NCBI GenBank assembly: GCA_013306675.1
Contig: JABLUY010000015.1
Location: 62,001-126,000, forward strand
DNA length: 64,000 bases
Source of the DNA: Thraustochytrium sp. TN22
Taxonomy: Eukaryota; Sar; Bigyra; Thraustochytrida; Thraustochytriidae
Reading direction: 5' to 3'
Shown here: one piece after another, positions 1 to 64,000 of the stretch
Layout of the letters: every line of letters starts with the position of its first letter
How positions within the stretch are numbered: position 1 is the stretch's first letter
Made by a program: the position numbers and the translations under genes
Notes under the pieces: model-generated
What the model was told of the DNA's origin: nothing
What the model saw: the letters and a program-made list of their open reading frames with translations, nothing else
The model's database searches: none

Positions 1-1113
1 TCGGGTGGCCAGGTGGACGAGGCTGTCAAGCGTGTCATGGTGCTGAGCGACATGGACGACACGCTGGTATCCACCTTCAAGGACCGTCGATTCCCGTTCA
101 ACACCATGTACCCGGGCGTGAAGCAATTCTACCACGAGCTGATCCGGTCCAGCGGCGTGAAAGACTCGCTCGCGGACTGGAACATGGTCAAGGATCATGT
201 CACCTTCGTCACGGCGCGGCCTAGCTGGCTGAATCCGTGGACGCGCAGTGAGATGCGGCGTCACGGCTTCGCGCGGTCTGTCGCACTGACGGGCTCGTCG
301 ACCAGCTTCATCACCCCGGCCCAGATGCTGCACCGCAAGGTGACGCAGTGCTCCCAAGTCCGCGCGCTCTATCCTGAGTGCGCCTTCTTCCTCGTCGGGG
401 ACAATGGCCAGCGCGATATCGATCTTGGCAAGGAGCTACTTCGCCTCGGCTTGGTCCGCGCGGTCTTCATTCACGACATCTTTGAGCCACTCTCGTATGG
501 TAGCCCTGAGGTCAAGGCGCGAGGTCGCGGTGTCGGTGGGCGCTCGCCCGGCGTTGCGAGCAGGGCGAACGCCTGGGTGGACCGCCCAGTGCACGAGCTG
601 GCGGCGCAGGCTAGCGCGCAGGTGCGCGGGCTGGACCTGGAGATACCCTTTGACACAATCGATCTCGGGGAGGGCGCATCGGCGGCCGCAGCCGCGGCCT
701 CGCCCGACACCGCGCCGCTCCTATTGCCCCGCCAGCACTCTACTGGCGACCTTGAGACGGAACTCTACGTGGCGCAGAGCGTTCCGGAGGGCTACCGCAA
801 CACAGAGTGCTCAGAGGCCGGCATTGTACTCTTCCAAAGCTACGCTGGTGCCGCGTATGCAGCCATGCAGATGGGAATCTTCAATTTGCAGGCGCTCATG
901 AATGTGGCCACGCAGGCCGCCACGGACTTTTCGGCGATCCAGTTCTCACGGCCCTGGCAGCGGGTGCGGCAGCGCGAGGTCTTTCTCCGTGACATTGCGC
1001 GCATCGCGCACCGACTCTCTGAGAGCGTTGACACCGTGCACTTCTTGCATACCGTGCACGAGCACATGGACGCTGCCGCTGGTGCGGCTTCCGCTGACGT
1101 GGCTCTGCAGTAG
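1..1113 (+). CDS. App1-like phosphatidate phosphatase domain protein, 5' partial
   Basis: The reading frame is open to the left edge, so the true start lies outside the window; 370 codons are visible. Near the N-terminus is a HAD-like DMDDT motif, followed by FPFNTMYPGV, a VTARPSWLNPW block and a later GDNGQRDIDL block. This order (DxDxT, then a T-A-R-P segment, then GD-G--D) is that of the App1 catalytic domain (DUF2183), which dephosphorylates phosphatidate to diacylglycerol in yeast. The last 200 residues are less conserved, with an Ala-rich linker and a helical tail. The substrate is inferred from family only. The next gene, B9D1, is convergent, 185 bp away. Confidence 0.8.
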   Translation, partial: SGGQVDEAVKRVMVLSDMDDTLVSTFKDRRFPFNTMYPGVKQFYHELIRSSGVKDSLADWNMVKDHVTFVTARPSWLNPWTRSEMRRHGFARSVALTGSSTSFITPAQMLHRKVTQCSQVRALYPECAFFLVGDNGQRDIDLGKELLRLGLVRAVFIHDIFEPLSYGSPEVKARGRGVGGRSPGVASRANAWVDRPVHELAAQASAQVRGLDLEIPFDTIDLGEGASAAAAAASPDTAPLLLPRQHSTGDLETELYVAQSVPEGYRNTECSEAGIVLFQSYAGAAYAAMQMGIFNLQALMNVATQAATDFSAIQFSRPWQRVRQREVFLRDIARIAHRLSESVDTVHFLHTVHEHMDAAAGAASADVALQ

Positions 1114-1298
1114 ACGCCGAGCCAGCAGGAGCGAACGTCACATGTACATTAGGATTCAGAGACAGACTATCCATCGATTTTCTTCACATTTGACACTGGC
1201 GGGCAAGAATAAACACACACATACACACACATGGCTGGCGCGGTAGCGAGAGTGGCGGCGTCGCACGCGCGCTCCCTCGCGCTCTCATTTGCGGTCCA

Positions 1299-2099
1299 CT
1301 ATGCGTAACCGAGCGCTTCGTGGCCTTGGAGCCGGACCGTGAATTCGACCTTGACGACGCCCGCCGACACGACGCGCACGGCCTCACGACCGGCGCACAC
1401 AGTGGAGAACTTGGAGTCGTAGAACTCAGCAGGCTCCGCCGTGAGCGCCGCAATAGCGTCGCCCAGCGTAGAGCTCGTCAGTGGCGCGAAGAGCCGGCAG
1501 TAGCGAACCACGCGGCCCGCTCGCGTCGGAACGCGCGCAGCGCCGTAGCCCACAATGTTGCGGCCGCTATCGCGCAGGCACAGTGCGAGGCGCGGCCAGC
1601 CCGCCGCGTTGGTCGTGTGAAAGCTCACCTCGACTGGAAAATTCCACGTGACCGAGGGAGCGTCCTCATCACCGAGTTGGTTGCGCGCCGGCTGTGTCTC
1701 GGCGCTCGCCTCGCCCGCGAGGAGCTGCCAGTCGGCGCCTAGGACGAACTCGTAGCCACAGCTCACCGCGTCGACACCGGCCAGCTGGCCGCTTTCTACT
1801 CTGCCAAAGACGTGCACTCGGAAGCCGCGTGCGGAGGCCGCCGCCGCTCCATCCTGCAGCTGTTCGCGGTTCGCCGCATCGCCCTCATCCCGTTGCCAGC
1901 GCTCGCCCTGCACCTTGAGCTGTTCTAGCCGCGTCCCCTGTCGCGCATCCTGGTGCCCCTCGCCCTCGCCCTCGTCCCAGTCCTCGTCCTCCTCGTCCTT
2001 GAGGTGCTGCCCGCGCTGCGCCGTGGAGCCCAGCGCTCCTGGCACCTCCCGCGCCAGCGAGGAGGTCCGCCCTGCTTGCTCCCGCCGTGCTCGCCCCAT
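1299..2099 (-). CDS. B9D1: B9 domain-containing protein 1, ciliary transition zone
   Basis: A 266-residue protein. From about residue 94 it follows B9D1 closely: a VHVFGRVESGQ opening, a YEFVLGADW block, then WNFPVEVSFHTTN with GWPRL, then GYGAARVP, and a C-terminal segment ending near GHEALGY. In animals and algae B9D1 is part of the MKS/B9 complex at the ciliary transition zone and gates entry of membrane proteins. The first 90 residues are low-complexity and acidic and are not part of the usual protein of about 200 residues. They may be a real extension, or the true start may be further in or in an upstream exon. ATG at 2099 is the first in-frame start. Confidence 0.85.
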   Translation of the reverse strand: MGRARREQAGRTSSLAREVPGALGSTAQRGQHLKDEEDEDWDEGEGEGHQDARQGTRLEQLKVQGERWQRDEGDAANREQLQDGAAAASARGFRVHVFGRVESGQLAGVDAVSCGYEFVLGADWQLLAGEASAETQPARNQLGDEDAPSVTWNFPVEVSFHTTNAAGWPRLALCLRDSGRNIVGYGAARVPTRAGRVVRYCRLFAPLTSSTLGDAIAALTAEPAEFYDSKFSTVCAGREAVRVVSAGVVKVEFTVRLQGHEALGYA

Positions 2100-3063
2100 C
2101 CGTCTGCGCCGGCCTTGACGGTCAAGACCTTGCCCGAGCTGGAGATTGAGCTGGAGACCAACTCGGTGAACAGCAGCCCGCGCCCGAGGGCTAAAGGGGC
2201 TATCGGCACCCAGTTAGAGGACCAACGGCTTTCTGCATTTTGCAGCTGACACATTCAGGGAACAAGAAGCACCAGGCCAATGAGGCTGCAACAAGGGCCC
2301 CTGACTCTCTCACTGACCGTGACAGCCAGCGAGTCCGAGTCGAGCTCAAAGTCAGAGGGCGGCGTCCAACGAAGTGCGACCCGCGATGTCTCTCGCACGC
2401 CACGTGGCACCAGCCAGGCAACCAGGACCAAGCAAACGCCTGTACGCACATCATCAATTTTAACTTATGCTCAGCTTCACTGTCAGAGCCGCGCTGTGAA
2501 CAAGCGGCGTTGCGGTAGCCCGCGGCCGATATTCTTCTACTTAAGCCCACCCTGGTCCCCTCCCCTACTCAGCTCAGGCTCTCTAGCTAGCTAGGCCTAG
2601 GCCTAGTTAGCTAACTTAGAGTTTGGCCTCAAGCCTGCCTCGAGGTTGCGATGGTTTGGAATGATTGCTACACTGCCCAAGGCTTCACTGCCCAAGGCTT
2701 CACGGGTCCGCCTGACTCTCTGAATCACACCCCATGTCGGTCACCACTGCATCAGTGAGGCATAGCCGCATAGCGAGCCTCGGCATACACCTCGACCAGT
2801 GCGTGCACCGCGACACGGGCCAGCCACCACCCCCCTCACTCATCACTCACCTCACCCGGGCCAGGCTCGCCTCCCGCCCTCTCAGCCTCTCAGGTCGATG
2901 CGCACGGGCGGGGGGCGGCCAATCGAGCAACGCGGGCGCGGGCAGCGCGGCGCGGGCAGCGGCCAAGGCAGCGCCGGCAGCGCGGGCAGCAGCGCAAGCG
3001 GCGCCTGCCTTGCTGCGACGCAGGCTGGACTGGGACGCAAGGGCAGCGTACGCACACTGCACG
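2100..3063. other. Divergent intergenic region, B9D1 / GH43
   Basis: Holds a CTAG-rich palindromic cluster at 2583-2615 and a perfect 15-bp tandem duplication at 2671-2700. No coding sequence is supported. The GH43 frame is open through 2734-3063 but that part is Ala-rich and precedes the signal peptide. Confidence 0.6.
2583..2615. promoter_or_regulatory. CTAG palindrome cluster upstream of GH43
   Basis: Overlapping CTAGCTAG and AGGCCTAGGCCTA motifs, about 450 bp before the GH43 start. The same words recur in gene-free DNA elsewhere in the window. A regulatory role is inference. Confidence 0.4.
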
Positions 3064-4200
3064 ATGCGACCGGTTGGCGCTCTTGTGCTGGCTGTCGTGG
3101 TCGCTGGCGCGGGCGTGCTGCCGCGCTCGCAGGCGAGAGGCACGATGCCGGAGTTCATGTCGGTGGAGACGGTGGCGATGCCGCGCGCGAGCGAGTTCGC
3201 AAACCCGCTGCTGCCGCACCAGCAGCTCGCGGACCCGATGGTGCTGCGCGTGAATGGCACCTTTTACCTGTACGCAACGGGCGACGTCCGCGCTGAGGAC
3301 CTTTGCGAGGCCGGCTTTGATTCGAAGATGCCGCACTTGCAGGACTACGGGTACCGTGTCTTCGTGTCGGAGGACCTGGTGAATTGGCGCCGCGGGCCGG
3401 TCGTCTTCTCGCCGCCCAACCGCACCCGCTTTGCGTGGGCCCCGCACGTTTTCCATGACGACAGCTCTGGCATCTTCTATCTGTACTACTCCCTCTCAGA
3501 GCACGTGGGCGTGGCGACTGCGCGCAGTCCATTCGGCCCGTTCGAAAACCCCAAGACGCTGATCAAGGGCGCCATTGACGCCTACCTCCTTCAGGACGGA
3601 GACGATTTTTACCTGTACTACGTCAATGTGCCGCCGTCGCACATTTCCGTGAGGCGTATGACATCCCCTGCCACGGTCGCGGACGAGCCGGCCCAGGTGG
3701 TTCTCTGGCACGAGGACGTGCCTTGGGAGATGCACGGTGGTCAGATCAACGAGGCGCCTTGGGTCTTCAAGCATGGTGGCGTCTACTACCTGCTCTACTC
3801 TGGCTCTGTCTGCTTCGTGGACCAGTACGCGGTTGGCTACGCGACGGCGGCCTCGCCGATGGACCCATTCGTGCGCAGCGACGCCAATCCCATCGTGCAC
3901 AGTTCCGAGACGGTGCATGGGCCGGGCCATGTCGCTGTCATTAGAGACGATAACGCCACTATGTGGCTTGTCTACCACCAGAAGACCTCCGCAGCCAGGG
4001 GCAATGACCGCCGCCTCGCGCTCGATCGCATCCACGTCGATGCTAATGGAACGCTTTCGGTGGAGCCCACCAATGGCGTCTTGCAGCCGGCTCCGTACAT
4101 TCTCCCGCACGACTCGGATCACGATGACGGCCAGTCTGATGTGGCACTCGCCTCGAGAGACTTTGCATCCCTGCGTGGTCAAGCTACGATGACCTCTTAG
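3064..4200 (+). CDS. Secreted glycoside hydrolase family 43-like enzyme
   Basis: A 378-residue protein starting at the ATG at 3064, chosen because it opens a signal peptide (MRPVG, then a hydrophobic run, then SQARG). The rest reads as a five-bladed propeller of GH43 type (arabinosidase/xylosidase). The three expected acidic residues are visible: Asp57 in LADPMV (general base), Asp172 in GAIDAYLL (pKa modulator) and Glu230 in NEAPWVF (general acid), the last followed by the family-typical GGVYYLLYSG. Several NxT/NxS sequons fit secretion. A likely role is removing arabinose or xylose side groups from plant or algal polysaccharides. The exact sugar cannot be read from sequence. The frame extends upstream to 2734, but that part is Ala-rich and would bury the signal peptide. 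Confidence 0.88.
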   Translation: MRPVGALVLAVVVAGAGVLPRSQARGTMPEFMSVETVAMPRASEFANPLLPHQQLADPMVLRVNGTFYLYATGDVRAEDLCEAGFDSKMPHLQDYGYRVFVSEDLVNWRRGPVVFSPPNRTRFAWAPHVFHDDSSGIFYLYYSLSEHVGVATARSPFGPFENPKTLIKGAIDAYLLQDGDDFYLYYVNVPPSHISVRRMTSPATVADEPAQVVLWHEDVPWEMHGGQINEAPWVFKHGGVYYLLYSGSVCFVDQYAVGYATAASPMDPFVRSDANPIVHSSETVHGPGHVAVIRDDNATMWLVYHQKTSAARGNDRRLALDRIHVDANGTLSVEPTNGVLQPAPYILPHDSDHDDGQSDVALASRDFASLRGQATMTS

Positions 4201-4266
4201 CGTTGCTCGGTCACGGACAGAGCCAAGCGAAGCGACCTCGGTTGGCGCAAACGGCATCCTGCGCTG

Positions 4267-4322
4267 CGAAGCGCCGTGCGAAGCGCCGTGCAAAGTGCCG
4301 TGCGAAGCGCCGTGCGAAGCGC
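4267..4322. repeat. 12-bp tandem repeat
   Basis: Between four and five copies of GAAGCGCCGTGC with minor variation, just after the GH43 stop. An AT-rich stretch (about 4340-4385), possibly the 3'-end signal, follows. Confidence 0.8.
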
Positions 4323-4653
4323 GTCTCATGACGTGCGCCATGAATCATTTTTATAATAATTAGAAGTCTTATTTATTCTTCGTTTGCAATCGGATGCCAA
4401 CCAAGCGCTTTTGGCAGTCAACATCGGGGACGCTTTGATTTTGCGTGGCCGGTGCTTCGGCGGTCCCGCTCGTTGACGAGGCAGAGAAAGCAAGCAAGCA
4501 AGCAAGGAAGCAAGCAAAGAAAGGCGGCAGCAGCACGGAGGCGGCGGCGGCGGCGGCGCGGCGCGGCGCGGCGCAGCGCGGCGCAGGGCGAGGGCCTCTG
4601 GCCAGCTGAGAACGATCCTCTGAGCAGTTGCAGACCGCGTGCGCGCCGCTATC

Positions 4654-5358
4654 ATGGCAGGACCAGGCAGCGGCGGCGACAACAGCGGTGGCCTCAACGA
4701 GTTCAAGCTCACCGCGGCGGAGATCTCGCTGCTGGAGGAGGTGGAGGCCAGCATGGGCTCGCACGGCGGTCTCGGCGCGCTCAATGATGCGGATCTCACC
4801 GATAGCGTGCCGTCGGACGTGCGGGCCGAGCTCGCGGCGCTCGACCGCCTGGTCGCCGCCTACTCGCCGCGCGCGACGGCGGCGGCGGCGGCCAACACCA
4901 ACGAGGAGACCTCAGCGCCGCGTGCGAGCGTCGCACCCCTGACTCGTACCTGTAGCGAGAGTCGCGAGGGCGCGCTTCTCGAGGCGAACTCGGAGGGCGG
5001 CCTGCAGCAAGAGCAGCACCAACAGCAGAACCAGCAGCTACAAGCGCAACGGGGAATTGACGCCAACGCCCGCGCCGCCTTTCTTGCCTCGCAGGTTCGC
5101 GGGCTGCTGCGGCAGAGCGATCTGAAGCCCGTGGCCGCGCATCAAAACGAAGCCCTGGCAGAGCTGGCGCTGCTTTCCGAGAAGCTGCGCGCCTTCTCGG
5201 CGCTCTCGCGCGACCTCCTGGACGGCGCTCAGGGCGACAAGCTCGCCGCTCAAGTCTCCGACATCTCGCAGCTTCTCCAACGCATGGCTTCTATCTCTGC
5301 GCGCGTGGAGGCGCTCAAGCGCCGCCTCCGCCTGGAGACGTGGTCACTCTCCTCCTGA
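4654..5358 (+). CDS. Coiled-coil protein, possibly KxDL/BORC-like
   Basis: A 234-residue protein. The ATG at 4654 (context atcATGG) is chosen. The upstream in-frame GTG is unlikely in a eukaryote. Residues 1-60 are acidic and helical; the middle is disordered with a Gln-rich stretch; the last 80 residues form a heptad-rich helical pair ending in VEALKRRLRLE. The spacing of that C-terminal part (HQNEALAEL, then FSALSRDLL, then SARVEALKRRL) resembles KxDL-motif proteins of the BORC/BLOC complexes, but the KxDL motif itself is not evident. I treat this as a weak suggestion; otherwise the function is unknown. Confidence 0.65.
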   Translation: MAGPGSGGDNSGGLNEFKLTAAEISLLEEVEASMGSHGGLGALNDADLTDSVPSDVRAELAALDRLVAAYSPRATAAAAANTNEETSAPRASVAPLTRTCSESREGALLEANSEGGLQQEQHQQQNQQLQAQRGIDANARAAFLASQVRGLLRQSDLKPVAAHQNEALAELALLSEKLRAFSALSRDLLDGAQGDKLAAQVSDISQLLQRMASISARVEALKRRLRLETWSLSS

Positions 5359-6528
5359 CTCTCGTGCTGGGTGCGGCTGGAGAACACGCGTGCGCTTGCA
5401 GTGCGGCTCGTCGGCCGCCCTGGCCACAGCCGCAGCGGCAGTGACCACGGTTGCATCCATAAGCACCGCACGCAAGGAGAGAATCACTTGTCCTTGGCCG
5501 CCAAGGGCCGCCAAGGGCCGCCAAGGGCCGCCAAGGGCCGCCAAGGCTCTCAGAGTGACATTCGGTTCGCAAGCAAGCACCCGTTCGCGCCTCGCAGGCA
5601 GCAGCCCACCATTCAGTGACGAATCCCTTTCATCGCCCAGCGCAGCTGGCTGCTGGCCAAGGCAGCCCTCACTTCCTTTTCCACGGCGTCCACGCCCACC
5701 TCGCCTCGTCGCTCCCCACGCTCATACAAGCCAGCCCCTGGCTGGCTGCCTGCCTGCCTGCCCGTGCGAGTGTCCGGCCGAGCAAAGTTCGTCGCGCGCG
5801 GGTCGATGACTCGATGAACATCACCGACGCCGATCAGAGCCGGCGCGTGTTCGACACGCGCCGCTCGGCTCCGAGTCGGCTCGGCTCGGCAGCTTTGGCT
5901 CGCCGCTCGTCGGCCTTCGGTCAGCGACGAATCGGCGCGCCACTGGCGCGCGCGGCCGGCAGACTCCTCTCGCCTCGTCATCGCAGGCAGGCGGGCGGCG
6001 GGCAAGCGCAGCCCAGCGCCGCGCAGCGACCGTCCGCGTGGAGCGGCCGCCGCCGAGCCCGGCCTGTCGCTCTCGTTGATACTGACGACAGTATACTCCA
6101 CTCCGCGCCGGTTTCACAGCTGAGCCTTGTCGCCGCTGCGCGCGGCGGCGCCCGGAGGCCGAGCAGAGCCGAGCAGAGCCGAGCAGGGAAGAGCAGAGCG
6201 GCGCGCGCGCAGGGCGGCGCGTGGCGCGGCGTGGCGTAGCGGCAGCGAGCGGGCAGCGGCGCAGCGGCGGGCCGCCCCCGGGCCGGCGAGCGAGGCGGGT
6301 CCATTGCCACCACCAGCCCCTTTCTCCTCCTCACTGTCTGTCAAGAGCAGAGAAGAGAAGAGAGAGATCGTCCAAGACGAGGGACGCCGAGGGCTCCAAG
6401 GGGCGAACCTCGACGTGCGCGCGCGTCCACTGCCAGCTGGGCTCGCCGACGCTCTGGCAGAGCGCCAACTTCGCCCGAACGAGCAAGCTCGTGCAGATTG
6501 CAGAGCAAGCAGCAGCAGGGCGGGGAGC
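5359..6528. other. Gene-free stretch of 1.2 kb
   Basis: Contains a 10-bp tandem repeat (5498-5546) and GC-rich DNA with GAGCAGAGCC-type repeats near 6160-6195. Open frames here have no conserved features and are read as chance in GC-rich sequence. Confidence 0.5.
5498..5546. repeat. 10-bp tandem repeat, about 5 copies
   Basis: Near-perfect head-to-tail copies of CCGCCAAGGG. Confidence 0.9.
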
Positions 6529-6768
6529 ATGGGCGCCAGCGAGCAGTGCGAGCTGCTGGGCCGCGGGCGACCACACTCGGAGGCACCCTTGTTCGACGGC
6601 AAGAACCAGCTGCCGCCTGCGATCGCAACACTCTGCGAGGTGCAGCGCAACCTCCTGTACTACTGCAGCCTCGAGTTTGCGCTCGGTAACCTAGACGCGC
6701 TGCAGCACGCGCGGAGGGACTCTGAGGTGCGGCCCTCGGACTTTGGGCGCCATAGCAAGAACGAATAG
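6529..6768 (+). CDS. Small hypothetical protein, 79 aa
   Basis: The ATG at 6529 has a good context (agcATGGG). The product begins MGASEQCELL and has a helical, hydrophobic centre (CEVQRNLLYYCSLEFALGN) and a charged end. That centre looks like real protein rather than random GC-rich translation, unlike the Arg/Ala/Pro-rich frame upstream of the ATG. The N-terminal Gly could be myristoylated, though position 6 is Gln, which is not ideal. No family recognised. It could also be one exon of a larger gene. It is convergent with the TRP-like gene, 267 bp away. Confidence 0.4.
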   Translation: MGASEQCELLGRGRPHSEAPLFDGKNQLPPAIATLCEVQRNLLYYCSLEFALGNLDALQHARRDSEVRPSDFGRHSKNE

Positions 6769-7035
6769 CGTCGCGGCGCGGCGCGTGAGCCGAGGGGGGG
6801 GGGCGGTGGCCTTTTTTTCTGGCGCTGTGTGTATTGATAGTGAGATACCAAGGTGGAGGCGCGCCTCGAAGAACCAATGTAACTTTCTGTATCCGGCATC
6901 GTCCCAGAAGCTCGTCGAGATCTGCTCGTCGAGATCTGCTCGCCAAGCTTGAGAACGAGCGTCCTCGAACTAACCGTTGCGATGGGGCGGCGCGCGATGT
7001 TGCCATCTCGGCTCGACCGCTCGACCACTCGATCG

Positions 7036-10000
7036 CTAGCGCTCATCTTCGTCGTCGTTGGCGATGTCGGCCCGCGCGAAGTGCGCCTCGGTCGGGACGG
7101 CCGGCATGCCAGCGCGCTGCATGCTGGCCTCGAGCGTCGAAACCTGCTCGCTTAACCTGACAACGAGCGCGGTGAGGTGCTCAATTGCTGCCTCTGCGCG
7201 TAGGTTGCCCGTGTCGCCTCCCACGCTAACCATGGCGTCCTGCATGTCCTCCACCTCTTGCTGCACCTGGCCTTCAAAGGTCGAGGTGTGGCGCTTGAAG
7301 GACTTGGCGCGCTGCCGCCCACGCGGCGACGGCGGCTCGTCGACGGAGTTCGCGGATAGCGGTGGCGGCGGCGGCATCGCAGAGTGGGCCTCGTTGACAG
7401 CGCCGCCGGCCGCGTTGTCCTCCGGGCTACAGTCGCTCTCGCGGCCGCTGCCCGGGGAGCGGTCGAGGGCGCCGTAGCCGTCCGTCTCGGCCTTGGCAAG
7501 GTCGACGGCCGAGTACAGCGGCGGGGGCATGGCGCGCTGTAGGTGGGCACTGTTTTGTACGACTCTGTCCGCAGCGATGCGCTTCGGATTGCGCGGGAAC
7601 CCACCGATGTGGATGAGCTCTTCGTCCACGCCAGCACGCAGCGCCGCGTTCTCTGAGCTGGAGAACTTGCGCATGCTGTTGCCTCGCGGGCGCGCGGCGC
7701 CCGGCAACGAGCCGCCGGAGGACCCCACCGACTTGGCGCTGCCGCGACCGGACGCGGCCGGGGGGTCGCCGCCAGGGGCCCCAGACGAGGTCCGCCCCCG
7801 CGAGCTGCCGCCAAAGGTGCCCCAGGAGGGCTGGCGCGCCCCTGGGATGAGTGGCACCCGCACCTCCTCCCCCTCGCCCTGGCGCGTGGTAGGGCCCGCG
7901 TTCGAAGCAAGCGAGTCCGCACTTTCGTCATCATCGGCGTCGCGTCCGTGTGCCATGGCCTCGTTGTTGAAGGCTTGCTCCACGACACGACGCTCGTCGT
8001 CCTCCACGCGCTCGAAGAAGTCCTCAGAGGCGTCCTTGGCCGGCCAAAGGAAGGACGGGGAGCGGCGCAGGCGCTTCCAGCCGCGGAAGAACTCGTACCG
8101 CATCCAGTTGTAGTTCGGGGAGTCGCGCCGGAAGAGATTGATGGCGTGCAACCACTCCGCCGGGACCTGCACATCGACCACGCCCGCACCCTTTTCAATC
8201 ACGATATTCTTGCGCGGTAGACGTGGCAGGGCGTCCTCGTCGACGGAGGCGCCGCCGCCGGCGCCCAGGCCCCGGAAGGAGTCCTCGCGGTTCCTCCCAC
8301 GGCCCAGCCCGCGAAGGAGCGCCCAGCCACCCCGCGCACCGCGGCGCGCCCCGGCCGCGAGGCGGTCGCGTGGAGCGCAAAACGCCCGGTAAAGCTGCTT
8401 GAGGCTTGACTCGCGCACCTCGTAGGTGAGAATGAGTCGCGCGCGCTGCAGCAGCCACTGCTCCTTGGCGTTCTGCTGGATCTCGTCGAAGGTGTTGGTC
8501 ATGATGGCGATAATGAGGTTAAGCACCACGAGCGCCACGACCACCATGTAGGTGCCTACAAGGAGGTAGCCGGTGTACTTGCGGAAGAAGACTGGCTCGT
8601 CGTTGAGTGCGCCCACGTCGAGGTTGAAGATGAAGAAGAAGAGCGCGATCCAGCTGTCCGAAACCGTACCGTAGAGCGGCGAGCCCGTGCCGCGGAAGAC
8701 GAGAGCCACAGCGTGGCTGAAGCCCGTCACGTAGACCAGGAGCACAACCAGGTAGATACCAATATCCGCGAGCATGCGGCGAATCGTGCACATGGCGACA
8801 CCAATCACCTCAAAGCCCTCCCCGAAGCTGAGCAGCCGCACCCAGAGGAATACGGCGGCCAGCGCCGACACCAGCGAAGCCGCATCCTGAGCCCAGGGCC
8901 GCCACGGCTCACTGGCCGCCACGAGCCGCAGACCCTGCTCCACGAGCACGCAGGCGTGCGGAAGCGCCTCGGTCCACGGGCTCGACACCGCCACTCGCGC
9001 CCGCGCGCGCATTCGGTGTTCGATGAGGAGCCGAAAGGCGTAGCGCATGTTGAGCAGAAAGAGGACCACCTCAAGCGAGGCCGAGGCTAGGTGGTCCGCG
9101 CGCTCCCGAGAGGCGCCCAATGTGAAGAAGTCCCGCGCCAGCTCAAAGGTATGCACCAGGTCTTCGCGCCCATACAGGGTGGTGACCAGAAAGCACGCCA
9201 CGAAGGCGAGGTGGACGGAGAACTCGAAGAGGAGCGCCTCGCGCGTGAAGAGAATCCATTTGATGCTCAGGACCCACTGCACGACCTCGTGCGAGATGAG
9301 CTCGTGACGCTCGTCGCGGACCATTTCGTCCAGCACGCTCGTGCTCGCAGTGGGCCCGCCCGTAAGCAGCGTATCATAGGAGTATACCTTGTCATTTCCG
9401 CGTGCGTACAAGAAGACGCGCTGGCGGTCCAGCATGCGCAGCGCCAGCTTGGGCCTGTCGCGGACCATGACCTCGAAGAAGCGATAGTAGAACTCGTCAG
9501 TGCGCGCCTGGACCAGGCTGGGCGCCGCGTCGCCGCTCAGCGAGCTACCCATGCTGCTGGCGCGTCCGTGCCGCGCCACCTCCGAGGCGAAGCGAAGCCG
9601 CTTCGCGGCGGCGCGCGGCGTTTCGCCCGCGCGGAACTCGCCTTGCAGCACGCGCTGCCGCACAGATTGCCATCGCGCGCGCGCATCCACACGCTTTAGC
9701 ACAGACCGCACCTCCTCGCCCGTGGAATGACGGTGCAGCAACAGCGGCGCGCCCGCGCTTGCGCCCAGGTCCAGCCTCGGATCTTCCGGTTCTTGTTCTG
9801 CATCGCCCTGCTGTCCGGCCCCAGTGTGCTTGGGATGGTGCTGAGGATAGTCCTGGTGATGAGCCGTCTGGAGCGACGGCGAAGACGTCATCACCCGCAG
9901 CCGCGGCGACTTGAGCTCTTGCTGCTGATTGGCTTCATCTGCTTCGTCCCCGGCGGAGAGCCCAAACTCAGGCCGCAGGATGTCAAAGCTCGTCGAGGCC

Positions 10001-10662
10001 TGCAGACTGGCGCGGTGTGAGACATCGAGCAGGTACGAGGCAACCTGCAGCTGAACGTCATCCTCTGGCCGCGACGCGGCCGCCTCAAGCGGGATGTGGC
10101 CGTCCTCGTTGGTGAGGTCCAGTCGCGCGCCGTGCGCCACGAGCAGTCGCGCCACCTCGAGCGAGCACACGAGATGCAGCGCAGTGTTGCCCCCGTCGTT
10201 CTGCAGGTCTGGATTGGCCCCAGCACGTAGGAGGAGCTGCACGGTCTCGGCACAGTCCTGCACGGCGGCCCAGTGCAGCGGGGTGGACTTGTCCACGGTG
10301 AGTGCATTCACGCGCGCGCCGCGGCGCAGCAACAACTCCTCGATACGTGGCGACCCGACTAGCGTGTGTAGTGGCGTCTGGCCCATGGCTCCCTCGATAT
10401 CCACGGGCACGCCATGGTCCAGGAGCGCCTGGGCCACCTCCACTGTGGCGGCGCGGTGCAACGGCGCCTCGCCGAACGTGGCCTGCGTTCTGCGAAAGTC
10501 TAGCCGGCACGCCGCTCCAACATCCAAGATGCGCAGCAGCTTTTGCACGCGCCGCAGCTGGCCAGCCACGGCCGCCTCGAGCAGGTCCACAAAGAGGTCC
10601 TCTGCCTCGGCCACGCTGCGCGAGCTTGCCGCTGCCTCGCGGAAGCTCGCTCGCGGGTCCAT
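7036..10662 (-). CDS. Ankyrin-repeat TRP-like cation channel
   Basis: A 1208-residue uninterrupted protein. Residues about 65-220 hold about five ankyrin repeats (APLHRAA, TPLHTLV, TPLHWAA, TALHLVC types). About residues 460-730 form a six-helix channel core: S1 in the FSVHLAFVACFLVTTLYG segment, S2 in LEVVLFLLNMRYAFRLL, S3/S4 around AALAAVFLWVRLLSF, S5 in IGIYLVVLLVYVTGFSHAVAL, a pore loop near FFFIFNLDVGALND, and S6 in VALVVLNLIIAIMTNTFDEI, which is close to the TRP-family S6 ending. The C-terminal 470 residues are disordered and Ser/Gly-rich, with a short coiled coil at the end. The layout is that of TRPV/TRPA-type channels. It probably passes Ca2+ or mixed cations. Location (plasma membrane or flagellum) and gating are unknown. 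Confidence 0.87.
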   Translation of the reverse strand: MDPRASFREAAASSRSVAEAEDLFVDLLEAAVAGQLRRVQKLLRILDVGAACRLDFRRTQATFGEAPLHRAATVEVAQALLDHGVPVDIEGAMGQTPLHTLVGSPRIEELLLRRGARVNALTVDKSTPLHWAAVQDCAETVQLLLRAGANPDLQNDGGNTALHLVCSLEVARLLVAHGARLDLTNEDGHIPLEAAASRPEDDVQLQVASYLLDVSHRASLQASTSFDILRPEFGLSAGDEADEANQQQELKSPRLRVMTSSPSLQTAHHQDYPQHHPKHTGAGQQGDAEQEPEDPRLDLGASAGAPLLLHRHSTGEEVRSVLKRVDARARWQSVRQRVLQGEFRAGETPRAAAKRLRFASEVARHGRASSMGSSLSGDAAPSLVQARTDEFYYRFFEVMVRDRPKLALRMLDRQRVFLYARGNDKVYSYDTLLTGGPTASTSVLDEMVRDERHELISHEVVQWVLSIKWILFTREALLFEFSVHLAFVACFLVTTLYGREDLVHTFELARDFFTLGASRERADHLASASLEVVLFLLNMRYAFRLLIEHRMRARARVAVSSPWTEALPHACVLVEQGLRLVAASEPWRPWAQDAASLVSALAAVFLWVRLLSFGEGFEVIGVAMCTIRRMLADIGIYLVVLLVYVTGFSHAVALVFRGTGSPLYGTVSDSWIALFFFIFNLDVGALNDEPVFFRKYTGYLLVGTYMVVVALVVLNLIIAIMTNTFDEIQQNAKEQWLLQRARLILTYEVRESSLKQLYRAFCAPRDRLAAGARRGARGGWALLRGLGRGRNREDSFRGLGAGGGASVDEDALPRLPRKNIVIEKGAGVVDVQVPAEWLHAINLFRRDSPNYNWMRYEFFRGWKRLRRSPSFLWPAKDASEDFFERVEDDERRVVEQAFNNEAMAHGRDADDDESADSLASNAGPTTRQGEGEEVRVPLIPGARQPSWGTFGGSSRGRTSSGAPGGDPPAASGRGSAKSVGSSGGSLPGAARPRGNSMRKFSSSENAALRAGVDEELIHIGGFPRNPKRIAADRVVQNSAHLQRAMPPPLYSAVDLAKAETDGYGALDRSPGSGRESDCSPEDNAAGGAVNEAHSAMPPPPPLSANSVDEPPSPRGRQRAKSFKRHTSTFEGQVQQEVEDMQDAMVSVGGDTGNLRAEAAIEHLTALVVRLSEQVSTLEASMQRAGMPAVPTEAHFARADIANDDEDER

Positions 10663-11481
10663 GGTGGCTGCACTGCACCTCTGGCTAGCTTAGCCCTCGG
10701 CGGCCCGTGCGCCGCCGTCGAGGTCGATGCCAAGGCCTACGCCAACACCCAAGCGCGCCCCCGACTCCCGCTCCTCTGCCACCGTCGCCGCCGCCGCCGC
10801 CGCCGCCGCCACGGCCTTGGCGCAGCTTTCCGCAGGCCACGAAGGTTGACCCGAGTCTGCGGCCCCGCGACTTGCTCGGACAGAGACAGTTAGCTACAGC
10901 AAGCACCAGCCACGGGTAGCGCGCTAGCTAGCTACGTATATCTTAGCCAGCGGCGGACTCGTCTCGCGCTGCCACGGCCAGCGGCGCAGATGAATTTCGT
11001 TCTTCAGACTCTGCCACGGCGCGTGGCCGCCGTTGCCCTCCCAGCTGAGCTGAGGACTTGCCAAGGCTTGGAGGGGCTTGGAGGGACAGACGCGCAGCGA
11101 CCCTAGGGCGTACGCGAGCGGCGAGGGGACGCCACAGGGACGGGGCACAAGTCTGACTTGACACACGGGTGTGCGGAGGTGTGCGCCGCGCGGCGATGAC
11201 GCAGGGACGCGCGTGAACGGTCCGGGACGCTTCCGTCCTAGTAGACTTTCGTAGATTCGTAGAAGCGGCCGGCACGCGCGGCCAGGCCGCGGGCGGGCCG
11301 CAGGCGGCGGACGCGCGGCGGCGGCGGCGAGGCCTGTGAGCAGAAACCAAATCAATCGTCGCATCGGCTCAGCCAAAGCCTTGGAGCCAAGGGAGAAGCC
11401 CGGCGCGGCGGCGGCAGACTCGGAGCCGGACCTGAGCCAGAGTCCGCCACTGCAGACCGTGAGCGTGGGAGCAAGGGAACG
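10663..11481. other. Divergent intergenic region, TRP-like channel / acidic unknown
   Basis: Contains a CCG-type trinucleotide run at about 10785-10812 and a CTAG cluster at 10923-10935, upstream of the channel gene. Open frames here lack conserved features. Confidence 0.5.
10923..10935. promoter_or_regulatory. CTAG cluster upstream of the TRP-like gene
   Basis: GCTAGCTAGCTAC, about 260 bp upstream of the channel start on the minus strand. A role is inferred from recurrence only. Confidence 0.35.
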
Positions 11482-12114
11482 ATGGTGGCGCTCGCAGCCG
11501 CAGCCAGCCCGCGGCGGTGGAGCTCGTCACCCGAGGCGGAGGCGTCGCAGCAGAAGCTGATGGCGCACTTTGGCATGGCCGGCGTCGTCGCGGCGCACGA
11601 CGGCGTGTGCCTGGACGAGGTGATGGACAGCATGGTGGTCTTTTTCCCGCTGTTCCTGGCGATGGAGAGCACGCCGCCGGCGTCGCCGCGCGCGCGTCAG
11701 GAAGCCGCGGAGCTCTTCGACCTGAATGACCTGGAGGGCGAGCATGACTTCGCCGACGATGAGACGCTCGAGCCCGCTTCGGACGACGAGGACGACGACG
11801 ACGATGTGCCCGACCTGCTGGACTGCGACATGTGCGCCGACCCATCCGAGCCCTGCATTCAGTGCCAGCGCCGCGAGGAGGACTCGAAGCTTCCTGTGGA
11901 CGCAGCGCCGGTCAAGGCAACGCCGGTCGAGGATGCACCGGAGGCGGCGGCGCCCGTGCCAGGCACGAAGCGTATCGTCAAGCACCGCTTGCAGCTCCGC
12001 AAGAGCCTCGTGCATGCCTTTGACCGTGCGCTGGCCAAGCACGGCTCGCATCGCTTGCATCTGCTCCGCTTCCACCACAACAACCACCTTCAGCACGAGC
12101 CTCTCGATGCATGA
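11482..12114 (+). CDS. Acidic hypothetical protein, 210 aa
   Basis: The ATG at 11482 opens a 210-residue frame. Residues 25-60 are helical and moderately hydrophobic (LMAHFGMAGVVAAHDGVCLD, then VVFFPLFLAM). Residues 75-110 are strongly acidic with a run of Asp (DDEDDDDDVPDLLDCDMC). Two CxxC-like pairs follow (CDMCADPSEPCIQC), which could bind a metal. The C-terminal 60 residues are basic and His-rich. No family recognised. A frame of similar length exists on the other strand, but the plus-strand product has the more protein-like composition. A 109-bp tandem duplication lies just downstream. Confidence 0.5.
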   Translation: MVALAAAASPRRWSSSPEAEASQQKLMAHFGMAGVVAAHDGVCLDEVMDSMVVFFPLFLAMESTPPASPRARQEAAELFDLNDLEGEHDFADDETLEPASDDEDDDDDVPDLLDCDMCADPSEPCIQCQRREEDSKLPVDAAPVKATPVEDAPEAAAPVPGTKRIVKHRLQLRKSLVHAFDRALAKHGSHRLHLLRFHHNNHLQHEPLDA

Positions 12115-12164
12115 GCGTGCGTGGGCACTCATCATGAACGTCGACTACGAGGCGCTGCGAGCGA

Positions 12165-12380
12165 GCTGACTGACCGTGAGGCAAATGTGCCCTCACCCTG
12201 TGCTGTATAGAGAAGAAGAAAGACTCTTGTGACTATTGACACGAAAGAAGATTGCTTGCCTGCACCGTGTTCAGCTGACTGACCGTGAGGCGGATGTGCC
12301 CTCACCCTGTGCTGTATAGAGAGAAGAAAAAAGACTCTTGTGACTATTGACACGAAAGAAGATTGCCTGCACCGTGTTCC
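12165..12380. repeat. Tandem duplication, two copies of about 109 bp
   Basis: Both copies begin GCTGACTGACCGTGAGGC and end near GCCTGCACCGTGTTC (starts 12165 and 12274). They differ at a few positions and by small indels. The array begins about 50 bp after the stop of the acidic unknown, so it probably lies in its 3' UTR. Confidence 0.9.
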
Positions 12381-12790
12381 GCCGCCTGCCGCCGTGGCCC
12401 AGCGCAGGTAGCTACAGTTGTTCTTGTTTGCTTGGCTGCTTGACCGCTCATCCTCCGTCTTGACCATCTCAAGCTGCATCTGCCCTGCTACGTGGCGCTG
12501 ATTGTTGCTCGTGGACGCCGTCGCTGCCCGGGTCAGTGCGAACGACTCCGACTCCGACCCGGAGCATGTACTAGTTATGTGATGAGTGACTCGGAGTGCG
12601 AACTTGAAGGCCTTGCTCAGCTTGCTGAGCGGCTCCGCGGACCGGACTATCGCTGGCGAAAAGTGGCGAACCGCGCTTGGCTGCCCGGCCCGGCCGGGCC
12701 CGGCCTGGCTTGGTCGGCGGCGCCGGCCACGACGCAGGCGCCAACCAGTCTGCGATCGATCGCGAACGGTAGGTGGCGAGGCGAGGCGGG

Positions 12791-12824
12791 GGGCGGGCGG
12801 GCGGGCGGGCGGGCGGGCGGGCGC
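12791..12824. repeat. GGGC tetranucleotide microsatellite
   Basis: About eight uninterrupted GGGC units. Confidence 0.9.
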
Positions 12825-13082
12825 GCGGCTGCGCGGGCCCGGCACGGCGCGTCGCGTCCGCGGGCGGCGCTGCGCGGGGCTCGCGCGCGGGCTGTGCAGC
12901 GGCGGTTGACGCGGCCTTTGACAGGTGGCGGCGGCGGCGGCGCGGCGCCGCCGCAGCCACACGCTGTGGCGCTCGCGCGGAGCGCGGTTCCCCGCCCGGG
13001 GTGAGCGTTGTGAGGGGCGGGAGAGGACACGCGTGCGCGCGCGCATGCGGAGGGAGAATGGCGCGGACTCGTCCTCGCCAGG

Positions 13083-13128
13083 AAGAGCAAGAGCAAGAGC
13101 AAGAGCAAGAGCAAGAGCAAGAGCAAGG
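13083..13128. repeat. AAGAGC hexanucleotide microsatellite
   Basis: Between seven and eight copies of AAGAGC, about 100 bp upstream of eEF1B. Confidence 0.9.
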
Positions 13129-13222
13129 CAGACTGACCTGAGGATGATGACGATCCATGGCTCGTAGAAGAACAGGGACGGCACCAGCAAGCTAGAGCTA
13201 GGCAACAAAGCAAACAAGGACC

Positions 13223-13903
13223 ATGGCGGACCTCCCGGATCTGAGCTCGCTCGGCACCCCCGCCGGCATGGGCAAGCTGAACGGCTTCATGAGCTCGCGC
13301 TCGTACGTGTCCGGCTACGCGCCGACTCAGGAGGATGTGAAGCTGCTCAAGGCGCTCGAGGGCGTCGAGGTGGACGAGAAGAAGGCCGCCCACGTGGCGC
13401 GCTTCCTCAAGCACATGCAGGCGTTCTCCGAGTCGGAGCGGGCAGCCTGGCCTGCCGCCGGCTCGGCCGCGCCGGCCGCCGCCGCTGCCGCCGCCGACGA
13501 TGAGGGCGACGACGATGACATGGACCTGTTCGGCTCGGACGACGAGGCCGACAAGGCCGCCGAGGCCGCGCTCGCGGAGAAGATGGCCGCTGAGAAGGCC
13601 GCCCGGAAGGCCGGCAAGGGCAAGGGCGAGCGCTCGCTCATCGTTCTCGAGGTCAAGCCCTTCGACGCCGAGACTGACCTGGAGGAGCTCGCCAAGGGCA
13701 TCAAGCAGTTTGAGCACGAGGGCATCCAGAACTGGGGCAAGGAGCACAAGCTGATGCCGGTTGCCTTCGGTATCAAGAAGCTGGCCATCTCCGCCGTCGT
13801 CTACGACGACTACATGGGCGTCGACGGCCTCTCGGACATGATCGAGGAGAAGTACGGCGACCTCATCCAGTCCATTGACGTTCAGGCCATGTCCAAGGTC
13901 TAA
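13223..13903 (+). CDS. Translation elongation factor 1-beta (eEF1B GEF subunit)
   Basis: A 226-residue protein, the usual length. The ATG at 13223 has a strong context (accATGGC). The N-terminal 75 residues form the helical, GST-C-like region. The centre has an Ala-rich linker, an acidic stretch and DLFGSDDE, the typical casein-kinase-2 site. Residues about 137-226 are the guanine-exchange domain, with IVLEVKPFDAETDLEEL, LMPVAFGIKKL and the ending IQSIDVQAMSKV. It recharges eEF1A with GTP during elongation, in the cytosol, in complex with eEF1A and eEF1-gamma. The strong codon bias fits a highly expressed gene. Confidence 0.96.
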   Translation: MADLPDLSSLGTPAGMGKLNGFMSSRSYVSGYAPTQEDVKLLKALEGVEVDEKKAAHVARFLKHMQAFSESERAAWPAAGSAAPAAAAAAADDEGDDDDMDLFGSDDEADKAAEAALAEKMAAEKAARKAGKGKGERSLIVLEVKPFDAETDLEELAKGIKQFEHEGIQNWGKEHKLMPVAFGIKKLAISAVVYDDYMGVDGLSDMIEEKYGDLIQSIDVQAMSKV

Positions 13904-14076
13904 GCTTTAGCTACTTGCTAGCTCACTCACTGTCAAGGGGGGAGGGGATAAACTGAAAGAACACAGCTGCAAAGCTTTTCGCGGGTCTCTGGGAGCTTCA
14001 ACTTTTCATCCCAAGCCGCAGTCTACAACAACCCAGCTCTGCCGAACGCGCCCGAGGCGCCTCTAGAGCTTGGCTG

Positions 14077-14487
14077 TCAGACGCCGCGGATAAATGCCTC
14101 GTCGAAGTCAGCAATCACGTCCGGCTTGACGCTCGCCGGCAGCAGCGTCTTGGCCAGCTTCCAGTTCTCCGTGTCGCCCTGCAGCATGCCCCAGTTCGGA
14201 TACTGGCGCAGCGTGATTTCCTTGGAAACCAAAATCTTCATGTTCATGTGACGCTCGTCCGCCTCGATCACCGAGAGCAATACATCGAGCTGCTCCGCGT
14301 CGCCCTCAAGCACCTGCATCAGCTGGTTCGTGGAGCGGTTGTGAAGCAGAACGCCCGAGACACCGCGCTTCTTGTTGTTTCGCACCGAAACAGACCTGAT
14401 GCTTTCCACCGTCGCCTCTCTCTCGGCCCTCGTCTCGCCGCCGTCCACCAGCGTGGAGCTGTAGATGACCTGCCGCAACACGCTCAT
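14077..14487 (-). CDS. Stand-alone BLUF-domain blue-light sensor (copy 1)
   Basis: A 136-residue protein from the ATG at 14487. An in-frame TTG further upstream is not a credible eukaryotic start. The whole protein is one BLUF domain of the PixD/BlrB size. All four residues of the flavin photocycle are present: Tyr9 (RQVIYSS), Asn38 (RNNKKRGVSG), Gln58 (MQVLEG) and Trp99 (YPNWGM). BLUF domains bind FAD and switch hydrogen bonding under blue light. There is no output domain, only a short C-terminal cap (WKLAKTLLPAS, then an acidic helix), so it should signal by protein contact. It is divergent from the paralogue at 15394, with which it shares residue numbering. Stand-alone BLUF proteins are mostly bacterial, so transfer is possible. 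Confidence 0.9.
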   Translation of the reverse strand: MSVLRQVIYSSTLVDGGETRAEREATVESIRSVSVRNNKKRGVSGVLLHNRSTNQLMQVLEGDAEQLDVLLSVIEADERHMNMKILVSKEITLRQYPNWGMLQGDTENWKLAKTLLPASVKPDVIADFDEAFIRGV

Positions 14488-15393
14488 CCTTGCCGTTCGC
14501 TGCTGAGAGGTGAAGTTCGCCGCTACCTCCAAGAACTACCTACTCGCGCACCTCGCAAGAAGCAAAAGCCCTGATGAGCATACGAGCGCGTGCTCTTGCG
14601 AAGAGTTCTGGGTCTGCAGGACACTGTCACGCGGACAAGGTCCGGTCCATTTTGCTGCCTGCAATTGTCCAGCCGTATGAAGAGACTCTACGACGGCGGG
14701 TCCAGGCTCCGCTCCAGCGAGCTTCGGTCCACCAGTGACTTCGCAAGCCTGTTCCGCAGTCAATTCGTCTCTCTCTCTCTCTCTCTCTGATCCACCGCCA
14801 GGTCTTAGAGTTTCCGCCAATCGCACACAAGCCTGCTTCCATCGCCTGGTCACCTCGCCGGACGCCGGTATGCTTCGCAGGGGGTGTCTCAGCGAGCTCT
14901 GTCAAAAGCCTGCGTGCCCAGGCTTTCGCCTGCCTGCGTGGCCTCCGCCGCGCCGCGTTTTGCGTCCGGCCGCGCCGCGCCGCGCCGTGCCATTCCACCA
15001 GCAGCGGCTAGCAATGGCAACAAGCAGGGTGTGCGCCAATTTTTCGTCTGACCAGTTACCCACCGCCTTCAAGTTTACAGTAACATTACAGTCAAGAGGC
15101 TGCCGAAGCCCCAATGACGCCCTGGAGCACGAAAGTCGCTGAGACTTTCTTTCTTTCATTCACCACAGCGTGCGCACAGGCTTTTCGTAATCTGCTTCCC
15201 ACGAAAAGCCTGGCGGGAATGGCTTGCACTACAGTGCAGTAGCTTTCTAATCGGCATTCTCAGAAAGCCTGCCCCTACCGCACGGCGGAGGTCAGGCGTT
15301 TTACATGCTTGAGAATATGCAACGCCTCTCCAGCCTGGCGCTGAGCTTGCTTGGCGCTGCAGATCCGCTTCGCGGGCTGATCAGCGGAGCAAG
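14488..15393. promoter_or_regulatory. Shared bidirectional promoter region of the BLUF pair
   Basis: 906 bp between the two BLUF starts, with no credible ORF. It carries seven copies of AAGCCTG (either strand) at 14745, 14829, 14906, 14919, 15177, 15206 and 15265. Two of these form a perfect 12-bp inverted repeat (15177-15188 and 15201-15212). A TC run lies at 14767-14788. A regulatory role is inference. Confidence 0.5.
15177..15212. repeat. 12-bp inverted repeat with 12-nt spacer
   Basis: CAGGCTTTTCGT, a 12-nt spacer, then its exact reverse complement. It lies about 180 bp upstream of the second BLUF gene and could be a dimer-binding operator-like site or a hairpin. Confidence 0.75.
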
Positions 15394-15816
15394 ATGCCTG
15401 GGCTGCGGCAGGTGATCTACTCCTCGCACATGCGCGTCACGGCCGACTACGCCGGACGCACTGACCTCCTTCTTGAGCGCATTCGCATGCAGGCTGCCGA
15501 AAAGAACGAGCAGATGGGCATTACTGGTGTTCTCTTTCACAACAAGGACACCAACGACATTCTCCAGGTCATCGAAGGCCACCACGACGATGTGGAGGAC
15601 CTTCTTGACAGACTCAAGGACGATCGTCGCCACACCAAGATGGTGATCCTCGTGGATAAGACGGCGCGCCGTCGTCAGTACCCGAACTGGGGCATGATGC
15701 AGGGCACGAAGAGGGCGTGGAAGTTGGCGAAGACGCTGCTACCCGCAAGCAGCTCATCTCATCTCATTCTCGATTTTGACGCCGCCATCTTCGATCACCC
15801 TCAGGACGTGCACTGA
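15394..15816 (+). CDS. Stand-alone BLUF-domain blue-light sensor (copy 2)
   Basis: A 140-residue paralogue of the BLUF gene at 14077. The ATG at 15394 begins MPGLRQVIYSS. The same key residues sit at the same numbers: Tyr9, Asn38 (EKNEQMGITG), Gln58 (ILQVIEG) and Trp99 (YPNWGM). The C-terminal cap motif WKLAKTLLPAS is identical in the two proteins, whereas helix 1 (residues 12-36) and the tail differ, so the duplication is old but both copies look functional. No output domain is present. The head-to-head layout suggests shared control. They may form mixed oligomers, which is speculation. Confidence 0.9.
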   Translation: MPGLRQVIYSSHMRVTADYAGRTDLLLERIRMQAAEKNEQMGITGVLFHNKDTNDILQVIEGHHDDVEDLLDRLKDDRRHTKMVILVDKTARRRQYPNWGMMQGTKRAWKLAKTLLPASSSSHLILDFDAAIFDHPQDVH

Positions 15817-16044
15817 GCGTGTTGGGCGCCGCAGCTCGGGTTGATATCAACGCACCCAGTCGCTGTTCCTCTCCACCGGAGCGGCAACGGGCGAGATACA
15901 GACCCAGCGACAAACCTTCTGCTACATCGTCATTTTCGAGGCGCCAAGGGCGCCCACATCGCCAGCTCCAGTTCGACGCGTGGCCAACTCTCGATTCACT
16001 GTCAGTTCAATACATCCTTCTAAGATTTTTCCCGCCGTGGCGAC

Positions 16045-16476
16045 TCAGGCCATCTTCTCGAGTTTCTTGAGCAGCGACTTTACGTGTGTCTGTGCAGACG
16101 GAGTGACCAGGTCCAGCGCGGCCTCGAGGTCTTGGTGTGCCTGACCGAGGGCGGCTTTGGGCACGAGGGCGGCAACCTTTTGGGCGTGCTGAACCGTCAG
16201 CAGGAGCAGATTGCCGCGTTGAAGGAGTGCCGTGCCGAGCGCCTCATCACTTGCTTGCGCACCGTCCACGCCCTTGTAGTTGACGTTCTCTTGCCGCTGC
16301 CGCGCGAGCGTCTTAAGCGCCGCCACCGCCTCGTCGCATTCCGCGACGGCTTCGGCAAGCTGCTTGCTATAGCTCTGCGCGGACGGCTCCGCGGAGAAGG
16401 TGAGATTTCCGCCCAGCTTGCCCGTCGCCGTCGCGAGCGGGCGTTGGCCGCAGTCTACCACGCTGTCGCGCGCCAT
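16045..16476 (-). CDS. Small helical hypothetical protein, 143 aa
   Basis: The ATG at 16476 gives a 143-residue, almost all-helical protein. Residues 35-65 (SKQLAEAVAECDEAVAALKTLARQ) and 85-140 (LLQRGNLLLLTVQHAQKVAALV, then a C-terminal LLKKLEKMA) have amphipathic periodicity. No signal peptide or known motif is seen. The composition is protein-like and the frame is clean. It may be a subunit of a small coiled-coil complex. No family recognised. It is divergent from the gene at 16785. Confidence 0.5.
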   Translation of the reverse strand: MARDSVVDCGQRPLATATGKLGGNLTFSAEPSAQSYSKQLAEAVAECDEAVAALKTLARQRQENVNYKGVDGAQASDEALGTALLQRGNLLLLTVQHAQKVAALVPKAALGQAHQDLEAALDLVTPSAQTHVKSLLKKLEKMA

Positions 16477-16784
16477 TTCTGATCGCCCCTTTGCTGGCTC
16501 TGCAACGGGTTCACGACAAGTTCCCCTGGTTTTCGTTGATGTTGCCCAGCTGGCTGCCTGCTCTCAGGCAGGCTGGCACTGCAGATCACGTCAGAATCAT
16601 CGCCCAGGCTCGAAAGAATCCGGCGCGAGTTCGCGCCGAAGTCTTCAACGGATCGATCACTGCTCTTCGTGCAATGCCGGGCGAAGCGGCAGAGGCCGCG
16701 CGCGCGCGCGCGCGCGCGCAGGGCCGAACGAGCGAGCGAGCGAGCGAGTGCGCGAGCGCGCGAGCGCGCACGTAGCGGGCAACT
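16477..16784. other. Intergenic, 308 bp
   Basis: A CG dinucleotide run (about 16697-16720) followed by GAGC-type repeats sits immediately before the next start. Nothing else seen. Confidence 0.6.
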
Positions 16785-18104
16785 ATGGCGTCAAGCGTCG
16801 GCGTCAGCGCTAACGCCGCGGGAGGCGCGGTCACCGGCATTTTCTGGGGCCAGAGCCGCACCGCCTTGCTGCAGGCGGCACCGACCGGCAAGCACGCACT
16901 TGGCGCCCTCAAGGCGCGCGAGACACGCCAGAGCGAGGAGACCCTCCGAGAATTAGGCGCTCTTTCAACTCGGGCGGGGAGTGTCCTGCCCACAAGTGGC
17001 AGCACCAGCACCAGCAGCACCAGCAGTAGCACCACCACCACCACCACCACCACCACCACCACCACCACCACCACAAACAGCGCCAGCGCCAGCGCCAGCA
17101 GCACCAGGCACCAAAGGCAAACTGCTAATCTGAACAACAATTACACTTGCAGCAGGCGTGCCGCTCCCGAGGTCCATTCGCCGGCTGCGACCGCAGTTGC
17201 GACGCATTCCCGCGCTCTCGTCAATGCGGCCTCGCTGCGCAAGGACTCTTCTCTGGACGACTTCCTCGCATCCCAGGGCCCAAGCATCGACGGCTCCTCA
17301 TGGGAGTCAGACATGGGCCTGGACAGGCTACGCGCACAGCAGCGGCACCTGCGCGCTCTCCAAAGTGGCCTTGAGCAGGAGAGCCAAGACAGCAGTGTGA
17401 GACGTTCGCAGGCTCGCTCCGTGGCACCGAGGAGCGCGGCTCGGACTGCGGCGCTCGGGAGAAACTCCGACAAGTATGCCGACATCGACGTGAAGCTGCT
17501 TGAGGAAGCCTTCGCGTACGGGCGCAGGCCAATCTTCGAAGTCGACGCCGATGCCATGGCCCGCTCAGAGGGCGCTGGGGTCTCGTCTGCCCAACCTTTG
17601 GAAGTAGCGGCGTCCTTCGCTGCTTCTTCGCCTGGGTCCGACGATACGGGCTCTCGCATCTCCTCAGGGTCAAGTAGAGGCGGCGCTCCTCTAGCTGGAC
17701 GCCTCTTTACCACTTCGCGCGAGGTTGCCAGCATTGCGACGAAGACCAGCAGCGAGGTGGCGCCGAGCTCCAGAAGCCAGCAGCCGCAGCAGCAGCAGCA
17801 GCTGGAGAAGAAGCAGAAGAAGAAGAAGAAGAAGAATTCAGCGTCGTCGACTTCTTCATCAAGAGCCTCCAAGTCGAGCAGCATGTCTAAGCGTGCGCCC
17901 TTCAGCCTGGGCCCTCATCAGGCGGGCGCCAATGATGACTTGAACAAGTCTCGCGACGCTGAGTTCGACGCCATGATCGCGCTCCTGAGCTCCGGGTCCC
18001 TAGTCAACGATCTCCGCCGCCAGCTCGCGCAGTCGAAGCAAAGCTTAAGCACGAGCGAAGCCTTTATCGCGTCCGCCACGCACGAGTGGTTCCGTCGCTC
18101 TTAA
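16785..18104 (+). CDS. Low-complexity hypothetical protein with poly-Thr and poly-Lys tracts
   Basis: A 439-residue frame from the ATG at 16785 (actATGGC). It is Ser/Ala-rich and largely disordered, with about 15 consecutive Thr encoded by a CCA microsatellite (17031-17073) and a Gln-rich then Lys-rich tract near residues 330-350. More ordered parts are residues 145-200 (DDFLASQGPSIDGSSWESD, DRLRAQQRHLRALQSGLEQE), the KYADIDVKLLEEAFAYG segment, and the last 50 residues (FDAMIALLSSGSLVNDLRRQ, then HEWFRRS). These ordered islands support a real gene. Function unknown. A hidden intron around the microsatellite cannot be excluded. Confidence 0.6.
   Translation: MASSVGVSANAAGGAVTGIFWGQSRTALLQAAPTGKHALGALKARETRQSEETLRELGALSTRAGSVLPTSGSTSTSSTSSSTTTTTTTTTTTTTTTNSASASASSTRHQRQTANLNNNYTCSRRAAPEVHSPAATAVATHSRALVNAASLRKDSSLDDFLASQGPSIDGSSWESDMGLDRLRAQQRHLRALQSGLEQESQDSSVRRSQARSVAPRSAARTAALGRNSDKYADIDVKLLEEAFAYGRRPIFEVDADAMARSEGAGVSSAQPLEVAASFAASSPGSDDTGSRISSGSSRGGAPLAGRLFTTSREVASIATKTSSEVAPSSRSQQPQQQQQLEKKQKKKKKKNSASSTSSSRASKSSSMSKRAPFSLGPHQAGANDDLNKSRDAEFDAMIALLSSGSLVNDLRRQLAQSKQSLSTSEAFIASATHEWFRRS
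17031..17073 (+). repeat. CCA trinucleotide repeat within a coding frame
   Basis: About 14 CCA units read in the ACC frame as poly-Thr within the gene at 16785. It is likely to vary in length between strains. Confidence 0.85.
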
Positions 18105-18925
18105 CACAGAGAGGTCCCTCTGTAAGCAAGCAAGCTTCACTCATCAATCTATCTCGCGCAGCAAGCAGCAGAAAGTGATGGTCCTGGGACGCGCCATGTG
18201 ACTCGGATGGTCGGTCTTCCGCGGCCTCGCGCTAATTTAGGCCTCTTGCTAGCTAGGCTAGCTGTAAGGCTACTTCATCTCCAAACTTGACGGCTACTTG
18301 TCAGACGGCGACAGACTTTCAGGCCAGAGTACACGTTCTTCTTCTCTTCGACTTGGTTGACGGCGAGCCGAGCGTCCCAACCCAAGCAGGCCCATGACTG
18401 GCGGCGCCGGCGCGCGCAAGAAAAGGCCCATGCCCCAAGTGCACGTGCACTCGCGGCCCGTCCGAGTCTGGAGTGGCGTGCAGTGGCCGTGCGGAGCCGA
18501 CCGCCATGGCGCTTGCACGGCAGCCTGACGAGCAGGGCGCGGCGAGGTTAAGTTAGCCATCAGTCCATCAACATCCATCCATCCCTCCGTCCAGTCTCGC
18601 TTGCCAGCTAGCTAGCTAGCTAGCGCCTGGCGCGGCGGCGCACGGCGACGGTGGCGGGAGCGGCGTCGGCGGGAGTGGCGGGAGCGGCAGCGCGGCTGAG
18701 CGCGGCACGACAGGCGGCGCGCGCGCAGGTGGGCGCGCGGCTGACTCTAGGCTAGGCGGCGCTAGGCGGCGCTCGGGGCGGAGCCGGCGGCCTTGGATTG
18801 CCTGCTGGGCCTGGTCACGTCAGGCTTGCTGCGCGGCCGCGGCAAGGCAAGGCGCGTGGACGCGCACGCGGGGCGCGCGGCGCGCGCGCGGCGCGCGCGG
18901 GGCGGGCGGGCTGGCCCCGGGCAAG
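18105..18925. other. Intergenic region upstream of the AAAP transporter
   Basis: Carries CTAG clusters at 18248-18263 and 18606-18624, then very GC-rich DNA with GGCGGGAGTGGCGGGAGC-type repeats near 18655-18685. No supported gene. Confidence 0.55.
18606..18624. promoter_or_regulatory. CTAG repeat cluster upstream of AAAP transporter
   Basis: A nearly pure AGCT/CTAG run about 300 bp before the ATG. A second, shorter cluster lies at 18248-18263. Role inferred from recurrence. Confidence 0.4.
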
Positions 18926-20377
18926 ATGGCGAGCATGCTGAGTGGGCTATGGGCCAAGGTGCGCGGCGGCAGCAGCGACGCCGGCTCCCATGGGCACGGG
19001 CACAGGCACGACGAGGGCAGCACGCTGACCTCGGGCAGCAGCAAGGCGGAGGCCGGCGGCGTGGGCGGGGAAGTGCCGGACGAGGGCCTGTGGCCCAAGG
19101 GCAACAAGGCCAAGCCGAACCGGCCGCGCAAGTTCAGTTACGGCGACATGCTGTCGACGCAGCAGGCGTTCTGGCACTGCATGACGCTGGTGCTGGGCCT
19201 CGGGACTCTGACGATCCCGTACGTGCTCAAGGAGCTGGGCTGGGCCGGCCTTATCCTGCTGGGTCTGCTTGCGTGGCTGAGCGCATACACAGCCAAGCTC
19301 CTGTGCGCGTGCATCGACTACGTGCCGGAGGACGAGGGCCGCGGCTATGTCAAGGTGCTCAACACGTACCCGGACATCGGTGAGGCGGCCTTTGGCGCGC
19401 GCGGGCGCACCTTCGTGAACTACGTCCTGTACGTGGACCTGGTGGCGAGCAGCGCGCTCTTTCTTGTGCTCATTGCCACCAACATGGCGGAGCTCCTACC
19501 GGGCGTCATGACCCCCACGGCCTGGATCGCGATGACGGCGCTCACGCTGCTGCCTACAGTCTTACTCAAGCTACAAAAGCTCACCTTTCTGAGCGCAGTG
19601 GGCTCTTACATCATGCTGGCGCTCGTCGTGGCCGTCCTGTATGCGGCTGTCTCCACGGCGCCCGAGTCGCTCGAGTTCAACGAGTACCACTGGTGCCGCT
19701 TCCGTGTGCAGGCGGCGGGCAACATGATCTTCGCCTTTGCCATGCACGGCACGCTGCTCACCATCTACCGCGACATGCGCACGCCGAACGAGGCTGGCGC
19801 GCTCTTCGACAAGGTCTACGCCACGGGCTACCTTCTCAAGTTCCTAGTGGGCGCAACGGGCTACTACCTGTTCGCGCAGAACACGAGCGATCAAATTACG
19901 CTCAATCTCCCAGTGCCCTGGCTCAAGACGGTCATCACGCTCGCCGTGACGCTCAAGAAGTGGCTCACGTACGCGCTGCCGCTTGAGCCAGTCGCCGTGG
20001 AGCTGGAGGGCCGGCTCGAGGGGCGCTCAGTCTTTGTGCGCATCGGCCTGGTCATGCTAACCGTGGTCATGGCCATCTTCTTGCCCTACTTTGGCCTGTT
20101 TCAGTCGCTCATTGGCTCGCTCTGCGCCGGCTTTTTGGTCCTCGTCTTCCCCCTCGCCTTTTACCTCAAGCTCTTCGGGAACAAGATCTCAGCACGTTCG
20201 CGCTTCACGCACCTCGTCCTGCTGGCGCTCAGTTGCGTGCTGGTGTTGCTCGCCTCGTACCGCTCGCTCGAGGAGGCCTATATGCTGTGGTCGGAGGGCC
20301 CGATTCGGGGCGTGTCCCCCGTGCTGGTGGTGGACGAGGTGATTCCGCTGGTCAGCAGTTCTACCGACGATGCGTGA
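18926..20377 (+). CDS. Amino acid/auxin permease family (AAAP) transporter
   Basis: A 483-residue polytopic membrane protein. The ATG at 18926 follows a GC-rich leader. The first 65 residues are cytosolic, with a His/Gly-rich patch. The membrane part begins with the family-typical helix (LVLGLGTLTIPYVLKELGWAG), followed by about nine further hydrophobic helices and a short C-terminal tail. The first-helix motif matches AAAP members (SLC32/36/38, Avt), which move neutral amino acids with protons or sodium. Substrate and membrane (plasma or vacuolar) cannot be read off. No introns. It is convergent with the C2orf81-like gene. Confidence 0.85.
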   Translation: MASMLSGLWAKVRGGSSDAGSHGHGHRHDEGSTLTSGSSKAEAGGVGGEVPDEGLWPKGNKAKPNRPRKFSYGDMLSTQQAFWHCMTLVLGLGTLTIPYVLKELGWAGLILLGLLAWLSAYTAKLLCACIDYVPEDEGRGYVKVLNTYPDIGEAAFGARGRTFVNYVLYVDLVASSALFLVLIATNMAELLPGVMTPTAWIAMTALTLLPTVLLKLQKLTFLSAVGSYIMLALVVAVLYAAVSTAPESLEFNEYHWCRFRVQAAGNMIFAFAMHGTLLTIYRDMRTPNEAGALFDKVYATGYLLKFLVGATGYYLFAQNTSDQITLNLPVPWLKTVITLAVTLKKWLTYALPLEPVAVELEGRLEGRSVFVRIGLVMLTVVMAIFLPYFGLFQSLIGSLCAGFLVLVFPLAFYLKLFGNKISARSRFTHLVLLALSCVLVLLASYRSLEEAYMLWSEGPIRGVSPVLVVDEVIPLVSSSTDDA

Positions 20378-20675
20378 CCGAGAGTGCTGGCACCGTTAGT
20401 CGGAGGGGGATGGTGGCCTGACTATGAGGAGGAACGTATTGTCTGCGAAGTTTAGAAGCCTGAGAAGCGCCAAGCAGAGGTCATGTAGGACTGGGAGTGG
20501 GGGCTGACAGTGAAAGAAAGAGAAAAACAGCAGGAAGGAGAACCTTGTGAGAGAGGGACGTGAAATATGAGCGAGACGTTATCGTGTATGGCTTGAGCCA
20601 ACCTTCTAACTAAGCTTACCAGAGTTGGGCATCGAGAAGGCGCGCGGTCCAAAGTGATCATGGCGATGATCGTCA

Positions 20676-22541
20676 TCATGGTCCAGTGCCGAGGCCGAGC
20701 ATGCGCATGGCGCGATCTGATTCGACGCGAATGGTGCCGCGGTCAGTGACCGTCTCGAAGTCGCGTACGTAGTTGGAGGTTGGGGCTGTGATGGAAACGG
20801 CTGCCTGGACATCCTTGTCCACAGTCCTTGGTGAGGAGCTAAAGGGTGGCGGAAGCTTGGTGGGGTGGATGCTGTTGGTTTCAAAGGCGACGCGCTCGCG
20901 GGGCTTGCGTGTGGGCGAATTCATAAGCGTGCGCTGCGGCGAGGCGAGCGAGGGCGTCGAGTCACGGAGCGCGGTCCGCAGCACAGGCGGCGTGAAGTCG
21001 CGAGGCTCCCGATTCTGGCCCCAACCAGGCTGGTTGACAAGGCCCAAGTTGGGGTCTTCCAACAGGCTCGCGACAGCATCCTCTTCGTGCGCCGCGCCGG
21101 GCATCGCTGCCACTGCGTGCGATACGCCATCGGTAGCCTCCCCCTGGTCCGCCTCCGCCTCGTCCTCCGGTTCGGTGTGCCTCGTGCGGCCTGGTGCAGA
21201 GATCAGCTCGCCGGTGCCCCCCTCGACGACCTCGCCCTCGGGCGCCGGCACCGTCAGCGGCTGAGAGGGTGCGTCCAGGTCGCCGAGCAGCTGCGATTCG
21301 AGCAGAGATTGGTGCTGGCGAAAGGTCTGCCGCGACATTTGCGAGTCTGTGCCAGCCCATGCGGGTCCGCTGACCCCGGAGCCATCCTCGCGGATAGTCA
21401 CGCCGGCTTGCACGCTAAGGGCCGGGTTCTTGAGAATACATTGCTGGAAGCTGGCGGAACTCCGGTAGAACTTGCCGTTGGTCGCGGAGGGCGCCTCTGT
21501 GCCGCTGGGGCCGACCTTGCCACTGGCGACGGCGACTGCCGCGGCTGATTCGGAGGAGGGCGCGCCACGGGCCTCGGCCGCGCGGCGCAGGTCTTCGACG
21601 ACGGCCTGCTTCTGCAGCTCTTCCAGCTGGCCGGTCGACACGCTGTGACTCAGCGAGTAACTGGCGTGCGGGAGCTTGTCGCCGGCGACCTGTTTGATGA
21701 GGATAATCTCGCCATCGTTGTCAAGGATGAAGTCCTTGTTGCGCAGGTCCTTGGCGAGCTGCACGGCGCGCTCGTCTTCAGCAGCCTCCTCTGCAAGACG
21801 GCGCTTGCGCTCCGCTTCGGCGGCCGCCCGGCGGGCCTCGAGCTCTTGGAGGACGCCGGGCTGGGAGGAGGACGCACTGGAGGCCTGGCTGGATCGACGC
21901 CGCTGACTCTGGCGCCGCGCCGCACGGCCTTCGGAGCCTTCGCCGCCGCCCACGCTACTGCCGCCATCGTCCCCGTCCAGACGCACCAGGTAGTCGGGCA
22001 GGTCGCCGCGCTTCTTGTTGCGCGAGCCCTTGCTGCTGTTGTCGCCGCCAGAGACGCTGTCGCGCTGCCTGCGCATCTTGCTCGCCACGGACCGCGCCTT
22101 GGACCTGGCGCCTGCGTCGCTGGGCGCCGACAGCCCGTCGCCCAGGCCGCTCAGGCTCTCGCGAGACTTGCACTGCTGGCGCATGCGTTTCTTGGTCGGG
22201 ATGGCGTTGCGCGCCCAGGCGTCGATGGCTGATGGCTGCGGTGGCGCCTCGGCGCCCAAGTACCAGGTTCCGCGCACGAGCTCGCTCTCGCCCGCGTCGG
22301 GACGCGCAAAGGCCACCTGCAGCAAGTCTACCAGCGCAGCCATGGAGCGCTCCACCGCGAAGGGCACTTCGCGCCGCTCGAGGTGCTCCTCGAACTGCAG
22401 GCGATCCGCCTCAATGATGGCTTGCATCACGATCTCGTCCGCCTGCTCCTCCAGGGCCTCGGTCTCGGCCTGCGCGATCAGCTCCGCCTCCGCCGCCTCC
22501 GCCGCCTCCGCCTCCGCCTTCTTCTTGTCCGGCTTACCCAT
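20676..22541 (-). CDS. C2orf81-like (DUF4639) protein, probably ciliary
   Basis: A 621-residue protein from the ATG at 22541 (MGKPDKKK). The frame is open further upstream, but that part is Arg/Ala-rich and unconvincing. Residues 1-130 match the start of vertebrate C2orf81 in layout: an Ala/Glu helix, a helix with REVPFAVERSMAAL (human: CIPFTISQARE), then a Trp-Tyr segment and SAIDAWARNAIP (human: TTDSWAQGSVPV). The centre has a helical Arg/Glu-rich stretch, then DFILDNDGEIILIKQV with a nearby KLP, a motif common in flagellar-associated proteins. The rest is disordered. This is recalled similarity, not a search. Function unknown; a flagellar role is inference. Confidence 0.6.
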   Translation of the reverse strand: MGKPDKKKAEAEAAEAAEAELIAQAETEALEEQADEIVMQAIIEADRLQFEEHLERREVPFAVERSMAALVDLLQVAFARPDAGESELVRGTWYLGAEAPPQPSAIDAWARNAIPTKKRMRQQCKSRESLSGLGDGLSAPSDAGARSKARSVASKMRRQRDSVSGGDNSSKGSRNKKRGDLPDYLVRLDGDDGGSSVGGGEGSEGRAARRQSQRRRSSQASSASSSQPGVLQELEARRAAAEAERKRRLAEEAAEDERAVQLAKDLRNKDFILDNDGEIILIKQVAGDKLPHASYSLSHSVSTGQLEELQKQAVVEDLRRAAEARGAPSSESAAAVAVASGKVGPSGTEAPSATNGKFYRSSASFQQCILKNPALSVQAGVTIREDGSGVSGPAWAGTDSQMSRQTFRQHQSLLESQLLGDLDAPSQPLTVPAPEGEVVEGGTGELISAPGRTRHTEPEDEAEADQGEATDGVSHAVAAMPGAAHEEDAVASLLEDPNLGLVNQPGWGQNREPRDFTPPVLRTALRDSTPSLASPQRTLMNSPTRKPRERVAFETNSIHPTKLPPPFSSSPRTVDKDVQAAVSITAPTSNYVRDFETVTDRGTIRVESDRAMRMLGLGTGP

Positions 22542-24520
22542 GCTCGCTTGCAAACGCAAGACCAAGACCAGGACCTGGAACGTGCGACAAAGCGAGCACG
22601 CGCGTAGCGAGCTCGCCAAACGCAGACTCTTTGCCCCCCTCCCCCCCCCCGCCCCCGCGCGCGCCGCACTAGCCGTGTGCCAGCACCGCGCCAGCCGCCG
22701 TGCCAGCGCTCGCGCGCGAGTGCAGGAACGCCGCGGTGCCCGGCCTGCACGTGCCCAAGTCCTGACTTGCAGATCCGTTGGGTTCACCGTCACCCCTCTG
22801 CATCATGTGGAGCGAGCGCATGGATGAGCCTGAGAGACGAGCCAAGCAGAGGAGGTCATCTGCGGCGCGGCAAGCCCCAAGGCGAGCCGACTCACATTGC
22901 TCCACCCAGTGAAACTCGCAGTTCATGTTGCCGCAGCTGACCGCACGAATGCATCAGCGAACCTTGCTCAAGACTTTCGCGGCCGGCCAGAGCTAAAATC
23001 ACAAAGATAGTAAGATACCAGGTTTGCGAGAGAGACTGGCTGGTCCGAACCGTCCGAGGTCGCCGACCATGGCGAGTCCGACGTCTGCAGTGCCTGGCAG
23101 TGGGCCGGAGTCTGGGTCGCGTGCCATCACCAGTGCTGGCCAACAATGGGCGCACGCACGGGGCCTCGCGGTGAAGTGTGGCAAGGAGTGCGAGGCCGGG
23201 AGCGATGCCGGGGCGCGGCTCGCGAGCCGCGTTGCCGGGGCGCGGCTCGCGAGCCGCCGCGGCTATGTTGTGCGGCTCGCGCGAGGCTCCCGGGCTCCCG
23301 AGCCGGTCGCGCGCCGCGAGCGGCGACTCGGTGGTAACCGGGTACTGCCTCACCACTGCGGCAGCAGGAGCCTCGGAGGACGTTCACGGCACGCACGGCC
23401 CGGGCCGGGCGGCCTCTGACTTACTTACTTTGAGAGAAGGAGCCAAAGCGACGCGCCAGGCCGTAACGTTCACGCGGCGCAGGCGACGCGCGACTCGGAC
23501 TTGCACGCTGCAAAGTTCAAACCGCAGCTGTACTTGCGCGACACACGTCGCGTGCCACGCCGAGCACGCGACCGTGATCATGACACTCCGCCTGCGGCCT
23601 TGGCCTCTGCCTGCACTGCGCCGCACACCCATGTGCATCCACATGCGCTTGCAGGGTAACCCACCAACCAACCAAGTCAGTGAGTCAACGCTGGCCCGCT
23701 GCAAGGAATCAGGATGGCGGCGCCGCCGCGCCTGGCCCGCCAGAGCGCCGGCCAGTGCGTCGCTGCGCGGCGGCTGCAGTGGTGGCCGGCCCAGGCCTGC
23801 TCCTCCAAACCCCAGCGATCCGGGCCACCGGGCTGGCCTACCGTCACGGCCGCGCCGGCCCGTTGTTAGGTAGGTAGTCGACAGGCCAGCCTCATGTCCT
23901 GGCCGCGCCGCCGCGGTGGCTGCAGCCTGCAGAGCAGCGATGATGAGCTAGCTGCCAGTTTGTGGCAGAGCAGCATGGCCACCGTGACTGGCGGCCAGTC
24001 TGTCCGAGGCTGTCCGAGTCGCGGCACGCGCCGCACACACAAGGTGGCCTCTCTGCTGGAGTCCCTGGCCTGCCAGTGCCCTGGCCATGGTGATGGCTGC
24101 CGCCACCGCGCGCGGCGCGCGCACGCGCCGCCGACACCTTGAACTGCAGAAGTTACCTTAGCTACTTCACAGCGAGGCTGTAGCCTGTCGGAGTCGGAGT
24201 CCGAGTCAGCCTGCCAGTGCCAGTGCGGCACTGCGGCTGCCTGTCAGTGCCAGTGGAGAGCTTGGGCTTGAAAGGCGTCACAGACTGGCCACGCCGTAGC
24301 TTCGGTGGCGGAAGCAGTGTTGATGCGTGGCCGGCCCGCCAGCCCCGGGTGTGCGGTGCGGCACGCGCGGCACTGCAGGCGCTAGCAGGCGCAGCGGCAG
24401 GCGCAGCGGCGGGCCGCCACCGGCGGGGAGGCGAAGGGGCGCGAGGAGGAGAGGCAGTACCGGTTCGCGCGCAGCGCAAGAGGAGGAGCAGCGGCGGCAG
24501 GCTCGCCTGCGGCAGGCAGG
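22542..24520. other. Gene-free stretch of 2 kb
   Basis: No credible gene on either strand. It holds a direct repeat of a 24-bp GC-rich palindromic unit (GGCTCGCGAGCC core) at about 23208-23258. Frames up to 230 codons occur but are Arg/Ala/Pro-rich with no motif. Confidence 0.55.
23208..23258. repeat. Direct repeat of a palindromic GC-rich unit
   Basis: Two copies of GGGGCGCGGCTCGCGAGCCG about 29 bp apart. Each contains the palindrome GGCTCGCGAGCC. Confidence 0.7.
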
Positions 24521-25255
24521 ATGGACGGCGGCTTGCATGCGCCGATCGCGGGCGCGCCGCCGCGTGGCGCCTACGCGACTGGGTCGCGGCTGCCGTTGTC
24601 GAAGAAGGCCTTGGCCGGCCTCGTGGGCGTGGCGTGCATCGTGGCAGTGGCCGTCGTGGTGGCGACCACCACGGAGAGCGGCGCCTCGCCCGCCTTTAGC
24701 GGCGACAGCTCGGAAGACGTCCGTAATCCGTCGCAGCCGCCCGCGAGTCCACCCGTGGAGCTGGAGGCAGGCGAGAGCACCGAAGCGCCCACGACGCTCT
24801 CGCCCACGTACGAGGCCGGCTGGACGCCGATGCCAACGATGGAGCCCACGTACGAGGCCGGCTGGACGCCGGAGCCGACGATGGAGCCCACCAAGGCGCC
24901 TGTCTCGCAGCCCACCTGGCCTACAACGCCCCCTACGACGGAGCCGCCGGTCATCACGCCGGAGGGCAGCGAACCCACGCCGTTGTATACTGACTCGCCG
25001 ACGTCTTTCCCCACGACAGCGTCTCCGACGGCCTTCCCCACGACGGCCTCTCCGACGGCCTTCCCCACGACAGCGTCTCCGACGGAATTCCCGACGGCCT
25101 TCCCCACGACGGCGTCTCCAACGGCCTACCCGACGACGGCCTCTCCGACGGCCTCTCCTACGGCCTTCCCTACGGAACCGACGCCCTGGCCTACCACGAC
25201 CCCGCCCACGCCGCCTACGTGGGCTCCTACGCCAAAAAGCAAGCACATTCTTTGA
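24521..25255 (+). CDS. Mucin-like Pro/Thr-rich type II membrane protein
   Basis: A 244-residue protein from the ATG at 24521. A short cytosolic N-terminus precedes one membrane segment at about residues 30-48 (LAGLVGVACIVAVAVVVAT). The outer part is Pro/Thr/Ser-rich with two near-identical PTYEAGWTPxPTMEP units and about ten ASPTAFPTT-type repeats. It is probably a heavily O-glycosylated surface protein. Such SPT repeats are frequent in heterokont cell-surface proteins. The frame ends in a short non-repetitive tail (KSKHIL), which could mean that further exons exist. Confidence 0.75.
   Translation: MDGGLHAPIAGAPPRGAYATGSRLPLSKKALAGLVGVACIVAVAVVVATTTESGASPAFSGDSSEDVRNPSQPPASPPVELEAGESTEAPTTLSPTYEAGWTPMPTMEPTYEAGWTPEPTMEPTKAPVSQPTWPTTPPTTEPPVITPEGSEPTPLYTDSPTSFPTTASPTAFPTTASPTAFPTTASPTEFPTAFPTTASPTAYPTTASPTASPTAFPTEPTPWPTTTPPTPPTWAPTPKSKHIL
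24841..25195 (+). repeat. Coding minisatellite for SPT repeats
   Basis: Imperfect 24-bp-type units (ACGGCCTTCCCCACGACGGC and variants) encode the ASPTAFPTT repeats of the mucin-like protein. Confidence 0.8.
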
Positions 25256-25720
25256 CCGGACCCCACGTGCCATTCGTGCGTTTCGACGTCCCAAGGAGGG
25301 AGTGGGAGCAGATTTGGGGCAAGCTCTCCGTCTTCTTTTTGCTGATCACATGATGTTTTTACCACCCAAATTCGATGAAAAAAAGACAACTTTCTGTTTT
25401 AGGCCTACGAGGTACCCGACAATTCCGTTTTGCTGTCGCGCGAGTCGCGACTCGGCCATGGCTCAGCATCTGATTGCTTCGCCTGCTGGCTCGCTGGCAA
25501 TCGGCAGTTCGCGTCTCCGTCTTTTGCGTCATGGTCCGAGTGCCTAACTTAGTTTGGCTAGGCCTAGGCCTAGGCCTAGTTCCCCGTGACTGATGCTCAC
25601 GATGGTATGGTGTCCGTCCTAGACGCTGGAGCTTGAGACTCCATACCCGTAGGTATCATGTAACACAGGGCCTAGGCCTACCTTAGAGGCTAGCTAGTAG
25701 CTACTAGAGCTACGGGAGTG
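25256..25720. promoter_or_regulatory. Intergenic with strong CTAG palindrome clusters
   Basis: Lower GC than its surroundings. It holds AGGCCTAGGCCTAGGCCTAG at 25557-25579, GGGCCTAGGCCTA at 25668-25680 and a CTAG-rich run at 25689-25711 that ends just before the next gene. Function inferred. Confidence 0.45.
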
Positions 25721-28700
25721 ATGATGAGGCTCGCAGATCAAACAGGCTTTGCTGGGCTGGTCCTGCCCGCCCGCGCGATGAGCCTCTTCGGCGGCCTCAA
25801 CCTGCGCGTGCCGCAGCGCGCGGGCTCCGCAGCGAGCGGCGGCAGTGAGGCAGCCGCGGCCGCTCCCGGCGCGGCAGCCAGCAGCAGCGGCAGCGGCGGC
25901 GGCGGCGGCGGCGACCAGGCCGGGCGGCACGGCCATGAGCAAGAGTCGCCCCACGGCGACGCCGCCTACGCCTCAGGCGCGCAGGGCGGCGCCGGCGGCG
26001 CGGCCCCAAGCAGCGGCTGCGGGAGCGGCTTCGGCTTCATGAATGCCGCCGCCGCGCCTGCGCCCGGCGGCTCGGCGGAAACGAGCTACGCGGAGCACGG
26101 GTCGGTTGCCTCCGTTGCCTCCGAGGCCACGGCCACGGCGCCAGCCTCGTCCGGCTTCAGCTTCCTCGGCGCCGCCGGCAGTAGCAGTGCCGGCAACGCT
26201 GGCAGCGTTGGCGCGCCGGAGCCGGATGAGGCCGACGCCCAGGCAGCCGCCGAGGCAGCCAACGAGGCAGCCACCGCGGTGCCGCCGCCGCCGCCAGCTC
26301 AGTCCTCGTTCGCCTTCATGTCATCCGCCCCCCATCCGGACCAGAGCGCGAGCGCGCTGGCCGCGGCCATGGCGGCCTCCGTAGACGAAGACCTGCTCGC
26401 ACCAGCTGCGGTGATCCGCCCGGCGCAGATCCGCAAGAAGCGCGGCTCGCGCAGACCTGGATTTGCGCGTCATCACGACGGATCCGAGGCCATGTCCGAG
26501 ACTAGCTCGCTGGCGCCCAGCGTGCGCGACGCGCACCACGATGAGGACGAGGACTACGATGACGAAGGAGAAGGCGGGGCGCGCGCCGCGGCTGACTACG
26601 ACCGCGGCCGCGGCCGCGAAGAACACGACCACGGCCATGAGCACGACCGTGACCGCGACCACGGCGATGAGTACTCCAGGACCCCGCCGCTGCCCACCAC
26701 CCCGTCGCCATCACCATCGCCCGCGCCCTCGCCGCCGCCACCACGGCCTCGCGAGGAGAGTCCGACTGCCGTGGAGGACGCCTCATCACCTGCAGTCGCG
26801 GCAGGTGCCGGAGGCTTTTCCTTCCTGCGCGGCGCGTCCGCCCAGGGGAACAAGGCGATGCAGGAGGTGTCGACATCAACGAAGCCGACGCCCGCAGTAT
26901 CTGCAGCAGAGCAGGACCGGGGCGGGAAGCGAGACCCGGCCCAGGCTCAGGCCCAGGCCCAGGCCCAGGAGGACCTGGGCGAGCTGGATGAACTTCTGAG
27001 GGCATTCAAGCGCGGCGCAGACCAGTTCGCCAAGGGCTTGGCGCGCGTGACAAGCGAGACGGCCGCGGCACAGGTTGGCCTGGAGCGCAACGCGGAGGAG
27101 GCGCAGGCACTCGCGGAACGCGTCAAGTCACTGGAAGACGAGCAGAACGCGGCGCTGGCTGCCGAGGACTTCGAGACAGCCGACAAGCTGCAACGCACCA
27201 TGGACGCCGTGAGCCGGTCCGTGGACGAGGTGGACAGCCGTAAGCTGTCGCTAAATCGCACTCTGGACCAGCTGCGCGCACAAAAGGCCAAAGTGTTTTC
27301 GGACCAGGTACAGAGCATCGACGTCATCTCAGAGCTGCTGAGCGACTGCTGCCGCAAGGAGTCTGAAAGGGCCAAGAAGCTCGCTGCGGACACCTCGGCG
27401 CAGGCTGCGCGCGAGGCAGACCAGCTCGACGAACAGGAGGATCTGCTGCGCATTGACCTAGAGGGCATCGAGAGCGACCTCGAGGTGGCTCAGCGCGAGC
27501 TGGACCAGATCAACGCCCGAGTCGATGCCGGCACCGTGAACCTGCGCGAGCAGCGCGAGGACTGGGAGTCCAAAATCGCCGTGGTGGACGAGGACATTGC
27601 AGAGCTCGAGCGCCAGCTTGCGGCCAAGCGCGAGGAGCGCGCCGGCCTGGCCGCTAGCCTCGAGGAGGTCAACGCAGGCATCCAGAGTGTGCGATCGCGC
27701 TACGAGACTCGCTTGCTCGAGCTCGATGCGCGCCGCGACACGGTGCTCGAGAAACAGAAGGACGCCGAGGCGCGAGCGCGCGCCATCGCCGAGGCGCGCG
27801 AGGCCATTGAGGACCGCAAACTGCGGACCGAGGATCGCGTTGCGCGCCTGGAGCGGTCAGCGGACGAGGTCAATGCGCAGCTGCGCATCCTCGCCGCCAT
27901 CGCAAGCCGCCTGCGCCAGGCCCGGGACGCGCGCAAGGCCGAGGCCCAGGCTGGCGACCAGGGCGCGCCGGTAGATGGAGACGAGGGCGCCGGCGCGGAC
28001 GGTGCCGCCGCCATGCGCAAGCTTGAAGACGAGGTACATGTCGCGCGCCAGAACATTGACTTCAATTCACGCAAGGCGCAGGAGCTCGAGGCTGAGATTG
28101 TGGACCTCGGCCGCCTGCTGCTCGATATCGACGGCAAGCTGCCGTCGCTCAATGAGCAGAAGAAGCTCGCGGTGTCCTCGCGCAACTTCAAGGAGGCCGG
28201 CCGTCTCAACGGCGTCATCAAGGATGTCAGCAGCGAGAAGGAGGCCGTCGAGGCCCGCATTGCCGAGATTAAGGCCCGCCTCGCCGATCTGCGCGAGCAG
28301 GTCGACGCCAAGGCGCACCGCGTGCAGGAGCTCGTCGCCGAGATCCGCGGCATGGAAGACAGCGTCAACCGAGCCATGCTCGAGGCGCTCAACAAGAAGC
28401 GCCTCGAGCTGCGCACCACCGAGGCCGAGGTCTGCGCGTCGGGCTCCGTGGACGCCGGCTCCTTTGGCGCCACCGTGCTTAGCATTCTGCGAGCCGAGGC
28501 CCAGGCCTGCGAGGACGAAGCCAAGCTCGTCTCCGTCAAGATTTGCGGCGACGAGAGCCTGGCTACCCTCCCGGAAGAAGACGACTCCGCCTCCGGGCAG
28601 GAGGACTCTGGCGAGCCGATTGACTGCGCAGAGGGCGACTCCGAGGCCGCCGCCAACGGAGAGCACGAGGTTGGCGCAGGTCAAGACTCGGAGGTCGCCA

Positions 28701-29041
28701 GTGGAGAGCAAGCCGACGACGACGCTGCAGACGTGGAGGGTGTCGAGGGCATCGAGGGCGCTGACTCGGAGAAGGACGACGCCAACGCCAACGCCCACGC
28801 CCACGCCAACGCCAACGTAGACCCGGATGCCGAGCCTGATCAAATTGCGCAGGAGGAGGGAGAAGACGACCAAGACGAAGACGACCAGGTCAGCGCCGAG
28901 GACCTGCAAGCGGCGCTTGACGTGCTCGAAGCAGAGATCGCGGACGCCGTCGAGGCTGAAGACTATGACAAGGCCGCTCACCTCGAGGAAGACGCCGAGG
29001 CCCTCCGAGCCCGCCTGGAGCGCGCACGAACCAATAACTAA
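25721..29041 (+). CDS. Large coiled-coil protein with UVR-like motifs
   Basis: An 1106-residue protein from the ATG at 25721. The ATG at 25778 (MSLFGGLNLR) is an equally good start. The first 400 residues are disordered, with Ala/Ser, acidic and Pro-rich parts and four similar hydrophobic motifs: GFGFM, GFSFL, SFAFM and GFSFL (near 26029, 26152, 26306 and 26812). Residues about 410-900 are a nearly continuous coiled coil. At least three UVR-like segments occur (LAAEDFETADKLQ; VSSRNFKEAGRLN; VEAEDYDKAAHLEED), the last at the C-terminus after an acidic region. UVR motifs bind protein partners in UvrB, Clp regulators and many eukaryotic scaffolds. The role is unknown; a scaffold or trafficking role is likely. 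Confidence 0.75.
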   Translation: MMRLADQTGFAGLVLPARAMSLFGGLNLRVPQRAGSAASGGSEAAAAAPGAAASSSGSGGGGGGDQAGRHGHEQESPHGDAAYASGAQGGAGGAAPSSGCGSGFGFMNAAAAPAPGGSAETSYAEHGSVASVASEATATAPASSGFSFLGAAGSSSAGNAGSVGAPEPDEADAQAAAEAANEAATAVPPPPPAQSSFAFMSSAPHPDQSASALAAAMAASVDEDLLAPAAVIRPAQIRKKRGSRRPGFARHHDGSEAMSETSSLAPSVRDAHHDEDEDYDDEGEGGARAAADYDRGRGREEHDHGHEHDRDRDHGDEYSRTPPLPTTPSPSPSPAPSPPPPRPREESPTAVEDASSPAVAAGAGGFSFLRGASAQGNKAMQEVSTSTKPTPAVSAAEQDRGGKRDPAQAQAQAQAQEDLGELDELLRAFKRGADQFAKGLARVTSETAAAQVGLERNAEEAQALAERVKSLEDEQNAALAAEDFETADKLQRTMDAVSRSVDEVDSRKLSLNRTLDQLRAQKAKVFSDQVQSIDVISELLSDCCRKESERAKKLAADTSAQAAREADQLDEQEDLLRIDLEGIESDLEVAQRELDQINARVDAGTVNLREQREDWESKIAVVDEDIAELERQLAAKREERAGLAASLEEVNAGIQSVRSRYETRLLELDARRDTVLEKQKDAEARARAIAEAREAIEDRKLRTEDRVARLERSADEVNAQLRILAAIASRLRQARDARKAEAQAGDQGAPVDGDEGAGADGAAAMRKLEDEVHVARQNIDFNSRKAQELEAEIVDLGRLLLDIDGKLPSLNEQKKLAVSSRNFKEAGRLNGVIKDVSSEKEAVEARIAEIKARLADLREQVDAKAHRVQELVAEIRGMEDSVNRAMLEALNKKRLELRTTEAEVCASGSVDAGSFGATVLSILRAEAQACEDEAKLVSVKICGDESLATLPEEDDSASGQEDSGEPIDCAEGDSEAAANGEHEVGAGQDSEVASGEQADDDAADVEGVEGIEGADSEKDDANANAHAHANANVDPDAEPDQIAQEEGEDDQDEDDQVSAEDLQAALDVLEAEIADAVEAEDYDKAAHLEEDAEALRARLERARTNN

Positions 29042-29424
29042 GCTTTAGTACACGAAGTGCCTCCATGTGGCGTTCCGAGGGGACTGATGCGCTACAGTCC
29101 GTTCCCTTGAAGCCGCGCCTCTTGCCCGCCGAAGCCTCCGAGCTCGGTGAGCCAAAGTACAGCCAGGCGTGCCTGCCTTCGCGTCCGCTCCCTGCGGCTC
29201 CATCGCCCATCCGGGCTGCGGTGGACCATCAGCCACTGCAGGCAGAGTCGGCGACGTTCGACGACGAAGGTGTTGTCGGCTCCGTTGCTTCTTGCGTCTT
29301 GCTTCTTGCACTTCAAGTTGCGCAGACAGAGATGGTGGTGCGTGCAGTGGCAGGCACTGGCAGACCAGCAAGCGGCGGCGCGGAGCGCGAGACGGCAGCA
29401 GTGGCCGCGGCGGTGGTGGTGGCA

Positions 29425-29459
<35 letters not shown>

Positions 29460-29564
29460 GAGCGACGCGCGGCTGCAGAGACCGGCGGCGCGTACGAGGC
29501 GCGGAGCGGCGGCGTGCGCGCGGAGGGCCCGGGGTTGCTTGCTTGCTTGTTTGTACCGCGAACC
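29042..29564. other. Intergenic, upstream of thioesterase
   Basis: Contains a GGC trinucleotide run (about 29421-29459) and a CTTG/TTGC run (29535-29552) close to the proposed start. No gene seen. Confidence 0.6.
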
Positions 29565-30916
29565 ATGGCGCGCGCAGGCCTGGAAAGCCTCAAGTACGCG
29601 GCTGCAAAGGGCGAAGCCCTGGAACAGCAGGAACAGCAAGAGCAGCAGGAGGCGGAGCACAGCAGCGAGCGGGCGGCCCTGCTCGGTGCGAATGAGGGCA
29701 ATGGCGACTCTATGCGTACGTAGGAGGAGAGCTAGCTAGCCAGGCTGCAAGTACATGCCTCCGAAAATCGGAAAGCATTGGAAAGCAAGCAAGCAAGCAA
29801 ACAAGCAAACAAACAAACAAAATAAACAGACAGACAGGCAGGCAAAGGCAGACGGACTGACGGAGAGCCGCTGCGCTTCAAACAACAGCACGCGTGGGCG
29901 AGCCAACTCAGCCGCCCGAGGCATTCTTGCCAGTGGAGCTGGAGAAGCTGGACGAGTTCCTTTACCGCGGACCCAAGGGTCGGCTGTGGCGGCCGACGGG
30001 CCAGCGCGGCGTCTTTGGTGGTCAGGTGATGGGCCAGAGCTTGGCCGCAGCCATCGGAACGGTGGCCAAGGACAAGGAGCTGCACAGCATGCACTCGTAT
30101 TTCCTACGCGCCGGCAAGGAGACCGCGGACATCATCTATCATGTGCTGGCGCTGCGCGATGGAAAGTCCTTCGCGACGCGGCTCGTGACGGCGCAGCAGG
30201 GCGGGCGCGCCATCTTCGTCCTGCTTGCCAGCTTCCAAAAGGTCAAGGTGGCGTCCTTGCTGCACCAGGACGTCATGCCCATGGTGCCGAGCCCAGAGAG
30301 TCTACTTTCGGAGCACGACTACCTCCGCGCGCTGCTCCAGGACCCGCGCTGCCCTCCCACATACAAGGCAGTGCTCAAGATGCGCCTCAAGCGCACTTCA
30401 CCCATCGACATCCGCCTCGTCCTAGGCCCGGACCTCTTTCAGGGCCAGCCCGTGCCTCAGGGCTACAATCCGCCCGAGTTCCCCAAGTACACGCACGAGC
30501 ACCGCCAGATCACGTGGATTCGCACGCGCAACAAGCTTCCCGACGACGTCGACGTGCACCGCAGCGTGCTGGCCTACGCCAGCGATATGGGACTGCTCAC
30601 CACTGCTCGCGGCGCTACGCCGGTGCACGAGCTGTCCATGGTGGCCTCGCTCGACCACAGTATGTGGTTTCACTCCCCCTTCCGCATGGACGACTGGATG
30701 CTCTATGTCATGGACAGCCCCCGCGTCAACAATGAGCGGGGCCTGGCCTTCGGCAAGCTTTACCGGCGCGACGGGACCCTTGCTGTCACAGTCAGCCAGG
30801 AGGGTCTTCTGCGTTTGCGCCGCGACACGCCCACGGAGGTACGCGACAAGCTCGGCCCCGGCCTTGGCATCGACCCGCCCACTCGGCCTCCTCCGGCCCC
30901 TGACGCGAAGCTCTGA
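29565..30916 (+). CDS. Peroxisomal acyl-CoA thioesterase (ACOT8/TesB type), 2 exons
   Basis: Proposed as join(29565..29715, 29889..30916), 392 residues. The second-exon frame has no in-frame ATG before mid-domain. An upstream ATG (accATGGC) at 29565, a donor GTACGT at 29716 and an acceptor CAG ending at 29888 join in matching phase. The rest is a double-hotdog TesB fold: RGVFGGQVMGQSL near its start, HSMHSYFLRAG, then YASDMGLL, SLDHSMWFH and SQEGLLR, which carry the expected Asp, Ser/Thr and Gln catalytic positions. The protein ends in AKL, a peroxisomal PTS1 signal. It should hydrolyse acyl-CoAs in peroxisomes, alongside beta-oxidation. The first 50 residues, with a Gln/Glu-rich run, are not part of the family. 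Exon 1 is my inference. Confidence 0.87.
29716..29888 (+). other. Intron in the thioesterase gene
   Basis: 173 bp, GTACGT to CAG, phase 1. It contains a CTAG element and AAGC/AAAC tetranucleotide runs (about 29787-29822). It was placed by frame continuity, not by transcript evidence. Confidence 0.65.
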
Positions 30917-31629
30917 GCCTCTGAGCGCATCGAAATAACATTTTTTGTACATCTTGGTCAGTGCCACCGATTGAGGGCTACCTTGCTCATGCCTATGCCT
31001 GTGCGAGAGTCGAGAGTTTTGCTGGAGATGCTTGCTGGAGAGCGGAGACTAGAAATCGTTCTGGTGCTTGGCGTCGCGCCTCGCCACGATGCGCCGCAGC
31101 GGTCGCCCGGGCGGCCTCGGCCAACTCGACGCCGGACGAGCCCTTGGACGAGCCCGACGTGGCTGATTCACTGGGCGCCTCGCCAGCCTCGCCAAGCGAC
31201 AAGTCGTCGCGGAGCGAGACGGCCTCGGAGTCCTCGTCGTCTGCGAGCTCAGCGATGCCAGAGACCCAATGCCATGTAAGGGCAGAGCAGGGCAGGGCAG
31301 AGCTAGCGCCGCAAGGCGCTCTGGTCTCGCAAGCAAATGTGCACGCAGCGAAATTGAACGTTGTGGCTGGATAGCACAAGCCGACCGACATCAACAGGAA
31401 CCGAGAAACCGATGTCGAGATCCCCGCGTCGTCGGTTCTCCTCGCCGGCGAGCTGAAGCTCGGGGCCCTTTCATTTTAATTAAAAATAACTCTCAAGGCG
31501 GCTCCATCAACGACCGATCGAGGACTCTGTGAGTCTTTGTTGCGAAACGAATCATTCAATGTCTTTTTACATTGGTGAACAAAGGTCGCTCGCTGCATGG
31601 AATGTCCTGCAGAGAGAGAGGGAGAGGGA

Positions 31630-31675
<46 letters not shown>

Positions 31676-31696
31676 TGCGGTGCAGCTCTGATGCAA
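30917..31696. other. Convergent intergenic region, thioesterase / kinase
   Basis: The 3' ends of two genes face each other. An AT-rich stretch lies near 31468-31490 and a GA microsatellite at 31611-31672. A Ser/Ala-rich frame at 30961-31374 shows no motif and is not called. Confidence 0.55.
31611..31672. repeat. GA dinucleotide microsatellite
   Basis: About 30 GA units with a few GG interruptions at the left end. Confidence 0.9.
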
Positions 31697-34150
31697 TCAT
31701 GATGAGCGCACGATAAAAGGGTGGTTGTCGACGTCGCGCGCGGACGGACGCTTGGCCGGATCAATGGCGAAGAGCGGCCTGAGAAAGTCCTGCACGGCGG
31801 GCGAAACAATATCCGGGATGGGAGGGCCCTCCGTGGTCTGGCCAATGGTGAATATCGCCGGTAGTTGCTCCCGCACGTCCGGCCAGGGGCGCTGGCCTGA
31901 GGCCATCTCGAGCACAGTGGCACCAAGCGACCAAATATCGGCAGGGAAGTGATACTTGGTCTCCCGGACGACCTCCGGGGCCATCCAAGGCACGGAGCCG
32001 CGGATGCGGCGCAGCGTTTGCTCGCGGTCAGCCTCGTCCATGTCGAGTAGCAGCTTGCTGCAGCCAAAGTCGGCGAGCTTGCACACGCCATCAATGGTTA
32101 CGAGGACGTTGGCCCCCTTGATGTCGCGGTGGATGACTTCGCTTGAGTGCAGATAGCGAACCCCGCGCACCATGTGCGCCGTGAACTTGCGCACAAGGGC
32201 TTCCGGTAAAGGGCCGTAGTCTTGCACCATGGAGAGGATGCTGCCGCCCGGCACATACTCGAGGTAGATGTCGAGATGTCTAGTGGAGGCATCATAGGAG
32301 GACCCCAGGTACTCCACGATGTTGCGGTGCGAAAGGGACTCCATGACTCGCACCTCGTGCAGAAAGCTCTGGTTCTTGGCATCGTCTCCATCCCCAGTTA
32401 GGCGTTTCACAGCGTACTGAGTGCCGGTGCGCAGGTTGAGCCCCTTGTAGACGGCGCCAAAAGATCCGCTGCCGAGCAGAGCACCGATCTTGACGGAGGC
32501 CGGGTCCACCTTGCCGGCGCCCAAGCCTTCCAGCGAGAGCTCTGATACGCTCGCCATGTGGCGCGGAAGGCGGCGTTCGGAAGAAGAGGCCAACACGTGG
32601 TTCACGTCGTCCATCGCAGCCCCTGCCTCGCGTGGCGTCACGAAGCCGGGAGACTCCGGCCGTTGGCATTCCGAGTCGCCGATAAAGATGTTGCCTTGAT
32701 GGTGATGGGTGGGGTGCTGCAGGTGCTGCTGGTACTGGTTCCTTGCCGTGGGCATCTCGGCGGACGAGCGCACGCGGCGTCGATAGAGCATGCGGCGGGT
32801 GCCGGTGCGGTTCGAAGCTCCCGGCACATCGATATGCGAGGGCGTAGGTGACAGGGATAAAATCGGGGAGTAATGCTCATCTCCTCCACCACCGTAGCTG
32901 CCGCGCTTGACGTGCATGCTGTGGCCATTGCCGCCACTGCCACTGCCACCGCCGACTCCAGCCACGGGCAACTCGTGCATGCTCGGTGAGCGCCTAAAGA
33001 ACTGCTTGAGCTCAGTCGGGCTCACGAAGTGAGAATCGGGCCGCGGTGAGGGCGAGAGATCGCGCAGCCCTGGACGAACCACGGTCATCTTCTCGTGCTC
33101 GCGCTCGACGAAACTTATGTGCGCGCTGGAGTGCGAGTGCCGGTGTAGACTGTGCGGCGGCTGCTGCTGCTGCGGCGCACGTGGCGGCTGCGCCGCGTAG
33201 CCCGGCGATGGCGAGCAGGCCATGTGCGTCCGGCGAGCGCGCATGCGACCTGATGAAGACGAAGACGAGGAGTTAAAGACCTCACCATCGATCTCGGATA
33301 GGTTTGGTGAGGACATTGAGGTGGACGGCGGATTCCAGTCCGGCGATGGCATGGGCTGCTGCTGCTGCTGCTGCTGGCGCGGCAGGCTGTGCGAGCGTAC
33401 CAGACGCGCCATGCTCCTCGTACTACGCGGACCATGACCGAGTGGTGCCGGCCGGCGCATCACCGCCTGCTGCTGCGACTCGGCGCGAGAGAAGCCGCCA
33501 CCTCGAGTCTCCATTGCTGGCGAAGGAATTGTGGAATAGGAGGTCAGGCTCGACAGCGGGCCGCATTCCGAGTCTGGACCCTCAACGCCGACGGGTGATA
33601 GCACGTCCACTGCGAGCGGCGCAAGACCGCGTTGCGCGCCGAGCTCATCCCGGTCGCTGCTTGTCTTGTGCATATCCTCCTCCACCATAAGATCTTGCGC
33701 GCTCGACGACTCGCCTCGCTGGACTCCAGACCTCAAGCTCTCGTGCGAGCTCTTGCGCGGCCGTTGGATTTGAAATCCAATGAAGCCCGTTTGCGGCTGC
33801 TGCTGCTGCTGCTGCTGCTGCGGCTGCTGCTGCCGCCGCTGGTGCTGCTGCTCCTGCTGCTCTTGCCGAAGTTGGTGGCCGCTGACGCTGGCCTCCTCGC
33901 GCCGCTCGCGCTGTGCGGCGTAATGGTTTTCCCGCTGCTTTTGCTGTGTGCGCTCGAGCTGGTTCGTCGGGTCTAGCTTGTCCGCAAAGAAGTGCCTGTC
34001 GTCCTCGTCGCTCCGCGCCATGGACCTGTTCCGGCCGCTCCTGTCGCTTCTGCTGCTCTCGCAGCTCCTTCTGCTGGCCCTGCTGCTGCTGCTACTAGGC
34101 GACCACGTCGCGGGCGTCTTGGTCTCCAGGGCCTCGGTGTCTGCGGCCAT
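31697..34150 (-). CDS. MAPKKK-like (STE11/MEKK) protein kinase
   Basis: An 817-residue protein. The first 550 residues are disordered, Ser/Gln/Arg-rich, with CAG-encoded poly-Gln near residues 105-120 and many possible phosphosites. The kinase domain covers about residues 553-812: GSGSFG loop at 560-565, Lys582 in YAVKRL, catalytic HRDIKGAN at 674-681, DFG at 694-696, then GSVPWMAPEVV and WSLGATVLEM. The catalytic IKGAN and the GSVPWMAPE segment are typical of STE11-class kinases, which start MAP kinase cascades by phosphorylating MAPKKs. The upstream signal is unknown. The poly-Gln and Ser-rich head is probably regulatory. No intron. Confidence 0.92.
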   Translation of the reverse strand: MAADTEALETKTPATWSPSSSSSRASRRSCESSRSDRSGRNRSMARSDEDDRHFFADKLDPTNQLERTQQKQRENHYAAQRERREEASVSGHQLRQEQQEQQHQRRQQQPQQQQQQQQPQTGFIGFQIQRPRKSSHESLRSGVQRGESSSAQDLMVEEDMHKTSSDRDELGAQRGLAPLAVDVLSPVGVEGPDSECGPLSSLTSYSTIPSPAMETRGGGFSRAESQQQAVMRRPAPLGHGPRSTRSMARLVRSHSLPRQQQQQQQPMPSPDWNPPSTSMSSPNLSEIDGEVFNSSSSSSSGRMRARRTHMACSPSPGYAAQPPRAPQQQQPPHSLHRHSHSSAHISFVEREHEKMTVVRPGLRDLSPSPRPDSHFVSPTELKQFFRRSPSMHELPVAGVGGGSGSGGNGHSMHVKRGSYGGGGDEHYSPILSLSPTPSHIDVPGASNRTGTRRMLYRRRVRSSAEMPTARNQYQQHLQHPTHHHQGNIFIGDSECQRPESPGFVTPREAGAAMDDVNHVLASSSERRLPRHMASVSELSLEGLGAGKVDPASVKIGALLGSGSFGAVYKGLNLRTGTQYAVKRLTGDGDDAKNQSFLHEVRVMESLSHRNIVEYLGSSYDASTRHLDIYLEYVPGGSILSMVQDYGPLPEALVRKFTAHMVRGVRYLHSSEVIHRDIKGANVLVTIDGVCKLADFGCSKLLLDMDEADREQTLRRIRGSVPWMAPEVVRETKYHFPADIWSLGATVLEMASGQRPWPDVREQLPAIFTIGQTTEGPPIPDIVSPAVQDFLRPLFAIDPAKRPSARDVDNHPFIVRSS

Positions 34151-35484
34151 GATCGCTCACGCGCTGCGCCGCGCCAGCTGGCCCAATGCTTCGCTGCCAG
34201 CGCAGCACGGACCGTCAGAGCTCTGCCTGCGCTGGTAGCGCCTGCTCGTGCCGCGCTGCAACGTTGCGAGCTCGCCGTGGCCGCTGCAACTCTCACGTCG
34301 GGCTCCGCTGCAAGCCCTGATCGATCCCGTGTGGCTCGGGAGTCGGGAGCGTAGCCTCTACTGTTGGAGGCAACGGAGCGGGTCTTTCAATCCCCGAACC
34401 GGCTGGCCTCGCGCCGCAACAGTCGAAGGCAGGGTTTGCGGATTCTGCGGTGTAGCAGTGACAGATGACGCGACCGCCGTGCAGCCAGTGGAGCTGAGGT
34501 TGGCCCGAAAGTATGAAAGAGCGATGAAAAGCTTTGGCCTTCTCCACGCAGCAGGTCCACAGCGAGCAGGTAGACTGCAAGACCGACGGATGTGACAGCC
34601 ACGCAAAACGCCTTTGTGCGCGCCGCCCGCCAACGCGTAGGCCTCGAGACTCGAAGGGGTTCGAGCGAGGCAGGCCTTGGAAGCTAGCCCCAGACTAGAT
34701 CGAAGCGCTTGGTCAGGGACGCTTGAGCCTCGCGACGTACGCACCCGGATCGAGTTTGCAGCGACTCGAGAAGAGGCTGTCAAGCGCGCTGCACGCGGAG
34801 ATTGCGAATGCGTCACCGCTCGCTGCGCGGCGCTGCGCGGTGTCGCCCGGCAGGCAGGCAAACCGTCGCTCGCCCCTTAGGAATGACGCAGAGTGAGGCG
34901 AGGGCCGCGAGGCAGCTTGCAGCCCGTGCGAGCCGCGACTCGCGACGGTCGGGCACACCTCGCTCCGACGGTCGGTGTTGCGGAACCCACGCGCAGCGAC
35001 CGCAGCTCGGGGCGCACGCTTCCTCCGTTGCGTCGCACCTACAATCAATCACCCAGGGCCTAGTGGATGCTGGAGGTTGTCACGATGCTGCGCTCCGAGT
35101 GCTGCCGAGTGCTGCGTTGCAGTATGTTCCTGCTTGTGTGCGTTCACGTGCTGCTTTGAGTTGCGCGTTGCTTGCGTGCTGTGCGCGCACACAGAATCTC
35201 GACCAGGGATTGAAGAGAAGCCTAGCTAGCAAGCACTCTTGTTGGCTGGTCTGGAGACAGCCCGTGCCCGTGCTTGCCGTGAACGAGAAGCCTTTCGCCT
35301 CCAAGTCCGGCCAGATCGCCGCCCTCACACGGCGCGCTTTGAGCCGTGGCCGCCGTCCCGGACGCGCGCGGTTCGCGGTGCACGGGGCGACTCGTTCTGC
35401 TGGTTGACTGGTTGGCTGCCAGTCTGGCTGTGGACACAGAGACGGAGGCTCTTGCTGAGTCTCGCCTCGCACAGAATGACGCCC

Positions 35485-35835
35485 CTCGCCTCGCCTCGCC
35501 TCGCCTCGCCTCGCCTCGCCTCGCCTCGCCTCGCCTCGCCTCGCCTCGCCTCGCCTCGCCTCGCCTCGCCTCGCCTCGCCTCGCCTCGCCTCGCCTCGCC
35601 TCGCCTCGCCTCGCCTCGCCTCGCCTCGCCTCGCCTCGCCTCGCCTCGCCTCGCCTCGCCTCGCCTCGCCTCGCCTCGCCTCGCCTCGCCTCGCCTCGCC
35701 TCGCCTCGCCTCGCCTCGCCTCGCCTCGCCTCGCCTCGCCTCGCCTCGCCTCGCCTCGCCTCGCCTCGCCTCGCCTCGCCTCGCCTCGCCTCGCCTCGCC
35801 TCGCCTCGCCTCGCCTCGCCTCGCCTCGCCTCGCC
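35485..35835. repeat. Perfect CCTCG pentanucleotide array, about 70 copies
   Basis: About 350 bp of CCTCG with no interruption visible. It lies between the kinase promoter side and the GT8 cluster. All three frames translate as Leu-Ala-Ser-Pro-Arg on this strand and as Arg-Gly-Glu-Ala-Arg on the other. Confidence 0.98.
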
Positions 35836-37064
35836 ACGCGGCGGCCCTCGCCGGTGCTCCCGAGCACGGACAAGCTAGCGCACGGCGCCGGCCACGCGAT
35901 GCGACCACGAGCGGTGGCGCCGGCACGGGTCGCGAAAGGTCGATCCGCCCGATCCGTCCGAGCGCGCGGCGCGCGCGCGGCGCAGCAGCGTTCGAGCCTC
36001 GGCCACGAATGCGAGCCGCTTGGCGGACTTGGACTCGGACCCTTGGCGCCTGGTGCGTGCCACCGGTCCACGCGCCCGTGCGCGCTCACAGTACGCAGCC
36101 GCACGCCCACCACCAGACGCGCCCAGACGCGCCCAGACGCGCAGACAGTCTGCAGTGGTGATGGTGATGGCTCTGCAAAGACAGCACGGCAGCACGCGCA
36201 GCACAGCGCGGCACACGGCGGAGGCGCGCGCCTTCGCAGGACTTGCTCGCGGCTAAATGGCTCGTATGTGGCCGGATGCCAGGACGAGAGCCCTCAGCGT
36301 GGCGGGTGGTCACGGCGCGCTTTGAAAGGGCCCTTTCACCTGGTGCGGCGAAGCTTGACTCGGCTGCCCACGGCACGCTGAGCGTGCTGCGACTGCAAGA
36401 CGTTTGTTGAAGAGGGCACTGCACGTTCGTAGCCTTGTCGCGCCTTGCCTGACCGAGAGGTGGCCGCCACGGCGCTGGCGGCAGCGTTGCGCGGGACGAC
36501 GCTGCTCTCGCTCAAGGCAAGCCGGCCACGATGCGCCTGCGAGGGGCTCCTTTTTTGCGGCGCTACTGTGTTCCTTGCCGTGCGGGAAAGCTGACTGATG
36601 GGCGCGGGTTTCCGGGGCTGTCTGTGCGACTCACTGTCAGTGAGCTCAATGCCTGCCTGCTTGCTTGCTTGCTTGGCAATGCTTGCTCGCTTGCTTGCTC
36701 TCGCTCGTGCTCTCGCGCGCTTGTGCGTGCTCGTGCGCGTGAAGGTCTCAAGTCGCTTGCGAGCTTGCGCGCAGGAGCTGATGACGGGCTGGGGCGGCAC
36801 AGCGTGCGCGAGTGCTGGCCCTTGTTGCGGCGCCAGGTGGGGGTCGCGCCCGCGGCGATGCCTGCGCGGTCCTGCGGGTTTGCCGGGATGGCGGACCTTG
36901 CGTCGCTCTCGCCCGGGCGCCTCTCCCGCGCCTCTCGCGCACGCGCACGCGCACGCGCACGCCGCCGGCGCGGCGCGGTGCTCGCGCCTGCCTGCGCTGT
37001 GACTCCGGTCTGCATCCCGCGCAAGCTCGTCGCGTGACGCCGGGCGCAGGCCGGCAGAGCCTGG

Positions 37065-37080
37065 CTCTAGCTAGCTAGAG
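37065..37080. promoter_or_regulatory. 16-bp CTAG palindrome
   Basis: CTCTAGCTAGCTAGAG is a perfect palindrome with no nearby gene start on either strand. It belongs to the recurrent CTAG class. Confidence 0.35.
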
Positions 37081-37120
37081 AAATGACGGTTGCTGGGGCG
37101 CTTCTGATCGGCAGGTGCAA

Positions 37121-37198
37121 TGCAGTGCAGTGCAGTGCAGTGCAGTGCAGTGCAGTGCAGTGCAGTGCAGTGCAGTGCAGTGCAGTGCAGTGCAGTGC
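37121..37198. repeat. TGCAG pentanucleotide array, about 15 copies
   Basis: A perfect run of TGCAG apart from its edges. Confidence 0.95.
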
Positions 37199-37797
37199 TG
37201 CAGCAGCCAGCAGGCAAGCGCTGCCTGCCACTGCAGGAGGCGCACTGCAGTCGGAGTACCTCTGGTCACGCTCACCAGTGGGGTCCTGAGTAGAAGATCG
37301 CAGGCACTGGGGCGATGGGAGCGCCCGTGGCTTAGTTTCTCAGACGCCTCCTGCCTACTTGCCTGCGTGCAGGGGCGGGCTGGGCTCGGCGTCGTCTCCG
37401 CAACACGCATCCTTCCAAGGACTGGCGCAGAGTTGAACTTTGAGGCGAGGGGGACGCCGCTCACCCCATCTGCTGTCGCACCGATTGATGTCTGTGCATC
37501 GTGACTGTAAGTGATCCCGGGACTCCAGGACGCTGTTTGAGCTTGCAAGCGCACTCACTCCTGCTGGAGCCATGCAGGAAGCTTGCTGCACGCATGCTTT
37601 GCAAGAGGATCAATGCCTTCTATCAATCGTACAGCCTTGCTCGTGTTCGGAGGGACGCGCCCAAAGCGCCTTCAGGTTATACCATCCTCACTGTGGAAAT
37701 TGAAACTGATGTGAGAACACAGCCCGGAACGCAGCTTCATTCTTCACGACGAGATGGAGGTGTTTAGTTTTGCAACAGGCTCTAAAGAGCTCCCTAG

Positions 37798-39537
37798 CTA
37801 GGGCGAAGCTCTAATGTGTCCGATCTCGTCGGCCATGCGTTTGAACTTTTCGAACTCGGCAAAGAGGAAAACCCTGTCCTCCGGTGTATTGTTCCACCTG
37901 AGCGTTTGGATGATGTGCTTGTTGTAGTGGACTATCAAGCCCTGCCGATGAGGAAGCGGCCGCTGTGGCGAAAAGTCCATGCTATTGTATCGAGGGTCGA
38001 GCGATCCGCCTAGCTCATGCAGCACTTTGTTGAAGTATGATTGTTCGCACAGCGAAGAGTCGGGAAACTCCTTGCGCCTATTGACGAGCATCTCGTAGGT
38101 TTCAGTGCTGGGTCTCGCGATGAAGACTCCTCCATTGTAGTACCTTTTAGCCGGATGGTGATGGGGCTCCTCAATGCCACAAAATGCAAAGGCGCGATCG
38201 CACTTGGTCCACATGTCGCTAATGTCCCCCAGGACCAGGGTGTCGAGATCCGTGTAAATAATGACGTCGTAATCTGACATGTTCCACAGCTGCAGCTTGG
38301 AGAACTGGAACTTGTACCGGATATCGCGAGCCCTGGCAGGATCGCAGACCATGGGAGGGACCTGGATCGCAAGGCCGCCCCGCTCGGTGAGCCACTCCCG
38401 AACGTTGGGGTACGCGTCTTCCACATAGACAATAGCGATATTTGACCATGGGATCTTTCCATGTTCGTGCATGCTAAGAAAGTGGCGCTCTACGGCATCC
38501 AGGTCCATCGCATGCATGTCATGAGACCCTTCCAGGCGCGGGGTCAGCAGAGAGACGTATAGGACGCGCTCCGGCACCTCGTGGCGCATCTCGGAGGCGA
38601 GACTCTCCACTCGTCGATCCAATTTGCTCATGGCCGCCTCCAAGACATGGCGGTCTTCCTCGTTCTCGACCTTGGGTAGGTCATGAAGACCGTAGACCAG
38701 GCGAGACACGCGCAACCTGCGTGAGCGCTCTGCATCGAGAGCGTCTGCGCCAAAACGAGAGCCCATGAAGCTCTGGCGATGGAGAGGTACCAGGTCGAAC
38801 ATTTCGCGGCCACTGCAGTCGCGTAGCCATCCCAGTTGTTGAAGCTTGTGTTTTAAGTTGGTGCACATGGCCTCGGAAGGATACATCACAAGGATCTCAC
38901 TGCTCATCACCGTCTTGGGGAGCTGGTGTACAACCGCCGTGCCGCACAGATCCGCCGAGCTGGACTGCAGACACTGCGACCCGAGATCTCTGATATCACC
39001 AAGCGCAATTGTACTGGGTTCCAGCACGATGACCCTGTCGTAGGCTTGTTGGCACCACCCGTAGAACTTTGCATAGTTGAGATTTGGAGCCCGGAAGCAG
39101 GGCCTGGCCTCGGGCATCTGAATGATGGGAAGCCCAAGCTCGCGAATCCAAGCCCTCAGGCTGCTCGGGACCACTCCCGAGCTCATGACGGCCATCTGGG
39201 CCCAGTCCAAGCCGCCATCATCATGCAGGCTCACGATGTGGCGCTTGAACTCTAAGACCTCGTCGATGCCCCAGGTGCGCCCTGCGTCGAGGAAGGTGTA
39301 CCACGCTTCAATATTTCCGCCAAGCCGCGTCGCCGGCACGACTCGGACGGCACTTCCATCGTGAAAGCTCGCGACCGCCTCATCGAAAGGCGATTTCCTC
39401 AGCGCAAAGGTATAACGAGTGTCCACGAAGAGGGCGAGGGCTGCCTGTACCAAGATGATCACCAGCACGGTCGCCAGCGCAAGAGTTCGCGCACTGATTG
39501 GATGCCCGTTGCATGACTGCTGCGCTGGGCACGACAT
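37798..39537 (-). CDS. GT8-type membrane glycosyltransferase, cluster copy 1
   Basis: A 579-residue type II membrane protein with one anchor at about residues 18-37 (LALATVLVIILVQAALALFV). The C-terminal half is a GT8 (glycogenin-like) domain: SKLQLWNMSDYDVIIY, then the metal-binding DLD at 430-432, then YYNGGVFIARPS and, near the end, a LIVHY His. The N-terminal half (about residues 75-300) repeats the layout (AKFYGWCQQAYDRVIVLEPS, then ALGDIRDL) but has EPST where the DxD should be. I read it as a second, inactive GT domain. It probably works in the Golgi lumen; the sugar is unknown. It is more diverged than the two copies to its right, and AT-richer than nearby genes. The stop lies in a CCCTAGCTAGGG palindrome. 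Confidence 0.85.
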   Translation of the reverse strand: MSCPAQQSCNGHPISARTLALATVLVIILVQAALALFVDTRYTFALRKSPFDEAVASFHDGSAVRVVPATRLGGNIEAWYTFLDAGRTWGIDEVLEFKRHIVSLHDDGGLDWAQMAVMSSGVVPSSLRAWIRELGLPIIQMPEARPCFRAPNLNYAKFYGWCQQAYDRVIVLEPSTIALGDIRDLGSQCLQSSSADLCGTAVVHQLPKTVMSSEILVMYPSEAMCTNLKHKLQQLGWLRDCSGREMFDLVPLHRQSFMGSRFGADALDAERSRRLRVSRLVYGLHDLPKVENEEDRHVLEAAMSKLDRRVESLASEMRHEVPERVLYVSLLTPRLEGSHDMHAMDLDAVERHFLSMHEHGKIPWSNIAIVYVEDAYPNVREWLTERGGLAIQVPPMVCDPARARDIRYKFQFSKLQLWNMSDYDVIIYTDLDTLVLGDISDMWTKCDRAFAFCGIEEPHHHPAKRYYNGGVFIARPSTETYEMLVNRRKEFPDSSLCEQSYFNKVLHELGGSLDPRYNSMDFSPQRPLPHRQGLIVHYNKHIIQTLRWNNTPEDRVFLFAEFEKFKRMADEIGHIRASP

Positions 39538-40440
39538 TTAGCTTGGCTGTGTTTGGCCGCCCAGACTCGGCTTGGGAGCTCCGATGAGCTGCGTCGGAGT
39601 GCCTTAGCCGGGGCTGTGCAGGTGTTGCGCCTGTGCTGTGCTGTTGCTGTGCTGCAGCCGCCTCCGTCCTCGCGCCTCGCGCAGTCGCCACGGCCTTGCA
39701 CGTTGCCCGTGGCTCGCGCGAAAGCCGAGCGCTGCTGCTGCTGCTGCCTCTTGCCTCTTGCCTGCCGGCTCCGTTTCCCTTTCTGCTGTGCTGCTCCTTC
39801 GCCACCGCTGCCTGCGACGTGCGCGCGGCCAGGCACGCTGCGCCGCCGCCGACACTGAGGACGCTCGCCTAGTAATAGTAATGCCGTCGAGAGCGCTCCC
39901 GCCGCTCCCGCCTCAGTGCCAGTGCACCCAGTGCAGCCAGGCTGGCGGTGCAGTGGCCGCCAACTTGGCTCTGAAGCCTGCCAGTGATCAGTCGGATCAG
40001 TCCTGGACTCCTGGAGTCCAGGCTGGCGGGGCCGTGCAGTTGCTAGCTTACTACTGTAAGGCGCCGGCGACAAGTCGAAGATGCCATGTGGCGGCCGCGG
40101 GCAGGCAGACGGGCAAGCGGAGCGCGCGGCTCGGCGCGGCGCGAGGCGGCGCGGCGGCGCGACGCGGCGCGACGCAGCGCAGCGCAGCGCGGCGGGAAGG
40201 TAGCAACGGCCGGCGGTCGGCGGTGGCGTGGGTGGCGGCGGCGGCAGGGCTCTGCGGCGCACGGCGGGGTTGCACGAGAGCGCAGAGGCTCGGGAGACAC
40301 GCACGCGCGGAAGCAACGCCAGAGCGCGTGCTGCGCGTGGGGCGAGGGCACCGGGCTTGTGCTGGGCAGCGCACAGAAGAAGGCGACCGCCAAGGGAGCG
40401 GGAAGCGGGTTTCTTGAACGCGTCCTGGCCGGAAGGACCG
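39538..40440. other. Divergent intergenic region, GT8 copies 1 and 2
   Basis: Between opposite-strand GT8 starts. GC-rich with a GCGGCGCGACGC-type repeat near 40140-40190. The frame of copy 2 is open upstream to 40228 but is Arg/Ala-rich there, so it is not called. Confidence 0.5.
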
Positions 40441-42294
40441 ATGCGGAGCCCCTCGCAGGAGCAAAAGGGTGCGGCAAAATTCGTCAAGGAAAAGCCTGCC
40501 GATGGGCACCCAGTCCAGCTTCGCTCACGAGCGAATACATTGGTCGCGTTCGCGCTGTCGTTGGTCTTGGTCGCGAGTCTCGCCATGAGCCTTAACTTCC
40601 ACCAGTTGTTGACTGTCAGCGGCGAAAACGGCGAAAACGTCGACGCGACACAGCCAATGGATTTCTCGAAGCCAACACGGCGTGGCGGAAAGCTCGAGAT
40701 GTGGTACACCTTCCTCGACGCGGGGCGCACCTGGGGCGCCAACGAGGAGCTGGAGTTCAAGCGCCACATCGTGAGCTTGCACGATGTTGGTGGCCTGGCC
40801 TGGACCGAGCTCGGCGTCATGAGCTCGGGAGACGCCCCGGAGGGCCTGCTCGCTTGGATTGGCGAGCTTGGGCTTCCCATCATCCAGGTGCCTGAGTCTC
40901 GTCCCTGCGCTGCGTCCCGAGACGTCAACTTCGCCAAGTTCTACGGATGGTGCGAAGAGGCGTATGACAGGGTCATCGTGCTGGAACCCAGCACCCTGGC
41001 TTTGGGCGATCTCAGGGACATGACGGCACAGTGCTTGAAGCCCAGCTCGGTGGACCTGTGCGGTGCCGAGACCGTGCACCTGCTCCCAAAGTTGTTCATG
41101 AGCAACGAGGTGATTGTGATGTCGCCATCGGAGTCCATGTGCAGTGCCTTCAAAGAACAGCTTTCGAACATGTCAGCGCATGCCGAACTACGTTGCGATG
41201 GCAGGGAAATGATTGACCTGGTTCCTCTCCGGCGTCAGAGCTTCATGGACTCTCGTATCGGAGCGGACGCGCATGACACGAAGCGCTCGCGGAGGATGAG
41301 CGAGGCCCGCCTTGCTTATGGTCTTTATGACCTAGAAACGGTCGAGAACCAGGAAGACCGCCACGTTCTGGAGGCAGCCATTCTCAAGATGGACCGGCGA
41401 ACGGAGAGTCTCGCCTCTGAGATGCGGCACGAGCTCCCTAAACGTGTGTTGTATGCCTCGCTGCTGACGCCGAGTCCAGACAGCCCCGATGACATGCACT
41501 CAATGGATCTCGATGTGATTGAGCGCCACTTTCTGAGTATGCACGAGTACGGGAAGATCCCATGGTCCCAGATTGCCATTGTCTACGTCGAAGACGCGCA
41601 CCCACATATTCGCAAGTGGCTCACTGACCGTGGAGGGCTCACGATCCAGGTGGAACCCATGTTCTGCGACGTATCTAAAGCGCGCAACAAGCGGTACCGG
41701 TATCAGTACACCAAGCTGCAGTTGTGGAACATGCTGGAGTACGACACAATTGTCTACACGGATCTCGACACTCTGATTCTCGGAGATATTAGCGACATGT
41801 GGGCCAGGTGCGACCGCGCGCTCGACTTCTGCGCCATCGACGAGCCTCTCTACCTCCCGCGCAGGTACTTTAACGGTGGTGTCTTCATCGCCCGGCCGAG
41901 CGCTGAGACCTACAGGCTGCTCGTCGACAGGCGCAAGGAGCTCGGCGATTTCTTCTTGTGCGAGCAGGACTACTTCAACAAATTCTTCACGCCGCAAGGT
42001 ACGGGGTCGCTCGAAGGCCGGTACAACAGCATGGACTTTGCGCCGCAGCGACCATTGCCTCATCGGGAGGCCTTGATCGTTCACTACAGCCAAGGCATCA
42101 TCGATAATCTTCAAATCCAAAACACCGCGGAGGACAGGGACTTCCTTCATAAGGTTTTCGACAAGTTCAAGCGCATGGCTGATGAGATTGGTCACATCAC
42201 GATCCTTCCGTCCGAGCCAGCTCCTAAGTCCTCGACGACTTCTGCCTCCGAACCGTCGAGTGACGGTGGGCGCCGCGCCTTGAGAAGCATGTAA
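40441..42294 (+). CDS. GT8-type membrane glycosyltransferase, cluster copy 2
   Basis: A 617-residue protein from the ATG at 40441 (MRSPSQEQ). Anchor at about residues 34-56 (TLVAFALSLVLVASLAMSL). The degenerate N-terminal GT-like half starts near residue 81 (RRGGKLEMWYTFLDAGRTW), with VIVLEPS where the DxD should be. The active-looking GT8 half has DLD at 441-443, YFNGGVFIARPS and ALIVHYS. By eye it differs from copy 3 at about 25 of some 535 luminal residues, but the N-terminal anchors of the two are unrelated. It ends in a Ser-rich tail (KSSTTSASEPSS...) that copy 3 lacks. Confidence 0.85.
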   Translation: MRSPSQEQKGAAKFVKEKPADGHPVQLRSRANTLVAFALSLVLVASLAMSLNFHQLLTVSGENGENVDATQPMDFSKPTRRGGKLEMWYTFLDAGRTWGANEELEFKRHIVSLHDVGGLAWTELGVMSSGDAPEGLLAWIGELGLPIIQVPESRPCAASRDVNFAKFYGWCEEAYDRVIVLEPSTLALGDLRDMTAQCLKPSSVDLCGAETVHLLPKLFMSNEVIVMSPSESMCSAFKEQLSNMSAHAELRCDGREMIDLVPLRRQSFMDSRIGADAHDTKRSRRMSEARLAYGLYDLETVENQEDRHVLEAAILKMDRRTESLASEMRHELPKRVLYASLLTPSPDSPDDMHSMDLDVIERHFLSMHEYGKIPWSQIAIVYVEDAHPHIRKWLTDRGGLTIQVEPMFCDVSKARNKRYRYQYTKLQLWNMLEYDTIVYTDLDTLILGDISDMWARCDRALDFCAIDEPLYLPRRYFNGGVFIARPSAETYRLLVDRRKELGDFFLCEQDYFNKFFTPQGTGSLEGRYNSMDFAPQRPLPHREALIVHYSQGIIDNLQIQNTAEDRDFLHKVFDKFKRMADEIGHITILPSEPAPKSSTTSASEPSSDGGRRALRSM

Positions 42295-42331
42295 CGAGAG
42301 AAGGCTTCGCCCCTCGCCAACCACCCCCCTG

Positions 42332-42448
42332 GAGCGCAAGAAGTTCTTCGTGGCCTGGGCGTCGGTTCACCGCCGCTGGGGCGACGCCGTGGTGTGCCAC
42401 AACCTTTTGCACTGCAACCGGCGCCCCAGTGACAACGCCTGCAGGTAA
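42332..42448 (+). other. Short frame conserved in both duplicate flanks
   Basis: 38 codons (ERKKFFVAWASVHRRWGD, then AVVCHNLLHCNRR) ending in TAA. Repeated at 47229-47345 with three residue changes. The composition looks like true protein. CAG followed by GTAACT at its end also looks like a splice donor, so it may be a relict or real exon. No family recognised. Confidence 0.3.
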
Positions 42449-42603
42449 CTATAAGACACACGAGGCCACTGGGAGGAGATGGAGAAGAGGCGGCCGAAAG
42501 GTATCTTCAACGTGTGATGCACCTAGTCTTCTACTTGTACACCATCACCATCTCGGCAAGCGTGTCCCTCCTTTCCTCCGCTTCCCTCCCCATGGGCCTG
42601 CCC

Positions 42604-42950
42604 GCATAAGAGCCTTGCAAGGTGGCCCTCGCATGGCAATGCGCGTTGCCTCCTTTTTCTCTGGCAAGACTTCGGGAACTCCGGCCGCGGTCACGCCGCA
42701 CTGCCACTGCAACGTGTGGGCGCGGCGCACCAGTGCGGGTAACGTCGCGCGCGCAGGCGTCGCTGTGCGTAGTAGGGTAGCAGCGCGAGCGCGTTCGTGC
42801 ACGCTAGACCACGCAAGCAAGCAGCGAGCGAGTCAGTCAGTGTCCCTGCTGCTGACCGTGTAGGCGCCCCAAGGTAAATGGTTAGTTTGGCCACAGAAAA
42901 AGATGGCAATGCGCGTCGCCGCGCGAGGGCCAGCTTGCAAGGCTCTTATG
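42604..42950. repeat. Imperfect 62-bp inverted repeat, 220-bp spacer
   Basis: Arms 42604-42665 and 42889-42950 are reverse complements with about ten mismatches. The best-conserved part includes GCTTGCAAGGCTCTTATGC. Confidence 0.75.
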
Positions 42951-43279
42951 CCTCGGTGCGCCACCACTAGGGCACAACTCCGTTGTCTATCCGACGTCCT
43001 GCTGAGCGCCGCGCCGGCGGAGCGCAGCGCGGCAGCACGACGGGCCAGACGGCCAGACGGCCTCCACGCCGCAGCCTCGTGATGCGCGCTGCAAGTACGT
43101 GCGTGCACGCAGGGGCGGCAATATCTTCCCATCTTGATGGTTGGTGGGCGCCTTGATACTCAGTCCCGCCATGAATACGCAGTCCAGCGTCATGCTGAGC
43201 GGAACAGCCTTTCACCAGGTGGTCATGCCCATCACTTCGATCGCCCCCGTCCCTTGCAGCCTCACGAGCAGCGTCACGA

Positions 43280-43682
43280 GCAACGTAACGAGCAGTATCC
43301 CAACAACACCGCGAGGAACACCACGAGCAACACTTCTTTCACTGCCGCCGATACCCCCATGCCAGTACGGCGCGGCGCAAATCTCGAGATCTGGTACACC
43401 TTCTCTGACGCTGGGCGCACGTGGAGCAGCGAGGAGGAGATGGAGTTCAAACGCCACCTCATAACTTTGCATGACCGTGGTGGCCTGGACTGGGCCAACA
43501 TGGCAGTCATGAGCTCGGGAGACGGATCGGAGGGCCTGGTCGCCTGAATTCGGGAGCTTGGCCTTCCCATCGTACAGGTTCCCGATGCCCGGCCCTGCGC
43601 GGCGAGTTCAAACGTGAGCTTCGCCAAGTGTTATGGATGATGTCACCAGGACTACGACAGAGTAATCGTGCTGGAGCCCAGT
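43280..43682 (+). pseudogene. GT8-like pseudogene, 5' part
   Basis: Homologous to the N-terminal half of the neighbouring GT8 proteins (NLEIWYTFSDAGRTW, EFKRHLITLHDRGGLDWANM, then a VIVLEPS end). The frame is broken by two in-frame stops (near 43546 and 43638), and homology ends abruptly after VIVLEPS at 43682. The NNT/NTT-rich stretch before it resembles the stem of copy 3. This is a dead host gene copy. Confidence 0.8.
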
Positions 43683-45262
43683 CGTGCGAACAGGAACCGC
43701 TCGTAGACCCTGGAGGCCGTGGAGAGTAGCTGAGCTCAAGACGAACGCTTTCCCAACATAGAACTTGAACTTCCAGTCCCTTGTAGGGCGCCCAGCTCGC
43801 TTGGGCGCTCCTTGTTGGCGTCCTCCAGGTCCTTCTTGAGCAAGAATCGCAAGTAAGGTCCCGCCCTCTGCACCTTTGGCCAAGAAAAGCTCAGCAAGGC
43901 TTCGCTCGCCTCCCCTGACGCCTCCCCCTTCCCCGCACGCTCCCCCCTGGCCCTACTGCTCACGCACGAGAGGCCGCCCGCGCGCTGGCCTGCTTGGGCC
44001 CCTCATCGTGGCGGGATCGCGCCGCGCCAACTCAGGACGCCGCGCAGGACCGCGCGGGCGCGCTCAGCCCCATCCCCTGGCCTCCCGCGCCCGACGCCGC
44101 GCTCGCTTCGGCATTTGATTGATTACCGAAAGGATCTGAGTTGGCCAAGTCCTCAGGTCAACGTGGAGCCGCCTACGGTGAGCACGTGGCCTCGGAAGGA
44201 TTCATCAGAAGGATCTCACTGCTCATCACCGTTTGGGGGAACTGGTGTACAACCTCCGTGCCGCACAGATCCACCAAGCTGGACTGCAGACACTGCGATC
44301 CGAGACCTCTGAGATCACCAAGCAGAATTGTACTGGGTTCCAGCACGATGACCTATCAAACGCGCTCGTTGCCGCCGCGCCGTGCAGTGCGCGGGTCGGC
44401 TGAGTGGGTGTCCTCGGGTACACACGCAGGGTCCTCGAGCACACACCCCACCAGTCCCACTGGCATATCATAGCTGCTATCAATAGACTCAATCAAATCG
44501 CCAATCGCAAGCGAATCACAACACTAAGACCTGATTGGGATACATTTCTATGCATGTTCAGTCGATTCCAAGCATCACTTCGCGCATTCTGCCGCGGCGC
44601 ACGTCCGAGTTCGTGTCAGCCGACTTGCTTGAACTGCGGCCAAGGACTCGCCGTTCCTGGCATTGGCCGAGTTCGGGTCTGTCTTTGCTTCTTTGCTTGT
44701 TTGCAACTTCGACTTGGAGGCTGCCAGCCTGGCCGCTGCTAAGTTAGGGGCCATGGTGAGCTGGCCGTGCGCGCGGCGCGCGGCAGCGTCAGCTGCAGCA
44801 GCAGAGCAGGTCGCGCGCGCGGACCAGCGCAAGCAGCGATCGGGCTGCACGTCGGGAGAGCGCGTGGCTGCGAGGAGGTGTGCCGCGAGAGCGACACCTC
44901 AGGAAGAGCAGAACCACGGAAAAGGGCCACGCCGCGGCTGCGTTGCACCGCGCGCCGCCGAGCGGCCCCGGCTACAGCAGAGCGGGTCGCACGCGCGGAA
45001 CGGCGCAAGCAGCGAGCGTGCTGCACGGCGGGCAAGCGTGAGGTTGCGAGGAAGCGTGCAGAGCCGCGAAGCTGCGCCGTGTTGAGGTCGCTTCCTGCGC
45101 ATCGCCGTGCAGTTCGTCGCGGTCGTCTACGCGTGGCAAGAGAGCGACGACTCCCAACACACGGCGGCGGTCAAGGGCCACGCCGCGGCTGCGTCGCGCC
45201 CAGGTGGCCTAGGGTGCAGCAATCCTAGCCCTGTCTGCTGAGAAGGCTTGAGAGCAGGGCCG
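43683..45262. other. Rearranged intergenic DNA in the GT8 cluster
   Basis: Apart from the inverted pseudogene fragment, this contains a lower-GC patch (about 44455-44580) and an imperfect repeat of about 100 bp at 44790-44890 and 44965-45060 (both with a GCGCAAGCAGCGA core). An AAGGGCCACGCCGCGGCTGC word occurs at 44933 and 45173. No intact gene seen. Confidence 0.5.
44183..44353 (-). pseudogene. GT8-like pseudogene fragment, inverted
   Basis: On the minus strand this reads VIVLEPSTILLGDLRGLGSQ, then continues through the segment corresponding to copy 1 positions 38865-39030, to which it is close at nucleotide level. It begins at the same codon block (VIVLEPS) where the plus-strand pseudogene at 43280 stops. 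The two pieces may be halves of one copy split by an inversion, or two independent fragments. Confidence 0.75.
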
Positions 45263-47095
45263 ATGCAGAGCCCAGCCCAGCACCAGGGCGTGTCGCATCG
45301 CAATGTGCGCCCGTGCAACCTTCGCGGACGAGGTCAGACTTTCCTGATCGCCGTGCTGATGTCAGTCTTAGCGCTTAGTCTGCTCACGACTCTCCGAGTC
45401 GACGTAGCTTTCCGTGCTTCCCCTTTTGACTCTCCGGGCGCTCAAATCGCTCCCGCAAACAACACCGCTCAAATCGCTCCCGCAAACAACACCGCTCAAA
45501 TCGCTCAAATATCAACACCCGCAAGCAACACCACCAAGCCCCAACGGCGTGGCGGGAAGCTCGAGACGTGGTACACCTTCCTCGACGCGGGGCGCACCTG
45601 GGGCGCCAACGAGCAGCTGGAGTTCAAGCGCCACATCGTGAGCTTGCACGATGTTGGTGGCCTGGCCTGGACCCAGCTCGGCGTCATGAGCTCGGGAGAC
45701 GCCCCGGAGGACCTACTCGCTTGGATTCGAGAGCTTGGGCTTCCCATCACCCAGGTGCCTGAGTCTCGTCCCTGCGCTGCGTCTCGAGACGTCAACTTCG
45801 CCAAGTTCTACGGATGGTGCGAAGAGGCGTATGACAGGGTCATCGTGCTGGAACCCAGCACCCTGGCTTTGGGCGATCTCAGGGACATGACGTCACAGTG
45901 CTTGAAGCCCAGCTCGGTGGACCTGTGCGGTGCCGAGACAGTGCACCTGCTCCCAAAGTTGTTCATGAGCAACGAGGTGATTGTGATGTCGCCATCGGAG
46001 TCCATGTGCAGTGCCTTCAAGGAACAGCTTTCGACCATGGCAGTGCATGCCGAACTACGTTGCGATGGCAGGGAAATGATTGACCTGGTTCCTCTCCGGC
46101 GTCAGAGCTTCATGGACTCTCGTATCGGAGCGGACGCGCATGACACGAAGCGCTCGCGGAGGATGAGCGAGGCCCGCCTTGCTTATGGTCTTCATGACCT
46201 AGAAACGGTCGAGAACCAGGAAGACCGCCACGTTCTGGAGGCGGCCATTCTCAAGATGGACCGGCGAACGGAGAGTTTCACCTCTGAGATGCGGCACGAG
46301 CTCCCTAAACGTGTGTTGTATGCCTCGCTACTGACGCCGAGTCCAGACGGCCCCGATGACATGCACTCGATGAAGTTCGATTTGATCGAGCGCCACTTTC
46401 TGAGTATGCACGAGTACGGGAAGATCCCGTGGTCCCAGATTGCCATTGTCTACGTCGAAGACGCGCACCCACATATTCGCAAGTGGCTCACTGACCGTGG
46501 AGGGCTCACGATCCAGGTGGAACCCATGTTCTGCGACGTATCTAAAGCGCGCAACAAGCGGTACCGGTATCAGTACACCAAGCTGCAGTTGTGGAACATG
46601 CTGGAGTACGACACAATTGTCTACACGGATCTCGACACTCTGATTCTCGGAGATATTAGCGACATGTGGGCCAGGTGCGACCGCGCGCTCGACTTCTGCG
46701 CCATCGACGAGCCTCTCTACCTCCCGCGCAGGTACTTTAACGGTGGTGTCTTCATCGCCCGGCCGAGCGCTGAGACCTACAGGCTGCTCGTCGACAGGCG
46801 CAAGGAGCTCGGCGATTTCTTCTTGTGCGAGCAGGACTACTTCAACAAATTCTTCACGCCGCAAGGTACGGGGTCGCTCGAAGGCCGGTACAACAGCATG
46901 GCCTTTGCGCCGCAGCGACCATTGCCTCACCGGGAGGCCTTGATCGTTCACTACAGCCCAGGCATGATCGATAAACTTCAAGCCAAAAACACCGCGGAGG
47001 ACAGGGACTTCCTTCATAAGGAGTTCGACAAGTTCAAGCGCATGGCTGATGAGATTGGTCACATCACGATCCTTCCGTCCGAGCCTGCTCCTTAA
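45263..47095 (+). CDS. GT8-type membrane glycosyltransferase, cluster copy 3
   Basis: A 610-residue protein from the ATG at 45263 (MQSPAQHQG); the track-like upstream TTG is not a start. Anchor at about residues 30-50 (FLIAVLMSVLALSLLTTL). The stem holds a duplicated AQIAPANNT unit with NxT glycosylation sites, which copy 2 lacks. From RRGGKLETWYTF on it is nearly identical to copy 2, with the inactive N-terminal domain (VIVLEPST) and the active-looking GT8 domain (DLD at 456-458, YFNGGVFIARPS, ALIVHYS). It stops at SEPAP. The DNA matching the last 22 codons of copy 2 follows but is out of frame. Both copies keep the catalytic motifs, so both may work. Confidence 0.85.
   Translation: MQSPAQHQGVSHRNVRPCNLRGRGQTFLIAVLMSVLALSLLTTLRVDVAFRASPFDSPGAQIAPANNTAQIAPANNTAQIAQISTPASNTTKPQRRGGKLETWYTFLDAGRTWGANEQLEFKRHIVSLHDVGGLAWTQLGVMSSGDAPEDLLAWIRELGLPITQVPESRPCAASRDVNFAKFYGWCEEAYDRVIVLEPSTLALGDLRDMTSQCLKPSSVDLCGAETVHLLPKLFMSNEVIVMSPSESMCSAFKEQLSTMAVHAELRCDGREMIDLVPLRRQSFMDSRIGADAHDTKRSRRMSEARLAYGLHDLETVENQEDRHVLEAAILKMDRRTESFTSEMRHELPKRVLYASLLTPSPDGPDDMHSMKFDLIERHFLSMHEYGKIPWSQIAIVYVEDAHPHIRKWLTDRGGLTIQVEPMFCDVSKARNKRYRYQYTKLQLWNMLEYDTIVYTDLDTLILGDISDMWARCDRALDFCAIDEPLYLPRRYFNGGVFIARPSAETYRLLVDRRKELGDFFLCEQDYFNKFFTPQGTGSLEGRYNSMAFAPQRPLPHREALIVHYSPGMIDKLQAKNTAEDRDFLHKEFDKFKRMADEIGHITILPSEPAP
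45443..45500 (+). repeat. 27-bp coding repeat, 2 copies
   Basis: CTCAAATCGCTCCCGCAAAC followed by AACACCG, twice in tandem, encoding AQIAPANNT in the stem of GT8 copy 3. Confidence 0.85.
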
Positions 47096-47848
47096 GTCCT
47101 CGACGACTTCTGCTGCCGCTGAGGCCCAAGAAGCAGCCTCCAAACCGTCAAGTGACGGTGGGCGCCGCGCCTTGAGGAGCATGTAACGAGAGAAAGCCCC
47201 GCCCCTCGCCAACCACCCCCCCCCCGCGGAGCGCAAGAAGTTCTTCGTGGCCTGGGCGTCGGTTCACCGCCGCTGGGGCGACGCCGTGGTGTGCCACAAC
47301 CTTTTGCACTGCAACCGGCGCCCCAGCAACAACGCCTACAGGTAACTACTATAAGACACACGAGGCCACTGGGAGGAGATGGAGAAGAGGCGGCCGAAAG
47401 ATATCTTCAACGTGTGATGCACCTAGCCAGTCTTATACTTGTACACCATCACCATCTCTGCAAGCGCGCTCCGCGCGCGTCCCTCCTTTCCTCTGCGTCC
47501 CTCCCCATGGGCCTGCCCGCATAAGAGCCTTGCAAGCTGGCCCTCGCATGGCAATGCGCGTTGCCTCCGAGTCCTTTTTCTCTGGCAAGACTTCGGGAAC
47601 TCCGGCAGCGCCGCAGCGGCCGCGCCGCACCGCCACTGCAACGTGTGGGCGCGGGGCACCAGTGCGGGTAACGTCGCGCGCGCGGGCGTCGCTGTGCGTA
47701 GTAGGGTAGCAGCGCGAGCGCGTTCGTGCACGCTAGACCACGCAAGCAAGCAAGCAGCGAGCGAGTCAGTCATTGTCCCTCCAGTGCTGCTGACCGTGCT
47801 GGCGCCCCTAGGGCACAAATGCTTACCACCTGTGGAAAAGTTGTGGCA
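47096..47848. other. 3' flank of GT8 copy 3, duplicate block
   Basis: Near-identical to 42235-42860. The block ends around 47815, where the sequence joins a piece of another GT8 copy. Confidence 0.7.
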
Positions 47849-47926
47849 CCTGCTGAGTTCGACAAATTCCAGCGCATGGCCGACAAGATCTGCCACATCA
47901 AGGTGCCTCCCACATCTCAGCCCTAG
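47849..47926 (+). pseudogene. GT8 3'-end fragment
   Basis: 26 codons ending in a stop: AEFDKFQRMADKICHIKVP, matching the C-terminal EFEKFKRMADEIGHI of the three GT8 proteins. Nothing upstream matches the rest of the gene, so this is an orphan 3' end left by rearrangement. Confidence 0.7.
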
Positions 47927-48396
47927 CGTTCTCCCTCATTGCCTGCGCTGCCTCGCGCTGGCAATACCCAACGTGAGACAAGAGACTATAGCGGCCCCAG
48001 GTGGGGCACTTTCGAAGCACGATGACCTGCAGTACCTGTGGTAGCATCCGAACCAACCATTCTTAGCCGCCGACGCCACGAGCTGGCGTCCTCTCAAGAC
48101 CGCCACGACTGCTCCCAGAGCTCGCGACCACACAAGCTCACCACTGCGTGGCAGCACCCGCCTCGGAGGCCTTGCGAATTTGCTCGCGTCAGGGCTTCAG
48201 GCTCGTCTTGGCGCCGTGGAGATGGCCGTGATTCAGTCTCCGTGCCCACCCACGCTCGTTGCGCCGTGCATCCATGCACCACTCAGTGGCCTCGTGGTAC
48301 CGGCGCCGCAGGGCTGAGGATCAGCGCATTCCTCCCGGAGTCTTTCATCATAAAATGCAGCATCTCGCTACAGTCCTCTCCGCGTAGCTCGCTTGC

Positions 48397-48669
48397 ATGG
48401 ATCGCATCGGTCCTGCAATATTTGCGCCCATCTTGGCGAGCGCGTTCTTGCCCTTGTATCGAGGGACGGCGTGCAACAATGCCCGAGGGCGGCTAGCCAA
48501 AGACGGCGCGCAAGATGCGGGCGCTGACGGACTTGGCATCCTCCGCCAAACAGCCATCGACATGGGATTCTTTGAGGACGAAATCACCGTCATTTCGAGG
48601 CATCTCGCGATACTTCGCGCGAGCTTGCGAGCAGCCTTCGTGCTGGCTACGCGCGCCTTGGGCTGCTGA
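48397..48669 (+). CDS. Doubtful small ORF, 90 aa
   Basis: Opens with an ATG. Residues 50-90 are helical (GILRQTAIDMGFF, then ISRHLAILRASLRAAFVLAT). No recognised family and no support beyond composition. It may be a remnant of a larger gene. Confidence 0.2.
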   Translation: MDRIGPAIFAPILASAFLPLYRGTACNNARGRLAKDGAQDAGADGLGILRQTAIDMGFFEDEITVISRHLAILRASLRAAFVLATRALGC

Positions 48670-49592
48670 GCCACCGCAAGACTCGGCTCAAATTTGACAT
48701 GGCCTTGCCTTGGAGGCTGCAAGCTGTTGGTCCTTATTGCATCGCAGGTGGTCCACGGCAGGATCACGGGCGCGCACGTCAGCGTGAAGCACAACAGAAA
48801 GGACACGGACGACCAGTGGGCCGAAATTGTGAGCCTGCCCCGGAGGGCGCCTGTCGGCTGCCTCGTAGCCATGCGAAAAAAGGAGGCGCGGGCGTCCCAT
48901 CGGCTGGCTGCCAGTGGTGACCATGCCAAGGAAGAAGAATCCCTGGGCCTCTTCACGCAATGTGTCGTCACCCAGGCCTCTTTCATCCGAGCCCGGGTAC
49001 GATCAACGCACGCCACGCTCGAAGAGCCCACATTGACGCACCTCCGGACGGAGTGGCATCGTCTATCGGCACTTACTACTCTTACCGCCTCTGAGCCCGA
49101 AAGACTTCGCCTCGTCTTGGTGCGGTGCTCTCCCTGTCAAGGCCGTGCTGGAAGTCCAACCACTCAGGCATCAACTCAACTCTTCTGCGGTTCCGCGTTA
49201 CGAGTCAAGTTGCAAGCAGCTGGCTGCAAGGGCGTCGCGGTTTGTCGCAAGGCGCGAGCTTCTTTCCGGCCGACGTCAGCGAGTGTCAGCGACGTCACCA
49301 GACTGACAGTGAGGCAAAACCCGCGATGGCCGGCCACGAGCACAGCGCCTTGGCGCGAGCGCATCCTGGAACGTCGGCAGTTGGGTCAAGAGCGTCAAGG
49401 AGCGCCAAAGACTCGGACGCCTTGCTGGTTGGGTCAAGGAGGCCTTTGCGGGTCAAGGAGGCCTTTGCTGGTCGCGGCTCGATCGAGCCGCTTCGCTTCA
49501 AGTTTGATTCTTTCTGCAAGCGAGGGGCGTCGACGTCAGAGGCCGTGGCGACGACATATCATTGACAGGCGCGGCTGTCTCCCAGTATAGCT

Positions 49593-49613
49593 CTAGCTAG
49601 CTAGCTAGCTAGG
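49593..49613. promoter_or_regulatory. CTAG repeat cluster
   Basis: Five CTAG units in tandem in gene-free DNA, with related motifs at 49863-49908. This cluster is not near a called gene start, which weakens a simple promoter reading. Confidence 0.35.
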
Positions 49614-50061
49614 AGTAACGTTATTTACATCGGTCGCGCGGAGGAGGACTGGGGCGGCCCGGTTGTCGGCGGTCCCTGCACCGCCGGCCCAACTTGCAAA
49701 CCCGGGCGTTACCCCGCCCGGCGTTGAGGCTTCACACGGTCGCAGTTGCTCAGAGCTAGGACCGGCGGGTGCAGCGGCCAGTGGCCACCACTTCCAGCGC
49801 GGTCCGAACCAAGAGCTGGATGCCGTGCAGTGGTGGCCCTTCGACTCGCATCGCGTCACAGAGCTAGTAGCTCTAGCGAGCTGGTAGAGCTCTCTGAAGC
49901 TAGGCCTAACGTTACTTGATGAGAGCGAGAAAACGAGCGACCAAGCGGGCCATTTCAACATGCGGCTGCCAAACCAGCCTCCAATTCGCGCGTACCAGAT
50001 GCCACCTGCGGCCCGGCCCACAGAAGCGCTCCTTCGCCAGCCGGCCTGGCTGAGTCAACCT

Positions 50062-50063
<2 letters not shown>

Positions 50064-50110
<47 letters not shown>
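50064..50110. repeat. CCAG tetranucleotide microsatellite
   Basis: About 12 CCAG units. Confidence 0.9.
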
Positions 50111-50115
<5 letters not shown>

Positions 50116-52550
50116 CGCCGCCGGCCAGCTAGCGGCCAGTCAGCCAGGCTGAGCCAGCCAGCCGGGCGTCTCGCGAACGCACGCCGCCGCCAGCGCCGGT
50201 CGGCCTGCCGTTGATGGAAGGCGTGCGCCGTGCGCAACCCAACCCATAGCTGCCATCCGCTACCACAGGGGACCGCGGGCGGCGCTCTGCAGCTTCACTC
50301 ACAAAATTGTCTTTCACGTTTCGAGTCAGGGAAAGCCTGCCTGCGTCGTGGCGTGTGCGAGAGCTGCAAGAGCCCGAGTCGGTGAGTTCGATTCCGACTC
50401 CTTCGTGCTGGTACTGCCAGTGCCGCAGTGCGCCAGCGGATTCACTGTCAGGCTCAGGCGAGTCCGTGACCGTGTTCTGGACGATTTGAACCAGGCCTAC
50501 GAATAATAACAGTAGCGTCGACACACCCGCCCAGTGCTGCCGGGCCGGGCTGGTTGTCGGCGCCAGCCAGGTCACGGTCATGGTCCCTTCGTGGCCCTGC
50601 AGTGGTTCACTCAAGGATTCCCGTCTTCAAGTTGGCTAGTGAGGCCGAGTAGCTTTCTTGCCTTGCCTGGTCTTGAAGGTGATGATGATCGTCAAGGTCG
50701 GCTCGCAGACCTTCCTTGAGCTGCTCTCGCCGCGGCCGAGGCTTGAGCGAAGCTGGGCCCGGGCGGTGCTGGGCGGCGGTCATCGGACTTGGAGGGCGGA
50801 TAGTGCGCGCGCGCGGGGGGGGGGGGGAGAGAGAGGTAGAGTGATGAGGAGGTGAGAGAGAGGCAAGCTCGCCTCGACGATCAGGGCGGCTCAGTTGATC
50901 CTAGGCGCGGTCCCACTCGTTTCGCGAGGGCGCGTGTGTGGGTGAGCGCAAGTGTGCGTCTTGCCACACCTGGCAGACCATAAAGGGCTCGAAGAAAGCA
51001 AGCAAAGCAAGGGCAAAAGCAGAGCAGCTACGAGCTGCTGGCGGGGCCAGATGGGCGGTCCGATTGCTTTCTGCGTGGCTTCGGCTGCTGACCCGGCGGC
51101 GGAATGGCGTCGCCGCAGAACGTCGAGTACGTCGGTGGCACGCAAGCATGCCAAGCACAGGGAAAAAGGCTCGACCTGTCAAGCCGCAGCCAGGCTTAAC
51201 CTGCCTCCCAAGCGGCCTCTCTATCGGTCGACTACCGGCTCCACTCGTGATCGAGCGCGAGCGAGTGCGTCGTCCTGGCGTTGAGTATCTAGCTACTACG
51301 TTGCTTCCAGCTCAGGGCTCGCTCGGCGTTTTCGCGGCCGGTGCCGGGTGCACTGCATCCACCGCTGTCGACGAAGCGTGGCGCGAGGTGGCGGCTTCAA
51401 GTTCTGTCGGCGGCTGCGCCGCTGCGGCCAGCCAGCGACACTGACAGGACAGACGGACCGTGAGAGGCGAAGCCTCGGCCCTCGTTCGATGCGGCGAGGG
51501 CCACGACTTTGGTCCCCACGTCTCGCTTCGGTGCCCTCCGAGTCGCCTCTCAACCAGCCAGCCAGCCTGGCCCCATTTTCACGCGCGACACGGGCACGCG
51601 ACGGCGAGTGCCCCAGTCCTGCGCCGTCTCCAAGCCTGGAGTGCGGACCGCTCGCGAGGCGTGGAGGGGCTGGCTGCTCGGTTGTCAGAGGCCGGCCGCC
51701 CGGCGCCACGCAGCCAAAATGAGGCTCGGCTCGGAGCCCGGCAGCCCGCTCGGCCTGGCTGCGCGAGCGGCCCAAAAGGCCAGCTAGCTTCGCCGTGCCC
51801 CCACCGCAGACGCCAGTGCTGGCCGGCTGGCGGGCCGGCCTGAGCCGGGCGGCGGGTAGTCATACCGTCAGCCAGCCAGGTAAATCGTCGCGCCCGGGCC
51901 ACAGCTGTCGCGAGCGAGCCTGGAGAGCTATGATCAAACTAACGTCAGCTCCCAGCTCAAGAGTTAGTGAAGGTTCACGCTCCACTCAACTCGCCCTGCC
52001 TGGCTGTGTGGCTCGCTGCAGCCTGGCTGGCTGGCGTACAAGGCAGGCAGCTCAGGCTACGCCGCCACGACTCGGAGGCAGCCGGCCCGGGGGCTGTCAA
52101 GACGAAGTTGACGCTGGCCTGGCGCAGGCGGGCTGATTTTATTGGTAGGCGGCCAGGGGCACTTCTACCAGTACTCACTCGCCTGCCTGCAGGCATCTGG
52201 CCGCGGTATACCGCAGGAGCAGCTGCGTGGCAGGTCCTGGCAGGCAGGAGGCTCCGGCCAGCGGGAGGGACTCCGAGGGAGGGGAGCCTGGACTGGCACG
52301 CGCCAGAGGGCGAGTCGATCGTGGGCATCTGGACCATCTTCAGCCACCGCCTACTCAGCCCTACTGGCTGCCGGCACCCATCTCTTCCAGGCCGCTTGCT
52401 CGGCGTGGGTGGGTGTCACCGGCGCGACGCGCTCAGCTCCGCCTCAGGCGCGCCGCTAAGGCGACGGGAGCGGAGGAGGCAAGCAAGCGGCAGACTTCAA
52501 ACTTCTTCGCCCGTCACGACGCATCTTTCCCACCGGGAGCCTCGCTCAAG

Positions 52551-53360
52551 ATGATGTCGGCCGGCGTCGTCGCGTACCAGTGCCAGTGCCAGCCGCCGTT
52601 GTCACAGCAGCAGCAGCAGCAGCAGCGGCTGCGGCAGCCGCAGCCGCAGCCGCAGCCGCAGCCGCACCAGCCGCACCAGCCGCACCAGCCGCACCAGCAG
52701 CACCAGCAGGGGCAACCAGGAGAGCAACTGACGCAGGAGCAGGAGCGGCAGCAGGCGCTCAAGGCGCTACAGGTGGTGGTGGCTGACGACCATCGCGCCT
52801 CGCGTAGCGAGAAGCTGCGGATCAGGAGGTGGGCCTCTGGCTCGCGCGCGGCAACCTCGCCAGTGTGGCTTGAGCAGCAACAGGACCCGGCGCACAGCGA
52901 GAACCAGGAGCACCAGAGGCACCAGCAATCAGAGCTTGTCCGCACACGCTTCAGGAGGAGGCGAACCGCGACTCTGCCCGTGGCGACTTGCGCTGTCGCA
53001 AGTCCGGGTGCCGTGCCTTGCATCATTCAAGCACCTGCGGAGCCGTCCACGTCACTGTCCTCGTCCTCGTCTTCGTCCATATGTACGCGCTCATCCTGCT
53101 CAGCCAAAAACGATGGTCTGCCGCCAACAAACTCAAGCCAAGCCTCTTCGTCTCAGTGGATGCAGACGAAGAGGCGGCCTTCCAGATTCGCGCACCCGTG
53201 TCGCGCTCGCCTCAGCCGCCCGCGCGCTCGAGCCTGTCTTCACCTCCCCTACGTGCACAAGGAGGGTGACAAGGTCACCGTGTATCCATCCCACGAGTCA
53301 TACATCCAGGAGCAAAGGACCGTGATCGATGCGCACAAGGACGTGCCAGCAAAACTGTGA
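52551..53360 (+). CDS. Gln-rich hypothetical protein, 269 aa
   Basis: The ATG at 52551 (MMSAGVVAY) opens a frame with poly-Gln, then PQ and PHQ repeats at residues 18-55, then a charged region (QALKALQVVVADDHRASRSEK) and Ser/Arg-rich disorder. The last 45 residues look more ordered (LPYVHKEGDKVTVYPSHESY, then VIDAHKDVP). No family recognised. It may be a regulatory, largely disordered protein. The upstream part of the frame (52227-52550) looks non-coding. Confidence 0.5.
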   Translation: MMSAGVVAYQCQCQPPLSQQQQQQQRLRQPQPQPQPQPHQPHQPHQPHQQHQQGQPGEQLTQEQERQQALKALQVVVADDHRASRSEKLRIRRWASGSRAATSPVWLEQQQDPAHSENQEHQRHQQSELVRTRFRRRRTATLPVATCAVASPGAVPCIIQAPAEPSTSLSSSSSSSICTRSSCSAKNDGLPPTNSSQASSSQWMQTKRRPSRFAHPCRARLSRPRARACLHLPYVHKEGDKVTVYPSHESYIQEQRTVIDAHKDVPAKL

Positions 53361-53554
53361 TTACATTACAGATGAAGAGCGTGTGAAGCTCGGAAGGAAA
53401 GTATGATGCATGTGAAATTCGATCCGGTCGACCTCGCCAGCACGATGGCAAGCAACACCAAGAGGTAGTGGAGGTAAGACGCAGTGGGCTTTGGTCTCGC
53501 TGTCAGGAAGCTGTGCTTCCTTCCGTTTCTCGCATGCTCATGCTCATGCTCTTG

Positions 53555-53597
<43 letters not shown>

Positions 53598-53900
53598 TCC
53601 TCTCTGATTCTCACGCTCTCTCTCTCTCTGATGAGACTGTGAGTCCCTCTTGCGCTCTCTCTTGCGCGCTTTCCGTTTCCATCAAAAGATGACTTGGATG
53701 GCGACGCGTCGAGAGCCTTCGCCGACGCCGTCAAAGACAAAATCCAGCTGCGCTCGAGCTAGCGCGGCGCAGCGTGGTGTGGCTCGGCGCGGCGGCGGGG
53801 CGCGGCGCGGCGGCGCGGCGCGGCGCGGCGCGAGGCGGCACGGCTCGGTACAACACAGCACCAGCACCAGCAGCGGCGCGGCAACAGCGGCGAAAGCAGG
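53361..53900. other. Intergenic region upstream of FBPase
   Basis: Two TC microsatellites (53550-53592 and 53611-53630) and a GCGGC-rich stretch with GGCGCGGCGC repeats (53760-53835). No gene seen. Confidence 0.6.
53550..53592. repeat. TC dinucleotide microsatellite
   Basis: About 21 TC units. Confidence 0.9.
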
Positions 53901-55267
53901 ATGCCATCCGTGGAGGCGGAACTGGCGGACGTGCAAAAGGCGCTGCAGAAGGCGTCCGAGCGCATCTACGAGGAGATCCAGACGCACATCGGGTGGACGG
54001 GTGATGACATCAGTAAGTAGTGCGCGCTCTCCTACTGCATCGACAGGCAGGCACACCGCAAGTCACGCACGCAGACAGACAGGAAGGCGGCCAGGCAGCC
54101 AGGCAAGCAAGCAAGGAAGCGACTGACGAGAGACGGTCTCGCTCATTCGCTCAGCCTCCTTCGTGAAGCAAGGCGTCTCACGCAAGGATACGGTCACCAA
54201 CACGAGCGGTGACAAGGTGCTGCAGCTGGATATGCTGGCAGATAAGCACGTCGAAGATGCGCTCCGTGAGTGCCCACTGGTGGCTGGCTTTGCCTCGGAA
54301 GAGCGCGAGGACTTTGTGGAGCTTCGCGCGGAGGGTAAGTACATCGTGGTCTTCGACCCGCTGGACGGCTCGCAGAACGTGCCCGTGGGCATTAGCGTGG
54401 GCGCCATCTACGGCGTCTTCCAGGCGCGGTCCCTCAAGGAGGTCAAGAAGGCAGACGAGATCGTGGCTGCCGGCTACGCCCTCTTCTCCACGGCGTTGCA
54501 ATTTGCCTTTTGCACGCGCTCCTCGCCCGTGCAGCTCAGCCAGTACGACTTCCGCGACCAGTGCTGGGTGGTTTACGTGGACGACTTCAAGCAGCCGCGC
54601 AAGGGCAAGACCTACGCCATCAACGAGGGCATTTGCGCACAGTGGGACGAGCTCACGGGCGCCTTCGTCGCGCAGCACTTGCGCGGTCGCTCCGTGCGCT
54701 GGATGTGCTGCATGGTGGCCGACGTTTCGCGCCAGCTGCTGCAGGGCGGCTGCTTTCTCTATCCGGCCGATAAGAAGCACACCAAGGGCCGTTTGCGCCT
54801 GGTCTACGAAGCCGTACGTTCTTGCTCAAATTGGCCTCGCGTGCGCTCGCCGGACCTGGGTGATCCAAACCACTCACAGTCAATGCCGACTAACGATGAC
54901 GGTGGTGACTGCATCGGCGCGACGCGTGCTCGGAACACAGGTGCCCCTCGCCTTCCTCTGGGAGCGAGCCGGCAAGGGCAAGGCATACGCCACAGTCGAG
55001 GGCGAGCGTATCTTGGACCGCGCCATCCCGCACGACGACGTGCATGCACGCTGCGGCGTCATCCTGCTCGGCGAAGATGAGGCTGTCGCCTTCGACCGCC
55101 TGCGCGAGTCCGCGCCGGCCTGGCTGGGCGGTCAGCCCGAGGCGAAGGCCAAGCTCGAGCGCTCCAAGTCCGAGCGCGCAGCCGTCGAGGAGGCCGGCCT
55201 GTTGCGCATTGCCCTCGTTGTCGGCGCCGTCCTCAACATCGCGCTGCTCTACCGCGCGACGCGTTGA
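53901..55267 (+). CDS. Fructose-1,6-bisphosphatase (class I), 3 exons, hydrophobic tail
   Basis: Proposed as join(53901..54012, 54155..54813, 54941..55267), 365 residues. Introns were placed by phase: donors GTAAGT (54013) and GTACGT (54814), acceptors ending CAG at 54154 and 54940. Family blocks run in order: NTSGDKVLQLDML, FASEE, metal-site DPLDGS at 105-110 (followed by QNVPVGISVGAIYG), AAGYALFS, MVADVSRQLLQGGCFLYPAD, KGRLRLVYEA, RILDRAIP and a VILLG end. It removes phosphate from fructose-1,6-bisphosphate in gluconeogenesis. Odd: after the catalytic domain a charged linker leads to a hydrophobic segment at about 344-361 (IALVVGAVLNIALLY) and RATR, like a tail anchor. SQN replaces the usual SSN, and no plastid peptide is seen. 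Confidence 0.88.
54013..54154 (+). other. FBPase intron 1
   Basis: 142 bp, GTAAGT to CAG, phase 1. Contains GGCAGGCAC and AAGCAAGCAAGGAAGC short runs. Confidence 0.8.
54814..54940 (+). other. FBPase intron 2
   Basis: 127 bp, GTACGT to CAG, phase 0. It joins LRLVYEA directly to VPLAFLWERAG, as the family requires. Confidence 0.85.
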
Positions 55268-55326
55268 GCGACTTCAAGGGACGCAAGAAGCAAAACCCAA
55301 ACAGAAGGATGAGAACTTCAGAAAAT

Positions 55327-55376
55327 TGTGACTTGACTTGACTTGACTTGATTTGACTTGACTTGACTTGACTTGG
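55327..55376. repeat. ACTTG pentanucleotide array, about 10 copies
   Basis: A run of TGACT/ACTTG units with one variant (ATTTG), between convergent FBPase and b561 genes. An ACGC/GTAC-rich run follows (55398-55455). Confidence 0.9.
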
Positions 55377-55482
55377 CAGGACGAAGACTCTTGTGTACGC
55401 GTGCACGCGTGCACGCACGTACGCACGTACGCACGCACGCATGCATGCACGTGTGCGTGCTGGCCGAGTGGTAGATGATCTC

Positions 55483-56268
55483 TCAAAACCACATGCGGGC
55501 CAGGACGTTCTGGCCCTTGAGTGCGTGATGATAAGCCACAGCACTAATGTGAAGCGGCACCATATACTCGACGGCCTGGCCGAGCTGCTTGTGCACCTTG
55601 AAGGCATTAGAGGCGATCTCCTTGTTGGGCTCCGGCGCCTGGGCCACAATGGACCCAAAGAAGGGGACGCCTTTGCCACCGAAGTAGCCCATGGCGATGC
55701 CCGTGCCAGGCATGGCGATCATTGCGGCGTAGAAAAAGAGATGGGACGCGCGCGCCATGAGGTGCTCCACCGAGCCGCCCGAAGGTAGAGGAGGCTGGCG
55801 CTGCACAAGTCGCAGCGCGATGCGTGGCACAACCAAACCCGCCACAATGAGCGCCGTCGACTTGTGGATCATCATGAGCTCGCCCTTGGTGTAGCCAAAC
55901 TTCTTCGGGTTCTCCTTGGGCGTCCACTGCGCCAGCTTCACCGTGGCCACGCACGTCACGAAGCCCGCTGCGATCAGCCAGTGCAGCGCCACCATGGGCG
56001 ACGAGAACTTGAGCGGTACGCCCGCGGTCGCCGCCGTCGTCGACAAGGCGCGCGCCGCAGGCGCCAGAGCCGTCGGCACCACGGTCTTGCCGCCGGCCTT
56101 CGCCGCTGCCGTCGCCGACTTCCTGGTGGCCGCGGCCGCGGCCGCGGCCGCGCCGCCGCTGGTCGAGCACGCCAGCCGCGCGGCCGCTGGCAGCCGCCGC
56201 GTCACGAGCCCGGCCGCCGCCGCCGTCATCGCCGCGCGCCCCACTGCCGCGCTGCCCAGCCTCAGCAT
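55483..56268 (-). CDS. Bacterial-type cytochrome b561 with mitochondrial presequence
   Basis: A 261-residue protein from the ATG at 56268. The frame is open upstream but begins with GTG. The first 80 residues are Arg/Ala-rich, lack acids and include ARALSTTAA, as a mitochondrial presequence would. The rest is the four-helix b561 of the bacterial CybB type: VALHWLIAAGF, MIHKSTALIV, a Pro-containing third helix (SHLFFYAAMIAMPGTGIAMG), then FKVHKQLGQ and PLHISAVAYHHALK. The expected heme-ligand histidines are visible. It should carry electrons from ubiquinol or another donor across the inner membrane. Animal and plant b561 proteins are a different family, so this is probably of bacterial origin. 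The gene is convergent with FBPase. Confidence 0.85.
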   Translation of the reverse strand: MLRLGSAAVGRAAMTAAAAGLVTRRLPAAARLACSTSGGAAAAAAAATRKSATAAAKAGGKTVVPTALAPAARALSTTAATAGVPLKFSSPMVALHWLIAAGFVTCVATVKLAQWTPKENPKKFGYTKGELMMIHKSTALIVAGLVVPRIALRLVQRQPPLPSGGSVEHLMARASHLFFYAAMIAMPGTGIAMGYFGGKGVPFFGSIVAQAPEPNKEIASNAFKVHKQLGQAVEYMVPLHISAVAYHHALKGQNVLARMWF

Positions 56269-56984
56269 CTTCGCCTGCCTGCCTTCCGGTGCGTGCTCGC
56301 GCTCGCCCGACCGACGCGAGTCCGCCGCGATGCGTGTCTGCCGCGCAGCCTCGCGCAGCGCGCGCTGCGCTGCGCCAAGCTGCGCCAGGCGCGCTGCTTG
56401 CTCCTCGTCGCTCACGGAGCCTCGCGCGCCTTTCTCCGCTGCTATCTTCTTAGTTAGTTCGTTAGCTCAGCAGCCAGGAGGAGAAGCGCGACCTCGGCCT
56501 CTCGCGGTTCAACTTGCTCTGGCACTGGGCCCGCGCGGCTCAACTTCAAGTCCAGCTTCCCGCCGGGCTCGCTCCCAGTCGTCTCATCGCTCGCTCTGCC
56601 AGTGCCGGGCTGCTACGGCGGCGGCCCCGGCCACGGCCGCCGCCGGCCCGAACAAGAGAAGCTCGCCGCGCCTCGCGGGCCACTCCGCCCCGGCCGGCGC
56701 GGCGGCCAGACGCCCAGACTGGCCGCTGCACGCGGCCCTGTCTGCCTCTCAGGCAGGCTCGTCAGAGGCTGTCGGTCAGAGGCAAGCAAGGGCCGGGACT
56801 CGGACTCGGGAGGCAACTTGATTCTTGAACCCTCTTAGCTTGGTAGAGAAGCAGGCCCGGGAGAGAACGCGCCGCGGCGAATTACGTTAACGTTGGGCCT
56901 ACCACCAACATCTTTTCTTATTACCTAGGCATGTACTCCGGCGGCGAGTCGGCGCACGGAGGAGGCGGCGTTTGAGCGTTACGC

Positions 56985-56987
56985 TGG

Positions 56988-57023
<36 letters not shown>

Positions 57024-57024
57024 C
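56985..57024. repeat. GGCA tetranucleotide microsatellite
   Basis: About 10 GGCA units. Confidence 0.9.
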
Positions 57025-57120
57025 GCCAAGGGGGTCCGGGCTCGAGTGGGCGCTGGCCGGCGCGCGCGACTCGGCTGGTACAGACTCGTCGCGTCGCGTC
57101 GCGCGGCTCGTGTTGTGTCG

Positions 57121-57172
57121 GCTGGGCTTGGCTGGGCTGGGCTGGGCTGGGCTGGGCTGGGCTGGGCTGGGC
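57121..57172. repeat. GGGCT pentanucleotide array, about 10 copies
   Basis: Perfect apart from one unit at the left end, directly upstream of the RCC1-BTB start. Confidence 0.9.
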
Positions 57173-57219
57173 TCGGGTCGGCTCGGTGTGGCTCTACGGC
57201 AGTCTCCAGGCAGCAGAGG

Positions 57220-60200
57220 ATGACGGGGAAGATCATCGTGCTGGGCGATAACGCGCAGGGCTCGCTGAGCAGGTTCGTGGATGATCGTGGTGAGGAGCTG
57301 AGGCGACTGCCGCCGCGGGAGCTGCCGCTTAATGCGAAGCTGCGCGCAGCGGCCTGTAGCACGCGTCATGTGGTGTGGGTGTCGGAGGAGAACGACGTCT
57401 TCGTGTCCGGCGCCAACGATGAGGGCCAGCTCGGCTCCGAGGACGTCGCGGCCGGCGCTACCGCTACTGCTGGCACTGCCGTCGTCTCGAAAGGTACGGC
57501 GCCTACCTTTCTGCAGCACGCAATGCTTGCTGAGGTCGGCCGCATCAATCACGTCGCCTGCGGCGCCGCGCACACGGTCCTCGCAGGTGCGGACAGGCTC
57601 GTCATGCTAGGCAGCAATCGCTTCGGCCAGCTGGGCATGCCCCGGGCGGAGGGCCAGGGGTCGGCCCATGCCCTGCGTATGCGAATCCCGGTCGCCGGCG
57701 TGGCATGTGGCGCGAACCACACACTCGTCCTTCTTCAAGACGGCTCTGTGCTGGCCTGGGGGCAGAACAGCAGTGGCCAGCTCGGACTCGGCGACATGGT
57801 GGACCGCTCCGAGCCCGTCCCCGTTTCGTGGAGCGGGGTGGCCAGCGAGCTCCCACGCGCCGCGCACGTGGCGTGTGGCGATCGCCACTCGGCCATTTTG
57901 CTCGACACGAGTCAGGCCGTCCCGGCGGCGCGGCGGCACCCGGACTCGGGCGGCGCGATCTGGCCCAACCTCCTTCTCTTCGGTGACAACACGCAAGGTC
58001 AGCTCGGGCGAGCGAGCCCTCCGCACTGTCCGCTGCCAGAGGCCACGCGCACCTTTGGTATTGACGCGCCCCTCTCCGTGCACTCCGTATGGTGCGGCTC
58101 GAGTCACACCTTCATCCAGACGCTTTGCATGCTGCCCAAGTCTTCGAGCAAGGACAAGGATGCCGCAGTCGGCGGGAACGGCAGCCGCAAGAAGGCCCGC
58201 ACCTCGCTCAAGAAGCGCGTCTTCGTGTGTGGGAGCAATTCCCACGGTCAGTTGGGCCTTGGAGCCGCGTCCAGCGCGCCCGTCTGCACGCCAACCCACC
58301 TCGCGACGCTCGACAGCGCCGACGTCTGCGTGGCACTCGGCCAGGATACCAGCTTTGTATGGGTTCTCGGGCCGCAGGCCGCAGCTGTAAGCAACGCCGC
58401 CCCGACGTCCAAGCGACCGCAAGCCCGAGCCCCTGTTCCAGAGGGGCTCTACGCGTGCGGCGCCAACGACGCGGGCCAGCTCGGCCTTGACGAGCAGGTC
58501 GCCCAAGACACCGGCTTGCCACTGTCGCAGAGCGAACACCTGGCAACACTGACGCGCATCCAGGACTTAGCGGCGAGCGACTTTGGCCGCACCGTCGCGG
58601 CGCGCGCTACAGTGATCATCTCGGGCGCGCCTGATCCGGAGCCCAAGGTGGCCTATCGCAAGGAAGTCTTTGGTAGCCTGACACCGCAATCCCCTGCACA
58701 ACGCGACTCTCTTCGAAAGCAGCAGAAGCCAAATCAGCAGCACGCGCAGCACGGACACGAAGGAGACGAAGAAATGGCGGAGACCAACGTTGGCCTCAGA
58801 GCCTCGCCGTCGCGCAAGAGCTCAGGTAAACGCAAGGACAGCAAGGTCACGTCGCCTGGGACCAGCGGCGCGACGCGCGACGAGCGGGAAGAGGACACCG
58901 TAGCGAGCAACGAGCAGCGGCCGCGCATTCCCATGGTGGACACGCTGCAACCCCTGGCGCAGCAGCGGGACCCAACGATGCGTACCTCGCAGGTGTCGCC
59001 TACGCATCGCTTCCAGACGGGCTCGCCGCCTCCCGCGGACGAGCACCTGCGGCAACACTCAGTGCTCGCCATGGAGATGGAGCGCCTTTTCAACAACCAG
59101 CTCATGTGCGATGTAGTGGTCAAGGCTGGACGGCCCAGCACGCTTCTTGATGGTGTGCTGCCGTCCGAGGCGCTTGCACGTGCGCACCTAGTGGGTCCTG
59201 GCAGCGGTGCCGCGTCGCCCCGCGGAGGGGCCGCGGGCGCCGGCGCCAATACCAGCGCCGCGCCCCCGCTCACGGACGCTCGCTTGTTCCCGGTGCACAG
59301 CGCCGTCCTCGAGTGCCGCTGCACGCGTATCGCGCAGCTCATTCAGCAGGAGGTGGCGCGGCGCAATTCGCTGCCCGGCGCATCGCCCGCGGCGCCACGG
59401 ACGAGCCATTTCGAAGCAGGCTCAGGCTGGGACTGGCGCGCCCGGATGGTACGCGTGGAGCTCGGGAGCGTGTCCGAGGCAGCCATGCCTACGCTGCTGC
59501 AGTTTCTGTACTCAGATCGAGAGGCGCTCGTGGAGGCTCTCAGCGTCGACAGCATGGGCGTTCTGCTGGACCTCGCCTATGCCGCCATGTCGTATGGCCT
59601 GGATCGCCTTCTCGGGCTCTGCCAACTGCGCATCGCTGAGGTGCTCACTACTTCGATCGCGGTCTCTGTACTAGGTCAGGCGTCCAACCTCGGCCTCCTC
59701 GCGGTCAAGCGCATCTGCCTCGAATACATCCGGGACAACTACGAGCACACCGTCTCCATGCGCAATCGTGTAGCTGTGGAGGCACTCAACTCGAATCCGG
59801 CGCTCCTCGCCGAGGTTGTCGGGCTCACCAGCGCGGACTACGCTGACTCCCTCATCCACGGGCTGCCTGAGCCCAATGTGCCGTATCACTCGGTGCTCGT
59901 GCACGATCTGGGCCGCCTCAAAGACATGACCTCTTTCGCCGATGTGGAGCTCGTCCCCACGGCCGGCGTGCCGCCGGGCCGCAGCGCGGTGCAGGATCAC
60001 AAGCGCGAGTCAGCCGGCCACCATGGTCACGCCGCAAGTGTGCAGCACGCGGCCATCCCGTGCCACGCCATCGTGCTCGCCGCGCGGTGCCCGGCGCTCT
60101 TCAGCGCGATTCGCGCGCACCTATTCGGCGACGCCACCGGCGATTTGCGCGGAGCCTCGCGCGACGCGGCGAGGGACCCGCTCAAGAGCCCCTTCCCTCT

Positions 60201-60870
60201 TACGGAGGGCTATTTTCGCACGGACGTCGCGCCGTCGCCGCCCGCGCCGACGACCTGCCTGCAGGTGGTCGCCTCGCTGGGCATCGCCGTCGGGAAACTG
60301 AGCGCCTCGGTCGCGGCGCAACCTGAGGTGGCGCCGTCGCCCTCGGCCGAGTCCATGGACCGCCAGACGGACGCCTCCCTGCGCGCCTTCGTCCACGAAA
60401 TGGGCACAGCCCAAGATCATCTACCGCAAGCGCACGTGGAGACCGTTGCGCCCGACACACAGCGCATGCGCATTCGCGAGCTTACCGAGGCTTCGCCCAA
60501 GGCCATTCGCGTCTTTCTCGACTACCTATACTCGGACTCCACCAAGGACGTCACCTCTGAGATCGCCATTGACCTGCTCATGATGTGTCGCGTCTACAGG
60601 CTGAGCGACTCACTCTTGAGCCGCGCAGCAGCGCTCACGCTCGAGCGCCATTTGGATGCAGCCAATGTACTGGACGTGCTGTGCGTGTCCACTCTCATCG
60701 ACCACGCAGCCCTGCAGCGCGCCTCGCTCCGATTTGCCACCGCGCATCCCGAGGCCTGCCTGCTACAGAGCCCCGACAAGCTCCGCGATGCCATCGCCGA
60801 CTTTCCGGACCTTGGCGTCGCCCTCGTGCGCGCCCTCGCCGAAGGCGACCGCCGCGACCGCTCAGCGTGA
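57220..60870 (+). CDS. RCC1-repeat protein with two BTB domains
   Basis: A 1216-residue uninterrupted protein. The ATG at 57220 opens MTGKIIVLGDNAQG. Residues 1-480 carry about six RCC1-type propeller repeats (SGANDEGQLG, LGSNRFGQLG, AWGQNSSGQLG, LFGDNTQGQLG, VCGSNSHGQLG, ACGANDAGQLG). A disordered linker follows. BTB1 runs from about residue 618 (MERLFNNQLMCDVVVKAG) to 770, with VHSAVLECR and LLQFLYSD, then a BACK-like helical region to about 880. BTB2 (SFADVELVPTAG, CHAIVLAARCPALF, FLDYLYSD) spans about 905-1110, and a helical tail ends the protein. The plan resembles RCBTB proteins but has two BTBs. A CUL3 ubiquitin-ligase adaptor is a likely role. Both BTBs have Gly/Ala/Pro-rich insertions. 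Confidence 0.9.
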   Translation: MTGKIIVLGDNAQGSLSRFVDDRGEELRRLPPRELPLNAKLRAAACSTRHVVWVSEENDVFVSGANDEGQLGSEDVAAGATATAGTAVVSKGTAPTFLQHAMLAEVGRINHVACGAAHTVLAGADRLVMLGSNRFGQLGMPRAEGQGSAHALRMRIPVAGVACGANHTLVLLQDGSVLAWGQNSSGQLGLGDMVDRSEPVPVSWSGVASELPRAAHVACGDRHSAILLDTSQAVPAARRHPDSGGAIWPNLLLFGDNTQGQLGRASPPHCPLPEATRTFGIDAPLSVHSVWCGSSHTFIQTLCMLPKSSSKDKDAAVGGNGSRKKARTSLKKRVFVCGSNSHGQLGLGAASSAPVCTPTHLATLDSADVCVALGQDTSFVWVLGPQAAAVSNAAPTSKRPQARAPVPEGLYACGANDAGQLGLDEQVAQDTGLPLSQSEHLATLTRIQDLAASDFGRTVAARATVIISGAPDPEPKVAYRKEVFGSLTPQSPAQRDSLRKQQKPNQQHAQHGHEGDEEMAETNVGLRASPSRKSSGKRKDSKVTSPGTSGATRDEREEDTVASNEQRPRIPMVDTLQPLAQQRDPTMRTSQVSPTHRFQTGSPPPADEHLRQHSVLAMEMERLFNNQLMCDVVVKAGRPSTLLDGVLPSEALARAHLVGPGSGAASPRGGAAGAGANTSAAPPLTDARLFPVHSAVLECRCTRIAQLIQQEVARRNSLPGASPAAPRTSHFEAGSGWDWRARMVRVELGSVSEAAMPTLLQFLYSDREALVEALSVDSMGVLLDLAYAAMSYGLDRLLGLCQLRIAEVLTTSIAVSVLGQASNLGLLAVKRICLEYIRDNYEHTVSMRNRVAVEALNSNPALLAEVVGLTSADYADSLIHGLPEPNVPYHSVLVHDLGRLKDMTSFADVELVPTAGVPPGRSAVQDHKRESAGHHGHAASVQHAAIPCHAIVLAARCPALFSAIRAHLFGDATGDLRGASRDAARDPLKSPFPLTEGYFRTDVAPSPPAPTTCLQVVASLGIAVGKLSASVAAQPEVAPSPSAESMDRQTDASLRAFVHEMGTAQDHLPQAHVETVAPDTQRMRIRELTEASPKAIRVFLDYLYSDSTKDVTSEIAIDLLMMCRVYRLSDSLLSRAAALTLERHLDAANVLDVLCVSTLIDHAALQRASLRFATAHPEACLLQSPDKLRDAIADFPDLGVALVRALAEGDRRDRSA

Positions 60871-61298
60871 AAAAGGCACTTCATGTTCAATTGAACTTTA
60901 GTACGTCCCTCGCCCTCTCGTGCGCTGCAGTTCGTTGTACTTGTTTTCTTTTCCTCGCGTTCTCGTTCTCATGCTTTCTCAGCTCTCTCGCGCGGGCGCA
61001 CTGGCTCGCTCTTGTGCTCGGTGTCGGCCCCGTCCCAGGGATACATTATTTTTATTGAAAACCTGACCAGTGGTACTGCAAGACCTGACGAAGTGACCCG
61101 AGTCTCCCGGCGGCCGCCGCCCGGCCGCCGTCACGTCATGACCACATAACCCTCCTCCCCCCCCCCTCTCCTCCTCCCCGCGGCGCCGCCGGCGGGGCCC
61201 TCGTCCGTTGCCGCGCGAGCGAAGTTGGGACGAATTCGTCCCAGCCTGCCCGACGTCTGCCATGCCAGCAACCGCACCTGAACAAACTGCCTGCCGAG
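60871..61298. other. Intergenic, 428 bp
   Basis: A CT-rich 3' region after the RCC1-BTB stop and an AT-rich AATAAA-free stretch near 61045. No further feature is evident. Confidence 0.5.
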
Positions 61299-63452
61299 AT
61301 GGGCCGCGCGCGCTGCGGCGGGAGCAGCGGCGGGGCGCGGGCGCGCAGCGCGAGCGCAAGGGAGGACTCGCGCGTCGGGCTCGACCCGCACGAAGCCAGG
61401 TCGCAGGCGCGGGCACGGGCACGGAGACTGCTCGGCCGACCAGGGGGCAAGGCATGGCGAGCGTGGACCTGCGCCTGCCTTACGGCAGCAGCCGCAGTAC
61501 AGCGACCGTGGATCGCGCAGCGCCTTTCTGAAGGCGCGCAACGTGATGAGGCGGCCTTCTGGGTAGCGCGCCTCGCCGTGCTCGCGGCACACGTCGTGGT
61601 CTGCTGCGCCGCCGTGGAGGCGTCCGGTGCGGCCTGGCCTGTGAGGGCGCTCTTTGCGCTTCTGCTCAGCGTCAACGCGCATACCGTGGCGTACGCCCGC
61701 CACGCAAAAATCGCTGAGGTCCTTGTGGTTAGCGTCGCGACTTGGATTTTGGCGAGCGGCGCGCGGACCGTCCTGGCCAGTCGCGCGGGATGCGTGCAGG
61801 CTGCCTCAGCTCGCTTCGCCACAGTCACCTGGAGTTGCCCAACGTACACGGTCCCGCTCTTGGCCGCTCTGAGCCAGAGCGTTTGCTTGCTGCTCCGCAA
61901 GGACGGCCTGTGGAATGGCAATATGCCGCCAAACTGGCAGAGCAGTGTCTCGACGGAGATGGCCCCCACATACCTGTGGCAAGTTGGTGCCGCGTGCGGG
62001 CTTTGCGCCGCCTGGGACGCCGTCCTTTGGTGCACGGCGCAGCCCGTGGATCTCATGGTGGATGTGATGATGGAGCTTCGGCGCACAGGCAAAGTCCGTG
62101 ACTTGGATCGCGCCTTTGAGGCCGCCACGAGGCTTCGTGGCGTTTGCATGGACCAACCCGGCGCTGCATTTGCGCTGGCGGCTCTTGCGATCGTGGCTGG
62201 AGCTCAAGTGGCACAGGACATCACTCTCGCTCTCGACGCGGCACGCGCAGTTGACGCGCACGTTGCGTGGGAGTCCGCCATGCAAGGTGCCGAACGGGAG
62301 CTCCAAGCCAGCGGGAAACGGGATGGCGCAGCCAGGGCGCTCCGTTTGCTGCCGGCATCGATGGGCTGGAGCTCTAGCACCGCACGACGCTTTTGTGAGG
62401 CCAAGCTGGTCGCACTTGCCGCGCTGGACAGTGGGGATGCATTCTTGGCGTGCGCAGCCTGCCTTGTGGCGCCGCGCGTGTGGAAATCGACCTGCGCTGA
62501 CGCAGAACCTTATATGCGCCTGAAGGACGAGGCGATGGCGGTGCACGCCTCGGAGGCAACGTGCCGCGCATGCGCCGATCGAAGGGAAGCGAATCTGACT
62601 GAGAGCTGGTTCGCCCCGGCGAACCGCGCGCTCCTCCTGCGGCAGCCCTCACTAGCCCGCACCTGCTGTAAGGGGTGGGACTCGGGGGAAGAGCAGGGGG
62701 GAGATGTGCTCTCTGGCGACTGGGTCAACCAGGCGGAGGAGCTGAGCCGCATCGGGCTGCTTCGCGACGCGCAGGCCCTTGTGGAGGAAGGCCTGCGCCA
62801 GGAGCCGCGCAATACAGACGCTTGGCTCCTGCTCGCACGACTGCGCGCCACGACGGAGCAGTGGCCTGCGGCGGAGCTGGCGTTGCGCAGAGGACTGCGC
62901 GTGGATGAAGAGCACGCGGAGCTACACTTTCAAGCGGCACTCGTCGCGAGCGCGCGGGGGCGGCTCGAGGACGCCAAGGACAGCTTCTTGCGCTCGTACG
63001 AGGTGCTTCTGCGTGAGGGTAATGTAATCAAGGCGGCCCAGGTGTACGCTGACCTATGCCACGCTCTTTTGTACAATGAGGCTTTTGAGGAGGCGTCGGG
63101 TTGCGAGTTGCCTTCGCGGGACGCGGGAGTGCACGAGCACTCGCCGGCCGGCATTCTAAACTATCGCGGCATTGCGCTGGCAAGCCTGGGCCGTCCGGAG
63201 GAGGCCGCGGAGTCCTTCGTGCAGGCTAAACTGCGGAGCTGGACGCTCCTGGCCTGCCAGTCGGAGGCGTACTCCGCAGACTCGCACGCAGACGCCTTCA
63301 ACAACCTCGGCACGCTGGCGTGGAACGAGCAGCGCGTCATTCACGCGCAGGCGCTCTTTGCGCAGGCGCTCGAGGTGCAGCCTAATCATGCACATGCGAG
63401 ATCGAATCTGCAGAAGCTGCAGGAGGCACTTGCGCCGCGCCCAATTATTTGA
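61299..63452 (+). CDS. Multi-pass membrane protein with C-terminal TPR repeats
   Basis: A 717-residue protein from the ATG at 61299. The first 80 residues are basic and Ala/Arg-rich. Hydrophobic segments fall at about residues 86-108, 113-130, 138-158, 183-200 and 228-250 (for example WPVRALFALLLSVNAHTV, EVLVVSVATWILASG). The middle is helical with Cys-rich bits (ATCRACADRREA). From about residue 465 there are about five TPR-like repeats (NQAEELSRIGLLRDAQALVEE, DAWLLLARLRATTEQWPAAE, then ILNYRGIALASLGRPEEAAE and AFNNLGTLAWNEQRVIHAQ). The C-terminal TPRs should bind a partner. I recognise no specific family. It is convergent with IFT46. Confidence 0.75.
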   Translation: MGRARCGGSSGGARARSASAREDSRVGLDPHEARSQARARARRLLGRPGGKAWRAWTCACLTAAAAVQRPWIAQRLSEGAQRDEAAFWVARLAVLAAHVVVCCAAVEASGAAWPVRALFALLLSVNAHTVAYARHAKIAEVLVVSVATWILASGARTVLASRAGCVQAASARFATVTWSCPTYTVPLLAALSQSVCLLLRKDGLWNGNMPPNWQSSVSTEMAPTYLWQVGAACGLCAAWDAVLWCTAQPVDLMVDVMMELRRTGKVRDLDRAFEAATRLRGVCMDQPGAAFALAALAIVAGAQVAQDITLALDAARAVDAHVAWESAMQGAERELQASGKRDGAARALRLLPASMGWSSSTARRFCEAKLVALAALDSGDAFLACAACLVAPRVWKSTCADAEPYMRLKDEAMAVHASEATCRACADRREANLTESWFAPANRALLLRQPSLARTCCKGWDSGEEQGGDVLSGDWVNQAEELSRIGLLRDAQALVEEGLRQEPRNTDAWLLLARLRATTEQWPAAELALRRGLRVDEEHAELHFQAALVASARGRLEDAKDSFLRSYEVLLREGNVIKAAQVYADLCHALLYNEAFEEASGCELPSRDAGVHEHSPAGILNYRGIALASLGRPEEAAESFVQAKLRSWTLLACQSEAYSADSHADAFNNLGTLAWNEQRVIHAQALFAQALEVQPNHAHARSNLQKLQEALAPRPII

Positions 63453-63558
63453 GAGTTTAGAATCGATGAGAAAAAAAAACATCACTGCGAACTGCTGGCG
63501 TGCCGTACCTGTAGGCCTGGTCTAGCTCCTCGAAAAGCTTGCAAGCGCAACTCAGATC

Positions 63559-64000
63559 TCAAAAGTCATCATCCTGCGGTTGCTGCACGGGGCCGTCGAG
63601 GTTCTGGAAGTGGTGGTTGTCCCTGAATTCGGAGTACAAAGTGAAGAGGACATGGAGGGGCTCAACCATGGTGTTGTAGACCGGGATGTCGAGGATGGCG
63701 CAAACGACACGCGCGTAGTCCTTGAGATCAAGGTCAATCTCGGCGGATGGCAGTGTGATGTCCTTGAGCAGCGCCTCGACTTGCTCGGGCCAGACCTGCA
63801 TAAGCGACTCAATGTCCGGCATCTGCTTGGTGTAGTGGACCTGAGGCGGCGGCTTGGAGCGGTGCAGGTCCTTGATGGAGTCGATCCAGTTCTGCACGGC
63901 CTTGGGGTCCTTGTCAGCGTTCTCGATGGATCTCACGACCATCGGGTTCTTGACCGATTTCTTGGAGATGGCTCGCAGCTGGAGGTCCAGCACGGTCGCG
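63559..64000 (-). CDS. IFT46: Intraflagellar transport protein 46, 5' partial
   Basis: The last 147 codons are visible; the gene runs off the right edge. The frame has no in-frame ATG near the edge, so the start is outside. It matches the conserved C-terminal half of IFT46: KDPKAVQNWIDSIKDLHRSKPP, VHYTKQMPDIESLMQ, PSAEIDLDLKDY, then AILDIPVY and LHVLFTLYSEF. It ends in an acidic PQDDDF tail. IFT46 is an IFT-B subunit that carries outer dynein arm cargo into flagella. With B9D1 it shows that the organism builds a cilium. Confidence 0.92.
   Translation of the reverse strand, partial: ATVLDLQLRAISKKSVKNPMVVRSIENADKDPKAVQNWIDSIKDLHRSKPPPQVHYTKQMPDIESLMQVWPEQVEALLKDITLPSAEIDLDLKDYARVVCAILDIPVYNTMVEPLHVLFTLYSEFRDNHHFQNLDGPVQQPQDDDF

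Follow-up and report, generated by a model that had tools for sequence, protein, structure and literature searches.

A divergent pair of PixD-like short BLUF proteins and four putatively blind paralogs in a genome most likely of a thraustochytrid

Two small open reading frames lie head to head in the window (the whole stretch of 64,000 nucleotides of DNA that was analyzed), and a sequence-only reading had taken them for stand-alone BLUF photoreceptors. The question raised by this locus is whether the two proteins are working blue-light receptors and, if so, how proteins consisting of a single BLUF domain would pass on a light signal.

The divergent BLUF pair and its host

The BLUF-A gene is located at positions 14077-14487 on the minus strand, and it encodes a protein of 136 amino acid residues from the first ATG; BLUF-B is located at positions 15394-15816 on the plus strand and encodes 140 amino acid residues. 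Both ORF ends agreed with those given by the sequence-only reading, and in the Pfam search that it had proposed, both proteins scored far above the BLUF (PF04940) cut-off of 25 bits (BLUF-A, 73.9 bits; BLUF-B, 73.8 bits; E 1.2e-20 each). BLUF was the only profile over its cut-off in the scan of the two proteins, Acylphosphatase being matched by BLUF-B below the cut-off. The two start codons are separated by 906 bases (14488-15393), presumed to be a divergent promoter region, with a GC content of 0.59 as against 0.65 for the window (0.647); none of the four ORFs from this gap reached a Pfam cut-off (best, DUF753, E 0.029). Upstream of the ATG, the frame stays open for 16 codons in BLUF-A and 27 codons in BLUF-B, with no further ATG inside. 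The open frame of BLUF-B has 167 codons in all, and one row of the genome search (C66:77364-77783) gave 232. No second domain was seen in these upstream open frames or in the Pfam scan of the gap ORFs, and a spliced upstream exon is possible for either gene.

BLUF-A and BLUF-B were aligned without gaps, with 61 of 133 residues identical (46%, E 6e-42). The alignment bore out the further claims that Tyr9, Asn38, Gln58 and Trp99, known from the PixD-type photocycle, carry identical numbers in both proteins and that both contain the WKLAKTLLPAS sequence; Met101 is likewise equally numbered, and Ser11, Asp77, Arg79, His80 and Arg94 are also kept in both. The divergence between the two is of the purifying type (dN 0.54 versus dS 2.14 by our own counting script, with dS near saturation). 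As in other short (PixD-type) BLUF proteins, the BLUF core is followed by helices only, and the description of the pair as two PixD-sized, divergently placed, paralogous BLUF proteins without an output domain was upheld. The AlphaFold2 model of BLUF-B (mean pLDDT 86.3) has the topology beta1-alpha1-beta2-beta3-alpha2-beta4-beta5, followed by helices at residues 106-115 and 122-134. The C-terminal cap, a segment around GTKRAWKLAKTLLPAS at 15697-15756 (plus strand), corresponds to helix 106-115 of the model, and its motif is common to BLUF-A (WKLAKTLLP) and to three of the paralogs described below. When the model was used in Foldseek, PixD (Slr1694) was the best match (E 4e-9), and the nearest structures were PixD and OaPAC. 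Based on the residue sets and the modeled fold, both proteins are very likely to be photoactive, with flavin binding and photochemistry predicted for each, and they can be regarded as genuine short blue-light receptors of the PixD kind that probably function.

The gene next to BLUF-A (13223-13903) encodes an elongation factor 1-beta-like protein (EF1_GNE), and the genome (37.9 Mb, 453 contigs) encodes a radial-spoke protein and an N-myristoyltransferase, all of which agree with the eukaryotic host proposed earlier. This host is probably a marine, single-celled, fungus-like eukaryote and, judged by its genes, most likely a thraustochytrid, since a PfaA-type PUFA synthase and channelrhodopsin-like frames fit this identity. 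The synthase frame (3,044 aa, minus strand, C124:26703-41142 region; 2,539.7 bits, cut-off 1,010) lies beside a divergent frame of 2,083 aa matching the same family; PfaA-type PUFA synthases occur in marine bacteria too. Microbial rhodopsin matches were found at four places (L026, L027, L028 and L029; contigs C443, C404 and C2). At least two of these frames, of about 730 aa, have channelrhodopsins as their nearest PDB chains (E 2.9e-12 and 4.8e-12), and these two carry a Cys/His-rich C-terminal tail, which we take to resemble a MYND finger. The sequence-only reading had suggested that the BLUF pair may serve zoospore phototaxis; in sections of a review, the likely phototaxis of thraustochytrids is ascribed to channelrhodopsins (PMC8818676). 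Two photolyase/cryptochrome FAD-binding matches (C8:25341-25949 and C402:9065-9556) were also observed, and the organism thus possesses further flavin-based photoreceptors or repair enzymes. Elsewhere in the window, three closely similar ORFs of about 579-617 aa (37798-39537, minus; 40441-42294, plus; 45263-47095, plus) form a local gene family and look, from the impression given by their sequences, like glycosyltransferase-type proteins, and an ORF of more than 20 tandem SPRLA copies (35476-36381, plus) is more likely a simple repeat than a gene.

Paralogs on a second contig and the family tree

The genome was searched with BLUF-B, P3, P4 and BLUF-A, and six family members were pooled: BLUF-A and BLUF-B (contig C66) and the paralogs P1-P4, clustered in a 4,371-base stretch of contig C110. 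Beyond the six, no family match below E 0.1 was found among the best candidates scored (next rows, E 0.397 and 3.45), and six is a lower bound, given that the searches score the best candidates only. The pair had been put forward as a light-sensing module; it is real, but it is not the whole system, with four degenerate paralogs on another contig.

P1-P3 (205-216 aa) carry a variable N-terminal stretch of 50-60 residues ahead of the BLUF fold and are 43-54% identical to one another (54 and 43 to P3), and P4 has 152 aa from its MGSGSS start. P4 passes the Pfam BLUF cut-off of 25 bits (50.4), whereas P1 (17.9) and P3 (13.2) fall below it and P2 gave no match. The photocycle residue set is complete in BLUF-A and BLUF-B only. 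Among P1-P3, Tyr is replaced by Cys, Asn by Gly, Gln by Leu or Ile, His80 by Tyr or Asp, and Trp by Glu or Arg; their Met column is unsure, the segment being one residue shorter and P3 having an adjacent Met. Tyr and Asn are kept in P4, with Gln replaced by Ser, Trp by Phe and Met by Gln. To our knowledge, Tyr and Gln are needed in all BLUF photochemistry, and P1-P4 are for this reason expected to be blind to light, although P4 might still bind flavin.

The model of P3 has a BLUF fold (mean pLDDT 74.2). Rows 1-39 of the Foldseek search with this model were BLUF proteins (best E 3.3e-5), and its VIA-align Z of 9.6 was level with ferredoxin-like folds from outside the BLUF proteins, Prp3 (9.2) among them. 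The frames of P1-P4 are open, with GC3 values of 0.675-0.796 compared with 0.744-0.878 for four long window ORFs and an overall GC of 0.59 in two gaps. In all six pairs computed, dN was lower than dS (for example, 0.41 versus 1.17 for P1/P3; same script, dS near saturation). Selection on P1-P3 is indicated by conserved blocks at both ends (MGA[AS]QG and NGFAYxNYFVPEExRY), and the Glu61-Gly62 turn is kept in these three along with the cap motif. The blind paralogs would mean that the BLUF fold can persist as a scaffold after the loss of photocycle residues.

The cap motif (WKxxKx[LM]LP) was found in five of the six family members, being absent from P4, and in none of the 80 bacterial relatives compared (the best 80 of 114 confirmed); within this sample, it is unique to the family. 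The bacterial relatives were found by patterns with Gln or Trp/Met, and the sample is uninformative on degenerate bacterial BLUF proteins. Its residue counts (Tyr in 78 of 78 ungapped rows; Asn, Gln, Trp and Met in 80 of 80) are inflated by search patterns that contain Gln or Trp/Met.

A maximum-likelihood tree was built from 144 columns and 86 rows (the six and the 80 bacterial BLUF proteins, with no other eukaryotic BLUF; bootstraps unsettled), and the six were placed on one side of a branch with the bacterial sequences on the other (support 98/99). The branches of P4 (2.12) and of the P1-P3 stem (2.56) are long, and long-branch attraction is possible. BLUF-A and BLUF-B were not sisters in the best tree, and the AU test did not reject a tree joining them (p 0.486); the window pair may stem from a recent duplication, or from two old genes that each gave rise to blind copies. 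Among the 80 bacterial rows, none was placed beside the six. The best bacterial relative, a Verrucomicrobia ORF (L032, 535 aa, 38% identity in the match) of BLUF-response-regulator size, has the same 12-residue spacing between Gly45 and Gln58 as BLUF-A and BLUF-B, compared with the usual 10 (72 of the 80 bacterial rows). A bacterial donor is possible. There was no support for an origin in giant viruses, as 0 of the pattern stretches from four scans of viral contigs (3, 26, 20 and 111) were confirmed; no close relatives were found on plasmids in the plasmid scan, and in the phage scan one ycgF-like gene was matched twice, weakly (E 2e-3).

Proposed signaling and alternative explanations

The photochemistry of BLUF domains has been studied well, whereas signal output of short BLUF proteins is known in few cases, and eukaryotic short BLUF proteins are hardly known. 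In the model proposed here, BLUF-A and BLUF-B are cytosolic sensors that signal by contact with membrane-held blind paralogs; as a whole it is the likeliest of the explanations considered, if short of probable, and it is advanced tentatively. Both proteins would bind FAD in the cytosol, as their residue sets and fold suggest. Blue light rearranges Tyr-Gln-flavin hydrogen bonds in BLUF domains, and this known chemistry would follow in the pair. Next, movement would pass to strand beta5 and to the two helices of the C-terminal cap, as described for PixD in sections of PMC5899715. Because an output domain is absent from BLUF-A and BLUF-B, output would run through protein contact, with the cap as the contact surface. 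The membrane-held blind paralogs, offering the same cap, would act as fixed partners, and their assembly with BLUF-A and BLUF-B would be light-dependent. Signaling by protein contact, as suggested by the sequence-only reading, is natural for short BLUF proteins and would fit the retention of the cap in three blind paralogs; the mixed oligomers suggested alongside it gain nothing from the divergent layout, which alone is uninformative.

P1-P4, at the chosen starts (MG motif), fit the loose sequence pattern for N-myristoylation, and BLUF-A and BLUF-B do not fit it. P1 and P3 have no in-frame ATG earlier than the MG start. In P2, MGAAQG is immediately preceded by another ATG, and in P4 an in-frame ATG lies 19 codons upstream; translated from these starts, neither protein would be myristoylated. 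The case for N-myristoylation thus appears fair for P1 and P3 and weaker for P2 and P4, and there are hints that P1-P4 are membrane-attached. We infer the lipid anchor, like the contact between BLUF-A/BLUF-B and the P proteins, from sequence features. That the blind paralogs are partners of BLUF-A and BLUF-B, as suggested by their common descent, the cap that they share and the likely tether, is possible but doubtful: the cap is missing from P4, and P1-P4 are located on another contig with homology as the sole link to the pair. A complete two-tier BLUF system, in which blue light controls the assembly of mixed complexes between soluble sensors and N-myristoylated blind membrane receptors, is considered somewhat unlikely. 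If true, it would provide a natural blue-light membrane-recruitment tool built from eukaryotic proteins about 140 to 216 residues long. The new element here is the presence of blind, apparently lipidated sister genes beside two seeing BLUF proteins; no description of sensor/pseudo-sensor pairing by duplication was found for BLUF proteins in the literature searched. With two seeing and four blind paralogs and a common cap, binding between seeing and blind members and the effect of light on it become testable.

BLUF-A and BLUF-B could also be ordinary short PixD-like receptors that act alone or together, as homo- or hetero-oligomers, on some other partner, with P1-P4 being neofunctionalized ferredoxin-like scaffolds of unrelated function. 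This explanation is plausible, if short of probable, and agrees with the intact residues in BLUF-A and BLUF-B only and with the different contig of P1-P4. The short form makes up the majority of bacterial BLUF proteins according to excerpts of PMC4844311 (58 of the 80 relatives found here encode at most 175 aa), and PixD offers a precedent in signaling through an oligomer change with PixE, as described in sections of PMC5899715, where Met93 and Trp in PixD and AppA are also treated. The retention by three blind paralogs of a cap found in none of the 80 bacterial BLUF proteins argues against it.

Contact with membrane-held paralogs is also weighed against a ciliary role, in which the pair or the blind paralogs would belong to a MOT7/TEX47 system tuning the flagellar beat in blue light. 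Chlamydomonas MOT7 is a BLUF protein in the inner-dynein-f tether that regulates IDAf in blue light, according to excerpts of PMC10266980; the radial-spoke protein makes motile flagella likely, and the P3 fold was matched to bovine TEX47 (9fqr_H0, rank 40, E 2.2e-3). However, a separate protein (L112; C75:37892-38317, 235 aa from the ATG used) passes the Pfam TEX47 cut-off of 25 bits (28.7-29 bits) and matches MOT7 (8glv_D9, E 3.8e-5, named 'Inner-arm dynein f/I1 light chain' in the PDB) and TEX47 (9fqr_H0, E 0.14). For BLUF-A, BLUF-B and P1-P4, no match to Pfam TEX47 (PF24787) was obtained at E≤10, a range in which HMMER filters drop most matches above 0.1. Moreover, the C-terminal part of MOT7 is missing in BLUF-A and BLUF-B, and MOT7, by our reading of the printed alignment, carries His in place of Gln and Ser in place of Asn. 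The MOT7 chain was absent among the listed PDB matches of BLUF-A, BLUF-B, P4 and profiles A1 and A2, and was matched by profile A4 (E 2.7e-4); the VIA-align rows listed for BLUF-B and P3 contained no TEX47/MOT7 chain, which has no bearing either way. As far as the profiles tell, BLUF-A and BLUF-B would represent a line distinct from MOT7/TEX47, and the ciliary role is improbable.

A split photoactivated adenylyl cyclase, with BLUF-A and BLUF-B acting in trans on a cyclase, is likewise regarded as a poor prospect, despite photoactivated cyclases being the best PDB sequence matches of BLUF-A (bPAC, 2.2e-10). Guanylate_cyc matches were observed at 21 places on 14 contigs, some repeated in one long frame (best, a 1,289 aa frame on C417). 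BLUF matches are confined to C66 and C110, contigs without cyclase places; no fusion of BLUF with a class III cyclase domain was found, and BLUF and Guanylate_cyc matches never share a contig in this genome. The tree places the PAC-like bacterial rows in a separate group that does not contain the six. Finally, that BLUF-A and BLUF-B are light-insensitive flavoproteins or decaying genes is highly improbable, as about half of the sequence has diverged yet every photocycle residue is kept, and dN is well below dS.

Comparison with known BLUF systems

The statement that eukaryotic BLUF domains are best known inside large photoactivated cyclases needs correction, as non-cyclase cases (Blf1, MOT7 and TEX47) are already in print. 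MOT7 (238 aa, also named DYBLUP) and TEX47 (252 aa) resemble BLUF-A and BLUF-B in having a eukaryotic BLUF fold without a catalytic output domain, and differ in a C-terminal extension that the pair lacks. TEX47 is described as a BLUF-fold protein of mammalian sperm in parts of PMC11779644, and a further paper treats Chlamydomonas MOT7 (PMC8591175, in the portion available). At the columns of Tyr, Asn, Gln, Trp and Met, the TEX47/MOT7-like protein on C75 shows Val, a gap, Leu, Phe and Val, respectively; it too looks blind, is probably a subunit of the ciliary tether in a stramenopile, and would point likewise to a BLUF fold kept as a scaffold.

Blf1 (um00188) of Ustilago maydis is a eukaryotic BLUF-domain protein from outside the euglenoids, reported in excerpts of PMC4831468 solely from U. 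maydis and close relatives; this fungal protein is likened to BLUF-A and BLUF-B by its description rather than by sequence comparison. Among the literature matches listed, no paper combined 'BLUF' with thraustochytrid terms, and the word is absent from the portion consulted of the A. limacinum zoospore proteome paper (PMC12221091). Photoactivated cyclases (OaPAC and bPAC; Euglena PAC lies outside the comparison) have the BLUF domain in common with BLUF-A and BLUF-B and differ from them in carrying a cyclase domain. The cyanobacterial short BLUF proteins PixD (Slr1694) and TePixD (Tll0078) are about 25% identical to BLUF-A and BLUF-B, which are set apart from PixD by their family-specific cap motif, their eukaryotic host and their blind paralogs.
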